Shown piece by piece: positions 1 through 64,000 of a DNA stretch of 64,000 nucleotides; the stretch's first letter is position 1; each line of letters opens with the position of its first letter. The notes beneath the pieces are model-generated. The model was not told the origin of the DNA, did not search any database, and worked only from the letters and a program-made list of their open reading frames with translations. Made by a program: the position numbers and the translations under genes. The DNA comes from Salinivenus iranica (GTDB lineage: Bacteria > Bacteroidota > Rhodothermia > Rhodothermales > Salinibacteraceae), in contig NCRB01000008.1 in assembly GCA_002894665.1 (NCBI GenBank), forward strand, positions 1 through 64,000, in the 5' to 3' direction.

Positions 1-37
1 CCCTTTTCGCCCGCCGTCGACCCGCTGTCCCCACCCC

Positions 38-583
38 ATGCTTGAAACGCTCCGATCCGTCGTCAGCATCCTCTCCTATTTTGTGCTCCCCGCCCTCCTC
101 GTGGGCTTTCCGCTCTACGGCCTGATCAAGGGCGTACGGGTCTACGAGGTGTTCGTGGAGGGGGCGAAGGAGGGATTCGACGTAGCAGTGACGATTATTC
201 CCTACCTCATCGCCATCCTATTCGCCATCGGGATGTTTCGGGCCTCTGGCGCCATGGACTTTCTGGTGAACGCGCTCGATCCGGTGCTGGGCGCCATCGG
301 GGTGCCCGCGGAGGTGTTGCCCATGGGAATCGTACGCCCGCTCACGGGCTCCGGCTCGGCGGGCCTCGTGGCCGACATGATCAACCAGTACGGGGAGGAC
401 TCGCTGGTCGTGAAAATGGTGGCCACGATGTTCGGCTCCACCGAGACAACCTTCTACGTGATCGCCGTCTACTTCGGGGCCGTCAACATCCGCGACACGC
501 GCCACGCCGTGCCCGCCGGCCTCTTTGCCGATTTCGTGGGCTTTCTGGCCTCGGTCTACGTGGTGCAGCTGCTGTTCGGTTAA
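38..583 (+). CDS. SpmB-like nucleoside-recognition/Gate-domain membrane protein
   Basis: A 181-residue, very hydrophobic protein with about four to five membrane segments. The central sequence (MGIVRPLTGSGSAG, then MFGSTETTFYVIAVYFG) is the hallmark of the spore maturation protein B / nucleoside-recognition (Gate) family. In non-sporulating bacteria SpmA and SpmB form an inner-membrane pair of unknown substrate. An SpmA partner would be expected just upstream, outside the window. The stop overlaps the stop of the convergent peptidase gene by a few bases. The ATG at 38 is the first start that gives a complete first membrane helix. The family call is firm; the transport role is unproven. Confidence 0.85.
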   Translation: MLETLRSVVSILSYFVLPALLVGFPLYGLIKGVRVYEVFVEGAKEGFDVAVTIIPYLIAILFAIGMFRASGAMDFLVNALDPVLGAIGVPAEVLPMGIVRPLTGSGSAGLVADMINQYGEDSLVVKMVATMFGSTETTFYVIAVYFGAVNIRDTRHAVPAGLFADFVGFLASVYVVQLLFG

Positions 584-2070
584 CGTCCCGCCGCCTGCCC
601 CCCGGGCAGCGCCTCGGCGTTCTGGATCAGACGCATGTAGTAGCGCACGACGGTTTTGTAGTCGTCTACAGCAATTCGCTCGTCGACGCCGTGAATGCGG
701 CCGCGGTCGTCGGGAGTCAGGGTGTAGGGAATGTGCCGGTAGACGTGATCGGTGGCGTCGGCGTAGTACCGGCTGTCGGTGGCGCCGGGCACCAGGTACG
801 GGGCGACCACGACGGAGTCGGAGGTGACCTGCCGAATGGTGCGTTGCAGCAGGCGGAACGTCGAGTCCTGTGTTGCCGACACCGCGGTGGGCGGGCTCGT
901 CTGTCCCGCCTCCACCGACACGGGCAGATCGCCGATGGCCGACTGGATGTGCTCCCGCACTCGGTCAATGGAATGGCTCGGAAGAATGCGGTAGTTGATC
1001 GTGGCGCGGGCCGAGGTCGGAATTACGTTATCCTTGACGCCTGCGTCCAGCCGCGTGGGCACCTGCACCGTCCGAATCGCGGCTCGGGTGGCGGCCTCCT
1101 GATTCAGCGCCCACCGGAGGCCCCAGGCGGTGAGCCACCGGTTCGCCAGGGCCGTCCGCATCGGCAGACTCATCTCCGGGGCCACGTAGTCGAGCGTCTG
1201 TCCCATCACCCCGTCGAGCCGGGCCGGCAGCGGATCGGCCCGCAGGCGCCCCAGGGCTTCATTTAGGCTCTCAATGCTGGTCTGGGTCGGGGGTGCCGAC
1301 GAATGCCCCCCGTCGCCCGTGGCCGTAAGCTCCACGCTCAGATACCCTTTCTCCGCGATGCCGACCACGGCGAGGGGGCGGTCGAGACCGGGCAGGGCCC
1401 CCTCCGTGAGTGCGCCTCCCTCGTCCACCACCAGTGCGGGCGCCAGGCCCTGATCTAGAATGCGGTCGGCGAGCGCCTTAGCGCCGCGCCGTCCCCCTAC
1501 CTCCTCGTCGTGCCCGACGGCGATGTGGACGGGCCGGTCGGGGCGCACGCCCTGCGCCAGGAGCGTAGACACGGCCTCCAAAATCCCGACCGCACTGGAC
1601 TTGTCATCGAGCGCACCGCGCCCCCACACATAGCCGTCGGCCACCGTGCCGCCGAACGGCGGGTGCGTCCAGGCCGAGTCGGACTCGATGGGCACCACAT
1701 CTACGTGCGCCATCAGGACGACCGGCGCCCGGGTTGGATTTGTCCCGGACCACGTATACAGGCGGCTCAGGCCGTTGACGTGCGTGGTATCGAGCGTTTC
1801 GTGAACCTCCGGGAAGGCCCGCTCTAAATCGGCGTAGAGGGCGCGGTAGGCGGCGCTGTCCAGTGCCGACGGGTCCCGCTGCGTGACGGTGGGATGCCGC
1901 AGGGCCGAGGCCAATCGGTCCACCGCCCCGGAATCAACCGCCGCGAGGGCCGGCTCTCCGGACGCCACCTGCCGGCTGTCAAGACTCAGTGTGCGGGCGA
2001 GAACGACCCCGACAAGCAGGAGCAACAGGCCCCCAATCCCAAGGGCGCCCCAGCGAACCATTCGGTACAT
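580..2070 (-). CDS. Membrane-anchored M20 family metallopeptidase (carboxypeptidase S / PM20D1-like)
   Basis: A zinc aminoacylase/carboxypeptidase of family M20. The chosen start gives MYRMVRWGALGIG followed by one N-terminal membrane helix, so the catalytic part should face the periplasm. The metal site is visible: H122-x-D124 in LMAHVDVVP, then GRGALDDK, then the catalytic pair in GHDEEVGG, then VVDEGG. A dimerisation domain follows (GHSSAPP). The length of nearly 500 residues matches the eukaryote-like carboxypeptidase S branch. The frame stays open up to 2175, but that stretch lacks family similarity and reduces the gap to the divergent dehydrogenase at 2211. Met at 2061 is an equally possible start. 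Substrate unknown, probably small peptides or N-acyl amino acids. Confidence 0.88.
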   Translation of the reverse strand: MYRMVRWGALGIGGLLLLLVGVVLARTLSLDSRQVASGEPALAAVDSGAVDRLASALRHPTVTQRDPSALDSAAYRALYADLERAFPEVHETLDTTHVNGLSRLYTWSGTNPTRAPVVLMAHVDVVPIESDSAWTHPPFGGTVADGYVWGRGALDDKSSAVGILEAVSTLLAQGVRPDRPVHIAVGHDEEVGGRRGAKALADRILDQGLAPALVVDEGGALTEGALPGLDRPLAVVGIAEKGYLSVELTATGDGGHSSAPPTQTSIESLNEALGRLRADPLPARLDGVMGQTLDYVAPEMSLPMRTALANRWLTAWGLRWALNQEAATRAAIRTVQVPTRLDAGVKDNVIPTSARATINYRILPSHSIDRVREHIQSAIGDLPVSVEAGQTSPPTAVSATQDSTFRLLQRTIRQVTSDSVVVAPYLVPGATDSRYYADATDHVYRHIPYTLTPDDRGRIHGVDERIAVDDYKTVVRYYMRLIQNAEALPGGQAAGR

Positions 2071-2210
2071 GCGGCGAAGACAATCATCGAAAGCAAACCG
2101 TCCGCGACGGGCCACGGAGCGGGTCCCTGCAGGTTCCGGCCCGCTGGTGAACGGCCCCTTCCCCGAGGCGTACAAACGGATCCTTTTCCGCTCCTCACGT
2201 CTCCACCGCC

Positions 2211-3920
2211 ATGCCGCCGAAGTTCACCCAGGAGCCGCCAGAACTGGGCAATCAGTACGACGACGATCGGGTGCTGCGGAGCTACCTCCGCCGCCACCTG
2301 CCCGACGAGGTGCACGAGGAGGTGACCCCCTCCCTGCGCACGATGGGCGAGCGAGCCGGCGGCGAGCTGTATGATCTCCAGCAATCCGACCTGCAAAAGG
2401 AGCCCGTCCTGACGCGTTGGGGCCCGTGGGGCGAACGGATCGACCACATCGAGGTCACCGACGTGTGGAAACGGGCCCGAACCATTGCGGCGGACGCGGG
2501 CGTGGTGGCCGCCGCCTACGAACAGACCCACGGGCGCTTTAGCCGCATCTACCAGATGGCGCTCGCCTACCTGTTCATCCCGTCGACGGACATGTACGGC
2601 TGCCCGCTCGCCATGACCGATGGGGCGGCCCGCACGCTCCTGGACGTGAATGGGGGCTCGCTGGCAGACGCGGCCGTGCCGCACCTCACCCACCGCGACC
2701 CCGAGGCGTTTTGGACCGCCGGGCAGTGGATGACGGAATTGGCCGGGGGGTCGGACGTGGGCCGCGCCCGCACCACCGCCCATCGGGAGGAGGACGGGAC
2801 GTGGCGATTGCGGGGTCGCAAGTGGTTCACCAGCGCCATCACCGCAAACATGGCCCTGGCCCTCGCCCGCCCCGACGGCAACCCCGACGGCGGCCGCGGC
2901 CTCGCGCTGTTCTACGTCCCCATCCGGGACGGAGACGAATTGTGCGCGGGCATCTCCGTGAATCGGCTCAAGAACAAGCTCGGCACGCGCAAGCTGCCCA
3001 CCGCGGAGCTGGAGCTGGACGGCGCTCGTGCCCACCTCGTCCCCGACGAACCGCGGAATGGCACCCGACACATCGCCCCGATGTTGAACGTGACCCGGAC
3101 CTGGAACGCCGTCACGGCGGCGGCCCTCATTCGGCGCGGCCTGGCCCTCGCCTGTGACTACGCCCAGAAGCGCACGGCCTTCGGACGCCCCCTCATCGAC
3201 CACCCGCTCCACCGGGACACGCTCGCCGACAGTCAGGCCGTCCTGGAGGGCACCCTGCACCTGGCCTTTCGTCCTGTCGAGTTGCTCGGGCGCACGGAAA
3301 CCGACACCGCCGACGCGTCCCACCAGGCCGTGCTGCGCCTCCTGACCCCCATCGCAAAACTCACGACGGCGAAGCGCGCCGTGGCGCAGACCAGCGAACT
3401 GCTGGAGGCGTTCGGCGGGGCCGGCTACGTCGAAGACACCGGGCTGCCCCCCCTCCTCCGCGATGCCCAGGTGCTGCCCATCTGGGAGGGAACGACCAAC
3501 GTGCTGGCGCTTGATCTCCTCCGCGCCCTCGACTCCCCCGCCGGGATCGGGCCGCTTCAATCGGAGGTCCAACGCTGCCTCGATCCGCTCCGAGCGCCCC
3601 TGCGCAGGATCGTGCAGCCCGCCCGCGACGCCTTCGACAGCGCCGTGGACTGGTGGAACGCACACACCGACGGTCCCACCGACGAGCACACGGCCGACGC
3701 CCGCCGGTTCGCTCTCACCCTGGGGGCGTGCCTGGAGGTGTTCTACACCGCCCGCCACGCCCAATGGGCCCTCGACACCCAGAACGACCCCCAGTCTGCC
3801 GCCGCAACCGAACGACTCGCCGCCCGTCGCCTAAACTGCCTCGACGCACGACCCCGACCCAGCACGCGGAACCTCGCCCAGGACACGAGTCTGATGGACG
3901 TAAGCAATTGGACGACATAG
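2211..3920 (+). CDS. Acyl-CoA dehydrogenase family protein, AidB-type
   Basis: A FAD-dependent acyl-CoA dehydrogenase-fold protein of 569 residues. The sequence MTELAGGSDVG corresponds to the MTE.GGSDV signature of the AidB/isovaleryl-CoA-like branch. LRGRKWFTSA is the middle beta-domain motif, and the C-terminal helical domain has FGGAGYVEDTGLPPLLRDA and LPIWEGTTNV, where AidB proteins carry WEGSGNV. An N-terminal region of about 150 residues precedes the motif, as in AidB. A further extension of about 120 residues follows the catalytic fold. It is divergent from the M20 peptidase and followed by a small unknown gene. Reaction and substrate cannot be told from sequence; AidB itself binds DNA and limits alkylation damage. 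Confidence 0.88.
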   Translation: MPPKFTQEPPELGNQYDDDRVLRSYLRRHLPDEVHEEVTPSLRTMGERAGGELYDLQQSDLQKEPVLTRWGPWGERIDHIEVTDVWKRARTIAADAGVVAAAYEQTHGRFSRIYQMALAYLFIPSTDMYGCPLAMTDGAARTLLDVNGGSLADAAVPHLTHRDPEAFWTAGQWMTELAGGSDVGRARTTAHREEDGTWRLRGRKWFTSAITANMALALARPDGNPDGGRGLALFYVPIRDGDELCAGISVNRLKNKLGTRKLPTAELELDGARAHLVPDEPRNGTRHIAPMLNVTRTWNAVTAAALIRRGLALACDYAQKRTAFGRPLIDHPLHRDTLADSQAVLEGTLHLAFRPVELLGRTETDTADASHQAVLRLLTPIAKLTTAKRAVAQTSELLEAFGGAGYVEDTGLPPLLRDAQVLPIWEGTTNVLALDLLRALDSPAGIGPLQSEVQRCLDPLRAPLRRIVQPARDAFDSAVDWWNAHTDGPTDEHTADARRFALTLGACLEVFYTARHAQWALDTQNDPQSAAATERLAARRLNCLDARPRPSTRNLAQDTSLMDVSNWTT

Positions 3921-4010
3921 ATGGACGTCTCATACGTTCATCTACTGTCTCTCCGCCCTGCCCTCCCCGAACCGCCTGTTTTTCCCTTTTCCAAACCAGC
4001 CCCTTTTTCC

Positions 4011-4340
4011 ATGCCCTCGCCCGGCGCACTGCTCGACGACCTTGTGGACCAGTACTGGACCACCGCCGCCCGCCACGCCTGGCGGCAATACAAGGATCGC
4101 GGCCGCGGCGCCATCGTGTTTACCGTCGACCCCTCCGCCCCCGACAACGAGCGGACGCCGCTCCGCTACCTCACGTTCACCGACGAGGCGGCCGCCGAGG
4201 ACGGGGCCTTTTCGAAACTGCACGAACTCGTGCGGTCGTACGACCCCGAACGCGAGGTCGTGGTGGCCGCCGTCCTGCCCGACGACCGAACAGTGTTCGA
4301 CGTCCATGCAGACACCCCGGCGCCCCCAGACGCGGTGTGA
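4011..4340 (+). CDS. Small acidic protein of unknown function
   Basis: A 109-residue soluble protein that I do not recognise. It starts MPSPGALLDDLVDQYW, has an aromatic helix (YWTTAARHAWRQY) and a beta-rich centre (GRGAIVFTVD, RYLTFTDEAA), and ends in a low-complexity Ala/Pro tail. The composition is acidic like its neighbours, which supports a real gene. The frame is open from 3921, but the extra 30 residues are Pro-rich and unstructured; ATG 4011 begins the folded-looking part. It follows the AidB-like dehydrogenase by 90 bases on the same strand and converges on the cation exchanger. Confidence 0.6.
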   Translation: MPSPGALLDDLVDQYWTTAARHAWRQYKDRGRGAIVFTVDPSAPDNERTPLRYLTFTDEAAAEDGAFSKLHELVRSYDPEREVVVAAVLPDDRTVFDVHADTPAPPDAV

Positions 4341-4365
4341 CGCAGAGACCGCGCTCCCCGTCGGG

Positions 4366-5307
4366 CTATCTCATCACCAAGTACCCCACGTAGCCCAGGT
4401 ACGAAAGCAGCAGGACCCCTCCCTCCATTCGGCTGAGCGTGTAGGAGGAGCGCAAAAACGGCACGGCCACCACAGCCAGCCCAAGCATGATCCCCAATTC
4501 CATCCAGCCGAGGGACGTGGTCGAGAGCGGATGAATCAGCACGGTCACCCCCAGGATGCCGAGGAGATTGAAAATGCTCGACCCAAGGGCATTCCCGACC
4601 GCAATGTCGCCCTGTCCCCGCCACGCCGCCACCACGGACGTTGCCAGCTCGGGCAGGCTCGTGCCCACCGCCACCACCGTTAGACCAATCAGGACCGGGC
4701 TCACCCCCAGGGCCGCCGCGACGTCGATCGCGCCCGTCACCAGAAGATGAGCCCCTCCGACGAGCCCCAGAATGCCGACCGCAATGAGCCCCCCATCCAG
4801 TACCCCCGAATGCTGGCTCGGGAGGCCCCCGTCGGCCCCCTCCTGCACACTGGGCCCCCCCCGTTCTGCCAGACGAAAGGAGTAATAGACGTACGCCACA
4901 ATGCCCGCCGTGAGCAGGAGTCCATCGGGTCGGCTCAAGCCGCCGTCCCACACGAGCCCGATGAACCCGAGAGAGACGACCACGAGGAGGGGAGCGTCCA
5001 TCCGTACGGCTTGCGCCTGCACCGCTATCGGGGCAATAAGCGCCGCAATGCCCAAAATCAGCGCGATGTTGGCGATGTTCGACCCAACCACGTTGCCCAG
5101 AGCCAGGCCCCCACTTCCCGAAACCGCCGCCTCGACACTCACCACGAGCTCCGGCAAGCTGGTTCCAATCGACACCACAGTGAGCCCGATCACCAGAGGC
5201 GAAAGCCCGAACCGACGCGAAAGAGAGGCCGCCCCCTGCACGAGCACCTCAGCCGCGATGGTCAACAAAAGAAGCCCGAGCGTGATGTATGCCAGGGAGT
5301 AGGTCAT
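4366..5307 (-). CDS. Calcium/sodium antiporter (CaxA/YrbG family)
   Basis: An inner-membrane cation exchanger of 313 residues built from two homologous halves in opposite topology. Each half carries the alpha-repeat that forms the ion site: TVVSIGTSLPELVVS in the first and TVVAVGTSLPELATS in the second. Each of these is followed by a (A/L)GN..GS(N/S)I.N motif (LALGNVVGSNIANI; AVGNALGSSIFNL). About ten membrane helices are visible, and length and repeat arrangement match the K+-independent Ca2+/Na+ exchanger family. It probably extrudes Ca2+ using the Na+ gradient, which would suit a halophile. It is transcribed alone, convergent with the small gene at 4011 and divergent from the zinc-ribbon gene across a long non-coding gap. 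Confidence 0.93.
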   Translation of the reverse strand: MTYSLAYITLGLLLLTIAAEVLVQGAASLSRRFGLSPLVIGLTVVSIGTSLPELVVSVEAAVSGSGGLALGNVVGSNIANIALILGIAALIAPIAVQAQAVRMDAPLLVVVSLGFIGLVWDGGLSRPDGLLLTAGIVAYVYYSFRLAERGGPSVQEGADGGLPSQHSGVLDGGLIAVGILGLVGGAHLLVTGAIDVAAALGVSPVLIGLTVVAVGTSLPELATSVVAAWRGQGDIAVGNALGSSIFNLLGILGVTVLIHPLSTTSLGWMELGIMLGLAVVAVPFLRSSYTLSRMEGGVLLLSYLGYVGYLVMR

Positions 5308-5843
5308 AGACGTCGAATTAACGAGTCATGAAAATCATCTGCCCAACGACAGACAGGCCGCTCGGATCCAATTTGAAACCGCCCCCGAGACAGCGATGCT
5401 TTGGCGTAGGCAGACCGAACCTACGGACGGGCGATGCGGCGTGAACAAGTCCGGGCGCGGCGACGGGACGAACCAAGCGGCGGTGGGGCAGGCACGCCCC
5501 GAGGGGATCCGCTGTCCGTCCCCGGGGCGCACTAAACGCAGCGCGGCCGTACAAAAGGGACACATTTGCCTTCCCTGCACTGGCGTCCGCGGTGCAAATG
5601 TATTTTAGCCGTTGAAAGTATTGCTGAATGGCCCTGGGGGTACGATTGTCGGAAACAGTAGCGGAACCCGTCGGGTGTGGAGTCAGACCCGTTTCCCCAG
5701 TCGTGCGACACACCAACCCACGGCCCTGCCCCCTTGACGCCCCTTCCCGGGAGAATACAGTTTGGTCTGCACATACAGACTCGAGTCGCGTACCGCGTCC
5801 GACATAAGCCACCCGCACTCCTCTTCTTAATTTTCAGCATCCA
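5308..5843. other. 536-base divergent non-coding region, possible structured RNA
   Basis: No open frame here looks like a protein: the frames lack acidic bias and recognisable motifs. The stretch holds several inverted repeats. CGTAGG/CCTACG around 5416-5436 encloses a 9-base loop, GCCCC/GGGGC arms surround 5497-5529, and an 8-base repeat lies at 5562-5601. It separates the exchanger from the zinc-ribbon gene, so it must hold both promoters. I searched by eye for SRP RNA, tmRNA and RNase P signatures and found none. A small RNA is possible but unproven. Confidence 0.35.
5562..5601. repeat. Perfect 8-base inverted repeat with nested stem
   Basis: ACATTTGC at 5562-5569 is matched by GCAAATGT at 5594-5601. 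The spacer contains GCAC/GTGC arms that could form a competing inner stem. The repeat sits at the boundary between the GC-rich part and an AT-richer part of the intergenic region. It could be an operator or the end of a small RNA. Confidence 0.4.
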
Positions 5844-6101
5844 ATGCCCCTTACCCACGATCAGCAAGTCGCCGTCTCGCAATATCTAAAAAACACGGCG
5901 AGCCCCCCACAATGTCCGGTCTGCGGCGCCTCCAACCTTCGGGTCCAGCCGGATCTCGTTCAGCTTCCGTCCCATGATGCGGCGGATGGTCATCGTCCCG
6001 TCGTGGAGGTCGAATGCCAGTACTGCGGCTATCTTCTGCACTTCTCACCGGGCGTGATGGGACTCGTGCTCGACGAAGAGTCGAAGGAGGACGCACCCTA
6101 A
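5844..6101 (+). CDS. Small zinc-ribbon protein
   Basis: An 85-residue protein with two paired cysteine knuckles, CPVC (about residue 25) and CQYC (about residue 58), the spacing expected of a rubredoxin-like zinc ribbon. Between them is a hydrophobic and His-containing strand region (LVQLPSHDAADGHRP). The C-terminus GVMGLVLDEESKEDAP is acidic. No catalytic domain is present. Such small ribbons often act in nucleic-acid or protein binding, but nothing here fixes a role. ATG 5844 is the only good start. The porin-like fragment follows 60 bases later on the same strand. Confidence 0.7.
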   Translation: MPLTHDQQVAVSQYLKNTASPPQCPVCGASNLRVQPDLVQLPSHDAADGHRPVVEVECQYCGYLLHFSPGVMGLVLDEESKEDAP

Positions 6102-6161
6102 AATCAGTCCGAAACACTCCCTCGGCGTCGTTTTTCTCTCCAGCTCCGCCCAACGTTGGCT

Positions 6162-6506
6162 ATGCCTCGTTCCTTGGGACTCTGTCGGACCGCTCCCCTC
6201 CTCCTACTCCTTCTGCTTCTCCCCGGCCCCGCCCTCGACCCGGACGCCCTGACGCGCGACGAGTATACTCCCTTCGGCTACTACCTGGCCGCGGGGGCCG
6301 ACGTGGCCTCGTCCCACCAGCTCCTGGCCCGGATCGACCGGTACGCCCCCGACGTCCCCGGCCAGACAGCGTCGGAGCATCAAGGGACGCTCGGCTACAA
6401 CTTCTTCGCCACGTCCGGCGTGCGGGTCCTCATCAATTACCAGGCCCCGACCACCGACCTAGCCGCCGGGGTCATCACCCTTCGCCTCCAGGCCGCCCTG
6501 CAGTAG
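6162..6506 (+). CDS. Short exported protein resembling the C-terminus of an outer-membrane porin
   Basis: A 114-residue protein that begins with a signal-like segment (MPRSLGLCRTAP then a run of leucines). The remainder reads like the last strands of a phosphate-selective porin O/P-type barrel: GYYLAAGADV, a strand ending in LLARIDRYAPD, GTLGYNFFATSG, VRVLINYQAP and a terminal TLRLQAALQ. A whole porin of that family is three to four times longer. This could be a remnant after internal deletion, a mini-barrel that must oligomerise, or a fortuitous resemblance. A TTG six bases upstream is in frame, but ATG 6162 is preferred. It converges on the exopolysaccharide operon. Confidence 0.5.
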   Translation: MPRSLGLCRTAPLLLLLLLLPGPALDPDALTRDEYTPFGYYLAAGADVASSHQLLARIDRYAPDVPGQTASEHQGTLGYNFFATSGVRVLINYQAPTTDLAAGVITLRLQAALQ

Positions 6507-6542
6507 CGGCGGTCCAGAGGGACGCAGGTACTCCCCCATCGG

Positions 6543-7055
6543 TTAATCGTTGAGTCGATCGATCAAAAGGTACGTGCTCACCAGCGACGCCAAGGTTCCG
6601 GTCACCTGTGAGATGTCACGCCACGTGAAGCGGCGCCGGGCGATGGTTTCAATCACCAGAATGTCGCCTTCCTGAATCTCGGGATAGGACAGCGTGCGGG
6701 AAAAGAGGTCATCCATACGCGCCTCAAAGAACGGGTCGCCCCGCCGGTTCTGATTTTCACGGTACAGCTTGAAGACCTGGTAGCTCCGAACGTCAGCGTT
6801 CCGGTTGTTGCCCGCAGTCCGCACTGCTACACTCAAGAACTCGAGGAGGTCGGTGCCCTGCTCCACGCTCCACACCCCGGTGTCAGCAGTTCCCCAGACA
6901 TAGACGGTCACTTTGGCGTACCCCGGTCGTCCGTAGGTTTTCACGGTGGGGCCCGTGACTAAGTCTTGGTCAAACTGTGCCGCGGTCTCCGCGGGCCAAG
7001 CCAAAAGAAGGAAAGACAAAAGAAGAGGAGCGGAGGCTCGTGTAAAGATCGACAT
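6543..7055 (-). CDS. Small SLBB-domain polysaccharide export protein
   Basis: A 170-residue exported protein: MSIFTRASAPLLLSFLLLAWPAE then AAQ is a clean signal peptide, and this sets the start at 7055 although the frame is open further. The mature part (TVKTYGRPGYAKVTVYVWG, WSVEQGTDLLEFLSVA, EIQEGDILVIE) resembles the SLBB beta-grasp domain of Wza-type outer-membrane export proteins. The usual N-terminal Poly_export domain is missing, as is a lipobox. The C-terminus has a hydrophobic helix (GTLASLVSTYLLIDRL). It is the last gene of the exopolysaccharide operon, 87 bases after the Wzc-type kinase. Probably it couples that kinase to an outer-membrane export pore. Confidence 0.72.
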   Translation of the reverse strand: MSIFTRASAPLLLSFLLLAWPAETAAQFDQDLVTGPTVKTYGRPGYAKVTVYVWGTADTGVWSVEQGTDLLEFLSVAVRTAGNNRNADVRSYQVFKLYRENQNRRGDPFFEARMDDLFSRTLSYPEIQEGDILVIETIARRRFTWRDISQVTGTLASLVSTYLLIDRLND

Positions 7056-7141
7056 GAGAGAACGGAAAAGAAGGGGATGAAGAACAAGGTCGGGCCTCGC
7101 GTTCGTCCGCGGCGCCCCGACCGGAAGCACACAAAGCGTCG

Positions 7142-9502
7142 TTAGTGGGTGGCCAGCTTGCCCTCGGGCGTGTAGTCGTCGTATTTGTAGTCGTATCCGT
7201 AATTGTACCCCCTTCCATTTTTGGACACGTCGTAGCGGTTAAAAATGACCCCCCCGATGGATACGCCCACGGCCGACAGGGTGTCTTTCACCTGCGCCAG
7301 CGCACGGAAGTCGGTCTTGTTGGCGGACGCCACAACCAGCACCGAGTCACACTCCGGGGCCACAACGACGGCGTCGGTCGCCGCCAGGACCGGGGGCGTG
7401 TCGACGATGACCACGTCGAACCGGTCGCAGGCCTGATCGAGCAGCGTTCGCATCCGCTCCGAGTCCAGCAGCTCCGTCGGCGGAACCGACGGCACCCCCG
7501 CGGGCAGGAAGAACAACCCATCGACCACGGTCCCCTGCACGATGTCGTCGGCCCGTCCGTCGACGAGTACGTCGGCAAGACCCGGGGTCCGCTTCACCCC
7601 GAGCAGCTCATGGCCCTTCGGCCGCCGCATGTCCGCGTCGATTAGCAGGACCGAGCGACCGCTCAGGGCCATGGTGATGGCCATGTTTGCGGCCGTGGTG
7701 GTTTTTCCATCGCCCGGTTCCGGGCTCGTCACCATTAGGAGTTGGGGCAGCTCCCGGGAGCCGTTTCCGTTCTGCGAAGCCGCAAACTGCAGGTTGGCCC
7801 GCACGAGGCGGTAGTTCTCCGTGACGGGCGACCACGGGTTGAGCAAGGGCAGGAGCCGGGTGCTCATCATCTTGCCCTCCATTTCCGCGGTCTCCTTGCC
7901 ATTGAAGTGCTTCTTGATCTCGCGATCCATTTTCGGGATCACTCCCAGGAGGCTGTACCCCCGCGCCTGAATGTCGGTCGGCTTGTAGATCTGCCAGTCC
8001 ATCGATTGCCGGACGAACGCGACCCCAACGCCCAGGCCCAGGCCCAGCAGAAGACCGAGAATCACGTTCACCTGCATGTCCGGACTTACCGGAAGCATGG
8101 GGGTCACGGCGGCCCGCATGATGGTCACGTAGCCCAGCTCCGACTCCTCGGCCACGACGGTGCGCTGCAGCTCCATCGCAATGTCCTTGTGGAACTGCTC
8201 GGCCTGAGTCAGCCGGCGGTCGAGTTGCTCGCGCTGAATGGTCTGGCGCGGAATGGAGGCAATGCGGCTCTGGTAGCCCTCAATCCGAGTATTGAGGCCG
8301 CGGATCTGCGCCTTGAGCTGGCCGACTTTCATCTCCTGCTCTTCAATGCGCGCCCGCTGCGTGCCGGCCAGTCCGATGGACGCCATGCCCTCTCCCGCCA
8401 GGTTGTTCGCCTCGGTGACTTCCACGAGCTCTTCCGTCAAGTCGTCTTTCCGGGACTCGAACCCATCCACGCGGCGCTTAATGTCGGCCAGTTCCGACAC
8501 CCGATCCTCATTGCCCCGAAGGCTCGGGTCGTTGATGTAGTACTGCTCCGCGAGGGTCTTCAGATCAGCGATCTGATTTTCGAGGGCCTGGATTTGGGTG
8601 CGGAGACTTTGGGCCCGTTGCTCCTCACGCACCGTACTTCGAAGGTTCGGCTGGATGGTATTGAGCTGCTCCTTCTGGTGCGCAAGGATGCGCTCCTCCT
8701 GCTCAAGCTGAAAGACGAGAGCATCTCGCTGCGTCTGCAGATCGGCGTACTCACGCGCCACATTTTGGCCCGTCTCGCCATCCGTGGCCACTGCATTGTT
8801 GCGGGCGAACTGCTCCCATTCGGCCTCAATGGCCTGGATGTCGTCCTTCCGCTTCTCAAGTTGGTCCGCAAGGAACTCCCGAGCCGCCACGACTCCGGAG
8901 CGCGCCATTTCCTGGCTAAACTGTCGATACTCCTGGGCAAATACGTTGGCCAAAACCGACGCTTCGACCGGATTCTCGCTCTCGGCGGTAATCTCGATCA
9001 GGCCCTTCTCATCGTCCGCCTCGAAGCTCATCATCTCTTGAAGGCGCTCAAGAACGGTGTACGCATCCGCGGGCTCGTTCTCATCCACCGGCGCAAAAAG
9101 GGTGAAGGGATTGCCCTCGGTGGTGTCGGCCATTGTGCGCGCCGTCGCCACCACCCGGCGCGACAGCTCGCCCGAGTTCTCCAAGATGCCAATCTCCGCA
9201 TTGAGCTCGGGGAAGGGGGCATAGCCCGCCAGGGTGGCCTGGGCCGTGGGGTTCGCCTCCACCGACACGACCGACTGGGCCTCGTACACCTTCGGGAGAA
9301 TCCACGTGATGCCCGCCGCGCCGCCCGTAACAAAGAGACAGATGAGCAGAATTAACCACTTGTTGCGGCTAATGGTAGCCCACAGGTCCTCAAGGTCGAG
9401 CGACGAGTCGTCGGCGCCATTGAAAGTCGGGGTGGGGGCGCGGAGGCCGATCGGTTCCGCTTTCAAGCGGGGCCGGTCCAGCGCCCGGGAGTGAGAGTCC
9501 AT
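7142..9502 (-). CDS. Wzc-type polysaccharide co-polymerase and BY-kinase
   Basis: A 786-residue fused chain-length regulator and tyrosine autokinase of the inner membrane. Residues about 35-120 form a Wzz domain with the first membrane helix (WLILLICLFVTGGAAGITWIL). A long periplasmic coiled coil (about 170-450) is followed by a second helix near 480 (VNVILGLLLGLGLGVGVAF). The kinase has Walker A (PEPGDGKTTTAANMA, Lys600), Walker A' (VLLIDADMRRP) and Walker B (VVIVDTPPVLA). The tail carries the autophosphorylation cluster: tyrosines 766, 768, 770, 772, 774 and 777. In this family, cycling of tail phosphorylation controls polymer length and export. It lies between the initiating transferase and the SLBB protein. 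Confidence 0.94.
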   Translation of the reverse strand: MDSHSRALDRPRLKAEPIGLRAPTPTFNGADDSSLDLEDLWATISRNKWLILLICLFVTGGAAGITWILPKVYEAQSVVSVEANPTAQATLAGYAPFPELNAEIGILENSGELSRRVVATARTMADTTEGNPFTLFAPVDENEPADAYTVLERLQEMMSFEADDEKGLIEITAESENPVEASVLANVFAQEYRQFSQEMARSGVVAAREFLADQLEKRKDDIQAIEAEWEQFARNNAVATDGETGQNVAREYADLQTQRDALVFQLEQEERILAHQKEQLNTIQPNLRSTVREEQRAQSLRTQIQALENQIADLKTLAEQYYINDPSLRGNEDRVSELADIKRRVDGFESRKDDLTEELVEVTEANNLAGEGMASIGLAGTQRARIEEQEMKVGQLKAQIRGLNTRIEGYQSRIASIPRQTIQREQLDRRLTQAEQFHKDIAMELQRTVVAEESELGYVTIMRAAVTPMLPVSPDMQVNVILGLLLGLGLGVGVAFVRQSMDWQIYKPTDIQARGYSLLGVIPKMDREIKKHFNGKETAEMEGKMMSTRLLPLLNPWSPVTENYRLVRANLQFAASQNGNGSRELPQLLMVTSPEPGDGKTTTAANMAITMALSGRSVLLIDADMRRPKGHELLGVKRTPGLADVLVDGRADDIVQGTVVDGLFFLPAGVPSVPPTELLDSERMRTLLDQACDRFDVVIVDTPPVLAATDAVVVAPECDSVLVVASANKTDFRALAQVKDTLSAVGVSIGGVIFNRYDVSKNGRGYNYGYDYKYDDYTPEGKLATH

Positions 9503-9545
9503 GAGTGGTCCTACAGAAATCGAGAGGAAGGGGGGATGGGGGCGG

Positions 9546-11021
9546 TCACGCGGCCCCGTCGCCGGTAAAGACGACGGGCACCGTGCGAACCAGGAGATAC
9601 AAATCCAGCCAGGGCGACCAGTTTTGGATGTAGTGCACGTCCAGACTCACGCGATCGGAAAAGCTCAGGTGGTTCCGGCCCGACACCTGCCAGAGCCCCG
9701 TAATTCCCGGTGGGCTCTGGAGAACGGCCTGGGCCAGCCCGTTCATCTTCGACAATTCGGCGGGCATGTACGCGCGCGGCCCCACCAAGCTCATGTCGCC
9801 CAGCAGGACGTTGAACAGCTGCGGCAGCTCGTCGAGGCTGTACCGACGGAGCAGAGCACCTACACGCGTAATTCGGGGATCGTCTTGCAATTTGTGAAAG
9901 CGTTCGTATTCGCGTCGACGCTCGGGGTCATTCTCCAGAATGCTCGTGAGTTGACTGTGCGCGTCGGTGTACATGGTTCGGAACTTCAGTACAGTAAAGA
10001 TTCGCCCGCCTTGGCCCATGCGTTCTTGGCGATACAGGACTGCGCCTGAGGAGTCGAGTCGGATCAGCAGCGCAACCACGGCCATGATGGGGGCCAGCAG
10101 ACCAAGCGCCAGGAGTCCTCCCACGAGGTCACCCAATCGTTTGACGAACCGGGCGCCGTGACGAAGGGACGCGTGGCGCACACCATACCCGAACAGCCCG
10201 TCCCCCGACTGCCCGGTGGTCCAGAGCGCGGGCGCCCCGGCCGGATCGGCCACCACGAAGACGTGGTCGAAAAACTTGCTATACTGCGTCAGCAGCTTGG
10301 CGCGGCCCCGATGCGTGAGTTCGGGCATCGCAATAATGGCATACGGCACCTTGCACTTGCGAGCCAGGCGCGGCGCCAGGTCGTATCCCCCCTGTACGGA
10401 GGGGCCGTTTTCCTGTACGGTGCCCGTATCCGTCAGGAGGGCGATGGGCCGCACGCCGATTTCGGGCCAGCGCTCCAGCGTATCGAGGATGGTCGTCGCG
10501 CTTCCCCCCGACCCCACAACCACCGCCGGAAGTCCCCACCAGGGCGCCCGGGCAAAGAGGATGCGGAACAGGGCCCGGCAGAACGGGAGAACGGCGGCGC
10601 CCACAACCCCCCCTCCCGCCACGACCAGGGCAAGGGCCGCGTGCCCCAGGGCCAAATACACCGTCAGCGCGGCGGTCCCTCCCAGCATGAGCGTGAGCAG
10701 GCCCACCCGCTGCATCTCCAGGGCGGGATGCACAAAGCGGCGCTGGTAGAACCCGAGCAGAGCATACGTCCCCAGCACGCCCCCCAGTACAAGCGGGAGG
10801 GCCTCATAAATGGTCGTTGTAAAGGCCGGGGCCACCCAACTCGCCCACAGGTGGGTCGTCGCCATCACCGAGAGCACCCCTACGACATCCCCAAGCACAA
10901 ACGTCGCGACGGTGGCCCAGGACGATGCCACAACCTGCGCGTCGGTGACGGCCTCCTCAGACCCGGAGCCCTGCGAGGACTCGCGGGCCTCCTGCTGAGG
11001 CTCCTGCACCGGGGAAAACAT
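9546..11021 (-). CDS. WbaP-type undecaprenyl-phosphate sugar phosphotransferase
   Basis: A polyprenol-phosphate sugar-1-phosphate transferase of about 491 residues that starts exopolysaccharide repeat-unit synthesis on the inner membrane. Four membrane helices lie in the first 150 residues, then a Rossmann-like CoA-binding fold ([16 protein letters not shown]). The C-terminal catalytic domain begins with [19 protein letters not shown] and carries [41 protein letters not shown] and [23 protein letters not shown] completes the family pattern. A GTG start 15 bases upstream is in frame; ATG 11021 is preferred. It sits 27 bases after the glycosyltransferase, so the genes are probably co-transcribed. 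Confidence 0.94.
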
Positions 11022-11048
11022 GGAAGAGAAAAACACAAGAGGAGCTCG

Positions 11049-12329
11049 TTAAACGGTGGAAAGCGCTCGGGACGGACAGTCCACGGCTCGAATTTCGTCG
11101 GTCGCATACCCATCGACGAAGTCCGCGTAGGCATGCTGGACGATCTCTTCGAACCGTTTCCGGAAAACGGGGACCGCAAATCGCTCGGCCTGCGCCCGCA
11201 TGTCCGCCGGATCCAATCCCGGCCGGATGTCCTCGAACTCAGTGACGGCGGCCCGGAGGTGATCGACCGTCTGCTCGGCAAAGAACACCCCGGTCGTGCC
11301 CGGCACCACCGTTTCCTGCGCACCGCCACGCCCGTAGGCGATGACGGGAGTGCCGCAGGCCTGGGCCTCGACCGGGACGATCCCGAAGTCTTCCTCCGCC
11401 GCAAACACAAAGGCGCGGGCGTTCTGCATGTAGTAGGTGACGGCATCGTCCGGCTGGTACCCGAGGAGCGTGACATTGGGACCGGCCCTCCGGGCCAACG
11501 TGTCGTACTCGGGCCCCTCGCCGATGACGACGAGTTCTTTCTCCGGCATCTCCGCAAAGGCCTTCACGATCAAACCCACGCGCTTGTAAGGGACCAGGCG
11601 CGACATCGTCAGGTAGTAGTTTTCCTTTTGATCTTCCACAGTGAACCGATCGACATCCACCGGCGGATACAGAACGTGGGCGCGCCGTCGGTACGTCTTC
11701 CAGATGCGACGCGCCACGGTCTGGGAGTTAGCGACAAAGAGATCCACGCGAGAGGCGGCGGTCACGTCGTAGAGGCGTAGGTAGTGAAGCACCAGGCGGG
11801 CCACCGCGCGGCGCAGCCCCCAGGACATCCCCTCCTCCATGTACTCGTGGTAGAGGTCCCAGGCGTACCGCACGGGGCTGTGGACGTAACTGATGTGGAG
11901 CTGGTCGGCCCGCGTCAATACGCCCTTGGCCACCGCGTAGCTCGAGGAGACGACCACGTCGTGATCCGTCAGATCGAACTGCTCGACGGCAAGCGGGGCG
12001 AGGGGCAGGTAGTGCCGGTACAGTCGCCGGGCGAAGGGCAGTCGCTGGATAAACGAGGTCTCAACAGAGTGTCCCTGCAAGAAGGCGCGTTGGTCCTCCG
12101 GGACGAAGTCGATCAGGCTGTAGAGAGCGGAGTCGGGAAACACCCGAATCATCTGCTCCAGCACGCGCTCCGCCCCGGCGTACACCGGAAGCCAGTCGTG
12201 CACAAGCCCGACGCGCTTGGGGCGCAGCGCCGCGGGAGCCCCATCGCCTCCGTTCGTTGCCAGATCGAAGAACGGGGCGGGAGAGAACCGCGGGTGGGAC
12301 GGTCGGCCGCCGGAGCGAGAGTCATTCAT
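11049..12329 (-). CDS. GT4-family glycosyltransferase
   Basis: A 426-residue GT-B fold glycosyltransferase. The N-terminal half contains KRVGLVHDWLPVYAGAERVLEQM (the acceptor-side glycine/AGAE loop). The C-terminal half contains TMSRLVPYKRVGLIVKAFAEM, LVVIGEGPEY, and the nucleotide-sugar motif EEDFGIVPVEAQACGTPVIAYGRGG with its E-x7-E arrangement. It probably adds a sugar to the lipid-linked primer made by the neighbouring WbaP-type enzyme. It is the first gene of the four-gene operon, preceded by a 369-base gap to the response regulator. The first 35 residues are a disordered Ser/Pro-rich extension, but the ATG at 12329 is the only start that leaves a natural spacing. Confidence 0.92.
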   Translation of the reverse strand: MNDSRSGGRPSHPRFSPAPFFDLATNGGDGAPAALRPKRVGLVHDWLPVYAGAERVLEQMIRVFPDSALYSLIDFVPEDQRAFLQGHSVETSFIQRLPFARRLYRHYLPLAPLAVEQFDLTDHDVVVSSSYAVAKGVLTRADQLHISYVHSPVRYAWDLYHEYMEEGMSWGLRRAVARLVLHYLRLYDVTAASRVDLFVANSQTVARRIWKTYRRRAHVLYPPVDVDRFTVEDQKENYYLTMSRLVPYKRVGLIVKAFAEMPEKELVVIGEGPEYDTLARRAGPNVTLLGYQPDDAVTYYMQNARAFVFAAEEDFGIVPVEAQACGTPVIAYGRGGAQETVVPGTTGVFFAEQTVDHLRAAVTEFEDIRPGLDPADMRAQAERFAVPVFRKRFEEIVQHAYADFVDGYATDEIRAVDCPSRALSTV

Positions 12330-12698
12330 CGGATCACAAAAGAGGCGAGGGGAACGGGATACACAGGGTACGACACAACATGCCCCTCACCGGCCTGTGA
12401 GAAGCGCATATGAGACGGGCACTTTGGCCCGCCCCACATAGTCCTTGTCCGTACAGCTCCGCCGCCACATGCGCCAAACCTCCCGTGGAAATCAGCAAGG
12501 AACTGCGTGGGCAAGACACGGCACTTCCTCCCTACTTCCTGGACCCGCTGAGGGCGCTTGGAGAAACGACCGACGCCCACCGAGGCGTCGGATGCGCACG
12601 AGCGAGTCGATGCCCGGTCCGCACCGACCTGCCGACGACAAAACCGACCAGCGGTCCGCTGCTGCCGTTCAGCGCGCGGTCGGGATGGAAATGAGCTC
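12330..12698. other. 369-base non-coding region upstream of the exopolysaccharide operon
   Basis: This stretch lies between the upstream response regulator and the glycosyltransferase, both on the minus strand. It contains the probable terminator of the regulator gene near its right side. The left part, close to 12329, must hold the operon promoter. I see no convincing protein or RNA gene; the open frames crossing it have unlikely composition. Confidence 0.5.
12638..12683 (-). terminator. Probable terminator after the response regulator
   Basis: Read on the minus strand, a 6-bp outer stem (CCGACC/GGTCGG, arms 12678-12683 and 12644-12649) encloses a GC-rich inner palindrome and is followed by TTTTGTCG. 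It begins a few bases beyond the regulator stop codon, where a terminator is expected. The T-tract is short, so efficiency is uncertain. Confidence 0.45.
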
Positions 12699-13469
12699 TC
12701 AGTTGTCGGGGGCGGGATCCGGCTCCCCATTCCCGTTGTTCGGGTCCGAGCCCGGGACAGACGAAGGGTCGCGCTCCCGACCGTAGGCCCACTGCACGGC
12801 GTACTGGAGCAACTCTGCGACGGTCTCAAAGTCCAATTTCTCCTTCGCCCGGCGCCGATAGGTCTCGATTGTTTTTCGACTCAGCTCCAGCTGATCCGCA
12901 ATCTCCCGGACACTGAGCCCTTCGCCGAGCATCTCGAAAACCGTCAATTCCCGGTCCGTCAGTCGCTCTACATCCGAGCCCTCCAGGTAATCTTCCTGGC
13001 GGATCACCTTGCCCAGAATGCGAGACGTAATGCGTTGACTGAGGTAGACCTCGCCCTCGCTTACCGTTTGGATGGCATCCACCACCGTCTGGGGCGGCTC
13101 CACCTTCATCACGTATCCCGAGGCGCCGGCTCGAATGGCTCGTTCGGCGTACACGCTCTCGTCGTGCATCGAAAACACGACGACGCGCACGTCCGGGTGT
13201 TGGCTGCGGATGTCGCGGATGAGGTCGAGGCCGTGTGCATCTTCCAGCGAGATGTCAACCACCACGATGTCCGGCGAGTGATGACTCAGAAAGTACAGCG
13301 CCTTGTCGGCGGTGGCACTCTCCCCCACCACCTGCATGCTGATTTTGCTATTGATGGCCGCGGCGAGGGCCTCACGGATCGCGGGATGATCGTCTACCAG
13401 AAATACTTCGGTGCGACGCTTCAGAGACGACTCGTGGGAGGGGGCCGGAACCGTGTGTTCCTCACTCAT
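12699..13469 (-). CDS. NarL/LuxR-type response regulator (first of a pair)
   Basis: A 256-residue two-component transcription regulator. The receiver domain (about 20-140) has the acidic pocket VFLVDDHPAIREA (D26, D27), the phospho-acceptor D72 in VVVDISLEDAHG and the conserved Lys in GASGYVMK. The DNA-binding domain (about 165-235) is a LuxR helix-turn-helix: LTDRELTVFEMLGEG, then IADQLELSRKTIETYRRRAKEKL. The last 25 residues are a Pro/Asp/Asn-rich tail. No histidine kinase is encoded in the window. It is the nearest regulator to the exopolysaccharide operon on the same strand, so control of that operon is likely but inferred. Confidence 0.93.
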   Translation of the reverse strand: MSEEHTVPAPSHESSLKRRTEVFLVDDHPAIREALAAAINSKISMQVVGESATADKALYFLSHHSPDIVVVDISLEDAHGLDLIRDIRSQHPDVRVVVFSMHDESVYAERAIRAGASGYVMKVEPPQTVVDAIQTVSEGEVYLSQRITSRILGKVIRQEDYLEGSDVERLTDRELTVFEMLGEGLSVREIADQLELSRKTIETYRRRAKEKLDFETVAELLQYAVQWAYGRERDPSSVPGSDPNNGNGEPDPAPDN

Positions 13470-14157
13470 TCTATGGCGGGAGATGGATGTGGCCGCATAT
13501 TGTCCTTCTCCCTGGTTGTCAGGAGGGAAGACACCGGACCGGTGATGATTGAGGGCCGACGTACCTGAGAGAGGCCAGCGCTACACCGTCGGGAGAAACT
13601 GACCTCGGGTCCTCTCCACAGGTCCCAGAAACGCTTCCCCCACGCGGTCAATGCGAGACCGGTCCCCCTTATTGGCATACGGGATTCTCGGAGAACTCGC
13701 CCTAACGGAGTGGAGCACGCTCAATCTGGCTGACACTGCCTCAGTCGTCGGATGGGATATCGTACCTGTACGCAAGGAACGATCCCCCAAGCAAAACAGA
13801 CACAAGCAACGGCGCATGCGCCATCCACCCTCGGCTCAGACCCAACTGCGCCACGCACCAGCACCCATCCCCGACTTCTCCGTACCACTGCCCCAAAGAG
13901 CTGAACCGGCCACCACGCGGACACCGGTTTGGGGACCGCCGATCCGACCCACAGAAATGCGGGCGGGCCGCGCCCGACTGTAACAGTCTGGGGCAACCAA
14001 ACCGCCCCCATCTGGCCGCCGCGAGACCTCCACGGAGGGCGTTCCGACAGTCTCCTCCCCTCCAATACAGACGGCCTCCCGGGCCCGTCTCCTACCCTCC
14101 GAGACGTACGACCGTACGACCGCCCTGAGAGGCCCCCCGCCCCTTCGGTAGATGTAT
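13470..14157. other. 688-base non-coding region between the paired regulators
   Basis: No frame here has a believable protein. Two small signals are visible. A perfect palindrome GACTGT-A-ACAGTC lies at 13976-13988. A tandem CGTACGAC duplication lies at 14105-14120, close to the end of the upstream regulator. The region must hold the promoter for the regulator at 13469. Its length is unusual for this gene-dense window, so long regulatory sequence or a small RNA is possible. Confidence 0.4.
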
Positions 14158-14871
14158 TTATTCCTCGGATGTGTCCGCCGGAGCCTGTCGGGACTTCTGC
14201 TGTGCCCCCTGGCTATACGTCCACTGCACCGCATACTGGAGCAACTCCGATACGGTGTCGAAGCCCAGCTTTTCCTTCGCTCGGCGGCGGTAGGTCTCAA
14301 TGGTTTTTCGGCTTAGGCTCAACCGATCCTGAATTTCCTGTACGCTGTAGCCCTGCCCCAACATCTGAAAAACAGCCATCTCTCGGTCAGTGAGCTCATC
14401 AATCGCAAAGCTCGGCTCCGACGAGTGCCCCTTGGCCACCTTGTTCAAGATGCGCGAGGCCATCCGCCGGCTGAGATAAACCTCCCCGTCGTCCACGCTT
14501 CGAATGGCCTCCACGATGTTCTTGGTCGGCTCACTCTTCATGAGGTACCCAGAGGCGCCCGCCCGGATGGCCCGCTCAGCGTATACGTTTTCGTCGTACA
14601 TCGAAAAGACAACCATCTCAACGTCCGGGTATTGCGACCGCACGTTTTGCACAAGGTCAAGCCCATGCGCATCGTTGAGGGAAATATCGACGATGGCCAC
14701 GTCGGGATTCAACTCCTCAATTTGGTGAAAGGCCTCGTCCGAGGAGTCGGCCTCGCCGCAGATTTCCATGTCAATGGTGTCCTCCACCGTGTCCCGAACG
14801 GCCTCTCGGATCGCGGGGTGGTCGTCGACAAGAAATACGCGGATGTGATCTGTTTGGCGTTCGGAGGACAT
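14158..14871 (-). CDS. NarL/LuxR-type response regulator (second of a pair)
   Basis: A 237-residue regulator closely similar to the one at 12699; well over half the residues match by eye and the segment LSRKTIETYRRRAKEKL is identical. The receiver has D16, D17 and phospho-acceptor D62 (AIVDISLNDAHG), and the Lys in GASGYLMK. The LuxR helix-turn-helix begins at IDELTDREMAVFQML and continues SVQEIQDRLSLSRKTIET. The pair therefore arose by duplication and probably recognises related sites. Start at ATG 14871 was chosen over an upstream TTG because the receiver begins a few residues later. No partner kinase is nearby. Confidence 0.92.
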   Translation of the reverse strand: MSSERQTDHIRVFLVDDHPAIREAVRDTVEDTIDMEICGEADSSDEAFHQIEELNPDVAIVDISLNDAHGLDLVQNVRSQYPDVEMVVFSMYDENVYAERAIRAGASGYLMKSEPTKNIVEAIRSVDDGEVYLSRRMASRILNKVAKGHSSEPSFAIDELTDREMAVFQMLGQGYSVQEIQDRLSLSRKTIETYRRRAKEKLGFDTVSELLQYAVQWTYSQGAQQKSRQAPADTSEE

Positions 14872-14998
14872 ATCAGCAGAAGGGAAGTCGGAGAGAGGAA
14901 CAGGCGGTGTCAATCAACCCTGCACGAGAATGGAAGGCGGCACATTCGTCATAGATCAGTCTGAACCTGCAGACCGGCTAATGAGGGAAGCACCCAGA

Positions 14999-15063
14999 GT
15001 GTAGATGAACCTGCAAGAACAGGATCAACACATCGAAGCACATTTTTTCGGCTCTATCTACAC
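14999..15063. repeat. Spaced inverted repeat upstream of the second regulator
   Basis: GTGTAGAT at 14999-15006 is mirrored by ATCTACAC at 15056-15063. A related sequence pair, TGAACCTGCA, occurs twice nearby (about 14960 and 15006). The region is AT-richer than its surroundings and lies about 130 bases upstream of the regulator start. It may be an operator or promoter area; evidence is positional only. Confidence 0.3.
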
Positions 15064-15128
15064 TTTTTTTTCACACAACCGGGCATATGTCTGATAGATG
15101 CCGCTGGACGTCTCCGGTTCCCCCAAAC

Positions 15129-15167
15129 AAAAAACGCGAGGCAGACCCTGACGGATCTGCCCCGCGT
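15129..15167 (-). terminator. Strong intrinsic terminator after tRNA-Gly
   Basis: On the minus strand a 15-bp stem (arms 15053 downstream equivalents aside, 15153-15167 and 15134-15148) closes a 4-base loop. It is fully paired when two G-U wobbles are allowed, and is followed by six T residues (15129-15134). It lies five bases past the 3' end of the tRNA, as expected for a tRNA transcription unit end. Confidence 0.88.
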
Positions 15168-15172
15168 TGCGG

Positions 15173-15244
15173 AGCGGGCGATGGGATTCGAACCCACGAC
15201 CTTCTGCATGGCAAGCAGATGCTCTGCCACTGAGCTACGCCCGC
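15173..15244 (-). tRNA. tRNA-Gly, anticodon GCC
   Basis: A complete 72-base cloverleaf reads on the minus strand. The acceptor arms are GCGGGCG and CGCCCGC with discriminator U. The D-arm is GCUC/GAGC. The anticodon stem UCUGC/GCAGA holds loop UUGCCAU, giving anticodon GCC. The T-arm contains GUUCGAAUC. The 3' CCA is not encoded (the next bases are CCG), so it must be added by nucleotidyltransferase. It follows the acetyltransferase gene on the same strand and is closed by a strong terminator. Confidence 0.97.
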
Positions 15245-15300
15245 AGTGTCGTGTGCCAGTAAGTCGGTAGTTGAGACAGGAGCCAGGATGAACCGTTCCG

Positions 15301-15825
15301 TCAGAATCCGATTTTTTTCGTTCCTTCGTCGTCTCCTTCCGCCTCAGGCGCCCCGGGGCAATCCATGGTCAGCGTAATCGTCATCGGCCGGGCCTCCTGC
15401 GCCGCCCAGAAGTCCCGGGCGGGGGTGTTGGCCGCCAGCACAGACAGGCGGATGCGGCGCGCGCCCAGTTCATCGGCCCAGTCCCGCACCGCAGACACGA
15501 GGCGCGTGCCCACCCCCTTCCGGCGCTCGTCGGGGACCACGTAGAGTTCGTCCAAGAACACCTCGTCCTCTTCTTTATAGATCGGGGGCGCTCCCCATCG
15601 GCGGGCCGACACGAAGCCCACGATGGCGTCCGCGTCCGCCACAAAAATGCGCCGGGTTTCGTCCTCGAGCCACATCGGAAAGTCATTGCTCCACCGCTCC
15701 CGGGCATCCTCCGCCACCCCCATCCGCTCCTCAAGTGCCGCCTGCTCGTCCAGCAGCGTCGCCCAGAGGGTCCCAATCGCCTCCTGGTCGTCTTCAGTCG
15801 CGCGGCGGATGGTTTGTTCAGGCAT
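15301..15825 (-). CDS. GNAT-family N-acetyltransferase
   Basis: A 174-residue acetyl-CoA-dependent acetyltransferase. The fold is visible from IRRATEDDQEAIGTLWATLLDEQ, through the strand IFVADADAIVGFVSARR, to the conserved motif A: VFLDELYVVPDERRKGVGTRLVSAVRDWA, where RRKGVG is the pyrophosphate-binding loop. A C-terminal strand (RIRLSVLAANTPARDFW) completes the domain, and an acidic tail follows. The substrate is not predictable. It lies 45 bases after asd on the same strand and before tRNA-Gly; co-transcription is possible. Confidence 0.88.
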   Translation of the reverse strand: MPEQTIRRATEDDQEAIGTLWATLLDEQAALEERMGVAEDARERWSNDFPMWLEDETRRIFVADADAIVGFVSARRWGAPPIYKEEDEVFLDELYVVPDERRKGVGTRLVSAVRDWADELGARRIRLSVLAANTPARDFWAAQEARPMTITLTMDCPGAPEAEGDDEGTKKIGF

Positions 15826-15870
15826 GGGGGAAGAGGGTCAGAATTTAGGAAACACGCGAACCGTCCGGGG

Positions 15871-16950
15871 TCACCGGCCCGGCGCCGCGGCGGGGGTCGC
15901 CGTCAGGTACCCGCGGTCGACAAGAAGCTCGGCATTCAGGATGGCGCCGCCGGCCGCCCCTCGCACCGTGTTGTGCGAGAGCAGGACGAACTTGACGTCG
16001 TTCACCGTGCAGGGCTGGATGCGCCCCACGGAGACCGTCATGCCGTCCCCGGCCTTTACGTGGCGCTGTGGCTGGGGGGCGTCCGGCGCGTCGAGCACCT
16101 GAAGGAAGGGATCCGGGCCCGTGGGAAGATCCACCTCCGCCATCGGGGACCGATACTCCTTGAGCGCCCGTCGCACCGCCTCGGCGCTCACCTCCTCCCG
16201 AAAGCGGACGGAGGTGCAGGCGAGATGCCCATTGCGCACAGGAACGCGGGTGCACTGTGCGCTCACCGTGAGCTCGGACGGGACCACCTGTCCCTCCTGC
16301 AGCGTGCCGAGAATCTTCCGCGGCTCGGTCGCCATCTTCTCTTCTTCCCCTCCGATGTGGGGCACCACATTCCCCACGGCGTCGAGCGCAGACACCCCCG
16401 GGTAGCCGGCCCCCGAGAGGGCCTGAAGCATGGTCACCTGTACGGCCTCCACGTCAAATGCTTGCATCAGCGGGTGCAAGCCGCACACGAGGCCCACGGT
16501 AGAACAGTTCGGGTTGGTCACAATGAACCCTTCGCTCCCCCAATCCTGCTCGTCGATAAGGGCGAGGTGATCGGGGTTCACCTCCGGAATCAACAGCGGG
16601 ACGGCCTCGTGATGCCGGTAGTTCTTGGCGTTAGAGACCACGGGAACCCCCGCCTCCGCAAAGTCACGCTCAATCTCGCCCGCGACCGACGAGCTCAGCC
16701 CCGAGAACACGAAGTCGCAGTCCAGGGCCTCAGGGTCGGTCGGCTTGACCGTGAGATCCGCGACGTCGTCCGGAATCGGCGCGCCGCTCAACCAGTTTAC
16801 GGCCTCCCGGTAGGACGCCCCCGCTGATCGCTCGGACGCGGCCACGTCGGTGACGGTGAACCACGGGTGATCGGCAAGACGACGGACAAAGGTTTGCCCG
16901 ACCGCTCCGGTGGCCCCGAGCAGCCCGACACGATAGGTTGGTGTAGCCAT
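15871..16950 (-). CDS. asd: Aspartate-semialdehyde dehydrogenase
   Basis: A 359-residue NADPH-dependent enzyme that reduces aspartyl phosphate to the semialdehyde, feeding lysine, threonine, methionine and diaminopimelate. The N-terminal Rossmann loop is VGLLGATGAVGQTFVRRL. The catalytic cysteine is C149 in NPNCSTVGL, and a later His-containing helix (QCTRVPVRNGHLACTSVRF) matches the archaeal/fungal-type branch rather than the E. coli type. An in-frame TTG one codon upstream is less likely than ATG 16950. It follows the aspartokinase by 48 bases on the same strand, so the first two pathway steps are clustered. Confidence 0.95.
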   Translation of the reverse strand: MATPTYRVGLLGATGAVGQTFVRRLADHPWFTVTDVAASERSAGASYREAVNWLSGAPIPDDVADLTVKPTDPEALDCDFVFSGLSSSVAGEIERDFAEAGVPVVSNAKNYRHHEAVPLLIPEVNPDHLALIDEQDWGSEGFIVTNPNCSTVGLVCGLHPLMQAFDVEAVQVTMLQALSGAGYPGVSALDAVGNVVPHIGGEEEKMATEPRKILGTLQEGQVVPSELTVSAQCTRVPVRNGHLACTSVRFREEVSAEAVRRALKEYRSPMAEVDLPTGPDPFLQVLDAPDAPQPQRHVKAGDGMTVSVGRIQPCTVNDVKFVLLSHNTVRGAAGGAILNAELLVDRGYLTATPAAAPGR

Positions 16951-16998
16951 CAATCCTCGTTGTTGCAGATAAATCGTAGGAGCCGCCGGTGGACGTCG

Positions 16999-17976
16999 CT
17001 ACGGAAGCGACGACGGCGCTATGGCCTCAACGGGCGGCGTGAACAAAACGTTCGACCGGTCCGCCGGCACGATTTGCGTTCCGGTTCCGTCCGGGGCGTC
17101 GATGGACCGAACCTGCATCGGGATGCCGGCCTCGGCGAGGGGGCGCAGGGTTTTGGGGTGCATGCCGAGGCGGCCTGCTTCGGTACGGGCAAAGGCCTCC
17201 TCCATCGACAGCCGGTCGAGCCGCTGAGCCGTTGGGTCGGTCTCGGGATCGGCCGTGTAGAGGCCGTCCACGTCCGTGTAGCGGGTGAGGCACTGCGCCC
17301 CCAGGATGGACGCGAACAGGGCCGCTGAGTAGTCGCTGCCCTCAAACCCGAGGGTCGTGGTACGCCCGTCCACGGTCGCCCCGATAAATCCGGCCACCAC
17401 GGGGACCGCGTCCGGGGAAAGGCCCGCGTACCAGGCCCGCACCCGCTCCGTTGTTTCTGTTCGATCCACATTGGCCTCCCCGAAGGTGGCGTCCGTCACT
17501 ACGAGGGCGGTCGCGTCACAGAGCGGCGCCGTACAGCCCGCCTCCCGGAGGGCGAGGGTCACCATGGGCACGGACAGCTGCTCTCCGGTGGCCAGTACCG
17601 CGTCTCGGGCCGCGGGCGTAAAGCCGTTCCGCTCCACCGTTCCAAACACTGCCCTCAGGGCCTCCAGTCGTTCCTCCATTATGTCCTCGTAGAGCGCGGC
17701 CCTCTCCGGACTCAACACGTCCTCGGCCTGCGACTGGTGTCGGGCCCGCAGGTCCTCGACGAGGGCATCCACCACGTCGGGGCGATTGTCGGGCTGCGTC
17801 GCAAACGCCTCCAGGGCCGCCGAGAGCCGACGGGTGACCTTTCCCTGTGCGGACACGATCACCACGACGCGGCCTTCGCGCGCCGTCCGGCGCACAATGT
17901 CGATCACGGTCCGGAACCGCGAGGCCGTCCCCACCGACGTTCCCCCAAACTTGTAGACGACGTGCGGAGGCTCCAT
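16999..17976 (-). CDS. Aspartokinase, catalytic domain only
   Basis: A 325-residue amino-acid-kinase-fold enzyme that phosphorylates aspartate. It begins HVVYKFGGTSVGTASRF (nucleotide-binding KFGGTS) and has VLATGEQLSV, a substrate motif, VAGFIGATVDGRTTTLGFEGSDYSAALFA, and the end of the kinase fold LTRYTDVDGLYTADP. MHPKTLRPLAEAGIPMQVRS closes the catalytic part. The usual C-terminal ACT regulatory pair is absent: the protein ends within about 30 residues. That would remove classical lysine/threonine feedback. ATG 17976 was chosen because the kinase strand begins eight residues later. It is upstream of asd in a likely operon and divergent from folD. Confidence 0.92.
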   Translation of the reverse strand: MEPPHVVYKFGGTSVGTASRFRTVIDIVRRTAREGRVVVIVSAQGKVTRRLSAALEAFATQPDNRPDVVDALVEDLRARHQSQAEDVLSPERAALYEDIMEERLEALRAVFGTVERNGFTPAARDAVLATGEQLSVPMVTLALREAGCTAPLCDATALVVTDATFGEANVDRTETTERVRAWYAGLSPDAVPVVAGFIGATVDGRTTTLGFEGSDYSAALFASILGAQCLTRYTDVDGLYTADPETDPTAQRLDRLSMEEAFARTEAGRLGMHPKTLRPLAEAGIPMQVRSIDAPDGTGTQIVPADRSNVLFTPPVEAIAPSSLP

Positions 17977-18168
17977 GCAAACGAGTTGGGTGGGATGAAC
18001 ACGAGCGATCGCGGGGTCGAGCCGCGCCTGCAACCGCTGGTTTTCGGGCCGTGTTCCCGTCTTCGGTTCGCCGATTCCCCACCAAAGCTTTGCCGTCCGT
18101 CGTTTTGTGAATCCGCGCGCCCTTTGTACGTTGGAAGGTCCGCCCGCCGTTCAAATACGTGCTCCACT

Positions 18169-19059
18169 ATGCCTGCTTCCTCTTCCGGCTCGCTTATCGA
18201 CGGTCGTGCACTGGCCCAGGACGTAAAAGACGACGTCCAGTCCGCGATCGAAGACTGGACGACCCAGGGCCATCGTCCCCCCTACCTCTCGGCTGTCCTC
18301 GTCGGAGACAATCCTGCGTCCGCGGCCTACGTGCGGGGCAAAGAGCGCGACTGCGCAGAGGTGGGCATCGAGACGAACACGCACTCGCTCGACGCCTCAG
18401 TGTCGGAGGCCGCGCTCCTGGACACCATTCGGGACCTGAACCAGGACGACGGGGTCGACGGCATTCTCGTGCAGTTGCCCCTCCCCGGCCACATCGACGA
18501 GCAGAAGGTCATCGACACGATTGCTCCCCACAAGGACGTCGACGGGTTTCATCCGGCCAATTTGGGGCGCCTCTTGCGCGGGAACCCCGCGTTCATCCCG
18601 GCCACCCCGTTCGGCATCCTCGAAATGCTCCGACGCTCCGCCATCAACCCGGACGGGATGGACGCCGTGATCATTGGGCGGTCGAACATCGTGGGCAAGC
18701 CGCTGGCCGCGCTTCTCATGCAGCGTACCGCCAACGCCACCGTCACCGTGTGCCACAGCCACACCGAGGCGCTTGCCGACCACACGCGCCGTGCCGACCT
18801 GCTCGTGGCCGCCCTCGGGCAGGCGGAGTACATCGGGGCCGACATGGTGCAGGACGGAGCCGTCGTCATCGACGTGGGGATTAACCGGGTCGACGACCCG
18901 TCGAAAGACCGGGGCTATCGGCTGGTTGGCGACGTGGACTTCGACGCGGTTCGCAAAAAAGCGGCCCACATTACGCCGGTCCCGGGGGGAGTCGGACTCA
19001 TGACGCGCGCCATGCTTCTGAAAAACACCCTCACGGCGGCCCGACGCAACGCCGAGTAG
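18169..19059 (+). CDS. folD: Bifunctional methylenetetrahydrofolate dehydrogenase/cyclohydrolase
   Basis: A 296-residue cytosolic enzyme of one-carbon metabolism that interconverts 5,10-methylene- and 10-formyl-tetrahydrofolate with NADP. Both signature motifs are present: YVRGKERDCAEVGI with the catalytic Lys, and PHKDVDGFHPANLGRL. The cofactor domain has VIIGRSNIVGKPLAALL, and the C-terminal signature PVPGGVGLMTRAMLLKNT is intact. The frame stays open far upstream, but only ATG 18169 lies at the right place before the N-terminal helix. It is divergent from the aspartokinase gene. MscS follows 45 bases later. Confidence 0.97.
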   Translation: MPASSSGSLIDGRALAQDVKDDVQSAIEDWTTQGHRPPYLSAVLVGDNPASAAYVRGKERDCAEVGIETNTHSLDASVSEAALLDTIRDLNQDDGVDGILVQLPLPGHIDEQKVIDTIAPHKDVDGFHPANLGRLLRGNPAFIPATPFGILEMLRRSAINPDGMDAVIIGRSNIVGKPLAALLMQRTANATVTVCHSHTEALADHTRRADLLVAALGQAEYIGADMVQDGAVVIDVGINRVDDPSKDRGYRLVGDVDFDAVRKKAAHITPVPGGVGLMTRAMLLKNTLTAARRNAE

Positions 19060-19104
19060 CGTTCTTCGGCCCGTCCCATTCTCTGCGATCCTGTTCGCGG
19101 TGCT

Positions 19105-20166
19105 ATGCCTTTGGCTTCTTCTTCCCGACCGCAGTCCGTTGTCCAGCAGCAAGCGGCCCCGGCCGACACGTCGGCCCAGTCGGCCTCGACCGACACGACG
19201 GTCATGGACGAGGCCGTCAACCAATTCAACAACGCCTTTAGTCATGCCCTTCGGCTGTTTCTCGATGGGGACTTGGGGGCCCTCTACGACCACCTGACAA
19301 ACGGCGCCCTCTACTTGCTGGGGCTCTTTCTGGAGCGGGGCCTCCAGGCCGTCGCGGCGTTCGTGCTTCTCTACCTGATCTATCGGCTGCTGGCCACCAC
19401 CCTCTTTCGCGTCCTGGATCGCAGCCCCAGCATTGAGCCCGGCCTGCAGAGCGTGCTGCTCAAAACGTTCCGGGTCGTGACGCTCGTTTTTATCGGGACG
19501 ATTGTCCTCGACCAGCTGGGGCTCAACGTCACCGTCCTCATTGGAGGGCTGAGCATCGCGGGTGTGATTGCCGGTTTTGCCGCCCGCGACTCGCTGGAAA
19601 ACTTCATCTCCGGCATCACGATCCTCGTGGACAAGCCCTTTCGGGTGGGCGACTACATCGAGATCGGCGACCAGTACGGGGAGGTGGACGAGATTACGCT
19701 CCGCTCCACTCGCATCCGCACGGTCCGCAACGAGGTGATGATCCTGCCCAACGCGCAGATGATCACGCAGGAGCTCATCAACCACACCAAGCGCGGGGTG
19801 CTCCGCATCGACATTTCGTTCGGCATCGCCTACAAAGAATTCCCCTCGGAGGCCCGCGAGGTGGTGTTGCCGTTGACCCAGGACGACGACCGGGTGTTCA
19901 ATGAGCCCGCCCCCTCGGTCGTGGTCACGTCGATGTCGGACTCCAGCGTGGACATGGCCTACCGGTTTTTCATTCGGGAGCCGAGCCAGGAAGTCCCCAT
20001 CCGGTGGGAGTACACCGAGAAGGTGCGGGAGGCGCTCCGCGAGGCCGGCATCGAGATTCCCTTCCCTCACCGCCAGCTGTTCCTGGATGAGGCGAAGGCG
20101 TTCGACAACCTCCCGCGCCCCCCCTCTTCGATCCGGGACGACAGGGGCGAGGAGGAGTCCGAATGA
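19105..20166 (+). CDS. MscS-type mechanosensitive channel
   Basis: A 353-residue inner-membrane channel that releases small solutes on hypo-osmotic shock, which is relevant to a halophile. About 60 polar residues precede three membrane helices. The third, pore-lining helix and beta domain match MscS: LSIAGVIAGFAARDSLENFISGITILVDKPFRVGDYIEIG, then GEVDEITLRSTRIRTVRNEVMILPNA. The C-terminal alpha/beta vestibule domain follows, ending PHRQLFLDEA and an acidic tail. It is downstream of folD on the same strand and converges on YjbQ. Confidence 0.93.
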   Translation: MPLASSSRPQSVVQQQAAPADTSAQSASTDTTVMDEAVNQFNNAFSHALRLFLDGDLGALYDHLTNGALYLLGLFLERGLQAVAAFVLLYLIYRLLATTLFRVLDRSPSIEPGLQSVLLKTFRVVTLVFIGTIVLDQLGLNVTVLIGGLSIAGVIAGFAARDSLENFISGITILVDKPFRVGDYIEIGDQYGEVDEITLRSTRIRTVRNEVMILPNAQMITQELINHTKRGVLRIDISFGIAYKEFPSEAREVVLPLTQDDDRVFNEPAPSVVVTSMSDSSVDMAYRFFIREPSQEVPIRWEYTEKVREALREAGIEIPFPHRQLFLDEAKAFDNLPRPPSSIRDDRGEEESE

Positions 20167-20175
20167 GCGCCGGCC

Positions 20176-20598
20176 CTACGCCTCTCCGCGTACCGTCACG
20201 ACCACGGTGCGGTCGCGCGGCTTCACGTCGCACTCGAGGTGAAAGATTTGCTGCCACGTGCCGAGGATGGGCGATCCGTCCCCTACGGGCACGGTGAGCG
20301 ACGGGCCCAGCGTGGTGGCCTGGACGTGAGAGTGGCCGTTGCCGTCGTGCCACCGCTGCTCGTGGGCGTACGTGCGCTCCGGCGGAATCAGTTCATCGAG
20401 CACGGCGGGGAGATCCTCCTGCAGTCCCGGCTCAAACTCGACCGTTCCCACGGCCCCCGTGCTTCCGACATTGTGCACGTGCACCAGTCCGGTGGAGATG
20501 GGCGAGGCCTCCACGATCGACGTCACTGCGTCGGTCAGATCGTGCATGTCGCGATGCCCGCTCGTCGAGAGTGTGATCTGCTCTTGATGTGTCGACAT
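20176..20598 (-). CDS. YjbQ-family protein (UPF0047)
   Basis: A 140-residue single-domain protein of the YjbQ family; E. coli YjbQ has weak thiamine-phosphate synthase activity. Visible family signatures are GLVHVHNVGSTGAVGTVEF near residue 38, YAHEQRWHDGNGHSHVQATTLGPSLTVPVGDG, and LGTWQQIFHLECDVKPRDR near the C-terminus. Several conserved histidines probably bind a metal. It lies 23 bases downstream of surE on the same strand, in a short run panB-surE-yjbQ. The physiological reaction is unknown. Confidence 0.9.
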   Translation of the reverse strand: MSTHQEQITLSTSGHRDMHDLTDAVTSIVEASPISTGLVHVHNVGSTGAVGTVEFEPGLQEDLPAVLDELIPPERTYAHEQRWHDGNGHSHVQATTLGPSLTVPVGDGSPILGTWQQIFHLECDVKPRDRTVVVTVRGEA

Positions 20599-20621
20599 AT
20601 CGAAGCGGCGTGGCCCTCAAA

Positions 20622-21422
20622 TTATTCGTCCGAATCCCAGCTCCAGTCCCGGAGGTCCTCCAGCGCATCATGCGCCGTGAGGTCGTGCTGCAGCGGCGTG
20701 ACCGACACGTATCCGTTCTCGATGGCGCGGGTGTCGGTCTCCTGTCCCTCGTCCAGGTCGACAAACGTGCCGGCGAGCCAGTAGTAGGATCGATCGGCCG
20801 GATCCGTCCGCTCTTCAAATCCTTCCTCCCACCGCGAGCGCGCCTGTCGCGTGACGGCCAATCCCTGAATCTCGTCGGCGGGGCGGGCCGGCACGTTCAC
20901 GTTCAGGAGGGTGCCCTGCGGAAGCCCCGAGCGCAGCACCGTCTTCGCCACTCGCCGGGCCCACCGCCCCGCGACCTCAAAGTCAGTGGCCGACCAGTCG
21001 CAGAGCGACACGGCCACGGCGTCCATTCCCAAGATGGACGCCTCCGTGGCGGCGCTGACGGTCCCGGAGTACAGCACGTTGACGGCCGTGTTCGGCCCAT
21101 GGTTAATGCCGCTGACCACAAGCGTGGGGCGGGCGTCCAGAAGCTCGTGGCACGCCAGCTTTACACAATCGGCGGGCGTGCCCGTGACGGCGTATGCCGG
21201 AATGGACCCCGACGGGACCGAAAACTCAACCGCGTGGGCCCGCACCGGATCGCGCGTGGTAATGGCGTGCCCCACCGCGCTCTGTTCGGACTCCGGTGCC
21301 ACGACGACCAGGTCGCCCAGCCCATCGAGCGCCGCGGCCAAGGACTGCAGGCCCGCCGCTCGAATGCCGTCGTCGTTGCAGAGAAGGATGCGGACGGGCG
21401 CATCCGAAGATGAAGGTGCCAT
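20622..21422 (-). CDS. surE: 5'/3'-nucleotidase SurE
   Basis: A 266-residue metal-dependent nucleoside monophosphatase acting in stationary-phase survival. The acidic metal site D17-D18 sits in [30 protein letters not shown] supplies the Ser, and [27 protein letters not shown] supplies the second conserved segment with Asn. The length is usual for the family. It is 48 bases downstream of panB on the same strand and 23 bases upstream of yjbQ. The Asp/Glu-rich C-terminus fits the acidic proteome. Confidence 0.95.
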
Positions 21423-21470
21423 GGGGAAAATCTATTCGGAGAAAGTGTAGCGCATCCCGGGGCCCCGACG

Positions 21471-22304
21471 CTAATAGCTTTCCGAGTCATCGGGAAAGCG
21501 GCGGCTCCGCACGTCGTCCACGTACTCTTCAACCGCGTCGGTGATGTGCTCATCGAGGCGGGCGTACCGACGAACAAACCGGGGCTCGAAGTCCGTGGAG
21601 AGACCCAGCGCGTCATGTGACACGAGCACCTGCCCGTCCGTGGCCGCGCCGGCCCCGATGCCAATGGTAGGAATTGAAATCGCTTCGGAGACCTCTTTGG
21701 CCAAGGCGGCGGGGATTTTCTCCAGCACAAGGGCAAAGCAGCCGGCCGCCTCTAACCGTTCAGCGTCGCGGCGCAATTGGTCGGCCTCCGCCTCTTCCTG
21801 CGCCCGTACCTGATAGGTGCCGTAGTTGTAAATGCTCTGCGGCGTGAGGCCGAGATGGCCCATGACCGGCACACCCGCCGTCACAATGCGCTCGACGGTT
21901 TCCGCTACGGGCTCGCCCCCCTCCAGCTTCACGGCGTGGGCCCCCGTCTCCTTCATGATGCGAATCGCCGAGCGCAGCCCCTCCTTGGGCCCCTCCTGAT
22001 ACGACCCAAAGGGCAGATCCACCACGACCAGGGCCCGGTCGCTGCCCCGCACCACACACTGCGCGTGGTACACCATCTGGTCGAGCGTCATGGGAAGGGT
22101 CGTCTCGTGCCCCGCCATCACGTTGGCCGCTGAATCCCCCACTAGCAGAACATCCACGCCCGCACGATCGAGGAGACGGGCGGACGTGTAATCGTACGCC
22201 GTGAGTACCGCGATCGGCACGTCGGCCTCCCGCATTTCCTGAACGGTTTTGGTCGTGACGCGCGATACGTCGGCAGGGCCGGGAGGAGAGGAGCCAGAGC
22301 TCAT
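21471..22304 (-). CDS. panB: 3-methyl-2-oxobutanoate hydroxymethyltransferase
   Basis: A 277-residue TIM-barrel enzyme that transfers a hydroxymethyl group from methylenetetrahydrofolate to ketoisovalerate, the first committed step to pantothenate. Family motifs include [53 protein letters not shown]-type [20 protein letters not shown] and [10 protein letters not shown]. The metal ligands are Asp residues in DVLLVGDS and Glu in KLEGG. It is preceded by a terminator-like hairpin after the second Skp gene and is the first of a panB-surE-yjbQ run. Confidence 0.96.
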
Positions 22305-22496
22305 ACAGTAAAAACCGAAGTTGAGCGGAACACAGGGAAGGCCTCAGGAGGCGCAGCAACGGACCCCCAACGTACAAAGACGCCCGGTCGTCCTCCAACT
22401 CGTGCACTTCTTCGATATAGTGGCCGGCACCGTCAGCCGTGAGTTCCGCTCTACTGCTGTCGGACACACTGTACAACCGCTGTCCAGCGGATCCTA

Positions 22497-22531
22497 CAAA
22501 ACAACTGAGCCGGACCCATCACAGGTCCGGC
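22497..22531 (-). terminator. Probable terminator after the skp pair
   Basis: Minus-strand hairpin with perfect 8-bp arms (22524-22531 GGTCCGGC and 22509-22516 GCCGGACC), a short loop, and the tail TCAGTTGTTTTG. It lies about 45 bases past the end of the second Skp gene and would close the envelope-biogenesis unit before panB. Confidence 0.5.
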
Positions 22532-22575
22532 CCAGCACGATCGGAAAAGCCAACGAAGCCAGCACGGGAAAAGGA

Positions 22576-23175
22576 CTACTGTCCTCCGCCGCCCGCCGGG
22601 GGAGTATTCGTAGGCTGCTGTACGGACGGCGAGGGCTCGCCCGGCGCCTGATCCAGGTTAATGCCCAGCTCTTCCGCGACGTCCTGAGTGATATCCACAA
22701 CCGAGTCACTGTCCTGATTGACGTAGAGCAACGCCTGCGTTCGCATCACCACGTCGAGGTTCCGGGCCGCCGAGATACTGTCGATCGCGCCCTGCAGATC
22801 CTCCAGTAGCGGCTGCATCAGTTCCCGCTCGCGCTGCCGAAGCTGCTGCTGACGCTGCTGGGAGGAGCGCTGCAGCTTGGCCTGCATCTGCTGAAGCTCC
22901 TGCTCACGCCGGGTCTGGGCCGAATCCGACAGCAGCGACTGCTGTTGCTGAAACTGCTGTACCTTCTTCTGGAAGGCCTGGCGCTGCTGCTGCAACTGCT
23001 GCTGCTGCTCCTTGGCCTCCTGCTGCAGTTGCTGCTGCACATCCTGCATCCCCGGCATATTCGCCAGAATGGCCTCCTGGTTGGTGTAGCCAATGCGCTG
23101 GCCGTGCGCCGCGGGGGCCAATACGAGGGCGGACAGTGCAAGCAGCGCGGTAAAGATTTGTAGGCGTTTAAACAT
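22576..23175 (-). CDS. OmpH/Skp-family periplasmic chaperone (second copy)
   Basis: A 199-residue exported protein. The signal peptide is MFKRLQIFTALLALSALVLAPAAHG, cut before QRIGYTNQEAILANMPG, the canonical Skp N-terminal strand. The central arms are an extreme Gln-rich coiled coil (about residues 45-135). The C-terminus returns to the fold (ISAARNLDVVMRTQALLYV, VVDITQDV) and ends in a Pro/Gly-rich tail. Skp trimers hold unfolded outer-membrane proteins for BamA. It is the last of the bamA-skp-skp set, 83 bases after its paralogue. Gln content is far above that of its paralogue. Confidence 0.92.
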   Translation of the reverse strand: MFKRLQIFTALLALSALVLAPAAHGQRIGYTNQEAILANMPGMQDVQQQLQQEAKEQQQQLQQQRQAFQKKVQQFQQQQSLLSDSAQTRREQELQQMQAKLQRSSQQRQQQLRQRERELMQPLLEDLQGAIDSISAARNLDVVMRTQALLYVNQDSDSVVDITQDVAEELGINLDQAPGEPSPSVQQPTNTPPAGGGGQ

Positions 23176-23258
23176 GGTTGTGGGTGTCTTCTCAGAAAAA
23201 TGGTGAATGCCGATGACGAAATGGCCCCTGAGGGGGCAGCGGTCGACTCAGCAGCAGG

Positions 23259-23837
23259 CTACTCCCCTGCCCCCGACTGATCAACATTAATGCCAAGCTC
23301 ACGGAGGACCTGATCGCTCAGGTCGTGCTCATCCCGGGCAAAAAGGAAAAGGGTGTCTCCTTTCCGGTCGAGAACGTAGTCGTAGCCCGCCTCCGTCGCC
23401 ACACTCTCCGCGGCGGACAGGACGCGCTCCTGAATGGGTCGCATGAGTTCTTGCTGGCGAGTGTAAAGCCGGCCGTCCGGACCGAAGTACTGATGCCGAA
23501 GCTGCTCCACTTTCTTGCGGGCCTGCTGAATCGCCTCCCGCTTTCGCTGGCGCTCCTGATCCGTGTAGAGCACCTCCCGCGCCTCAAACTCCTCCTCGAG
23601 GGTTTCCACGCGTTCCTGCTGACTCTGAATTTCCTCGCGCCAGCGCTGCTCCAACTGATCGAGCTTCTGCTGCACGGAGGTGTACTCCGGCAACTGGTTG
23701 AGGATGTACTCCGTGTCGACGTAGCCGATGCGCTGTTGGGCCCGCCCCTCGGAGGCCGTCGCCAGCAGTCCCCCAATTACCACCGCGACCAAGGCGGCGT
23801 GTCTCCACGACACACACCGAAAAACCCAGGAGTTCAT
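23259..23837 (-). CDS. OmpH/Skp-family periplasmic chaperone (first copy)
   Basis: A 192-residue exported chaperone. MNSWVFRCVSWRHAALVAVVIGG is the signal peptide; mature QQRIGYVDTEYILNQLPEY is the Skp start strand. A charged coiled coil follows (about 40-120, rich in Glu, Arg and Gln), then VATEAGYDYVLDRKGDTLFLF. Start ATG 23837 was preferred to a GTG three codons upstream. It begins 63 bases after bamA, the standard neighbour in Bacteroidetes-type genomes, and is followed by a second, more Gln-rich copy. Confidence 0.92.
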   Translation of the reverse strand: MNSWVFRCVSWRHAALVAVVIGGLLATASEGRAQQRIGYVDTEYILNQLPEYTSVQQKLDQLEQRWREEIQSQQERVETLEEEFEAREVLYTDQERQRKREAIQQARKKVEQLRHQYFGPDGRLYTRQQELMRPIQERVLSAAESVATEAGYDYVLDRKGDTLFLFARDEHDLSDQVLRELGINVDQSGAGE

Positions 23838-23900
23838 GCGAGCCACGATTCAGAGAGGTCCATGGAGTGTGCGCAACGGACAAGCATCTTCTGCCGGGGG

Positions 23901-26423
23901 CTACCGACCACCACCGCCGCCCTGTCCCAGCGAGAACTGGAAGGTCCAGCCCGGCATTCCGTCTCCCGACTGAAGCGGTTCGTAGCGGTCGAAGTTGTAC
24001 CCGTAGTTGAACTCAATCATCCCGACGATGGGCAGGAAGAGCTTCACGCCGACGCCGGCGGATCGATACAGGTTCGAGGGGTTGTAGGACTGGAAGCTGT
24101 CCCAGGCGCCCGCCGCGTCGAAGAAGACGTACGGCCGGGCCTGGAGCTGCTGCGACTCCACGGCCTTCCATCGAATCTCCGACGTGTACTTGTTGAGCAC
24201 CCGACCGCCCTGGGGCTGCAAGGAGCCGCCGCGTCGCACCTTCGGGCCGATGACTCCCCGCGGGTACCCCCGCATGTAAATCGGCTCCGTACCGAAGTTG
24301 CGCCCCTGATAGTCGAACGCCGTGCCTCCGACCTCAAACCGCTCGAAGCGAACCGGGTCGCCCGTGATCGAGCCAATGTAGCCGAACTCCGTGCCCATCC
24401 CCACGGAGAAGTTTTCGCCGAGCGGGACGTTCCAGGACGAATTCAACTTCCACTTGTGGTACTGCACAAACTCGCCAACCGGGGGGGCCACCTCTACCGA
24501 CAGCTCCACGTTCGACCCCGCCCGCGGGAATCTCGGATTGTCCAGGGAGTTGCGTACAAGAGACTGCTTGATGGTCACCGACTGATTGCGCCCCGAAGGA
24601 ATGCTTCGGAAAAGCCCCACGTTCTGGCGAGTGCCGCTCTCCGAAGTTGTGAAGCCCTGGTTGTTGTAGAGCTGGTATCCCACCGACAGTCCCGCCTGGA
24701 ATTTGTCGTCCGGCCAATTGAGTCGCTGACGGACAAAGAGGTTGCCCGAGAAGTTCTGGAAACTTCCCCCGCTCACGCTCTCCCCTCCGTAAAAGCTGCG
24801 CGTGTACTTCGAGTACGAGATCGATCCGCCGACCGGAGTCGGGCGCCCGCGGAACCAGGGCTCGGTAAAGGAAAGCGAGTAGTTCTGATAGAAGGTGCCG
24901 TTCGTCCGGACGTTTAAGGACAGCTTCTGGCCGTCCCCGGAGGGAAGCGGACGCCAGGCACTGCCGTTAAACAGGTTCTGCGCCGAGAAATTGTTGAACG
25001 TAAAGCCTAGTTGCAGAACCAGTCCGAACTGCCCGAAGGTGCCGGAGAGCTGAAGCTGATCGCTCCCCACCTCCTTCACGCTGTAAGTGAGATCGGCTTC
25101 CTTCTCCTCCTGGTCGACACTTACATCAGGCCCCCCCTGGAGCGACTGCTTGCTGAAGTAGCTGAGCTGGCTGAGGCGCCGAATCGACTCCTGAATGGCA
25201 CTCCGACTGAATCGCTCGCCGGGGACCGTGTACAATTCCCGACGGATGACATAGTCCTTCGTCTTGTTGTTGCCCGTGATGGAGATGTCCCCGAACGTGT
25301 ACACGTCTCCTTCCCGTACGTCAAACGTGATGTCGAGGGAGTCGTCGCCCACCACACGCACGGTCGGCTGCACGTCGGCCCGCATGTATCCGCGGTCCAT
25401 ATACATGCCGAGCACGTCGGTGCCCTGCCGATTGCCATAGAGGTTTTCGTCGAGGGCCTTTCCATTGTACGGCTCCCCTTCCTGGAGCCCCAGCTGCTGC
25501 GTTAGCGCCTGGTCGGGATAGACCGTGTTGCCCTCCCAGTCCAGGTTGCGGATGTAGTAGCGATCTCCTTCCCGCACCTCCACGTCAATTGCGAGCCCCT
25601 CGTCTCCAATGTAGTACGTCGAGTCGCGAACAATTTGGGCGTCGTAGTATCCCCGCTCCCGGTAGAAATCTACGACGCGGTCTAGGTCCTCCTCGTAGAG
25701 GGTGCGATCGAACTTTTCCCCCTTCCAGAATCGCCACCATCGATTTTCGCGGGTTTCCTCCATGGCCCCGCGGAGGTCTCCGTCGTCGAACTGTTCGTTG
25801 CCCTGAAAGCGAATCCGCTCCACCTCAATCTCCTGGTCGCGGTTCACCTTGAAGGTAAGACGGACCTGCCCTGCGTCGTTCGTCTGGCGGTCCACCTCCA
25901 CCGAGGTCCGGAGGTATCCCTTGTCCGAATAAAAGTCGCGGATGATTTGCTTCGTCCGTTCCACCTCCGAGGGGCGGGCCGCCTGCCCCTGCACCAGCGG
26001 AATCTGTTCGCGCAGATCGTCCTCGTGGCGCCCCCGAATGCCCTCAAGCCGGTAGCTCAGAAGAATCGGGGACGAGGTTACCTCGATGACGAGGTCCACC
26101 GCCTCCGCGCTCCCGCTCCCCTGGCGTCGGATGGCCACGTCGGAAAACCGGCCGGCCTCATACACCGACCGGATCGCCTCCGCAATGGCATCTCCCGCGG
26201 GGAGCGTGACGCGCTGCCCGGTCGACAGCCCGCTGGACTGGATCACGAACTGCTTCATGCGATCATCCTCCACCCCCTCCACCTCAATGCTCCGAATCTG
26301 ATACTGAGGCGCTTGGGTGGCCGCTCCGCCTCCCCCCATCCCCGACGGGGTCTGTGCCTGCACCACTCCCACCGTGCATCCAAGAAGAAGACCGAGAACT
26401 GTAACCAAAAGACGCGAACGCAT
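23901..26423 (-). CDS. bamA: Outer-membrane assembly protein BamA
   Basis: An 839-residue outer-membrane insertase, longer than E. coli BamA by a few tens of residues. Signal peptide MRSRLLVTVLGLLLGCTVGVVQA fixes the start at 26423. Five POTRA domains span about residues 35-445; typical starts are YQIRSIEVEGVEDD, IEVERIRFQGNEQF, YYIRNLDWEGNTVY and YTFGDISITGNNKT. A 16-strand barrel follows, with the conserved loop YMRGYPRGVIGPK in the VRGF position. It ends NYGYNFDRYEP then a last strand WTFQFSLGQG and a Gly-rich tail. It lies in the dxr-rseP-uppS-bamA-skp-skp order. Confidence 0.96.
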   Translation of the reverse strand: MRSRLLVTVLGLLLGCTVGVVQAQTPSGMGGGGAATQAPQYQIRSIEVEGVEDDRMKQFVIQSSGLSTGQRVTLPAGDAIAEAIRSVYEAGRFSDVAIRRQGSGSAEAVDLVIEVTSSPILLSYRLEGIRGRHEDDLREQIPLVQGQAARPSEVERTKQIIRDFYSDKGYLRTSVEVDRQTNDAGQVRLTFKVNRDQEIEVERIRFQGNEQFDDGDLRGAMEETRENRWWRFWKGEKFDRTLYEEDLDRVVDFYRERGYYDAQIVRDSTYYIGDEGLAIDVEVREGDRYYIRNLDWEGNTVYPDQALTQQLGLQEGEPYNGKALDENLYGNRQGTDVLGMYMDRGYMRADVQPTVRVVGDDSLDITFDVREGDVYTFGDISITGNNKTKDYVIRRELYTVPGERFSRSAIQESIRRLSQLSYFSKQSLQGGPDVSVDQEEKEADLTYSVKEVGSDQLQLSGTFGQFGLVLQLGFTFNNFSAQNLFNGSAWRPLPSGDGQKLSLNVRTNGTFYQNYSLSFTEPWFRGRPTPVGGSISYSKYTRSFYGGESVSGGSFQNFSGNLFVRQRLNWPDDKFQAGLSVGYQLYNNQGFTTSESGTRQNVGLFRSIPSGRNQSVTIKQSLVRNSLDNPRFPRAGSNVELSVEVAPPVGEFVQYHKWKLNSSWNVPLGENFSVGMGTEFGYIGSITGDPVRFERFEVGGTAFDYQGRNFGTEPIYMRGYPRGVIGPKVRRGGSLQPQGGRVLNKYTSEIRWKAVESQQLQARPYVFFDAAGAWDSFQSYNPSNLYRSAGVGVKLFLPIVGMIEFNYGYNFDRYEPLQSGDGMPGWTFQFSLGQGGGGGR

Positions 26424-26644
26424 GCCGCTGAGCAACTCGTCAATAGAAGGCGAGCACGCTTTTCCGTACCAAAAAACGTGCAACCGGGGGCCAAACCAGC
26501 GGTTTCGCCCCCATTACATCTATGCTTTTGTAAAACGGAGCTTCCCCGAGAATTATTCTCTCCTCTCCCTCTCTTCTCCGGCGACCCGTCGTGAAATTTC
26601 GGGAAGACCCTCTCCCCTAAGTAGAGGACAACCGATGCTGCGCG

Positions 26645-27466
26645 TTACGAGGAGGACTGTTCGTTGTACGCCTCCTGCTCAATGCGCCCGAAGCGCCGGT
26701 CGCGGGACTGGAAACTACGAATGGCCTCGTAGAGGGCCGGGCGGCGGAAAGAGGGCCAGTGCTCCTCCGTAATGTAGAGTTCGGTGTAGGCGCACTGCCA
26801 GAGAAGAAAGTTCGACAGGCGATACTCCCCGCCCGTCCGAATCAGCAGATCCGGATTGGGCATCCCCGCCGTGTCGAGGTGCTTCTCGATGGTGGATTCG
26901 TCGATGGCGTCCGCCTGAAGCGTGCCCTCCTTCACCTTCTGTGCGAGGCGACGGGCCACCTGTACGATCTCGTGTCGCCCGCTGTACGAGAGGGCGAGGG
27001 TGAGCGTCATCGCAGTGTTTTCGGCGGTCGCCTCTTTGGTCCGATCCAATGCCTCCCGGCACGCCGTCGGGAATTCGGACAGGTCGCCGATGGTGCGCAG
27101 GCGAATGTCGTTTTCGAGGAGCGTGGCCCGTTCCTCCTCTACGGTGTGCACGAGAAGCTCCATGAGCGCATTGACCTCCGGATCGGGCCGCTCCCAGTTT
27201 TCGGTGCTGAAGGTATAGAGCGTTAAATGATCCACCCCAAGCTCCGCACACGCCTCGGTTACCTCCCGGACCGACGAGACCCCTTCATGGTGTCCGACAT
27301 AGCGGGCCTTGTCCCGCCGCTGGGCCCACCGCCCGTTCCCGTCCATGATGCAGGCGATGTGGGTCGGAATTTGGCCGCGCTGCTTCAGGGCCTGCTGCCG
27401 ACGAGCATCTTCGTCGTCGGACAAATCCGAAGCGGTCGAATCAGAGGTTTGGGGCGTCGACGGCAT
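26645..27466 (-). CDS. uppS: Isoprenyl transferase (undecaprenyl diphosphate synthase)
   Basis: A 273-residue cis-prenyltransferase that builds the C55 lipid carrier for peptidoglycan and polysaccharide synthesis. The catalytic Asp is D42 in HIACIMDGNGRWAQRR. LTLYTFSTENWERP, SYSGRHEIVQ and the C-terminal signature DLLIRTGGEYRLSNFLLWQCAYTELYI are intact. The N-terminal extension of about 30 acidic residues is unusual but in frame with the only good ATG. It lies 154 bases downstream of rseP and 221 upstream of bamA. Its product also serves the WbaP-type transferase at 9.5 kb. Confidence 0.96.
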   Translation of the reverse strand: MPSTPQTSDSTASDLSDDEDARRQQALKQRGQIPTHIACIMDGNGRWAQRRDKARYVGHHEGVSSVREVTEACAELGVDHLTLYTFSTENWERPDPEVNALMELLVHTVEEERATLLENDIRLRTIGDLSEFPTACREALDRTKEATAENTAMTLTLALSYSGRHEIVQVARRLAQKVKEGTLQADAIDESTIEKHLDTAGMPNPDLLIRTGGEYRLSNFLLWQCAYTELYITEEHWPSFRRPALYEAIRSFQSRDRRFGRIEQEAYNEQSSS

Positions 27467-27620
27467 GGAATCAGGTCAGAGGACACGAACAAAAATCGAC
27501 CGGTGCACCGCCCTGAGGACCCTTCTGAGGTCGAGAGCAGGCCTGAAACGGACTGGTAACATCTGAAGATCCCGCCCCACCGATTGATGAACTGCGAAGG
27601 GGCGGCGCGTCCCCTCAGGA

Positions 27621-29060
27621 TTAGAGACGCAGGATGTCGTTAAAGATGACAAAGGCCATAAAGCCGAGGAGCAGGATCATTCCGGCCTGCTGGGCAATGA
27701 GCCGTACCCGCACCGACGGGGGACGCCGCGTGATGCCCTCGTACACCAGAAACATGAACTGGCCCCCATCCAGGGCGGGGATCGGGAGAAAGTTCATGAT
27801 GGCGAGCGTGACGGACAGAAGCGCCACGAGACGCCAGAAGGGCACCAGCCCGGCCTGGGCGGCCTCACTCGTGACTTTCGCAATCATCACGGGCCCGCCG
27901 ATGCTTTGCCGAAAGTCGTCCCGCCCCGTGATGACGCGCTGCAGTGTGACCACGATGTTGCGACTCGTTTGCCAGGCCTCCGCCGTCCCGGCCCGGAGCG
28001 CTCCGAGAACCCCAAATGCTTCCTGCTGAACCCCGATCTCCCTGTACAATAGCTGTCGGCCCGACGGGGTGTTGGACGGGGCCATGATGCCCAGCAAATG
28101 GCGCTCCTGTTCCTCGTTGTACATCGGCGTCACGGACGCTTCGAATACCTTCTCCTCCTCGTCCGACCGCACGAGGCTTGCTGTCGTCTGCAGAGAATCG
28201 ACCTGCAGGGAGTCCGGCCGACGCCAGCGGAGGCGGAACGACTCCCCCTCCGTCGCCTGAATCATGGTCACCATTTCCTGCCAGAAGCGCACCGTGTCCC
28301 CGTTGATCGACAGGACGCGGTCCCCGGTACGAAGCCCCACGGAATCCGCCGGGCTCCCGCGCTGCACCTGCCCGATCAGGGGAGGATAGTAGCCAAGCCC
28401 AAAGCCCTGCCCGCTGTTCTGGGCCTCACTCAATTGCGTGATGATGTCCGGGGGCCCAAGCAGTCGCTTCTCCTGCCCGTCGCGCTGCACCGTAACGGTG
28501 AGCGAGTCCGCAGAAACAATGGCGGGCGGGGAAATCTGGTCGAAGCGCTCGAAGGGCTTGCCATTCACCTCCAAAATACGATCGCCGGTCCGGAGGCCAA
28601 TGTCATGGGCCACCGACCCCTCCTGCACGTACACCTGCTCCACGTTCTGGGCTGGGATGTAGGTTTCTCCTTCCGCCCACTTAATTCCCGCGAAGATGCA
28701 GATGGCGAGAATGACATTGAAGATCACCCCGGCGCTAATCACGACGATGCGCTGCCACACCGGCTTCGCCCGGAACTCCCAGGGCTCGGGCTCCTGCTCC
28801 GTGTGGTCGGTATCGAGGCTTTCGTCGATCATCCCGCTGATCTTGACGTAGCCCCCAAGCGGGGTAGCCCCCACCGCATATTCCGTATTCCCGTAGCGAC
28901 GCCCCAGCAGGGTGGGCGGAAACCCAATCGAGAAGCGCTCCACCCGCATCCCGAAGTACTTGGCTGTAAGGAAATGGCCCAGCTCATGGACGAACACCAG
29001 AATGGTGATCGCCAGCAAAAACCAGAGCGTGGACGTAACGAGGGTTAGAAGCAACTCCAT
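27621..29060 (-). CDS. rseP: Site-2 intramembrane metalloprotease RseP
   Basis: A 479-residue inner-membrane protease of the M50 family that cleaves membrane-bound anti-sigma factors. The zinc motif H25-E26-LG-H29 is in the first helix (FVHELGHFLTAKYFG), followed by PLGGYVKISGM. Two PDZ domains follow in the periplasm (VAHDIGLRTGDRILEVNGKP; PADSVGLRTGDRVLSINGD). The third zinc ligand segment NFLPIPALDGGQFMFLVYE lies near residue 430, followed by a final helix. It is 75 bases downstream of dxr in the envelope block. Confidence 0.95.
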   Translation of the reverse strand: MELLLTLVTSTLWFLLAITILVFVHELGHFLTAKYFGMRVERFSIGFPPTLLGRRYGNTEYAVGATPLGGYVKISGMIDESLDTDHTEQEPEPWEFRAKPVWQRIVVISAGVIFNVILAICIFAGIKWAEGETYIPAQNVEQVYVQEGSVAHDIGLRTGDRILEVNGKPFERFDQISPPAIVSADSLTVTVQRDGQEKRLLGPPDIITQLSEAQNSGQGFGLGYYPPLIGQVQRGSPADSVGLRTGDRVLSINGDTVRFWQEMVTMIQATEGESFRLRWRRPDSLQVDSLQTTASLVRSDEEEKVFEASVTPMYNEEQERHLLGIMAPSNTPSGRQLLYREIGVQQEAFGVLGALRAGTAEAWQTSRNIVVTLQRVITGRDDFRQSIGGPVMIAKVTSEAAQAGLVPFWRLVALLSVTLAIMNFLPIPALDGGQFMFLVYEGITRRPPSVRVRLIAQQAGMILLLGFMAFVIFNDILRL

Positions 29061-29135
29061 TCCGAGCAGTCATCGTGCAAAAGAAAGCGCAGCCACGGGA
29101 CCGCCGCTTCTTCCCCGGCATGCGAGAGGCGGTGT

Positions 29136-30329
29136 TCAATTTGAGGGAGCGCCCAGGAGTTCCTGCACGTGCTTTCGGCTGCGGGCGTCGGCCGCGTACA
29201 GGTCGTCGAGGACGGGATCGGAGACGATGGGAACCGACGCGAGGGCCTCCCCCACGAGCCGCGGGATGTCGGGAAAGGAAATCCGCTCCCGAAGAAATTG
29301 GTCGACCGCCGCCTCGTTGGCCGCGTTCAGCACAGCCGGGGCCGAGCCGCCCCGCTCCAGCGCGTCGTAGGCGTGGCGCAGGCAGGGAAACTTGTTGAGA
29401 TCCGGCGTCTCAAAATCGAGCCGGCCGAGGGTCGTCCAGTCGAGGCGCTCGTGGGGCGCCGGCCAGCGCGCCGGATAGCTGAGGGCATACTGAATCGGCA
29501 CCTTCATGTCGGGCACCCCCAGCTGGGCCTTCACGGCCCCGTCCCGAAACGACACCATGGAGTGCACGATCGACTGGGGATGGACCAGCACCTCAATCTC
29601 CTCCGGCGCGAGATCGAAGAGCCACCGGGCCTCAATTACCTCCAGCCCCTTGTTCATCATCGTGGCGGAGTCAATCGTAATCTTCGCGCCCATGGACCAG
29701 TTGGGGTGATCGAGGGCCTCGTCCACGGTGATCGCGTCGAAGGTGTCCGCCGATCGGGTGCGAAACGGCCCGCCCGAAGCAGTCAGGACCACCTGTTCGA
29801 CGTTGTCCGACGACTCTCCGCTGAGGCATTGAAAGATCGCCGAGTGTTCGCTATCGACCGGCAGGAGATTCCCCTCCCCTTCCGCCAGCGCCGCCTGCAC
29901 CAGGGGGCCGGCGACGACGAGGGTCTCCTTGTTGGCCAGGGCCACCTGCTTGTCCTCGCGCAGAGCGGCCAGAACGGGGGCGAGCCCCGCAAAGCCCACC
30001 ACGGCCCCGACCACCACATCCACGGTCGGGTGCGTGGCAACCCGACACAGCCCCTCCTCGCCCACGTGCACGGTGACGGACCCGTCGTCGAGGGCCGCCC
30101 GCAGATCGTCCGCCCGCTCCGCGTCCCCGACCGCGACGTGCTCGGGCTGAAACTCACGGGCCTGTTCCGCCAGCAACTCGACATTCCCCCCACACGCCAG
30201 CGCATGCACGTCGAACTGATCGGGAAAGAGCCGAACCACCTCCAGCGTCTGCGTGCCGATGGAGCCCGTGGCCCCGAGAATCGACAGCGATCGGGGGGCG
30301 TCGGGCGAGGGCGTCGGAAAGGACGTCAT
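29136..30329 (-). CDS. dxr: 1-deoxy-D-xylulose 5-phosphate reductoisomerase
   Basis: A 397-residue NADPH-dependent enzyme of the MEP isoprenoid pathway. N-terminal LSILGATGSIGTQTLEVVR is the cofactor loop. Metal and substrate segments are visible: VALANKETLVVAG, LLPVDSEHSAIFQCL, LTASGGPFRT, NWSMGAKITIDSATMMNKGLEVIEA and VHPQSIVHSMV. The reading frame continues upstream to 30713, but that part lies across the divergent TPR gene and lacks similarity; ATG 30329 gives the normal length. As the first gene of the block, it makes precursors used by uppS downstream. Confidence 0.96.
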   Translation of the reverse strand: MTSFPTPSPDAPRSLSILGATGSIGTQTLEVVRLFPDQFDVHALACGGNVELLAEQAREFQPEHVAVGDAERADDLRAALDDGSVTVHVGEEGLCRVATHPTVDVVVGAVVGFAGLAPVLAALREDKQVALANKETLVVAGPLVQAALAEGEGNLLPVDSEHSAIFQCLSGESSDNVEQVVLTASGGPFRTRSADTFDAITVDEALDHPNWSMGAKITIDSATMMNKGLEVIEARWLFDLAPEEIEVLVHPQSIVHSMVSFRDGAVKAQLGVPDMKVPIQYALSYPARWPAPHERLDWTTLGRLDFETPDLNKFPCLRHAYDALERGGSAPAVLNAANEAAVDQFLRERISFPDIPRLVGEALASVPIVSDPVLDDLYAADARSRKHVQELLGAPSN

Positions 30330-30513
30330 GAAGCGAATCGGTTCGTTGGGGGAAGTGTGGAAATCGCGTAACACCTCGCGGAAGGGCAGCGTCCGAACGC
30401 GAACGCACCGTCCGATGGCGGGGAAACGTGCCCTGCAGACGTATCGTAGAGGGTTAACCGTTGTCGCCTCGTTTTGCTTCGCCTCTCCGTCCGCTTCGTT
30501 CCCCGAACGCCGC

Positions 30514-32421
30514 ATGGCTCGCAATCGCCCAAGTGCATTGGGGCCCGCTGGTAGGCTGCTGGCTCGCCTCGCCGTCACTGGATGTGTGCTGTGCCTGGGG
30601 CTCGGCAGCATCGGGCCAATGCCGGTCCACGCGCAGTCCCCCGACAGCACCCAGCGCCGGCTCCTCAACCGCGCCGCGTCGCTCCTCGACTCCGGCCAAC
30701 CCGACTCCGCCATTCGCCTGCTGGAGTCGCTTCACGACGAGGCCCGGGCCTCCGAGACCATCTTTGAACGGCTGAAGGACGCGTACGAAGAGACCAAGCA
30801 GTACGAACGTGCGATCGCTCTGGTGGACGACCGAATCGATCGCCAGCCGTCGCCGGCTCTGATTGCGGAAAAGGGGCGGCTCTTATATCAGAGCGGCCAG
30901 CGGGACCGCGCCTCCGCGACCTGGGACGAGGCGCTGACTCTTCGTCCCGGAGAGATCTCTTCCTATCGGGTGGTGTACCGCACGCTCATGGACCTCCGCC
31001 TGTTTTCGCAGGCCATCGACGTGCTCACGAAGGGGCGTTCAGCCCTGGATCGGCCCGACCTCTTCCGCTCGGACCTCGCGTCCCTCTACAGCCTCGACGG
31101 GCAACACGCACAGGCGATGCGCGAATATGTGGCCCTCCTTTCGGAGGCTCCCGACCGGGCGGACTACGTGCGGGAGCGGCTCCAACCGTTTGTGGATCGG
31201 GGGGAGGGCATCGCCGCGGGCATCACCGTCCTCCAATCCGCCGTAGACGAGGCCTCCGCGAACGCGGCCTACCGCCGGCTGCTCGGGTGGCTCCACATGA
31301 AAAACGACGACTACCCCGCCGCGCTTGGGACCTACCAGGCGCTGGACCAGCAGCAAGAGCGATGGGGCCGCGCATTGTTTTCGTTCGCCCAGCGGGCAAC
31401 CGACGCCAAACAGTACGATGCCGCCACGCAGGCCTACGAAACACTCCTCGACCGCTACCCTGAGAGTCCCGTCGCCCCCCAAGCCCGGAGGGGCCTCGGG
31501 GACATGTACCGCCGATGGGCAGAACAGTCCCCCGGCGGCCCGCCCCCCACAGACACCACCAGTGCCCGCGCTCGCCGCTACGACGCCGCCCGCACGGCCT
31601 ACCAGACGTTCCTCACCGAGCATCCGGCGCACCAAGCCGCCCCCGAGGTGCGCACCGCTCTCGGCACCCTCCAGCTCGACATCTACCACAACCTGACGGC
31701 CGCCGCCTCGTCGTTCCGCACCGTGCAGGAGCGCGCCTCCGACTCGCCCGCCGCGCGGGAAGCCGAGTTTCACCTGGGCCGCATCGCCCTCCTCCGGGAC
31801 GCCTTCGACCCGGCCCGCCGCCGCTTGGCCCGCCTGGCCGAGGCCTCCCCGGAGGGACATTGGGGCCAGCAGGCCCAGTTGGAGTTGGCCCGCCTCGCCT
31901 ATTATCAGGGCGCCTTCGACGATGCCCGTTCCCGTACCGCCCCCCTCACGGCCAACCCCGGAGCGGATGTCGCCAACGACGCCATCGACCTGAAGGTGCT
32001 CATTCAGCAGAACCGTGGCCCCGACTCGCTCGACAGCGCCCTCCGCCTCTACGCCGACGCCCAGTTTGCCGAGCGCAAGCGGGCGTACGACACCGCCGCC
32101 GCCCGCCTCGACTCCCTGCTACAGACACACAGCCGGCACTCCCTCGCGGACGATGGACGATTCCGAACGGCCCAGATCCACCTCGCTCAGGGCGACACCA
32201 CGACGGCCCTCCAGGTCTTCGACCAGCTTCCTCAGCAACATCCCCAGAGCCCCTACGCCGATCGGAGCCTGTTCCGGCAGGCCCAGTTGCAGGAAGCCCA
32301 GGGCAACCTCGGCGCCGCCACCGACACCTACAACCGCCTCCTGACCGACTACCCGCAATCGCTCCGTGCCGACGACGCCCGCTCCCGCCTCCGCACCCTG
32401 CGCCGCCGTCAGGGCTCGTAG
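30514..32421 (+). CDS. Exported TPR-repeat protein
   Basis: A 635-residue periplasmic scaffold. The signal peptide is ARLAVTGCVLCLGLGSI..VHAQ. The mature part is almost entirely tetratricopeptide-type helix pairs: ASLLDSGQPDSAIRLLESL, AYEETKQYERAIALVDD, SLYSLDGQHAQAMREYVALL, FAQRATDAKQYDAATQAYETLLDRYPES, and YbgF-like repeats near the end (QIHLAQGDTTTALQVFDQLPQQHPQSPYAD; QLQEAQGNLGAATDTYNRLLTDYPQS). These resemble outer-membrane lipoprotein partners and CpoB. No enzymatic domain is visible. It is divergent from dxr and 23 bases ahead of the amidotransferase-like gene, suggesting a shared transcript. Confidence 0.85.
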   Translation: MARNRPSALGPAGRLLARLAVTGCVLCLGLGSIGPMPVHAQSPDSTQRRLLNRAASLLDSGQPDSAIRLLESLHDEARASETIFERLKDAYEETKQYERAIALVDDRIDRQPSPALIAEKGRLLYQSGQRDRASATWDEALTLRPGEISSYRVVYRTLMDLRLFSQAIDVLTKGRSALDRPDLFRSDLASLYSLDGQHAQAMREYVALLSEAPDRADYVRERLQPFVDRGEGIAAGITVLQSAVDEASANAAYRRLLGWLHMKNDDYPAALGTYQALDQQQERWGRALFSFAQRATDAKQYDAATQAYETLLDRYPESPVAPQARRGLGDMYRRWAEQSPGGPPPTDTTSARARRYDAARTAYQTFLTEHPAHQAAPEVRTALGTLQLDIYHNLTAAASSFRTVQERASDSPAAREAEFHLGRIALLRDAFDPARRRLARLAEASPEGHWGQQAQLELARLAYYQGAFDDARSRTAPLTANPGADVANDAIDLKVLIQQNRGPDSLDSALRLYADAQFAERKRAYDTAAARLDSLLQTHSRHSLADDGRFRTAQIHLAQGDTTTALQVFDQLPQQHPQSPYADRSLFRQAQLQEAQGNLGAATDTYNRLLTDYPQSLRADDARSRLRTLRRRQGS

Positions 32422-32444
32422 CATACTCGCAGCCCCCCTCCGCC

Positions 32445-33725
32445 ATGCGTGTCCGTTCGGTCCTCTACGCCTCCCTTGCCGCGCTCCTCGTGCTTGCGGC
32501 CCTGCCGTCCCCGGTGGCCGGGCAGAAGCTGTTCATCCCCATGGACAAGCAGCAGAGCGACCACCTGAAGGCGTACGGGGGCGTCTACACGGCCCTCCAG
32601 GAAGGACAGACAGTGGACTGGCTCCTCAACTACCGCGGGGGCTCGTTTCTGACCCGGGCTTCGTCAACGATGGTCAACGAGCTTCGCTCTCGCGGCGTGC
32701 AGTTCGAGCGCGTCTCCGCGGCCCAAAGCTCCAAAATCGTCGCCGAGGTCGAGGCCGACGGCAGCAACATGGCCGTGGTGCCCCTGGAGAAGGCCCCCGA
32801 GATCGCCGTGTACGCCCCCGAGGGGGCTGTGCCCTGGGACGACGCCGTGCGGCTGGCCCTCCGCTACGCCGACGTGCCCCACGACGTCATTTACGACGAC
32901 GCTGTGTTGAATGGGGAGCTCGAACAGTACGACTGGTTGCACCTGCACCACGAGGACTTTACGGGTCAGTTCAGCAAGTTCCTCCGCTACCGGAACGAGC
33001 CGTGGTACATCGAGAAGGAAAAACGCGCCCGGGCCGCCGCGGAGAAATTCGGCTTCCAGAAGGTGAGCGAGCTGAAGCTAGCGGTCTCTCAGCGCATCCG
33101 CGACTACGTGTCGGCCGGCGGCTTTCTCTTCTCCATGTGCTCCGGCACCGAAACCTTCGACCTCGCCCTGGCGGCCCACAACACCGACATCGTCCCGAAG
33201 CCCTACGACGGCGACCCGGTGGCCCCGAACGCCACGGAGAAGCTCGACTACAGCCAGACGCTCGCTTTCACCAACTTCCAGCCGAACTACAACCCGCGCG
33301 AGCCGACCCACTCTACCATCGACACGGGCCGTCCCCCCGCCGACATCCGGGACCCGTCCCTCGACTACTTTACGCTCTTCGACTTTAGCGCCAAGTGGGA
33401 CCCCGTCCCGTCCATGCTCACCCAGAACCACGTGGCCACCATCAAGGGCTTCGTCGGACAGACGACCGCGTTTGAGCAGGACGTCTTGAAGGACGATGTG
33501 GAGATTCTCGCCAAGCCCCCCAACCGCTCCCAGGCCCGCTACATCCACGGGTCGCTCGGGCAGGGCACCTTCACGTTTTACGGCGGGCACGACCCGGAGG
33601 ACTACCAGCACTTCCTGGGCGACCCGCCCACCGACCTTTCGCTTCACCCAAACTCTCCCGGCTATCGGCTCATTCTCAACAACATTCTGTTTCCGGCTGC
33701 GAAGAAGAAAAAACGCAAGACCTGA
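32445..33725 (+). CDS. Exported conserved protein with class I amidotransferase-like motifs
   Basis: A 426-residue exported protein: MRVRSVLYASLAALLVLAAL..VAGQ signal, then KLFIPMDKQQSDHLKAYGGVYTAL and DWLLNYRGGSFLTR. From memory such proteins in Bacteroidetes are sometimes labelled asparagine synthetase B, but I see neither the N-terminal nucleophile nor the PP-loop of that enzyme. What I do see is GGFLFSMCSGTETFDLAL, an M-C-S-G elbow (C232) like the nucleophile turn of class I glutamine amidotransferase folds, and a later YGGHDPEDYQHF with H382 and E385. A basic KKKKRKT tail ends the protein. It follows the TPR gene by 23 bases. Function unknown; the enzymatic reading is inference. Confidence 0.75.
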   Translation: MRVRSVLYASLAALLVLAALPSPVAGQKLFIPMDKQQSDHLKAYGGVYTALQEGQTVDWLLNYRGGSFLTRASSTMVNELRSRGVQFERVSAAQSSKIVAEVEADGSNMAVVPLEKAPEIAVYAPEGAVPWDDAVRLALRYADVPHDVIYDDAVLNGELEQYDWLHLHHEDFTGQFSKFLRYRNEPWYIEKEKRARAAAEKFGFQKVSELKLAVSQRIRDYVSAGGFLFSMCSGTETFDLALAAHNTDIVPKPYDGDPVAPNATEKLDYSQTLAFTNFQPNYNPREPTHSTIDTGRPPADIRDPSLDYFTLFDFSAKWDPVPSMLTQNHVATIKGFVGQTTAFEQDVLKDDVEILAKPPNRSQARYIHGSLGQGTFTFYGGHDPEDYQHFLGDPPTDLSLHPNSPGYRLILNNILFPAAKKKKRKT

Positions 33726-33755
33726 TCGCGCCTCTTTCGCCGTCCCGCCGGTCGT

Positions 33756-34313
33756 ATGTCGCCCCCTCCGCCCCTGTCAAAGCCCGTCTCCGCCTCCACG
33801 TGCATGATGACCGAGATCGTGTTGCCGAACGACACGAACGGTCTCGGCAACATGATGGGGGGTCGGCTGCTCCATCTGATGGACAAGTGCGCGGCCATCT
33901 CCGCCCAACGACACGCCAATCGGGTCTGCGTAACCGCCTCGGTCGACAACGTTGAGTTCCAGTCGGCCATTCAGGAGGGGGAAGTCGTCGTCATCGAGGG
34001 GCAGGTGAACCGGGCCTTTCACACGTCGATGGAGGTGGAACTGAACGTGTGGGCCGAAAACCCCCGCGAGGAAACACACCGCAAGTGCAACCGGGCCTTC
34101 TACACGTTTGTGGCGCTGGACGAGGAGGGCTCCCCGGTCGCCATTCCCTCCATCGAGCCGCAGTCGGAGGACGAGCAGGCCCGCTACGAGGGGGCCGCCA
34201 AACGACGCGACATCCGCCTCGTCCTGGCGGGTCGGAAAGACCTGGAGGACGCGGCCAGCCTCAAAGAGGACATGCTCTCGGCCCTGACGCCCTCGACCGA
34301 TGACGTGGACTGA
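33756..34313 (+). CDS. Acyl-CoA thioesterase, hotdog fold
   Basis: A 185-residue thioesterase of the YciA/BACH branch. The substrate-binding motif NGLGNMMGGRLLHLMDKCAAISAQRHA holds the conserved Asn and Asp of this family, followed by VTASVDNVEFQSAIQEGEVVVIEGQVNRAF and a strand RKCNRAFYTFVALDEEG. It hydrolyses acyl-CoA to free acid and CoA in the cytosol; chain preference is not predictable. An acidic C-terminal extension of about 35 residues follows the domain. The end overlaps the start of the next gene by 14 bases, implying translational coupling. Confidence 0.9.
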   Translation: MSPPPPLSKPVSASTCMMTEIVLPNDTNGLGNMMGGRLLHLMDKCAAISAQRHANRVCVTASVDNVEFQSAIQEGEVVVIEGQVNRAFHTSMEVELNVWAENPREETHRKCNRAFYTFVALDEEGSPVAIPSIEPQSEDEQARYEGAAKRRDIRLVLAGRKDLEDAASLKEDMLSALTPSTDDVD

Positions 34314-34794
34314 GGCGCTTCCCGCCCGCGTCCCCTCCTGCCGGCCGACTGGGCTGGTGCTTGTCGTCCTCCTCGGCCTGCTCCCCGCGGAGCCGTCGGT
34401 CGCCCAGCGCAGCGTAGGCACCACCACGTTTGGGGTGCAGGTCGGCCAGCCCGGCGGGGTCACCGGCAAGCTGTATCGGGCGTCGCCCATCGCCTACGAC
34501 GGCCTGTTCACGACCGATGGCAACGACTTCGTCTCGCTTTACGTTCATCGGCTGTGGGAACGGCCCCTTCCCGACTCCCTCGTGCACCTGTACGCCGGCC
34601 CCGGACTCCTTCTCGAAGGCCGGTCGCTGCAGACCACCCCGACCCCGCAATTCGGCCTGAGCGCCGAAGCCGGCCTCAACTTTTTCCTTAAACGCTTCGA
34701 AGTCTTTCTTCACGTTACGCCGTCGCTCCGCCTGTACCCCGATCAGGGAACGCGATGGGGCGGAAGCGTCGGCCTCCGCTACCGCCTCCACTGA
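34300..34794 (+). CDS. Small predicted outer-membrane beta-barrel protein
   Basis: A 164-residue exported protein. The signal region TGLVLVVLLGLLPAEPSVAQ lies after about 18 polar residues. The mature part alternates polar and hydrophobic residues in barrel-like strands: TTTFGVQVGQPGGVTGKLY, DFVSLYVHRLW, LVHLYAGPGLLLEG, PQFGLSAEAGLNFFL, FEVFLHVTPSLRLY and a last strand WGGSVGLRYRLH ending in an aromatic/His. This resembles OmpW/OmpA-like eight-strand barrels. The start overlaps the thioesterase gene and the stop overlaps the next start (TGATG), so the three genes are tightly coupled. No known function. Confidence 0.7.
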   Translation: MTWTEALPARVPSCRPTGLVLVVLLGLLPAEPSVAQRSVGTTTFGVQVGQPGGVTGKLYRASPIAYDGLFTTDGNDFVSLYVHRLWERPLPDSLVHLYAGPGLLLEGRSLQTTPTPQFGLSAEAGLNFFLKRFEVFLHVTPSLRLYPDQGTRWGGSVGLRYRLH

Positions 34795-35747
34795 TGCGTC
34801 CCCCTCTCTCCCCTTCCGACCTCGGCTCCATGCTGGGCACCCGCGTGCTCGTCACCGGGGCCAACGGCCTGCTCGGACAGGCCCTCGTCCGTCGCCTCGC
34901 GCGGGCCGACGAGATGACCGTGCTCGCAACCGCCCGCGACGACGCCCTCCGCCCCTCCATTGCGTGCGACTACCGCCCGATGGACGTCACCGCCCCCGAC
35001 GCGGTGGAGCACACGTTCGACGAGTTCGAGCCCGACGTGGTCGTCAACTGTGCCGCTCTGTCGGACGTAGCGGCCTGCGACACCGACCGGAACCGGGCCT
35101 GGGCGACGAATGCGCGCGCCGTCAAGCGCCTCGCCCGCCACTGCAACAACACCCGTGCCCGGCTGGTGCAGGTCTCGACCGACTTCGTCTTCAACGGCAA
35201 CCGCGGCCCCTACGACGAAACGGCCCGCCCCGACCCCGTTAACTACTACGGTCGCACCAAACTCGCGGCCGAAAACCACGTGCGGGAGGCCGGACGCGAC
35301 CGCTGGACGATTGCCCGCACGGTCCTGCTCTACGGCACCGGAACCAACCTCAGTCGGCAAAACGTCGTGCTGTGGATGATCAACCAGCTGCGGCAGGGCG
35401 AGCCCCTCCACGTCGTCACCGACCAGCGGCGCACGCCCACCTACGTCCCCGACCTGGCCGAAGGGCTGTACCGGATTCTCGATCGGGAGGCCACCGGCAT
35501 CTACCACCTGTCGGGGCCCGACCCCGTGTCGATCTACGAACTGGCCGGGGCCGTCGCCGACGTCTTTGGGCTGGACCCCGACCTGATCCACCCCGTCGAA
35601 AGCGACTCCTTCGACGACGCCGTGGAGCGCCCCCCGCACACGGGCTTCTCCCTCGACAAGGCCCGATCCGAGCTGGACTACGATCCCCACGGCCTCCGCG
35701 ACGGCCTGCGCGCCCTGCGCGATGCCCTGGCGTCGCAGGACCCGTAG
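34794..35747 (+). CDS. RmlD-like SDR oxidoreductase (dTDP-4-dehydrorhamnose reductase family)
   Basis: An extended short-chain dehydrogenase of about 317 residues. The nucleotide loop is VLVTGANGLLGQALVRRL. DVVVNCAALSDVAACDTDRNRAWATNARA and VQVSTDFVFNGNRGPYDETARPDPVNYYGRTKLAAE give the family signature, with the catalytic Y-x-x-x-K in YYGRTK. The second half (QRRTPTYVPDLAEGLYRIL, GIYHLSGPDPVSIYELA) matches RmlD. It may reduce a nucleotide sugar, but no other rhamnose genes are present here, so the substrate is open. The start at 34794 overlaps the previous stop; ATG 34830, just before the Rossmann strand, is an alternative. Confidence 0.87.
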   Translation: MRPPLSPSDLGSMLGTRVLVTGANGLLGQALVRRLARADEMTVLATARDDALRPSIACDYRPMDVTAPDAVEHTFDEFEPDVVVNCAALSDVAACDTDRNRAWATNARAVKRLARHCNNTRARLVQVSTDFVFNGNRGPYDETARPDPVNYYGRTKLAAENHVREAGRDRWTIARTVLLYGTGTNLSRQNVVLWMINQLRQGEPLHVVTDQRRTPTYVPDLAEGLYRILDREATGIYHLSGPDPVSIYELAGAVADVFGLDPDLIHPVESDSFDDAVERPPHTGFSLDKARSELDYDPHGLRDGLRALRDALASQDP

Positions 35748-35865
35748 GCCCTCGTGACGCACCGGGTTTTCGACGAGAGTTTGACGGAGCGGGTGGGCAG
35801 TGGACGTGTCGCCCGCTATGTTCAGTTTGTACACATCCCTCTGTTCATCGACCGGCGCCCACGCC

Positions 35866-37143
35866 ATGCTCGATATCGACGCCATCCGCTCCGATCCTCA
35901 GCGCGTCCGGGAGGCCCTCCGGGCCAAAGGGGCCGGCGACCCGGCCCTCGTCGACACGCTCCTGGAGGTGGACGAGGAGCGACGCGCCACCATCACCGAA
36001 CTGCAGGAGACGCAGGCCCGCCAGAACGACTTGTCGAGCGAGATCGGCGCGCTGAAGCGCGAGGGCAAGGACGAGGAGGCCCAGGAGCGAATTGAGGACA
36101 CCAGCCGCCTGAAGGAAAAAATTCAAGAGCTCGAAGATCGGGTCGATGACGTAAAGGCGCGGCAGCGGGACCTTCTCCTCAAAATCCCGAACGTCCCGCA
36201 CCCAAGCGTGCCGGTCGGGGCCAGCGAGGAGGACAATGAGGTGGAGGACACGATTGGGGAAAAACCCGCGTTCGACTTTGAGCCGGCGCCGCACTGGGAA
36301 TTGGCCGACACGCACGACCTGGTTGACTTCCAGCGCGGGGCGAAGGTCACCGGCAGCGGCTTTCCCTTTTACACCGGCCGGGGGGCCCGCCTGCAGCGCG
36401 CGCTCCTCAACTTCTTCCTCGATCGGGCGCGCGACCGAGGGTACAAGGAGATGCAACCGCCCAAGTTTATCAACCCCGAGAGCGCGGAGGGCACCGGGCA
36501 GCTCCCCGACAAGGACGACCTGATGTACCGGATTCCCCGGGACGACTTCTTCCCCATCCCCACGGGCGAGGTCCCGATGACCAACTTCCACCGGGACGAG
36601 ATTTTGGACGTGGACGACCTGCCGCTCAAATATTGCGCCTACTCCCCCTGCTGGCGCCGCGAGGCCGGCAGCTACGGCACCGACGTGCGCGGCCTCAACC
36701 GCCTGCATGAATTCGATAAGGTGGAGCTCGTGCAGATCGTGCACCCCGACGACAGCTACCGCGCCCTGGACGCCCTCCTCGACGACGCCGAGAGCGCCCT
36801 CGACGCGCTCGGCCTGCCCTACCGCCGCCTGCTCATGTGCACCGGCGACATGGGCTTTACCCAGGCCAAGAAGTACGACCTGGAGGTCTGGAGCGCCGGG
36901 CAGGAAAAATGGCTGGAAGTCTCCTCGGTCTCGACGTTCGAAGCCTTCCAGGCCCGCCGCATGCAGATCCGCTACCGCCCCGAACCGGAGGCCCGGACCC
37001 GCCTCGTCCACACCCTCAACGGCAGCGGCCTCGCCTTTCCCCGCGTCCTGGCCGCCCTGCTCGAAAACAACCAGACGGCCGACGGCCGCATCCGACTTCC
37101 CGATCCCCTCCGCGAGTACGTCGGCTTTGACTGGATCGAATAG
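35866..37143 (+). CDS. serS: Seryl-tRNA synthetase
   Basis: A 425-residue class II synthetase. The N-terminal antiparallel coiled-coil arm that grips the long variable arm of tRNA-Ser is at about residues 25-105 (rich in Glu, Arg, Gln). The catalytic domain has motif 1 around ALLNFFLDRARDRGYKEMQPPKFI, motif 2 SPCWRREAGSYGTDVRGLNRLHEFDKVE, and motif 3 LNGSGLAFPRVLAALLENNQ. The TGEVPMTN serine-binding loop is present. The earlier in-frame ATGs would add a hydrophobic stretch without family similarity, so 35866 is used. Strong acidic bias fits a halophile. Confidence 0.96.
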   Translation: MLDIDAIRSDPQRVREALRAKGAGDPALVDTLLEVDEERRATITELQETQARQNDLSSEIGALKREGKDEEAQERIEDTSRLKEKIQELEDRVDDVKARQRDLLLKIPNVPHPSVPVGASEEDNEVEDTIGEKPAFDFEPAPHWELADTHDLVDFQRGAKVTGSGFPFYTGRGARLQRALLNFFLDRARDRGYKEMQPPKFINPESAEGTGQLPDKDDLMYRIPRDDFFPIPTGEVPMTNFHRDEILDVDDLPLKYCAYSPCWRREAGSYGTDVRGLNRLHEFDKVELVQIVHPDDSYRALDALLDDAESALDALGLPYRRLLMCTGDMGFTQAKKYDLEVWSAGQEKWLEVSSVSTFEAFQARRMQIRYRPEPEARTRLVHTLNGSGLAFPRVLAALLENNQTADGRIRLPDPLREYVGFDWIE

Positions 37144-37184
37144 CCGCCCCTCAACGCCTACTCCTCCGCAGCCTCCCTCCGCGT

Positions 37185-37733
37185 ATGTCTCCCTCCGAGT
37201 CTGCCGTGTACGAACGCGGCGACGCCCTTGACGAGCTGGAGCTATCCACCGAAAACGACGCCCTCCCCGATCATCGTCTCGTGGAGCGATCCGACGTCTA
37301 TGAGTTCACGGAGGACGAGCACTGGGCATGGCTCATGTCGATCATGGAAGACGGCGCCGAGCTGAACCAGCACCTCGGCGACCTGCTGGATCGCGTGTAC
37401 GCCTGCGACCCGTCCTTCTACAGCCTCCGGGGGCGGAAGCGACTGCACGCCCTTCTCGACGAACTCAACGAGGCCCGCTCCTATGTGCAGGCCTACGAGC
37501 GGGACGTGGAGGAATTGACTTACGTATTCGCCAAAACGGGACAGATCGAAAACACGGCGGCCGACGGGGCCGAGCTCACCCTCTCGAGCGTCAAAACCAC
37601 CTATGACCGGGCCTACGACCTCTGCCTCTACAAGCTCGACCGCATGAGCAACGGCTGGATCACCGCGTCCAACTTTCTCATCAGCATCATTATGCTGGTC
37701 GTCACCATCCTCTTCTGGATGGAATTCCGGTAG
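37185..37733 (+). CDS. Tail-anchored membrane protein of unknown function
   Basis: A 182-residue acidic protein with one membrane segment at the extreme C-terminus (ASNFLISIIMLVVTILFWMEF), so the helical body should face the cytoplasm. The body is predicted largely helical: YEFTEDEHWAWLMSIMEDGAELN, LLDRVYACDPSFYS, LLDELNEARSYVQAYERDVEEL. I recognise no family. It follows serS by 41 bases on the same strand and may be co-transcribed. A terminator-like hairpin lies beyond it. Confidence 0.68.
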   Translation: MSPSESAVYERGDALDELELSTENDALPDHRLVERSDVYEFTEDEHWAWLMSIMEDGAELNQHLGDLLDRVYACDPSFYSLRGRKRLHALLDELNEARSYVQAYERDVEELTYVFAKTGQIENTAADGAELTLSSVKTTYDRAYDLCLYKLDRMSNGWITASNFLISIIMLVVTILFWMEFR

Positions 37734-37844
37734 CCCGCGTCCCCCCGATTCCGGCGTGGCCTGCGGGACACGAGACTCTCTTTTCAATACCGGTGGGGGA
37801 AAGACGGGCCGGCCCCCACCTTCTATCCCGAGACGCCACGCCTC

Positions 37845-37883
37845 CACAAAAGAAACGCAGCACCCGGCGGACCGGATGCTGCG
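37845..37883 (-). terminator. Intrinsic terminator for the large acyl-CoA dehydrogenase
   Basis: A 12-bp stem (arms 37872-37883 and 37856-37867) with loop TCCG is fully paired on the minus strand counting one G-U, and is followed by TTTCTTTTG. It lies about 30 bases past the dehydrogenase stop. The same palindrome also lies beyond the end of the convergent tail-anchored gene. Confidence 0.7.
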
Positions 37884-37912
37884 CTTGATCGTTCGTCCAG
37901 AAAAACAGCCGG

Positions 37913-40033
37913 CTACTGCGTGGCCTCCTCTTCCTCACCCGAGGTGGGCTGCTGGGGTTCGGCGGGCGCCCCGTCGCCACGCTCCCCCGATGGCACGCCG
38001 TCCGTCACCTCGTCGACGTCGAGGTCGGCGGTCTCTCCCGGCTTGCGGTCAATCTCGCGGGGGTCTTGGCCCTCACCGTCGAACTGCTGAATGTATTCGC
38101 TCGGCGGCGTCTTGCCCGCGTCGCGGCCCAGCGGACTGCCCTCGTGGATGTAGAACTCATCGTCGGGCAGGGTGTCGTTGTAGGAGCGTGCGGCCTCGGC
38201 GGCCTCCCGCATCGTCTCGTCCGCGTTGTCGGCCATCTCGCCGCAGTTGCGGTGGATTTCGTGTGCAAACCAGTCGAAGAGATACTCGAATGCGGCCCGA
38301 TCACGCTCAAACTCGGGGCCGTACTCGCCGCCCCGCAGCTGATCGTCCATCTTCGAGAGCGAGGCCGAGAGGGCAAACAGGAACATCGCGTTGTCCGCCA
38401 CGCGGGCCTGCTGGGCCTGATGCTTCACGATGTCCTCGCGCTCCCACTTGCTCACGAGCTTGAAGTAGTGCGAGTGCTTCTGGATCAGGTCCGAGAGCCG
38501 GTCGGCCTGGTCGCGAATGGCCGGGTGCACGTTTCGGATGTCCGGGGCGCTCGGCTTGAGGCCGAGGAACAACTGCCCGGCCAGCGGAAGCGCCTTGCTC
38601 ATCACCGTCGGGTTGGTCGCCGCCGTGAGGATGCGGCTCAGGTTGTCGCCAATCGACTCGTCGGTGTCCCATTCCAGGGCCTCCTGTACCGAAATCATCT
38701 GCTCGGCGAGCTGCTTGCCACCGTAGGCAAAGATGAAGCCCTGCATCACCTCGTTTGACCCCTCCACAATGCTGTGGATGCGGTTGTCGCGCCAGGCGCG
38801 CTCGACCTCGTGCTCGGTCATGTAGCCTTCTCCACCCATGATCTGCATCACCTCGTCAATCACCTTCCACCCGTAGTGCGAGCAGAAGACCTTGGTGATG
38901 GCCGTCTCCACCATGATGTCCTGATCGCCCCGATCCAGCATCCCGGTCATCATGTACAGCATGGCGTCCATCGCGTACGTGACAGCCGACATGCGGGCAA
39001 TCTTCTGCTGGACCAGCTCGAAGTCGGCGATGGGGCGGTCGAACTGGTAGCGCGTCTGCGCCCACTTGATGCCCTGCTCCTTCGTGGCTTTCGCGGCGCC
39101 GGTCACGCCCGCGCTCAGCGTGCAGCGGCCGTAGTTCAGGCACGAGAGCGCAACCTTCAGGCCGGCGCCCTCCTTGTGCAGAATGTTTTCCTGTGGCACC
39201 CGTACATCATTGAATCGAAAGCGCGCCTGCCACGTCCCCCGGATGCCCGTCTTGGCGCGGTTGTTCTCGAACACCTCCACGCCGTCCATGTCCGGCGTCA
39301 CGATGAGCGCGTTCACCCCCTTCTGCTCCAGCTCGCCCGTCTCGGGGTCGCGGACCATGTTTTTGCACATGACCGTGAACAGCCCGCTGAACGCCCCGGA
39401 GGTCGACCACTTCTTCTCCCCATTTAGAATGTAGTCGCCATCCTCCGTCTTCACCGAGAACGACTCCTGGTTGGCCGCGTCCGACCCCACGTTCGGCTCC
39501 GACAGGCAGAAGGCCGACACCTTCTCCCGCGCCACCATGGGCAGGTACTCTTCCTTCTGCTCGTCCGTCCCAAACATGACGAGCGCCTTGCACCCAATCG
39601 ACTGGTGCGCGCTCACGAGCACGGCCGTCGAGGCGCAGTAGCGCCCAATCATCTCCAGCACCCGGTTGTAGCTGGTGACCCCCAGCCCCAGTCCCCCGTA
39701 CTCTTCCGGGATGATCATGCCCATCACGCCCATGTCGAACAGGCGGTCGATCACCTCCTCGGGGATGTACTGCTCCCGGTCGATCTTGACGCGTGGGTGC
39801 TCGTTTTCGAGGTACTCTTCCAGCTCCTCCAGGAGCGCGTCGCACTTTTCCTTTTCCTCGTCGCCCTCGTGCGGATAGGGAAAGATGAGGTCCTCGCGGA
39901 ACCGGCCCCAGAACATATTCTTCATGAAGCCCATGTCCTCGGGCTCCGGCCCCATCATCGTCTCGATATTCTCGATCATCTTCTGATCTTCCTTCGAGAC
40001 GCCCTTAATGTTGCTTAAGCCTTGATTTGCCAT
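37913..40033 (-). CDS. Long acyl-CoA dehydrogenase with C-terminal extension
   Basis: A 706-residue FAD enzyme for the first step of fatty acid beta-oxidation. The N-terminal domain has VMGMIIPEEYGGLGLGVTSYNRVLEMIGRY. The flavin/substrate loop is AFCLSEPNVGSDAANQ and YILNGEKKWSTSGAFSGLFTVM. The helical domain has MQIMGGEGYMTEHEVERAWRDNRIHSIVEGSNEVMQGFI; Glu in VEGSNE is the likely catalytic base. A second helical domain of about 170 residues follows, as in VLCAD/ACAD9-type long enzymes, and the last 60 residues are disordered and highly acidic. Probably long-chain acyl-CoA. It is transcribed alone, divergent from pyrF. Confidence 0.93.
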   Translation of the reverse strand: MANQGLSNIKGVSKEDQKMIENIETMMGPEPEDMGFMKNMFWGRFREDLIFPYPHEGDEEKEKCDALLEELEEYLENEHPRVKIDREQYIPEEVIDRLFDMGVMGMIIPEEYGGLGLGVTSYNRVLEMIGRYCASTAVLVSAHQSIGCKALVMFGTDEQKEEYLPMVAREKVSAFCLSEPNVGSDAANQESFSVKTEDGDYILNGEKKWSTSGAFSGLFTVMCKNMVRDPETGELEQKGVNALIVTPDMDGVEVFENNRAKTGIRGTWQARFRFNDVRVPQENILHKEGAGLKVALSCLNYGRCTLSAGVTGAAKATKEQGIKWAQTRYQFDRPIADFELVQQKIARMSAVTYAMDAMLYMMTGMLDRGDQDIMVETAITKVFCSHYGWKVIDEVMQIMGGEGYMTEHEVERAWRDNRIHSIVEGSNEVMQGFIFAYGGKQLAEQMISVQEALEWDTDESIGDNLSRILTAATNPTVMSKALPLAGQLFLGLKPSAPDIRNVHPAIRDQADRLSDLIQKHSHYFKLVSKWEREDIVKHQAQQARVADNAMFLFALSASLSKMDDQLRGGEYGPEFERDRAAFEYLFDWFAHEIHRNCGEMADNADETMREAAEAARSYNDTLPDDEFYIHEGSPLGRDAGKTPPSEYIQQFDGEGQDPREIDRKPGETADLDVDEVTDGVPSGERGDGAPAEPQQPTSGEEEEATQ

Positions 40034-40294
40034 GGTACAGGGGGGATTGGTGACAGTGGCCTACCAGACGCGAGTGCCCACCGACAATCGGGGAGCGCGA
40101 GCACTCGGAGTAGGACGTGATATCGCGATGGAAGTGCTTCCAAAATCCAGGGGTGGTTCAAAGTCCGAGAACCCTCAGAGTTCCTGTGCACTGCCGCCCG
40201 GGGACGGCGCGGCGCCTCCTCCCACTGTTTGCGCCTGCCTGGGATGCTCGTCACATTACGGGTGCTCGGTTTTTTGCTTTCAGCCCGCCTCTCC

Positions 40295-41110
40295 ATGTCG
40301 TTCTCGTCCCGCCTCCGCCGCCTCCAAACGCAAAAGGACACGGTCGTCTGCGTAGGCCTGGACCCGGTCCCCGCCCGCCTCCCCGGCGCGCTGCGGGACG
40401 GCCGCCTGCCCACCGAGGCCGTCCGCACCTTCTGCGCCGACATCATCGAGGCCACGGCGCCGTACGCCTGCGCCTTCAAACCCAACCTCGCCTTCTTCGA
40501 AGCGCTGGGGCCGGCCGGACACACGGTGCTCGCGCAGGTCCTGGCGACCGTGCCCGACGACTGTCTGGTCGTGGCCGACGCCAAGCGGGGCGACATCGGC
40601 CATTCGTCCGAGGCCTACGCCCGGGCCCTGTACGACACGTTCGACGCCGACGCGTGCACCGTCTCTCCCTACCTGGGCCGCGACAGCCTCGCGCCGTTTC
40701 TGTCTGAAGCGGACCGCTGCGCGTTCGTGCTGGCCCGCACCTCCAACGACGGGGCCGCAGACCTGCAGGAGGCCTGCACCTGCGACGGCACGCCGCTCTA
40801 CCGGCACGTGGCCCGGACGGTGGCCGATTGGGACGACGCCGCGGAAGGGACCGCCGGGCTCGTGGCGGGCGCCACGGCCCCCGAGGCCCTGGCCGAGCTG
40901 CGCGAGGATGCGCCCTCGCTGCCCTTCCTCATTCCCGGCGTGGGCGCCCAGGGCGGCAACCCGTCCGCCGTCGTCGATGCGGCCCAGACCGACGACGGCC
41001 CCATCCTCGTCAACAGCAGCCGCAGCATCATATACGCGTCCGAGGGCGACGAGTACGCCGACGCGGCGGCGGACGCGGCGAAGGCGCTGCGGAACGCGCT
41101 CCGTGCTTAA
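40295..41110 (+). CDS. pyrF: Orotidine 5'-phosphate decarboxylase
   Basis: A 271-residue TIM-barrel enzyme of pyrimidine synthesis, of the longer type 2 branch. TVVCVGLDPVPARLP opens the barrel; CAFKPNLAFFEALG supplies the first Lys, and CLVVADAKRGDIGHSSEAYA holds the catalytic D-x-K-x-x-D array. SPYLGRDSLAPFL, LARTSNDGAADLQ and FLIPGVGAQGGN follow, and LVNSSRSIIYAS binds the phosphate. The frame is open 66 bases earlier, but ATG 40295 gives the normal start. The CRISPR array begins 157 bases beyond its end. Confidence 0.95.
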   Translation: MSFSSRLRRLQTQKDTVVCVGLDPVPARLPGALRDGRLPTEAVRTFCADIIEATAPYACAFKPNLAFFEALGPAGHTVLAQVLATVPDDCLVVADAKRGDIGHSSEAYARALYDTFDADACTVSPYLGRDSLAPFLSEADRCAFVLARTSNDGAADLQEACTCDGTPLYRHVARTVADWDDAAEGTAGLVAGATAPEALAELREDAPSLPFLIPGVGAQGGNPSAVVDAAQTDDGPILVNSSRSIIYASEGDEYADAAADAAKALRNALRA

Positions 41111-41267
41111 CATCGCATCACCGCCCCGGCCAGCTCTCTTGATTCTCCGGGCGTCAGGCCCGTCGTTGTGAACGCAGAGAGTCTCCCTCCGACAGAATGA
41201 CGGGACGTGGCGGGTGCCAGTAGCGCTCTCGCCAGCGTCTCGGTGTTCTCTGACATTCTGTAGCAGG

Positions 41268-41477
41268 GTAGCCCCGCATCCGCGGGGATAGACCCGACCC
41301 GCCCAAATACGTAGCCGATGCGATTCGGTAGCCCCGCATCCGCGGGGATAGACCCCAGCAGAAGGTAGAGGGTGGTCATGAGGCTGTGGTAGCCCCGCAT
41401 CCGCGGGGATAGACCCGGGTGTGTCCTGGGACAAGTGGGAAACGGTGTGGTAGCCCCGCATCCGCGGGGATTGAAAG
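41268..41477 (+). CRISPR. Mini CRISPR array, type I-E-like repeat, four repeats and three spacers
   Basis: Repeats start at 41268, 41328, 41389 and 41450. The first three are identical 28-mers beginning GTAGCCCCGCATCCGCGGGG and ending ATAGACCC. The fourth keeps the first 22 bases and then diverges to TGAAAG, the pattern of a leader-distal terminal repeat. Spacers are 32, 33 and 33 bases (41296-41327, 41356-41388, 41417-41449) and unrelated to each other. The palindrome GCCCCGCATCCGCGGGG(A) and the AUAGACCC 3' handle resemble type I-E repeats, which would put the leader on the left. The 157 bases to pyrF are not AT-rich, and no cas gene is in the window. Confidence 0.95.
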
Positions 41478-41550
41478 CATGAGACGTTATAAAGCATGAA
41501 ACGGTTGTGTCTACGGAGCAGCACCTCCTGCCGCTCGTCGTCTCGTGCCT

Positions 41551-42951
41551 ATGCCTGGTTCCGGCGCCCCCGTCTACACTACGGACGACACGTCCCCATT
41601 TCTTTTCGAGCCCGACCCGAGGGTCGAGGTGCCCGAGGCCCTCGTCCACGACCTCTGGCGCCACCAGCGCTTCGAGACCGAGGACCTCGCCACCACCGAG
41701 GGCACCCCGATCACGGTCTTCGACCCGGGACGGCTCAACGAGGACGCCGGCCCCGACTTCGCCAACGCCCACGTCCGCCTCGGCGACATGGACTGGCGCG
41801 GCGACATTGAGCTACACACCCGCTCCGGCGGCTGGTTTGAGCACGAGCACCACACCGATCCGCGCTACAACCGGGTCGTCCTGCACGTCACCCTCCGCGC
41901 CGACATGTGGACCGGCGGCCTCCTGCGCCCCGACAAATCGCCCCTCCCGGAGCTCGTCCTCGCCCCTCGCCTCGGCGCGCCGCTCCGCTCCCTCCTCCGC
42001 GCCTTCCACACTCGTCCAGACGAAGACGCCCTTCCCTGCGCGCCGCGCTGGGACGAGGTGCCCGAACCGCTCATCCGCGACTGGATCGCCACCCTCGCCA
42101 CGGAGCGCCTGCGCGAGAAAACGCACCGTCTGGAGGCGAACTCCGATTCGTCGCTCGAAACGGCCCTCCACGAACGGCTGTACGCCGGGCTCGGCTACGC
42201 CAAAAACGACGAGCCCATGTCGACTCTGGCCACGCGCCTGCCGCCCGCCCTCCTCCGCTCCCTCGACACGCCCCGCGAGCGGGAGGCCCTCCACTTCGGC
42301 GTCGCGGGCCTACTCCCGGCCCCCGGCGACCTGCTGGAGGCCGACCGGGAGACGGCCGACTACGCCATGGCACTTCGTGATCGCTTCCGGCGGCTGCAAG
42401 TGCGCCTCGACCTCCCGGTGATGGAGGAAACGAACTGGACCTTCTTCCGGCTGCGCCCCAACAACTTTCCCCCGCTCCGCATTGCGCAGGCAGCCGCCTG
42501 GTACGACGACGGACACCTGCTCTCTGAGCCCCCCCTTCCTCGCCTGCGCTCCGCCCTCCACGACGACGCCCCGACGGAGGCGCTCCGAGACGCCCTGGCC
42601 GCCACCCCTCCGCCGTTCTGGCAGACGCACTACCACCTCACCAAGCCCGCCTCGGAGCACGATCCCAGCCTGGGTGCCTCGCGCCGCGACACCCTGCTCA
42701 TCAACGCGGTGGTCCCCACCCTGCTCCTTGATGCCGACCTGCGCGACGACGACTCTCAGGCCCGCGCCACCCGGGAGGTGATCCGATCCCTCCCGCCTTC
42801 CAGCGACGCTGTCGTGCGCCGATTCGAAGACCTGGGCGCCGAGCCCCAGTCGGCCTACGAAGCGCAGGGCCTCCACCACCTGTACCGTGCGTACTGCACA
42901 GAGGGCCGGTGCCTGGATTGTGCCATCGGCCAGCACCTCCTCGACGTGTGA
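41551..42951 (+). CDS. DUF2851-like conserved protein
   Basis: A 466-residue protein that I assign to the DUF2851 family of Bacteroidetes by overall pattern. The N-terminal part has LVHDLWRHQRFETEDLATTEG, FDPGRLNEDAGPDFANAHVRLG and HHTDPRYNRVVLHVTLRAD, reminiscent of a beta-sandwich with conserved His. The second half has FRLRPNNFPPLRIAQAAAW and the C-terminal YCTEGRCLDCAIGQHLL, whose three cysteines may bind a metal. Function is unknown. A GTG two codons upstream of ATG 41551 is in frame. It starts 73 bases beyond the CRISPR array, and its protein gives no sign of being a Cas component. Confidence 0.8.
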   Translation: MPGSGAPVYTTDDTSPFLFEPDPRVEVPEALVHDLWRHQRFETEDLATTEGTPITVFDPGRLNEDAGPDFANAHVRLGDMDWRGDIELHTRSGGWFEHEHHTDPRYNRVVLHVTLRADMWTGGLLRPDKSPLPELVLAPRLGAPLRSLLRAFHTRPDEDALPCAPRWDEVPEPLIRDWIATLATERLREKTHRLEANSDSSLETALHERLYAGLGYAKNDEPMSTLATRLPPALLRSLDTPREREALHFGVAGLLPAPGDLLEADRETADYAMALRDRFRRLQVRLDLPVMEETNWTFFRLRPNNFPPLRIAQAAAWYDDGHLLSEPPLPRLRSALHDDAPTEALRDALAATPPPFWQTHYHLTKPASEHDPSLGASRRDTLLINAVVPTLLLDADLRDDDSQARATREVIRSLPPSSDAVVRRFEDLGAEPQSAYEAQGLHHLYRAYCTEGRCLDCAIGQHLLDV

Positions 42952-43053
42952 TGCGCCCCGATCTCGCCCCCGCAGGCCTCACTCCTGTTCCTCTTTTGCG
43001 CACGCTTTCTTACATTTGGCGTCCATCGCACCGCGAACGAATGCTCGCTCCCC

Positions 43054-43389
43054 GTGCTCGTCCGGATTGTCCGCATGACCTTCCGCCCCGACACCCTCGA
43101 CGCGTTCCTGGAGCAGTTCGACGCCTCGGCCCCGAAGATTCGCTCGTTCCCGGGGTGCCTTCATCTCGAGCTGTGGCGCGACGCCGATGCCCCCGTCGTC
43201 TGTACAACCTACAGTCACTGGAAAAATGAGGCCGCCCTCGAACAGTACCGCGAGAGTGACCTGTTTCGCTCGACCTGGCGCACCGTAAAGCCGCTCTTCG
43301 GGGACCAACCCGTAGCCCACAGCTACGCTGTCCTCCGCCCGGCCGACGCCATCGGTACAGCCTCGTCGGATCCCCCGGCGGATCGCTAG
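43054..43389 (+). CDS. Antibiotic biosynthesis monooxygenase (ABM)-fold protein
   Basis: A 111-residue dimeric alpha/beta-barrel protein of the ABM superfamily. LVRIVRMTFRPDTLDAFLEQFDA is the first strand and helix; FPGCLHLELWRDADAP and TYSHWKNEAALEQYRESDLFRSTW are the family's second motif. The start is probably the GTG at 43054, because the ATG seven codons later would remove the first beta-strand. Family members oxidise quinols or cleave haem, but catalytic residues are not diagnostic. The stop overlaps that of the convergent lipoprotein gene by four bases. Confidence 0.8.
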   Translation: MLVRIVRMTFRPDTLDAFLEQFDASAPKIRSFPGCLHLELWRDADAPVVCTTYSHWKNEAALEQYRESDLFRSTWRTVKPLFGDQPVAHSYAVLRPADAIGTASSDPPADR

Positions 43390-43805
43390 GAGCACGTGAA
43401 CCGCCACCAGCGGTCCGTGCTTTGTTCCGCCGTACAGGTGCCTTCAATATTGCAGAGGCGTCCCACCGAGTCGGGGGCAATCGCGCCGCTGGACGGGGCC
43501 GTAAGGAACCCGACGGCCGGCCACAGCCCTTCCCCGCCCCACACGCAGAGGACGTCCGCCCCTCGGTCGTAGCGCAGGTGGTCGATGCCGAGGTCCAGCA
43601 TGAGCGTGCGCCCCTGTGCGGGCCCCGTGTTGCGGAGCCAGAAGAAGGAGGTGTCGGGCCGGGCCTCCGCCTGCGACACCACGACCTGAACGAGCTGATT
43701 GTACTGGGCCGGGGCCTCTCCCGGCGGCGTGGGCGATGCCCCACAGGCCGCGACCCCCAGCCCTACCAACACCCCACAGGCGAGTCGGACGAAGGACCAG
43801 TGCAT
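43386..43805 (-). CDS. Small lipoprotein of unknown function
   Basis: A 139-residue exported lipoprotein: MHWSFVRLACGVLVGLGVAAC carries a lipobox ending in the acylated Cys, followed by a Pro-rich spacer. The mature domain has beta-rich segments (QLVQVVVSQAEARPDTSFFWLRNTG, LMLDLGIDHLRYDRGADVLCVWG) and four further cysteines (positions in VLCVW, RLCNI, GTCTA and the C-terminal FTCS) that could form disulfides. I do not recognise the family. It is preceded by a second lipoprotein gene on the same strand, 44 bases upstream. Confidence 0.72.
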   Translation of the reverse strand: MHWSFVRLACGVLVGLGVAACGASPTPPGEAPAQYNQLVQVVVSQAEARPDTSFFWLRNTGPAQGRTLMLDLGIDHLRYDRGADVLCVWGGEGLWPAVGFLTAPSSGAIAPDSVGRLCNIEGTCTAEQSTDRWWRFTCS

Positions 43806-43849
43806 TGTACAGAAACCGTTCGGGTTGGGGAGCGTCCCGGCGGGCTACG

Positions 43850-44413
43850 CTACTCCTCCGGCGGCTGAAGCCCCGGGGTGCCCGTGACAGGCCCCAGCGC
43901 GTCCGTCATAGAGACCTCCCCCTCCCGCCGAGGGTCCGGGTAATCCACCGGCGTGATGGTGTAGGAACTCGGGCTTTGCACCTTCGGCCCCGGCGCCGAC
44001 GTGTCCCGAACGGCGGCGTAAACCTGCCGAACGGTTCGGGTGTACTGTTGCCGAAGCAGTTTCTGGTCCGTAATCATCGCGCCGTAGGCACGGTGGAGGG
44101 TGCGATACGACGCCTCGGCGGAGAGCGTATCCACGCGCTGCCGCTGCGCGGAGATCAGCGACTCGTGGAGTCGGACCAGGTCGTTGTACCGATCAGCCAG
44201 GGGCACAAGCGACGAATCCTGTTCGACCGCCGCACGCAGCTGCTGCAAATCGGACTGCGCAGACTCAAGGTCCGTTTCCAGCTCATTTACGGCCGCCTCC
44301 ATTTCCTCGTACGTCTGCGCCTCGGTGCCGCGCCCCCCGTAGGTGCGGCACCCGGCCAGAAGCACGAGAGCGGACAGGCCAGCGAGTACCAGAAAGTGGG
44401 CGGTCGTGCGCAT
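43850..44413 (-). CDS. Coiled-coil lipoprotein of unknown function
   Basis: A 187-residue lipoprotein. Signal and lipobox are MRTTAHFLVLAGLSALVLLAGC; this fixes the start at 44413 although the frame opens 60 bases earlier. Residues about 30-115 form a heptad-rich coiled coil (YEEMEAAVNELETDLESAQSDLQQLRAAVEQ), as in periplasmic tether or chaperone-like proteins. The C-terminal third is Pro-rich and probably extended. No family recognised. It lies upstream of the small lipoprotein on the same strand and is divergent from the DUF4175-like gene. Confidence 0.75.
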   Translation of the reverse strand: MRTTAHFLVLAGLSALVLLAGCRTYGGRGTEAQTYEEMEAAVNELETDLESAQSDLQQLRAAVEQDSSLVPLADRYNDLVRLHESLISAQRQRVDTLSAEASYRTLHRAYGAMITDQKLLRQQYTRTVRQVYAAVRDTSAPGPKVQSPSSYTITPVDYPDPRREGEVSMTDALGPVTGTPGLQPPEE

Positions 44414-44720
44414 CGGCGCAGGGAAATGGTGTATAGAACGAGACATCCCGGGACTCGGGATCAAAGGCATCAACGTAAGATCTCGGTGCTACCCGATTCT
44501 GTCACCTGGGACGCCGGGAGTTCTGTCCTTTTTCATGCATCCGGCACCGACGCTCTTCCGACGCCTGCTCCCGACGGGCCTTCCGCTGCGGAAACACCCC
44601 TACAGCCGGGTGGTACCCACGAACGTCTGGGACAGACGCCGCCGGGCTGCCAACAGGAATGCAGTCCCCTGATTCGGAGACGCGGTCCCGTTCGTTCCGC
44701 CGCGCGCACCTGAGATCGTC
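44414..44720. other. 307-base divergent intergenic region
   Basis: This gap separates the coiled-coil lipoprotein (minus) from the DUF4175-like gene (plus) and must hold both promoters. A perfect inverted repeat ATCCCG-GGACT-CGGGAT lies at 44445-44461, about 30 bases upstream of the lipoprotein start. Open frames crossing the gap have no recognisable protein. Nothing else is evident. Confidence 0.4.
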
Positions 44721-47700
44721 ATGAGTGAACAGACGGCCCGTCTCGTCTCCCGCCTCCGTCGCCGCCTCCAGCATACGGCCCGGCGCATGACGCGGGCCGA
44801 CCTGGCGTTTGGACTCGTCGTCGCCCTCGGGTCGGCGACGGGCATCTGGCTTCTGGCAACCCTCCTTGAAGCGAATCTGTGGCTGGGCACAACGGCCCGC
44901 ACCGCCCTCGCCGCCGCCGTCTTCACCGTGGGACTGGGAGTCAGCGCCGCCGTCCTGGCGCGTCCCCTCGGGCAGTGGCTCGGGGTGCTTTCCGGCCCCT
45001 CCGAGGAAGACATCGCCCGGGCGGTGGGTCGCCACCATCCCACCGTGTCCGACCGCTTGGTAAACCTCCTCCACCTCGCCGAGGGCAAACGAAGCCACGC
45101 GCCGGCCCCGATGGTGGACCGGGCCGTGCAGCACCTCGCCGAGGACCTGGACGACGTGTCGTTCGACGACGTCGAAGACTACGGCCGAGCGCGTCAGGCC
45201 CTCCACCTCGCCTCCCTCCCCCTCGTCGGCGTCCTCGCCTTCCTGCTGGTGGCCCCATCCACGTTCCTGAACGCGTCGGAACGCCTGCTTGCCCCCGGCA
45301 CCGAATTCGAGCGGCCCGCGCCCTTCGAGCTCTCCGTGCGGCCCGGCGATGTCCAGATCGTGAGGGGAGACACCCTCCAGATTGACGCGCGGGCCACCGG
45401 CACGGCCCCGGCCCGCGCCCAATTGCTCTTGCGCGACACCACGGGCAGAACCGAGGAGGTGACCCTCGAGGCCGACTCCCTCGGCCGCTTCCGTCATGCG
45501 GTGCCCAACGTGCGGCGCCCCGTTCAGTACCGGGTCGTCGCCCCTCCCGTTCGCACGCCGTGGCACAACGTGGACGTGACCGCCCGCCCCCTCGTCCGCC
45601 AGCTCCAACTGACCGTCTCGCCCCCCGAATACACCGGCCGGTCGCCCCGAACCCTCGATCCCAACGTGGGCGACGTAACCGCCCTTCCCGGGAGCCGCGT
45701 CGAGCTTGAGGCCACCCTGGGCGGCGCCGACGTTGCCCAGGCCGTGCTTGACTTTGAGGACGGCGCGGCCGACACCCTGTCCGTGCGCCATGACACCGCC
45801 ACGGGCGCTTTCACCGTCCAGCACGAGGAGACGTACCAGCTGCGGCTGCGGAGCCCCGAGGGCATTCCCAACCGCAGCCCCATCCGCTACCACACGGCCC
45901 TTCGCACCGACGCCGCCCCCTCCGCGTCTTTCGTCTCGCCGGACAGCCCCGCCGACCTGGAGGCCGACCTCGTCCAACCCCTCGAGGTCCAACTGAGCGA
46001 CGACTTCGGCTTCCGTCGGGCGGCCCTCTTTTACCGGGTGGTCGAGGAGCGCTTTGGCGACGGGCAGTCGGATTTTTCCTCGATCGAGCTCCCCCTCTCC
46101 GCGCCCGATCAAACCAGCCAGACCCTCTCCCACGAGTGGCTTCTGGCGCAGGAGAGCGGCCTCGACCCGCAGCCGGGCGACGAAATCGCGTATTACGTGC
46201 AGGTGTGGGACAACGACACCGTCAACGGCCCCAAAAGCGGCCGCACCCGCACCCAGCGCCTCCGCATGCCGTCCCTCTCCGACCAGTACGAGCAACTCGA
46301 ACGCGCCGAGGACACGGCCCGCCAACAGCTCGACGCCCTCCAGCGGCGTGCCGATTCGACGCGGCAACAGTTCGAGCAACTCCGCCGCGAGCTCCGTCGC
46401 TCCCGCGAGGCCGACTGGCAAGATCGCCGCCAGCTCGACCAGCTCCAGCAACAGCAGGCCTCGACCCAAAAAGAGGCCGAGGCACTGGCGCGCACGATGA
46501 ACGAGATGACCCGCCAGATGCAGCAAAATGAACTGTCAAGCCCGAAAACGGCGCAGCAGTTTCAGGAACTCAAGCGGGTGGCCGAGGAGATGTCTTCCCC
46601 TCAGTTGCAGAAGGCCCTCGAAAAGCTCAAAGACGCCCTTTCCGAAGACAGCTCCCCTCGGCAGCGGCAGCAGGCCCTCGAAAACGCCCAGCAGCGCCAG
46701 CAACAATATCAGCAGCAGGTGGAGCGCACTGCGGAGCTGTTTGAGCAACTGAAAACCCAGCAGCAGCTGGAGGAGCTGGTCAATCGGACGCAAGAGCTGA
46801 GTGAGGTGCAGGACTCCCTCGCCGAACGCACCACCGAGCGCATGGCCGACTCCCTCGGAGCGGACGCGGACTCCTCACGATCGCCCCTCGCGGACTCGGC
46901 CCACTCCTCCTCGTCGCCGTCGTCCCCCCCAGACAGCACACAGGGCCCGCCCGACGGGGATCCGTCTGCCCCCGACTCGTCGTCCCACGACGGGTCCGAC
47001 GCCTCCCCGGACCCGCGCCCCGCCAATGAGGACCTGTCTCGCGAACAGGAGCGCGCCGCCGAGGAAATGGAGCGCCTGCTGGAAGAAATGGAGCAAGCGC
47101 GGAAAGAGATGAAGAACGTGTCGTCGGCCCCCAAGGAGCAAATGAAGCAGACGCAGCAGCAGATGCAGCGGCAGAACATGCCCCAACGGATGCGCGAAAA
47201 CAGCCGCCAGCTGCGCAACAATCAGATGCAGAAGGCACGCCAGGGCCAGCGCCGGATGCAGCAGCAGTTGCAGCAAACCCAGCAGCAGCTGAGCAAAATG
47301 CAACAGGGCATGCAGAGCAAGCAACAGGGCCTGAATGTGCAGGGCCTGCGCACGGCACTCGAAAACACCCTCCAGTTGTCGAAGGAACAGGAAGATCTCC
47401 GCCGGACAGTCGAGGACCTGTCGGAGGACGGCGCGGCCCTTCGCCCCCATGCTCGTTCGCAGAAGTCCCTCGTCGACGGCCTCGAATCCGTGACGGACTC
47501 TCTGGAGTCGATCGCCCGCCGCTCCCCCACCATGACGCAGGCGGTACAGTCCGAAACCGGCCAGGCCCTCCGAGCGATGGAGTCGGCCATCTCGGCCCTC
47601 GACGAGCGCGACGCCAACGTGGCGGGTCGTCATCAGAAAACATCGATGACGCACCTGAACGAACTGGCCCTCCGCCTCTCCGACCTGCTTCAACAAATGC

Positions 47701-48311
47701 AGAACCAGCAGCAGCAAATGGGCGGGCAGGGCATGTCGACCCAGCAAATGATGCAGCAAATGCAGCAGGCAGCCGGGCAACAGCAGAAACTAAACCAACA
47801 AATTCAGCAGCAACTCAACCAGGCACAGGGCAAGCGTCTGTCGGGCGAGCCCTCGGAGCGCCGGGAAAAACTGGCCCAACGGCAACGCAAACTGAAGGAG
47901 CAGCTTCAGAACATCGAGTCAGAGGCCGGAAGCGACGCCCAGCAACAAATCATGGGCGACCTGTCCAAAATCCAGGAGCAGATGGAGGAATCCGCCCGCG
48001 AGATGGAGCAAAACGGAAATCGCGAGGACATCCGCGAGCGCCAGCAACAAATTCTGACCCGCCTGCTCAACGCCCAGAAATCCCTCCAAACGCAGGGCAA
48101 ACAACAGGAGCGTCGCGGCCAGGAAGCCGAGAACGCCCCCGCCTCCCGCACTCCAGACGATCGACCGACGCCCGACGACACGGAGGCGCTGCGGCGCGAC
48201 CTCATTCGCTCCCTGGAGATGGGCTACACGTCCGAGTACGAGGATTTAATCCGCCGATACTTCGACCTGCTCGACGAAGAAAGCGACCGTCCCTCCTCCT
48301 CCTCGAATTAA
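44721..48311 (+). CDS. Very large DUF4175-like membrane protein, Gln-rich
   Basis: A 1196-residue protein. Two membrane helices lie near residues 30-90 and another near 155-175, then a periplasmic beta-rich region (about 185-500) with Ig-like strands (FELSVRPGDVQIVRGDTLQID, LQLTVSPPEYTGRSP, LEVQLSDDFGFRRAALFYRVVEERFG). From about 520 to the end it is a long Gln/Glu/Arg coiled coil interrupted by a Ser/Asp/Pro-rich linker (about 710-760). The layout matches the DUF4175 family, whose role is unknown. The conserved SDDFGF-type segment is the clearest family mark. It is a single large gene followed by a gap with a promoter-like sequence. Confidence 0.82.
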   Translation: MSEQTARLVSRLRRRLQHTARRMTRADLAFGLVVALGSATGIWLLATLLEANLWLGTTARTALAAAVFTVGLGVSAAVLARPLGQWLGVLSGPSEEDIARAVGRHHPTVSDRLVNLLHLAEGKRSHAPAPMVDRAVQHLAEDLDDVSFDDVEDYGRARQALHLASLPLVGVLAFLLVAPSTFLNASERLLAPGTEFERPAPFELSVRPGDVQIVRGDTLQIDARATGTAPARAQLLLRDTTGRTEEVTLEADSLGRFRHAVPNVRRPVQYRVVAPPVRTPWHNVDVTARPLVRQLQLTVSPPEYTGRSPRTLDPNVGDVTALPGSRVELEATLGGADVAQAVLDFEDGAADTLSVRHDTATGAFTVQHEETYQLRLRSPEGIPNRSPIRYHTALRTDAAPSASFVSPDSPADLEADLVQPLEVQLSDDFGFRRAALFYRVVEERFGDGQSDFSSIELPLSAPDQTSQTLSHEWLLAQESGLDPQPGDEIAYYVQVWDNDTVNGPKSGRTRTQRLRMPSLSDQYEQLERAEDTARQQLDALQRRADSTRQQFEQLRRELRRSREADWQDRRQLDQLQQQQASTQKEAEALARTMNEMTRQMQQNELSSPKTAQQFQELKRVAEEMSSPQLQKALEKLKDALSEDSSPRQRQQALENAQQRQQQYQQQVERTAELFEQLKTQQQLEELVNRTQELSEVQDSLAERTTERMADSLGADADSSRSPLADSAHSSSSPSSPPDSTQGPPDGDPSAPDSSSHDGSDASPDPRPANEDLSREQERAAEEMERLLEEMEQARKEMKNVSSAPKEQMKQTQQQMQRQNMPQRMRENSRQLRNNQMQKARQGQRRMQQQLQQTQQQLSKMQQGMQSKQQGLNVQGLRTALENTLQLSKEQEDLRRTVEDLSEDGAALRPHARSQKSLVDGLESVTDSLESIARRSPTMTQAVQSETGQALRAMESAISALDERDANVAGRHQKTSMTHLNELALRLSDLLQQMQNQQQQMGGQGMSTQQMMQQMQQAAGQQQKLNQQIQQQLNQAQGKRLSGEPSERREKLAQRQRKLKEQLQNIESEAGSDAQQQIMGDLSKIQEQMEESAREMEQNGNREDIRERQQQILTRLLNAQKSLQTQGKQQERRGQEAENAPASRTPDDRPTPDDTEALRRDLIRSLEMGYTSEYEDLIRRYFDLLDEESDRPSSSSN

Positions 48312-48455
48312 AGTCGGCCGCCCCCCTGGCCCGGCTTCAGCGTGCGGTCTCCGGCGCCCTCTACGCCCCAACGGCATGTAAGAATCGTTAATTCCCACAC
48401 TCTTGACGCTCAAAAGGCCCGTTGCTTCCGGAAAATATTGATTTGGGGGCGATAT

Positions 48456-48485
48456 TTGAGTAGAGTGAGAATCCGTGCTTATAAT
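48456..48485 (+). promoter_or_regulatory. Sigma70-like promoter for the glycogen-synthase-like/DUF4270 unit
   Basis: TTGAGT at 48456-48461 and a perfect TATAAT at 48480-48485 are separated by 18 bases in the only markedly AT-rich stretch of the 283-base gap. The next gene begins 110 bases downstream. It is a sequence match only. Bacteroidetes often use a different consensus, but a similar TTGAGC-n18-TACATT pair precedes enolase. Confidence 0.45.
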
Positions 48486-48594
48486 AGTCTATTTTCGTGC
48501 CCCGCGACGGGTGCGGTCTTTCGGCCCTCAGTGTCATTCCTGAAGGGTTTCGTATTGTCGACACCGCCCCAACCAACAGAGCTCGTCCAGTCGC

Positions 48595-49362
48595 ATGGCC
48601 CAGTCGAAGCGTGTCTTGTTCGTCGCCGGTGAGGTTACCCCCTTTGCTGAAACGACGTCTATCGCCTCCCTTGCCCGCGCCCTCCCCGAACAGCTTCAGA
48701 ACGCCGGCGACTACGAAGCACGGGTCATGATGCCCTGTTACGGCACCATCAACGAGCGAACGCACAATCTGCACGAGGTCATTCGACTATCGGGCACGGA
48801 GGTGCCGATGGGGGACCACACCGAAACGGTCACGGTCAAGGTGGCCTCGGTCCCCGAGGTTCGGCTCCAGGTCTATTTCATGGACCACGAGGACTATTTC
48901 GAGGATGGGGGGCTCCGCCCGGACGACTCGCAGTCTCCGGAAGAGGTCGTCCGACGAGCGCTGTTCTTCAATCGCGCCGCGCTGGAAACCATTCGCAAAC
49001 TCCGCTGGGGCCCCGACCTGGTCCACGCCTTCGGCTGGATGGGCGGCCTCATTCCTCTCCTGCTGTCCAGCGATTACGCCGACGCCGAGCACCTGAGCCC
49101 TTCGAAGGTCCTCTTCACGCCCGACAACGACGACCCTGGGGCCGCCATTACCGATGACCTTGCGGATGGATTGGGTTTTTCGCTAAACGGCACGGACGCC
49201 TCCACCTTCTCCGACGCTGGCCTCAATCAGGCCGACGGGTCGATTTACCCCCCCGGTCGTCCCCCCACCAATGGGACCGTTCAGTTTGCCGCCGATACGG
49301 CCGAGCACGGCGAACAGCTGGCCGGCCTTTATGATCAAATGCTAAATGAAGTCCCGGCGTAG
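48595..49362 (+). CDS. Truncated, probably non-catalytic GT5 glycogen/starch-synthase-like protein
   Basis: A 255-residue protein equal to only the N-terminal Rossmann half of glycogen synthase. The start RVLFVAGEVTPFAETTSIASLARALP aligns with the GT5 start E.aPfaKtGGLaDV..aLP. The ADP-glucose contact Lys and the following Gly-Gly are replaced: E19, then T-T-S. PDLVHAFGWMGGLIPLLL matches the later P-D-x-x-H-x-H-W segment with His replaced by Phe-Gly. The C-terminal nucleotide-sugar domain is absent. It probably does not make glycogen; a binding or regulatory role is inferred. It leads the unit with the DUF4270-like lipoprotein, an arrangement I recall from Bacteroidetes. Confidence 0.82.
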   Translation: MAQSKRVLFVAGEVTPFAETTSIASLARALPEQLQNAGDYEARVMMPCYGTINERTHNLHEVIRLSGTEVPMGDHTETVTVKVASVPEVRLQVYFMDHEDYFEDGGLRPDDSQSPEEVVRRALFFNRAALETIRKLRWGPDLVHAFGWMGGLIPLLLSSDYADAEHLSPSKVLFTPDNDDPGAAITDDLADGLGFSLNGTDASTFSDAGLNQADGSIYPPGRPPTNGTVQFAADTAEHGEQLAGLYDQMLNEVPA

Positions 49363-49580
49363 GGACACGAGAAGCGGAAACACCCCTTCTCAGCGGTTCA
49401 TTCCACGCACGGGTTTCGTTGATCAGGTCCCTGGGACTCAGCTTGGCGGTCATCCAGGCGGTGCCGGGGGCCGCCCCCCATCGGAGAACCGAATTGTCCT
49501 GCGGGGAGCGATCACCGCGTAGGTGCTGCCGGTTCACCGGGAGGCTTCACCGGATTTCGCCACTGTCTACCGTGTCTTGT

Positions 49581-50882
49581 ATGACGTACTTCCGCCTGTC
49601 GGCCGCGCTGGGAGGCTTTCTGTTACTCGCGACGCTGGTCTCCTGCTCCGACCCCTCCGGCGTCGGCCTCGGCGTGGGAGAGGATCCACTGGAAGGGGGC
49701 GATCCGACCGTCGAAACCGTTCTGCCCGACACGATCTACACGGAAGCCTCCGCGCCCCGGACGGGACTGAGCGGTGCCCAACAGACCTGGCGGTTCCTTG
49801 CGGGGGCCGTCTCTCTCGGCGGCACAAGCAATCCGTATGGGCGGGTGCAGGCCAACGGATACTTCGACGTCCAGGCCCCAGACAACATCCCCACCTCAAT
49901 CGCCCTCGCTAACCCGGACTCCCTCGACGCAACCCTACGCCTTCAGACAAACTATGTACACGGGGACACCTCCTCGGAGGTCTCCTTTCGCCTGCATGAC
50001 CTCGCACAGGAGGCAGAGATGAACGAGGCGACAGCCGATACCACGTTCCCCGTCGGGGCGGAGGTGGCGACGTACACCCGGTCGCCGACGGATTCGTCGG
50101 TTGCTCTCTCGCTTCCGAGCTCCTGGGTGCAGAACAACGCCGATCTTCTTCGGGACACAACCCGGGTGGGGCCCGACTTCCACGGCTTTCGGCTTTCGGC
50201 CCCCGACGCAGAGGCCGCGGTCGGCTTCGAACACGCTACCGCCCGGCTCGAGCTCTCCCTCGCCGGCAGCGACGAGAGCGTCACCTACGCCGTGGAGAAG
50301 ACCTTCTCGAACGTCCGTCGCTCAACCCCCGCCTCTCCCCCCGAAGACCGCCTGCTCCTCCAGGACGGCGTGGGCGATCAGCTTGTGGTCGAATGGGATG
50401 AGGCTCGACTGGACTCTCTCCGGGGCTCGCCCCTGAATCGGGCGTCCATCATTATTCCGACCGATCCGGACACCGCGTCGCTTGGCGAATCGTTTGTGCG
50501 CCCCACCCCCGACTATCGGGTGACGGCCACGCGGGAGACCAGCGCCCCCTCCTGCGGGGCCCTTCAAACGTTCGAGGTCACGTCGGAAGGCGACGTGTGC
50601 GGCCTCCCCCTGCCCACGGACACCCCGGCCGACGCCGACATTCGGGTGGACGAGCGGTCCTCGTTCACCATCTTCGAGCGCCTGCTGGTCGATACGGAAG
50701 GGCCGCTCCCGTCGACCCTGTCCGAATATCGGGCCCAGGTCGTAGACCGCCCCGGCACGCCCCAAAATGCCAGTGAGACCGTCCAGATCGGTCTGCCAAG
50801 CACCCTCACCACCCTGATTCCCCGCCCCCGCCCGGACTCGTCGATGGCGCCCCGACTTGAACTCACCGTGACGCCTCTGTAG
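49581..50882 (+). CDS. DUF4270-like outer-membrane lipoprotein
   Basis: A 433-residue lipoprotein. MTYFRLSAALGGFLLLATLVSC gives a lipobox ending at the acylated Cys, followed by DPSGVGLGVGEDPLEGGDPTVET, which resembles the DUF4270 N-terminus (C..d...iG.d). The rest is beta-rich: VQANGYFDVQ, EVSFRLHDLAQEAE, ARLELSLAGSDE and LNRASIIIPTDP. The length is normal for the family. The frame stays open 162 bases earlier, but only ATG 49581 gives the signal peptide. It is the second gene of a four-gene envelope unit. Function unknown. Confidence 0.82.
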   Translation: MTYFRLSAALGGFLLLATLVSCSDPSGVGLGVGEDPLEGGDPTVETVLPDTIYTEASAPRTGLSGAQQTWRFLAGAVSLGGTSNPYGRVQANGYFDVQAPDNIPTSIALANPDSLDATLRLQTNYVHGDTSSEVSFRLHDLAQEAEMNEATADTTFPVGAEVATYTRSPTDSSVALSLPSSWVQNNADLLRDTTRVGPDFHGFRLSAPDAEAAVGFEHATARLELSLAGSDESVTYAVEKTFSNVRRSTPASPPEDRLLLQDGVGDQLVVEWDEARLDSLRGSPLNRASIIIPTDPDTASLGESFVRPTPDYRVTATRETSAPSCGALQTFEVTSEGDVCGLPLPTDTPADADIRVDERSSFTIFERLLVDTEGPLPSTLSEYRAQVVDRPGTPQNASETVQIGLPSTLTTLIPRPRPDSSMAPRLELTVTPL

Positions 50883-50936
50883 GGACGCTCCTGCTGTGTG
50901 ATGTCGTACTCTGTTTTCTCTCTTCCCCCCAGTTCC

Positions 50937-52277
50937 ATGCGCGCCCCCTTTCTCCGCGCCGTCCGCGGAGGACTCCTCGCCGTCGTTCTCTGTGCCGCAG
51001 CGGGCATGATGTCTGCCCCGGCCCTTGCACAGTCCAATGGAGACGGAACGATCTACTCCCGCTACGGGCTCGGCAGCCTGGAGACGTTCTCGTCCTCGCA
51101 GAGCGCGGCCCTGGGAGGCGGAGCCTACGCCCTGCGCTCGTTGAACTATACGGCCATGGCGAACCCCGCACTGTGGAGCGACCAAGTGTTTACTCGCCTC
51201 AGCGCAGGCGGGTCTTACGAGCGCATTCAGGCCACGAGAGACGGCAATCAAACCAGTCATCTTTCCTCCGGATCGGTGGAGTCGGTCCAATTTAACTTCC
51301 CCCTGTATGAACGAGAGCTTGGGGTCGGCCTCTCCTTCCAGCCGTACTCGGTGACCAACTACCGAGCCCTGCGCACAAACGACGCCCCCTCGGGCGACCT
51401 CCCGGCCTACGAGGTGGACTACCAGGGCACAGGTGGACTGTACTCGTTCCGGGGCGGCCTGGGCTACAAAGTGAACGAAATCCTGCGGGTTGGGGCCAGC
51501 GTCGATGTCATCTTTGGCATCGTGGAAAGCCAGCGGCGAACGGAGTTCGAGGTGACGTCCACCTCCCTGCGCAACACCGTGGTCTCCGACGCCACCCGTC
51601 TCTCCGGCGTGTCGGGGACGCTGGGGGCCCACCTGTCCTTCGCCGACGTGTTTGCCGCTGAGGATGCCTTTTCGGTTGGGGGGGCCGTGGAGTTGCCGAC
51701 CACTCTTTCCGGTCGTCGCATCCGCACACTGGATGAGGATTTGGCCCGCGACACCCTCTCAAATGTGCAGGGGGACGCCTCTATCCCCTGGCGGGCCCGC
51801 CTGGGGGTCGCCTATCAGCCAAACGAGCGCTGGTCGTTTGTGCTCGATGGGGACTTCGAGCCGTGGAGCACCTTCAGTTCCAGCTTCAATTCCTCGTCCG
51901 AGGGCACGTTTGGACGGCAGTTTCCCGTAGGCGGCGACGGGAGCCTCACCGATCGCTGGCGCCTCTCCGCCGGGGCCGAGGTTGTGCCCGCCGGGGAAGG
52001 CGGCGGCCTGTCCGGGTTCTTCGGCCGTACGGGCTACCGGTTCGGCGCGTACACCGAACAGCTCTACGTACAGCCCAATAACAACAACGTCCAGGTATAC
52101 GCCGCCACCGGTGGATTCAGCCTGCCGACCTCACTTCCTGGCACGCGAATTGATCTCAACCTGAGAGCGGGCGTCCGAGAGCCCCGGGGCGACTCCTTCG
52201 TCCGGGACGTGTTCTACGGCGTCTCCGTACACGTGAACTTCGGGGAGCGCTGGTTCCAGCAGCGCAAGCTCCGGTAG
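50937..52277 (+). CDS. Predicted outer-membrane beta-barrel protein
   Basis: A 446-residue exported protein: MRAPFLRAVRGGLLAVVLCAAAG..ALAQ signal, then NGDGTIYSRYGLGSLETFSSSQSAALGGGAYALRSLNYTAMANPALW, a start typical of PorV/FadL-like Bacteroidetes barrels. About a dozen amphipathic strands follow (GGLYSFRGGLGYKV, LRVGASVDVIFG, RWSFVLDGDFEPW, WRLSAGAEVVP) and it ends FYGVSVHVNFGERWFQQRKLR. The frame opens 36 bases earlier (ATG 50901), but ATG 50937 sits right at the signal peptide. It follows the DUF4270-like gene by 54 bases. Substrate or partner unknown. Confidence 0.8.
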   Translation: MRAPFLRAVRGGLLAVVLCAAAGMMSAPALAQSNGDGTIYSRYGLGSLETFSSSQSAALGGGAYALRSLNYTAMANPALWSDQVFTRLSAGGSYERIQATRDGNQTSHLSSGSVESVQFNFPLYERELGVGLSFQPYSVTNYRALRTNDAPSGDLPAYEVDYQGTGGLYSFRGGLGYKVNEILRVGASVDVIFGIVESQRRTEFEVTSTSLRNTVVSDATRLSGVSGTLGAHLSFADVFAAEDAFSVGGAVELPTTLSGRRIRTLDEDLARDTLSNVQGDASIPWRARLGVAYQPNERWSFVLDGDFEPWSTFSSSFNSSSEGTFGRQFPVGGDGSLTDRWRLSAGAEVVPAGEGGGLSGFFGRTGYRFGAYTEQLYVQPNNNNVQVYAATGGFSLPTSLPGTRIDLNLRAGVREPRGDSFVRDVFYGVSVHVNFGERWFQQRKLR

Positions 52278-52366
52278 CCCCGATCGTGCAATAGGCTGGT
52301 CTGATCGGCGAAACTCCGCCCTGAGCGTCCAGTCTAACACCAAGGCCTGTTCAATATAAGAGACAG

Positions 52367-53731
52367 ATGAAATATCCAGACATGCCCCTCCTCAATCGCG
52401 CACCGACTGCAGCTGTCTTCTCTCTTGGGGCGATGCTGTTGGCCCTCGGGTCGTGGGTCTCAACTGCGCAGGCCCAGGACTCCCAGCCGAGCCAGCAGCA
52501 GAAGGCGATGCACTACAGCCTGTACTACGAGAACTTCAAGAACGACGACTTCCAGAGTGCCAAGAGCGATCTCCTCTGGATCGTCGAGAACGCGCCGGGC
52601 TTTCCGAAGGGAGACGACCGGAATTTCGAGCGCCAGTTTGAGCTGTACGAGGGCCTTGCCCAGCAGGCCTCAAGCGACGACAAGCGAATGGCTTACCTCG
52701 ACACGGCCGCCACGGTGCTCTCCTCGGCTCCCCAGAAGATGGAGGAGCAGGGCCTGAGCTACGAGCCGTTCGAGTGGGAAATCCTGAAGGGACGCTTTCT
52801 GCAGGAGTACGAGGACACCCTTCCGGATCTGTCGTCCACGTCGCTTGAGGATCCGGTGACGCATTACCGAAAGGCCTTCGATCTGGCCCCGACGGAGATC
52901 AATCCGTATTACATCCGGCAGATTATTCGGTCGTACGTTGAGAACGGCGAACAGCAGAAGGCCCTCTCCTTCGCCAACACGGTGGAGCAGAAACGGGGCG
53001 ACGACGAGGAGGTCGCCAAGGTGCTCTCGTCGGTCCGCGACGACATTTTTGGCAAGAACCCCCAGGCGCAGGTCACGTACCTCGAGGAGCAGTTCGAGGC
53101 GAACCCTGACAGCCTAGCGCTGATGCAGGAGCTGTTCAATGCGTACGTCAAACAGGGAAACACCAGCAATGCCGCGGAGCTGGCCCCGAAGCTCATGGAA
53201 CAGGACGTTCCCGCCGAGACGATTCGCGAAATCGCACAGATGCGGCTTGAGGACGGACGCCCGGAGGCCGCCATTCAGGCGTACGAGAAGATGGCCTCCG
53301 ACACCGACGCCTCGCTCACAGCCGAGGACTACTTCCGCCGCGGGCAAGCGTACCAGCAGATGGACCAGTTCTCCAAAGCCCGCGCTCAGTTCCGCCGCGC
53401 CATTGAGGCGCAGTCGGACTACGGCCAGGCCTACATTGCCATCGGCGACCTCTACACGAGTGCGGTCAGCGATTGCAGCGGAAGCGAGCTCGGTCGCAGC
53501 GACAAGGCCGTGTACTGGGTGGCCGTCGACAAGTATCAGAAGGCAAAACAGGTGGACTCGTCCGTTCAATCTACGGCGAACAGCAAGATCAAGACGTACC
53601 GCAAGTACTTCCCGACCCAGGAGGACATCTTCTACCGCGACGACTGGGAAGAGGGGAGCAGCTTCACGATCGATTACGGCTGCTACTCCTGGATTGGCGA
53701 AAGCACGACGGTGCGCCGCGCCTCGTCGTAG
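52367..53731 (+). CDS. Exported TPR-repeat protein, last gene of the envelope unit
   Basis: A 454-residue periplasmic protein. The signal peptide runs to about residue 37 (AVFSLGAMLLALGSWVSTAQAQ). The mature part is helical with TPR-type repeats: MHYSLYYENFKNDDFQSAKSDLLWIVENAP, AQMRLEDGRPEAAIQAYEKMA, YFRRGQAYQQMDQFSKARAQFRRAIEAQSDYGQAYIAIGDLY. The C-terminus has two cysteines (SDCSGSELG and DYGCYSWIG) outside the repeats and the motif YRKYFPTQEDIFYRDDWEEG. No enzymatic domain. It follows the barrel gene by 89 bases and precedes a strong terminator, so it closes the unit. Confidence 0.85.
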   Translation: MKYPDMPLLNRAPTAAVFSLGAMLLALGSWVSTAQAQDSQPSQQQKAMHYSLYYENFKNDDFQSAKSDLLWIVENAPGFPKGDDRNFERQFELYEGLAQQASSDDKRMAYLDTAATVLSSAPQKMEEQGLSYEPFEWEILKGRFLQEYEDTLPDLSSTSLEDPVTHYRKAFDLAPTEINPYYIRQIIRSYVENGEQQKALSFANTVEQKRGDDEEVAKVLSSVRDDIFGKNPQAQVTYLEEQFEANPDSLALMQELFNAYVKQGNTSNAAELAPKLMEQDVPAETIREIAQMRLEDGRPEAAIQAYEKMASDTDASLTAEDYFRRGQAYQQMDQFSKARAQFRRAIEAQSDYGQAYIAIGDLYTSAVSDCSGSELGRSDKAVYWVAVDKYQKAKQVDSSVQSTANSKIKTYRKYFPTQEDIFYRDDWEEGSSFTIDYGCYSWIGESTTVRRASS

Positions 53732-53759
53732 TGCCCGATCGCACGATTCGATTCCTATT

Positions 53760-53800
53760 CGGCCGGTGGGTCTTCCGACCCATCGGCCGTTTTTGTTTTT
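53760..53800 (+). terminator. Strong intrinsic terminator closing the envelope unit
   Basis: A 13-bp stem (53760-53772 with 53777-53789, one G-T pair) around a TTCC loop is followed by TTTTTGTTTTT. It begins 29 bases past the TPR stop codon. Confidence 0.9.
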
Positions 53801-53842
53801 ATGCCTGACTTCTCGGCTCACCCTCACGGAGGGTTGACGTGA

Positions 53843-55240
<1,398 letters not shown>

Positions 55241-55252
55241 CGCCCCGCTCCC

Positions 55253-55555
55253 ATGTCTCTCTCTGGCTCTTCCCCCCGCGATGCGCTTTGGCGCTGGGGC
55301 CTCGCAACGGCCCTGGTGGGTCTCCTGCTGTGGGTCACCTTCTTTGATAGCCACAGCCTCCTCCAGCGCTACCGATGGCATCAGGAGCATGAGGCCCTGA
55401 CGTCGGAGAACCAGGAACTCCGAACCACCATTCAGGACCTCCAGGAGCGCATCGACCGCCCCCTGCCGGACTCCGCGGTCGAGCGGATTGCCCGTGAGGA
55501 GTACGGCATGAAGCGTCCCGGAGAGAAGGTGTACCGCCTTCAGCGGACCCCGTAG
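55253..55555 (+). CDS. FtsB/DivIC-like septum formation initiator
   Basis: A 100-residue bitopic membrane protein. One membrane helix (LATALVGLLLWVTFF) follows a short cytoplasmic Ser-rich start. A coiled coil then runs through YRWHQEHEALTSENQELRTTIQDLQERI, and the conserved end DSAVERIAREEYGMKRPGEKVYRLQ is the FtsB/DivIC signature, where EEYGMKRPGE is the part that contacts partner division proteins. Enolase immediately upstream is the standard neighbour of ftsB in many bacteria, which supports the call. It presumably bridges the division complex. Confidence 0.9.
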   Translation: MSLSGSSPRDALWRWGLATALVGLLLWVTFFDSHSLLQRYRWHQEHEALTSENQELRTTIQDLQERIDRPLPDSAVERIAREEYGMKRPGEKVYRLQRTP

Positions 55556-55603
55556 TCCGATTTCTTCTTCCCTCGTCAATCGTCTGTCCTTCCCTCTCCT
55601 CTG

Positions 55604-56575
55604 ATGCCCGAATACGCTGTTGGCCTTGACCTTGGTGGCACGAACCTGAAGGCCGGCCTCGTCCACCGCGAGGAGGGGCTGGTGGAGACGGCCCGCCGCC
55701 CGACGGAGGCCGACAAAGGCCCCGAACACGTTCTCGATCAGATGGCGGCCGTCGCGTCGGACCTGATGGCACCGATCGGCGAAGAAAACGTCCTGGGGAT
55801 TGGGATAGGCTCGCCCGGCGCAATCAATTGGGAGCGAACGACGGTGAGCCACCCGCCGAACCTCCCCGGCTGGACCAGCATCAACCTGCAAGAGACCCTG
55901 CGCGACCGCCTCGGATCCCTGGTTGTCGTCGTCGAGAACGATGCGAACGCAGCGGGCCTGGGATCGGCCCACTACGGCGCGGGCGCCGCGTTCGACTCGT
56001 TTCTGATGGTGACCCTGGGCACCGGCGTGGGCGGCGCGATCATCTACCGGAACCAGATTTTTCGGGGAAGCACGGGCGGAGCCGGCGAAATTGGCCACAT
56101 GACCATCGACTACGAGGGCCCCTACGCCAACACGGGCGTTGCGGGGGCGATTGAAGGTTACCTCGGACAGTCGTTCCTCTCCGACCATGCCCGCGACCGC
56201 CTGGTCAATTACCCCGACAGTGCGGTCCACGGGCTGGTGGAGGGCGACCTCGACCGGGTGACCCCTCGGGTGTTGTCCGAGGCCGCCGAACAGGGCGACG
56301 ACGCGGCCCGAAGCATCCTGGCCTGGGCTGGCCACAAGCTCGGCTGTGTGCTCGGGGCCGCGGTCAACCTGCTCGATATTCGGACCATCATCGTCGGCGG
56401 AGGCGTTTCCGGAGCCGGGGACTTTCTCCTAGCGCCTGCCCGCGACACCCTCCCGCGGTACGTCACCCCGGGCCTGCGCGACGACCTCACCCTTCGTCGC
56501 GAGAAGCGGGGCAATGATGTTGGGATGCTGGGGGCGGCGCGGCTCGTGTTTGAAGGGGCAGACGCCCACGTGTAG
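55604..56575 (+). CDS. ROK-family sugar kinase without the zinc-site cysteines
   Basis: A 323-residue ROK-fold protein, most like glucokinases. YAVGLDLGGTNLKAGLV is the phosphate loop; GIGIGSPGAIN, VENDANAAGLGSAHYGAG (with the catalytic Asp) and MVTLGTGVGGAII are intact. The conserved His is H165 in GEIGHMTID. The following C-x-C-G-x-x-G-C-x-E zinc motif reads A175-N-T177-G178-V-A-G181-A182-I-E184: framework Gly and Glu remain but all three cysteines are lost. VGGGVSGAGDFLLAP is near the end. It probably phosphorylates a sugar, since the catalytic Asp is present, with an altered zinc-free site. It follows the FtsB-like gene by 48 bases. Confidence 0.9.
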   Translation: MPEYAVGLDLGGTNLKAGLVHREEGLVETARRPTEADKGPEHVLDQMAAVASDLMAPIGEENVLGIGIGSPGAINWERTTVSHPPNLPGWTSINLQETLRDRLGSLVVVVENDANAAGLGSAHYGAGAAFDSFLMVTLGTGVGGAIIYRNQIFRGSTGGAGEIGHMTIDYEGPYANTGVAGAIEGYLGQSFLSDHARDRLVNYPDSAVHGLVEGDLDRVTPRVLSEAAEQGDDAARSILAWAGHKLGCVLGAAVNLLDIRTIIVGGGVSGAGDFLLAPARDTLPRYVTPGLRDDLTLRREKRGNDVGMLGAARLVFEGADAHV

Positions 56576-56654
56576 CGTCCCTCTCCTCCGGCAACGCCCA
56601 TCTGGGCCCGGACCAGGACTGAACTCGTCGTGCTGTCGGTCGAATGCTCTCCCA

Positions 56655-59600
56655 ATGCTTCCGCGTTGGCTTCTGATTGGGATCGGGGGTGCCGCCCTCA
56701 TGGTGCTGGGGACCGCCCCCGCCGGGGCCCAGGAGCGTCCCGCCGACACAACCCGTGTGGATTCCGCTCGCGTCGATACGACCCGACAGGTCCCCTCTGA
56801 CTCCGTCCAGCAGCGCACGGACCGGGCGGGCCCGCCGACCGCCACGCCGCAACGCACCTCTCCGCGCGGGGCCGGGCCGGGAGGCCCCGGGGGCGCCGGC
56901 TCGTCGGACGCCGTTACCTTTTCGGCCCGGGACTCTCTCGTGATCGTCACGGACAGCGCGACCGGCGACCGCGGCTCCCTCCACGGCGAGGCCTCGATGT
57001 CTCACCAGGGCGCCACTCTTCGCGCCCGAACCATCGAGATGAACTTTAAGAGCGGCACGCTCGACGCCTCCGGCCCCCCCTCCGACACGGCCCGCAATTC
57101 CCGTCCGGTCTTCGAGCAAAGCGGCGGGAGCGGCAGAAGTGGCGGGTCGGGCGCCAGCCCGCTGGGCGGCGGCGGTGGCGGATCGGGTGGGGGACAATCG
57201 TTCACCGGCGAAACCCTCTCGTACAACATCAACACGCGCCGCGGCCGGGTCGTGTCCGCCCGGACGCAGCGGCAGGACGGGTACATCCAGGGCGGGGCCG
57301 TCAAGGTGTTCGAGGACAGCACCCTGTTCGTGCAGGGCGGGCTCTACACCACTTGCAACTGTGCCCCCGGAGAGACCCCGTCGTACTCGCTCCGCTCCAG
57401 CGAAATGAAGGTGCAGGGCAAGTGGGTATACACCGGCCCCATCCAGCTCTTTCTTTTCAACGTGCCCACGCCCCTGTGGCTGCCCTTTGGGTTTCTCCCC
57501 AATACGCAGGGACGCCGCAGCGGCCCCCTCCCGCCGAATTACGGACAGGACCGCCGCGGACTCTTTTTGAAAGACTGGGGCTGGTACTTCGCCCTGAACG
57601 ACTACACCGACCTCACCATCCGGGCCGGCGTGTGGTCGCAGGGGAGCTTCGAGGTGCGGCCGCGCTTCCGATACAACAAGCGATACAACTACAGCGGCGA
57701 CCTCTCGCTCACCTACCGACGCGAGCGCGTCGGCGAGTCCGAGGACCCAAACTTTACGGACAGTCACCAGGGCGAACTCGACTGGTCCCACGACCAAACC
57801 CTCTCCCCCACGGCCAGCCTCAACAGCAACGTCAACCTCGCCACCTCGTCGGACTTCGCCCAGCGGAACAGCGACAACTACGACGACGCGGTGCGGCAGG
57901 AGGTCTCCTCTTCTCTCAACTACCGGAAGCGGTGGCCTCAGGGGGGACGGCAATTCAACCTCAGCGCCAACCAGCAGCAGCAATTTCAAAGCGGGGAGGT
58001 AAGCCTCACGGCACCCGATCTCAGCTTCTCCCAGAACCGGTTCAAGCCCTTCGATCGCGACCGGGCCGTGGGAGAGCCCCGCTGGTACGAAAAGATTACC
58101 ACCTCCTACAACTTCGATCTCACGAACAGTTTCGACTTCACGCCCCGAGACCCGCAGCAGCTCCGCCAGAATCGAACCCCGGCGGACTCCTCCCTGGCCG
58201 ACTCCCTGGAGCAGACCAGCATCGACTGGTACGAAGCCCTCTTCAACCGACAGAAATACCAGCTCGCCACTGGCGACGACGAACTCTTCGACTTCGAGGC
58301 CACCCACCGGATTCCGCTGAGCGCGACGTTTCGGATCGACCGCTTCAACATGTCGATCTCCCCAAACGCGAACTACACGTCGGACTGGTACATCAACACG
58401 GTCCGCGTCGTCGATACGAGCGATGCGGGGGAGCCCTTCGAAACCGTAGAGGAGACCACGCCGGGCTTCTACGCTCGGCACAACTTCAACACCTCGCTGT
58501 CCGCCAGTGCCGAGGCATACGGGACCTTTCCCGTGGCGCTTGGCCCGTTCGAGGGACTCCGGCACCGGCTCTCCCCCTCCCTGTCCGCCAACTATCAGCC
58601 GAACTTCAACCGGCCGTTCTGGGGACGGACCCGCCCGCTGCGCACGCCCGATGGGACCCCTGTGGTCGACCCGGAGACGGGCGAGGTTCGTCGCTACGAC
58701 ATCCTAACCGGCTCGCTGGTGCGAAGCAGTACCGAGCAGCGGAGCCTCAATTTTTCGCTCCGCAACGTGTTTGAGACCAAACGCGTCCGCGTCGACTCCA
58801 CGGGCGAGCGCGAGACCGACCGCATCACCCTGCTGAACCTGGACCTTCAGGGGCTGAACTACAACTTCGCCGCGGACTCCTTTCGGGTCAGCGATAACAT
58901 CCGGCTCAACGCCCGCACGACGGTCGAGCGCTTCGACATTACGCTAAACTCGACGTTTTCCCCGTACGCCTTACGCCCTGTGGGGACCACCGACGGAAGC
59001 CTCCGCTTCCGGCGCGTCGACCGGTACATGATCGTCGAAAGCCCCTGGACCCCGGCCCGGCTGACCAACTTTCAGCTCGGGGTTAGCGGAGACTTTCAGA
59101 GTGGAGGCGGGGGCGGACGAACGGCTCGCTCCGCGGGGCTCAATCAAGGAGGTAACCGACGCGGCGGAGCCACGCAGGGCCGCCCGCAAGCCCCCTCCGG
59201 CGACACCGAGCGCCGCACGCAGGTGCCCTCCTCCATCGAGGACCTGTCGGCCCTGGACCTCCCCTGGTCCCTGAGCTTTGATTTCAACTACCGGCTGAGT
59301 AAGCCCCAAAAGGAGGTCACCAACCGGACCGCCACGCTCGGCACGCAGTTTAGCCTGGGGCTCACCTCGAAGTGGCGCATCCAAGGCCGGAGCGGCTACG
59401 ACTTCGTGGAGGGCGAGCTCGCCACCACCCGACTGTCGACGAGCCGCGTCGTGGGCAACTGCGACTGCTGGGTGATGTCCTTCAGCTGGGTGCCGTTCGG
59501 GCGCTTCCAGTCGTACAGCTTCAACCTGCAGGTCCGGAGCGGACAGCTCTCCCAGCTTCTGCAACTCCAGCTCCCGAACGCCGGGGGGGAAGGACGCCTC

Positions 59601-59675
59601 GGCGGCTTCGGCGACCGGCTGCGCCAGACGGCCGGGAGCGTGGCGGGCGGACAGGGCGGTGGGCGCTTCCCGTGA
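56655..59675 (+). CDS. LptD-like outer-membrane lipopolysaccharide assembly protein
   Basis: A 1006-residue exported protein: MLPRWLLIGIGGAALMVLG..AGAQ signal. Residues about 90-260 are an OstA/LptD jellyroll (DSLVIVTDSATGDRGSLHGEASMSHQGATLRARTIEMNF, GRVVSARTQRQDGYIQGGAVKVFED) interrupted by a Gly/Ser-rich insertion near 150-185. The rest is a large beta-barrel (about 300-1000). The only cysteines in the protein are C234 and C236 (TTCNCAPGE) and C936 and C938 (GNCDCW), recalling the long-range disulfides of LptD. It would insert lipopolysaccharide in the outer membrane together with the LptF/G protein encoded nearby. Confidence 0.85.
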   Translation: MLPRWLLIGIGGAALMVLGTAPAGAQERPADTTRVDSARVDTTRQVPSDSVQQRTDRAGPPTATPQRTSPRGAGPGGPGGAGSSDAVTFSARDSLVIVTDSATGDRGSLHGEASMSHQGATLRARTIEMNFKSGTLDASGPPSDTARNSRPVFEQSGGSGRSGGSGASPLGGGGGGSGGGQSFTGETLSYNINTRRGRVVSARTQRQDGYIQGGAVKVFEDSTLFVQGGLYTTCNCAPGETPSYSLRSSEMKVQGKWVYTGPIQLFLFNVPTPLWLPFGFLPNTQGRRSGPLPPNYGQDRRGLFLKDWGWYFALNDYTDLTIRAGVWSQGSFEVRPRFRYNKRYNYSGDLSLTYRRERVGESEDPNFTDSHQGELDWSHDQTLSPTASLNSNVNLATSSDFAQRNSDNYDDAVRQEVSSSLNYRKRWPQGGRQFNLSANQQQQFQSGEVSLTAPDLSFSQNRFKPFDRDRAVGEPRWYEKITTSYNFDLTNSFDFTPRDPQQLRQNRTPADSSLADSLEQTSIDWYEALFNRQKYQLATGDDELFDFEATHRIPLSATFRIDRFNMSISPNANYTSDWYINTVRVVDTSDAGEPFETVEETTPGFYARHNFNTSLSASAEAYGTFPVALGPFEGLRHRLSPSLSANYQPNFNRPFWGRTRPLRTPDGTPVVDPETGEVRRYDILTGSLVRSSTEQRSLNFSLRNVFETKRVRVDSTGERETDRITLLNLDLQGLNYNFAADSFRVSDNIRLNARTTVERFDITLNSTFSPYALRPVGTTDGSLRFRRVDRYMIVESPWTPARLTNFQLGVSGDFQSGGGGGRTARSAGLNQGGNRRGGATQGRPQAPSGDTERRTQVPSSIEDLSALDLPWSLSFDFNYRLSKPQKEVTNRTATLGTQFSLGLTSKWRIQGRSGYDFVEGELATTRLSTSRVVGNCDCWVMSFSWVPFGRFQSYSFNLQVRSGQLSQLLQLQLPNAGGEGRLGGFGDRLRQTAGSVAGGQGGGRFP

Positions 59676-59693
59676 GTCTCAACTGCGCCCGGA

Positions 59694-60872
59694 CTAGGCG
59701 CGCACGCCAAGGGCCTGCGTCACCTTGTCGGCCGCCTCTTTCAGCAGCACGGCGGACTCAATCGTCACGTCGCTCTCATCGAGCAGGCGCTTGCCTTCTT
59801 CGGCGTTGGTGCCCTGCAGCCGCACGATGAGGGGGACATCGATGTCTACGTTCTTTGCTGCCTGAATGACGCCCTTCGCGACGCGATCGCAGCGCACGAT
59901 GCCGCCGAAGATGTTCACGAGGATGGCCTCCACGTTCTCATCCTTCAAGATGATTCGGAAGGCCGCCTCGACGGTTTCGGCACTGGCTGCGCCCCCGACG
60001 TCAAGGAAGTTGGCGGGGTCGCCACCGGCCAGCTTAATGATGTCCATCGTCGCCATCGCCAGCCCGGCCCCGTTCACCATGCAGCCGACATTCCCGTCAA
60101 GCTTGATGTAGCTGAGCCCGTGCTCGCTGGCCTCCACCTCGGTAGGGTCTTCCTCGTGGAGATCGCGGAGGTCCTCCAGATCCGGGTGGCGGAAGAGCGC
60201 ATTGTCGTCGAGGTTGATTTTGGCATCCACCGCAGCAATGTCGCCCGACGGCGTTCGGACGAGGGGGTTAATCTCGGCCAAGGTGCTGTCGGTCGCCTCG
60301 AAGGTCTCATACAGCCCCGTAATCGCCGACACGGCCTGCTTGAAGGCATCCCCCTCCAGGTTCATCGCGAAGGCCAGGCGACGGGCGTGAAACGGCTGGA
60401 GCCCAATCGACGGATCCACCCACACCTTCTCAATTTTCTCCGGGGACTCCTCGGCCACCGTCTCGATGTCGACCCCGCCCTCTGTCGACACCATGATCAC
60501 GTTCATGCTCTCCTCGCGATCGAGGGTGACGCCGAGATAGTACTCCTGCGCAATGTCGACCCCTTCGGTCACGAGAATCTTCCGCACCTTCTGGCCCTCC
60601 GGCCCCGTCTGGTGCGTAACCAGGTCCATGCCCAGGATGGCCTCGGCGTGTTCGCGGACCTCCTCAATGCTTTCGGCCAGCTTCACGCCGCCGCCCTTGC
60701 CGCGCCCCCCCGCGTGGATCTGCGCCTTCACGACGAACAGCTCGGCGCCTCCCTGTTTCATCTCTTGCGCCGCCTCCACCGCCTCATCGACGGTCTCGGC
60801 CACGGTGCCCGGCGGCACGTCGACGTCGTGGGCACGGAGAAGGTCTTTCGCTTGGTATTCGTGGAGCTTCAT
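59694..60872 (-). CDS. sucC: Succinate-CoA ligase beta subunit
   Basis: A 392-residue ATP-grasp subunit of the TCA enzyme that forms succinate and [18 protein letters not shown] is the canonical start and fixes 60872. [22 protein letters not shown] is the nucleotide segment, [32 protein letters not shown] carries the Mg ligands, and [30 protein letters not shown] and [12 protein letters not shown] are the CoA-side motifs. The alpha subunit is not in the window. It is convergent with the LptD-like gene and divergent from LptF/G. Confidence 0.97.
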
Positions 60873-61021
60873 GAGGCTGGCATAGGTTCGGTGAACGGAC
60901 CGTTCGCTGGCAAGTAAATGATTGGTCCCCAAAAGGTCTAACCCGTACGCCGTCTTTGCGGGGTGTTCGCGGACGCCCCCGCCCTGCCCCGCGCTGACGC
61001 CCCGAACCCTCTCGGTGCTCG

Positions 61022-62104
61022 ATGACCACCTTCGACCGCCACATCATTGCCCGTCTCTTGAAGGGCTTTGTCTTCTTCGTGGGGGCGCTGATCGTCTTTT
61101 TCGTCGTGCTGCACTGGGTGGAGTACAGCGATGACTTCCTGGATGGAGGCGCGACCGCCCAGGAGGTCTTTACGGTGTTCTACCCGAGCTACGTGCCCGA
61201 GATCGTGCGGCTCACCTCGCCCCTCGCCCTCTTCCTCTCGTGCATCTATCTCACCGGCACCCTGGCCCAAGAGCTCCAACTCTCCGCTCTTCAAACCTCC
61301 GGGGTCTCCTTGTATCGGCTGCTCCGCCCCTACGCCGTCGTGGGCCTCCTGGTAACCGTCTTCATGTTTGGCTTCAACGGCTGGGTCGTCCCTCGCACAA
61401 ATGAGGTGGTGGTACAGTACGAGAACGAATACCTGAACCCGGGCAGCGCCCCCACCAACCTGAACGAAATCCACCGCCAGAACAGCCCCGAGTCGATCCT
61501 GGCCGTTGGCTACTACAACCGCGACCGCAAGCGGGCCAATACGGTGTCCCTCCAAACGTTCGACGGCCCCTCGCGCCTGGCCCGCCGCCTGGACGCCGAA
61601 CAAATGGAATGGATCGACTCGCTGGGCACCTGGCGACTCGAAGACGTCACCATCCGGCACTTTACGGAGGAAGGAGCCACCAAGCGGAGCGTCGCCACCC
61701 TCGACACGACGCTCCAGATCCTACCGAAGGACCTTGCGCGCACGCAGAACGACGTCGCGGCCATGACCATCCCCAACGCCCGCAACCATCTACAGGCGCT
61801 TCAACGGGCCGGCGTGGGAAACCTCGGCCGCTCACTCGTGGCCTACTACAACAAGTTCGCGTACCCCTTCGCCAACCTCATCCTCATCCTCATCGGCATG
61901 CCCATCGCGGCCGTGCGGCGTCGGGGCGGGCAGGCCGCCCGGTTTGCCATCGGGCTCCTGATCGCGTTCATCTACCTGTCGATCCAGAAACTCGCCGAGC
62001 CGTTCGGGTACGCCGGCGCCCTGGACCCCGCCGTCACCGCCTGGCTCCCACATCTCGTGTTCGCCGGAGTGGCTCTCCTCGTTCTCTGGCGCACCCGAAC
62101 CTGA
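61022..62104 (+). CDS. LptF/LptG-family lipopolysaccharide export permease
   Basis: A 360-residue inner-membrane permease of the LPS transporter. DRHIIARLLKGFVFFVGALIVFFVVLHWVEYSDDF is the first helix with the typical Y(F)-I-x-(R/K)-x-x-L-K-x-F start. LTSPLALFLSCIYLTGTLAQELQLSALQTSGVSLYRLLRPY contains the coupling helix contacting the ATPase. A central periplasmic jellyroll (about 120-260) precedes the final helices (YPFANLILILIGMPIAAVRRRGGQAARFAIG). It works with an ABC ATPase and the LptD-like protein; only one permease is in the window. Confidence 0.9.
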   Translation: MTTFDRHIIARLLKGFVFFVGALIVFFVVLHWVEYSDDFLDGGATAQEVFTVFYPSYVPEIVRLTSPLALFLSCIYLTGTLAQELQLSALQTSGVSLYRLLRPYAVVGLLVTVFMFGFNGWVVPRTNEVVVQYENEYLNPGSAPTNLNEIHRQNSPESILAVGYYNRDRKRANTVSLQTFDGPSRLARRLDAEQMEWIDSLGTWRLEDVTIRHFTEEGATKRSVATLDTTLQILPKDLARTQNDVAAMTIPNARNHLQALQRAGVGNLGRSLVAYYNKFAYPFANLILILIGMPIAAVRRRGGQAARFAIGLLIAFIYLSIQKLAEPFGYAGALDPAVTAWLPHLVFAGVALLVLWRTRT

Positions 62105-62118
62105 GGCCGCCGCCCCGC

Positions 62119-63525
62119 TTACGCGGGATTCCCGTTGCCCACCTCGGCCAGGGCACTGATGAGGTCGCTCTTGGTCACGACCGAGTATCCGTCTTCCGGC
62201 CCATGATCCACCAGCACAGCTCCCGCCTCCTGCTCAAGATAGGCGGACAAATGCTCCAGGTGGAGTGACGCCGGCACGACCGGGAACGGCGTGCCCATGA
62301 TGCTCCGCACCGGGTCGTTCCGCGTCTCCGGGTCTTCGATGAGGCGGTTCAGGATGCGCGTCTCGGTGACACTGCCGACCACCTCCCCGTCGGCGTCGAT
62401 CACCGGCATCTGCGAGATGCCCTCGTCGGTCATCCGGTCGATGAGGGCGCCGATCTCGTCCTCCGGGGCGGCGGAAATGACCTCGGCGTGTTTCTGCCGG
62501 AGGTTGACGACCTCCCCCGCCGTCACGTCCGGCTTGCTCTTCAGGAAGCCGTGATTCCGCATCCACTCGTCGTTGTACGTCTTCGACAGGTAGCGGAACC
62601 CCGAATCCGGCAGGAGCACCACCACCAGGTCATCCTCCGTGAGCTCATTGCGGTGCTCCTTCATCCACTGCAGGCTGCCCGCCACGGCCATGCCGCACGA
62701 CTGCCCGATGAACAGGCCCTCCTCCTGGGCCAGACGTCGGGTCATCTGCATCGCGGGCGTGTCTTCGACCTCGACAAAGTCATCGACAATGTCGAAGTCC
62801 ATGTTCTCCGGAAGAATGTCCTCTCCCACCCCTTCCGTGAAGTAAGGAAAGATCTCCTCTTCGTCGAAGACGCCTTCATGGAAATACTTGTGGAAGACCG
62901 ACCCAGCCGGGTCTACGCCAATGACCGTCACGTCCTCGCTCTGATCTTTCAGGTAGCGGCCCGTGCCGCTGATGGTGCCGCCGGTTCCCGCCCCCGCCAC
63001 GAAGTGCGTGATCTGCCCTTCGGTCTGCTCCCAGAGCTCGGGGCCGGTTGTCTCGTAGTGGGCCTCCGCGTTGGACGGGTTGTCGTACTGGTTGAGGTAG
63101 ATGGAATTCGGAATTTCGTCCGCCAGGCGACGCGCCACCGAGTAGTAGCTTCGGGGATCGTCCGGTTCCACGTTTGTCGGGCACACCAGCACCTCCGCCC
63201 CCAGGCCCCGGAGCACGTCCACCTTTTCCTGACTCTGCTTGTCGGTCGTCGTAAAGATGCAGCGGTATCCTTTTGCAATGGCCGCGATGGCGAGCCCGGC
63301 CCCCGTGTTTCCGCTCGTGCCCTCAATGATGGTCCCGCCGGGCTCGATCAGGCCCTTCTCCTCGGCGTCCTCAATCATGTTGACCCCAATCCGGTCCTTC
63401 ACCGACCCACCGGGATTGAAAAACTCGACTTTGCCCAGCACCGTGCAGGGAAGATCCTCGGCAACCGCGTTGAGCCGAACGAGCGGGGTATTGCCGATGG
63501 TACCGAGTACGGAATCGTGCCACAT
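62119..63525 (-). CDS. Cystathionine beta-synthase-type PLP enzyme with CBS domains
   Basis: A 468-residue PLP enzyme. The fold-type II catalytic part (about 1-320) has SVLGTIGNTPLVRL, the Schiff-base Lys K43 in FFNPGGSVKDRIG, the phosphate loop GTIIEGTSGNTGAGLA and GAGTGGTISGTGRYLKD. SCGMAVAGSL and LLPDSGFRYLSKTYND complete it. Two CBS domains follow (about 335-465: IGALIDRMTDEGISQMPVIDADGEVVGSVTET; SAYLEQEAGAVLVDH), as in cystathionine beta-synthase. It probably condenses serine or O-acetylserine with homocysteine or sulfide. The extra 23 upstream in-frame residues are not family-like, so the start is 63525. Confidence 0.92.
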   Translation of the reverse strand: MWHDSVLGTIGNTPLVRLNAVAEDLPCTVLGKVEFFNPGGSVKDRIGVNMIEDAEEKGLIEPGGTIIEGTSGNTGAGLAIAAIAKGYRCIFTTTDKQSQEKVDVLRGLGAEVLVCPTNVEPDDPRSYYSVARRLADEIPNSIYLNQYDNPSNAEAHYETTGPELWEQTEGQITHFVAGAGTGGTISGTGRYLKDQSEDVTVIGVDPAGSVFHKYFHEGVFDEEEIFPYFTEGVGEDILPENMDFDIVDDFVEVEDTPAMQMTRRLAQEEGLFIGQSCGMAVAGSLQWMKEHRNELTEDDLVVVLLPDSGFRYLSKTYNDEWMRNHGFLKSKPDVTAGEVVNLRQKHAEVISAAPEDEIGALIDRMTDEGISQMPVIDADGEVVGSVTETRILNRLIEDPETRNDPVRSIMGTPFPVVPASLHLEHLSAYLEQEAGAVLVDHGPEDGYSVVTKSDLISALAEVGNGNPA

Positions 63526-63782
63526 GGATTGGCGGGACGTTGTGAAGGAGAATGAGGATTGTGAAAGCGCTTCGGGCATCCGGCACGGCTTCAATGCCGA
63601 GCCGTCCCGGTCAGCAGGCCCCAGGGTCTGATGGCATCAATGAAAACGGAACGAGGGCCAAACAGTTGCCTCTTCGTATTTGACGGTAACCCGAATAATC
63701 AAGATAATGGGCAGCAGGGAGGATCTCACCCTGCGCCCGGTCCCCCACTTGTCGACGTCGCCCCCACCGCCCGTTTTCCCCA

Positions 63783-64000
63783 ATGGCCCCTTCTGAACCG
63801 GCTCCCACCGTGGAGCCGACGCTCTTGGCCGCCACGTTCTCTCCCTCCGGTGAGCTCCACCACTGCAATCAGGCCTGGACCACCGCTCTCGGCCCGTCCG
63901 AGTCGCCATGGGCCCACCTCAACCCTGAGGACCATGAACTCGCCACCAGCTCGGTGCTAGAAGCCGGTCGCGGCCGGCTGGTGAGCAACCGCGTGGTGAC
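63783..64000 (+). CDS. Partial gene, possible PAS-domain protein (cut by the right edge)
   Basis: From ATG 63783 a frame stays open to the window edge (72 complete codons). The protein starts MAPSEPAPTVEPTLLAATF, then SPSGELHHCNQAWTTALG and WAHLNPEDHELATSSVLEAG. The pattern S-P-x-G-x-L-x-x-x-N-x-A-W followed by H-P(N)-E-D resembles the start of a PAS domain, as found in sensor kinases and diguanylate cyclases. Other open frames across this stretch have low-complexity Arg/Pro composition. The gene is divergent from the cystathionine synthase. The call rests on a short fragment. Confidence 0.45.
   Translation, partial: MAPSEPAPTVEPTLLAATFSPSGELHHCNQAWTTALGPSESPWAHLNPEDHELATSSVLEAGRGRLVSNRVV

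Follow-up and report, generated by a model that had tools for sequence, protein, structure and literature searches.

A catalytically degenerate glycogen-synthase-like half protein encoded with bamH and bamG in Salinivenus iranica and other Bacteroidota

We analyzed a window of 64,000 nucleotides from Salinivenus iranica (assembly GCA_002894665.1, contig NCRB01000008.1, positions 1 to 64,000 of the forward strand). Salinibacteraceae and Rhodothermales are among the nearest named relatives, in keeping with a Salinibacter-like genome of the Rhodothermia. Four plus-strand genes, spanning positions 48595 to 53731 and closed by a strong terminator, encode the N-terminal half of a GT5 glycosyltransferase, a lipoprotein, an outer-membrane barrel, and an exported tetratricopeptide (TPR) protein (Table 1). 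The original prediction, made from the sequence alone, had described this arrangement, and all of its genes and the terminator are present. It had also proposed a promoter-like sequence upstream of the genes (48456-48485), which is the sole such site in the region; since 0.6 are expected by chance, it provides no evidence. The GT5 half and bamH are separated by 218 bases and are likely cotranscribed, and this gap allows separate promoters for the two genes.

Table 1. Features of the four-gene unit and the position of bamA in the window
Feature	Coordinates	Strand	Evidence
GT5 half (P0001, 255 aa); no signal peptide, hence cytosolic	48595..49362	+	PF08323, 119 bits; catalytic positions changed
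bamH (433 aa), DUF4270-family lipoprotein at the cell surface, part of the extracellular canopy of BAM	49581..50882	+	Lipobox LVSC; PDB matches of the family profile
bamG (446 aa), FadL-like outer-membrane barrel of the BAM complex	~50937..52277	+	NF053685 and PDB chains
Exported TPR protein (454 aa), bamG-linked; has a signal peptide and conserved cysteines C370 and C439 but lacks a lipobox	52367..53731	+	TPR domains
Intrinsic terminator closing the four-gene unit	53760..53789	+	13 pairs, 10 of them G-C, then TTTTTGTTTT
bamA, core of the BAM machine, elsewhere in the window	23901..26483	-	TIGR03303, 371 bits, above cut-off

Two small Skp/OmpH-like genes and a panB-like gene, assigned by reading only, come after bamA (22576-23846, 21471-22304), and an LptD_2 protein (411.8 bits) is encoded downstream of the unit at 56514-59675, preceded by genes for enolase, a DivIC-like protein, and a ROK kinase.

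The barrel had been predicted as such and can now be named. It matched the NCBIfam model for BamG (NF053685) over positions 3-397 of 397 with 219.6 bits (E = 7e-65), a score below the curated cut-off of 250, as are the BamG scores in many other genomes of the window's class. It also matched the solved BamG chains (PDB 9hiv_F, E = 9e-19; 9n2d_B, "Bam G," E = 2.5e-11). Contact with BamA and a long N-terminal tail that threads the barrel are further marks of BamG. The lipoprotein had been called DUF4270-like. The window protein itself has no Pfam match, DUF4270 included, at an E threshold of 1, but an orthologue (L047) matches Pfam DUF4270 at 1e-42. In addition, the family profile (A2) matches BamH in solved structures, namely chain 9n2d_C ("Bam H," E = 2.7e-44) and the DUF4270 chains 9hjm_G (E = 9e-34) and 9his_G (E = 2e-10). 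The six residues after its lipobox cysteine are SDPSGV, with one acidic residue; for Bacteroides thetaiotaomicron lipoproteins, at least two acidic residues among these six have been reported as the rule. BamA and BamD are both present in the genome, BamD on another contig (C73). Judged by these sequence and profile matches, the lipoprotein and the barrel are almost certainly BamH and BamG, core subunits of the Bacteroidota-type BAM complex. The assembly that had been thought of undescribed purpose is thus a described one (PMC12611786, PMC12578637), and the model and PDB matches rule out a new outer-membrane complex.

In the published complexes (Nature 2025, PMC12611786; Nat Microbiol 2025, PMC12578637), the site where BamA folds its substrates is covered on the outside of the cell by a canopy of BamG and BamH, as demonstrated for Bacteroides, Porphyromonas, and Flavobacterium; by homology, the same role may be assumed in the window organism. 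BamG is essential, or apparently so, in these studies, and BamH is essential in Flavobacterium johnsoniae but dispensable in B. thetaiotaomicron (PMC12611786, PMC12578637). The window genes stand side by side, bamG directly after bamH, like those of the published BamG2/BamH2 pair. They differ from the published BAM genes in being adjacent within one likely operon that includes the GT5 half and the TPR protein.

Residues 6-186 of the GT5 half match positions 1-175 of the 239 positions of PF08323, and the protein scores 149.8 bits against PRK14098 (NF010698; cut-off 754). Its AlphaFold model is one complete domain (pLDDT 90.2, pTM 0.91), for which Foldseek returned starch and glycogen synthases as the best matches, starch synthase IV first (TMq 0.71, E = 4.7e-14). 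The half thus shares the N-terminal fold of GT5 starch/glycogen synthases (PF08323, PRK14098, TIGR02095 GlgA) and differs from them in two respects. As predicted, the C-terminal sugar-nucleotide domain is absent: the protein ends at 255 residues, its GT5 match stops at residue 186, and the model has a single domain. The catalytic motif is also lost, as had been noticed, K-T-G-G-L being replaced by E19-T-T-S-I; at the positions of the catalytic Asp and His, HDW has become FGW and T-[VI]-H-N has become TPDN. The positions of three catalytic residues of the N-terminal domain (K15, D137, and H161 of Escherichia coli GlgA) are all altered.

These changes extend to the relatives. A complete catalytic motif in most orthologues would have spoken against the original prediction, and KTGGL was found in none of the 37 aligned halves and none of the 80 named relatives. 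The D137 position is glycine in most halves and the H161 position is altered in most, whereas HDW is retained in some (L041, L043, and L044) and HN in one (L041), revealing that the loss is graded. Other residues of the half are invariant across the phylum. Judging from the model and from conservation, the fold is intact and under selection, and the protein is almost certainly a true GT5 remnant and a catalytically dead pseudoenzyme. Median identities to the window proteins were 38% (half), 25% (BamH), 36.5% (BamG), and 35.5% (TPR protein); since closer genomes supplied most of the values behind the last two medians, the fair comparison is that of the half with BamH, and by this measure the half is the slower evolving of the two. 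Our literature search found no described truncated glycogen synthase in Bacteroidetes and no GT5 pseudoenzyme associated with the outer membrane.

The original prediction had also suggested sugar or nucleotide sensing. Nucleotide sensing is weakened, since the half has neither the C-terminal domain that binds the sugar nucleotide nor the lysine that contacts its phosphate. One could also imagine a split enzyme, in which another gene encodes the C-terminal donor half and the two products act together in trans, the half corresponding to Alg14 and its partner to Alg13. Alg14-type halves have a complete stand-alone fold, and so does this one. Nevertheless, the donor-phosphate lysine and the catalytic Asp and His positions are lost on the half itself, and the C-terminal-domain matches listed for the window genome lie in ordinary proteins of 416-446 aa, with no orphan partner half among them, which makes a split enzyme extremely improbable.

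We compared gene order within the GTDB phylum Bacteroidota, where a search with P0001 revealed relatives in 197 of 198 genomes. Loci of the same class show the order GT5 half, bamH, bamG, TPR gene, except that the TPR gene is missing from both loci of family f3 and that contig L038 is uninformative. Loci of the Bacteroidia type have bamH after the half and usually glmS next, while panC lies upstream in divergent orientation; likewise, a half-length protein and then BamH are encoded in an uncultured relative from Bacteroides (L133). Among 80 named loci, bamH is next after the half in 69, and 3 more carry a divergent BamH, giving 72 of the 79 loci with room for a neighbor. Seven of the 79 have no adjacent bamH. 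The genes had been expected to stay together if the unit was real, and this linkage agrees with it.

The deeper-branching genomes have a full-length enzyme at the same place. In all 17 of those examined, which were picked by the position of bamG and not by GT5, a full-length GT5 gene lies upstream of bamH and bamG, with bamG directly after bamH, often with a GmhB-like HAD phosphatase gene between the GT5 gene and bamH and with the TPR gene after. The genomes in which BamG was not found all belong, as far as listed, to one family (f18), in which the full-length GT5 is kept. This family probably corresponds to Chlorobia; Chlorobiota were reported to lack both BamG and BamH (PMC12611786).

Several further neighbors recur. 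The phosphatase gene, of the heptose pathway, lies between the full-length GT5 and bamH in L063-L065, L218, L221-L224, L229, L231-L234, and L237. In Balneolia-type genomes (L043, L044, L123, and L167), glgB and malQ are immediately upstream of the half. In many Bacteroidia-type genomes (L201-L203, L206, L208, L211, L212, and L217), bamG comes after a gene of ~245 aa that resembles type III pantothenate kinase by reading, and a lipoprotein-like gene of ~190 aa is often next.

An alternative reading is that the half has an independent housekeeping role, e.g., in supplying coenzyme A or amino sugars, and that nothing but a shared promoter and slow rearrangement keeps it beside bamH. The common presence of panC and glmS in Bacteroidia is consistent with this, and, since BamG and BamH are both essential in F. 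johnsoniae (PMC12611786), rearrangement of their operon may be selected against. We found no literature on the panC/glmS association. The comparison between classes provides an internal control: the flanking genes change (DUF4175, glgB-malQ, and panC; eno and glmS), while the GT5-bamH pair persists. Moreover, an unrelated enzyme would not be expected to lose catalysis repeatedly at one locus. On balance, a mere relic of gene order is a doubtful explanation that still deserves weight.

Loss of catalytic motifs is indeed observed beyond the halves. In a tree of N-terminal domains from a smaller set, the halves cluster with the full-length GT5 proteins linked to bamH, apart from ordinary GlgA (support 95-100). 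In a larger set, support is weak (39) for a group that unites all bamH-linked proteins, but the clade of halves has a support of 85, and the nearest full-length relatives are recovered with 92-100. Most of the full-length proteins retain all motifs. Four of those beside bamH-bamG (L227, L228, L235, and L236) have lost several catalytic motifs and are apparently independent pseudoenzymes, two (L064 and L231) have an altered C-terminal EPCG motif, and one from the family in which BamG was not found (L062, f18) carries RTSALADF instead of KTGGLADV, with loss of the lysine. Because motifs are lost or altered in several full-length proteins, catalysis was probably lost more than once at the bamH-linked locus.

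The company of the half had been described as cell envelope and not glycogen. The exclusion of glycogen has to be qualified, since the half lies beside glgB and malQ in Balneolia-type genomes and its deeper relatives are full-length enzymes resembling starch/glycogen synthases. A separate full-length GT5 GlgA is present in 31 of the 40 genomes of the class and absent in 9, among them the window genome, and all 9 keep the half. This rules out that the half serves GT5 GlgA as its subunit or regulator. The window genome does encode GlgC, GlgB, and a GT4-type glycogen synthase (TIGR02149, 511.8 bits), the last adjoining glgC (L247:1844-3097, contig C110), so that glycogen is probably still made in this organism.

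Since glycogen may still be made, a glucan-binding role was kept as a possibility: the half could be a sensor of glucans or maltooligosaccharides that has kept the acceptor surface and reports on carbon storage, its link to bamH being incidental or regulatory. The retention of the acceptor domain alone, the glgB and malQ genes ahead of it in Balneolia-type loci, and the glycogen genes of the window genome are consistent with such a sensor. Set against them, the glgB/malQ neighbors are limited to one branch, the half is retained both with and without GT5 GlgA, and most halves have lost D137 and H161, two positions close to the acceptor/donor site. We therefore regard a glucan sensor as unlikely.

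Published data contain some hints on proteins that are putative orthologues of the half, based on locus numbering and annotation rather than on sequence. One study of F. johnsoniae employed as a native promoter that of fjoh_0824, a gene numbered beside bamH (fjoh_0823) (PMC12611786). In B. thetaiotaomicron, BT_4307, annotated as a putative glycogen synthase, is numbered next to BamH (BT_4306), just as the half adjoins bamH in the window; we found no literature on the essentiality of BT_4306. BT_4307 was taken as a sign of glycogen storage (PMC10797578), a reading that is not supported by the half proteins examined here. In both screens of another study, a photo-probe based on vitamin B12 also caught it (PMC8941943), as would be expected if the half bound cobamides. 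The same screens caught many likely bystanders, such as a porin, trigger factor, and aspartokinase (PMC8941943), and there was no Rfam riboswitch match near the gene of the half in the window or in three relatives. Control by a cobalamin riboswitch is accordingly not supported for these four loci, and a cobamide-binding protein is a highly unlikely identity for the half.

The last gene of the unit encodes, as predicted, an exported protein with TPR domains and a signal peptide. Its family profile had a confident match in 65 genomes, and in all 65 the gene adjoins bamG on the same strand. The protein has no lipobox and has an invariant pair of C-terminal cysteines (C370 and C439); its AlphaFold model (pLDDT 85) gave generic TPR matches only in a fold search. 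In several families, bamG has no TPR gene beside it or one too divergent to detect. No tetratricopeptide protein is mentioned in the main text of either BAM paper (PMC12611786, PMC12578637). BamD and other periplasmic TPR proteins resemble it in being built of TPRs and in residing in the envelope close to BAM. In contrast to BamD, it is not a lipoprotein, is longer, and has the conserved cysteine pair and a GCYSWIGESTTVR-like tail, and BamD is encoded elsewhere. It is a candidate accessory subunit of BAM, which would act in the periplasm and probably dock there onto the BamG/BamA/BamD assembly.

In the explanation that we favor, the locus comprises bamH and bamG together with two companion genes, whose products are absent from the subunits named in the two BAM papers. 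The half would be the acceptor domain of an ancestral full-length enzyme, similar to starch synthase and encoded beside bamH, that may have lost catalysis in several lineages and its donor domain in the lineage leading to Bacteroidia and Rhodothermia, while keeping a noncatalytic job. In the cytosol, it could bind a ligand or a partner and thereby tune the synthesis or the supply for export of BamH and BamG to envelope or carbohydrate status. Taken as a whole, a BAM operon led by a cytosolic pseudoenzyme with such a role in BamH/BamG supply seems to us moderately probable; the regulatory role, considered by itself, is a tentative proposal.

In its favor we counted the identity of the BAM genes, the dead enzyme with an intact fold, the linkage to bamH, the recurrent loss of motifs, the slow evolution, the retention without GlgA, and the use of the fjoh_0824 promoter. 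On the other side, the BamA pull-downs of two papers name no such protein among the copurifying subunits (PMC12611786, PMC12578637), and a cytosolic protein cannot contact BamH and BamG at the surface. The steadiness of panC (divergent) and glmS (after bamH) in Bacteroidia may mean that the link is not to BAM as such, and the loci where bamH is not adjacent and the 218-base gap also count against it.

The BamH/BamG part of this locus was known; what is new is the GT5 companion of bamH, which occurs across the phylum and has probably been inactivated repeatedly, together with the bamG-linked TPR protein. In its widest form, which we consider possible although the odds do not favor it, a starch/glycogen synthase gene would have been tied to the BAM canopy genes across the phylum, repeatedly stripped of catalysis, and cut to its N-terminal domain in the two main lineages, to become a dedicated cytosolic factor that controls outer-membrane protein assembly, with the TPR protein as a further periplasmic BAM component. 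Proteins of this half type give matches to models of glycogen synthase, and a name of this kind underlies the argument of at least one paper (BT_4307, PMC10797578). The first descriptions of the Bacteroidota BAM complex date from 2025, and the two companions are candidates for missing factors: the TPR protein, perhaps overlooked since some lineages have no TPR gene, and the GT5 half, a concrete candidate that is kept directly before bamH throughout the phylum, is more conserved than BamH itself, and has probably passed from enzyme to pseudoenzyme repeatedly.
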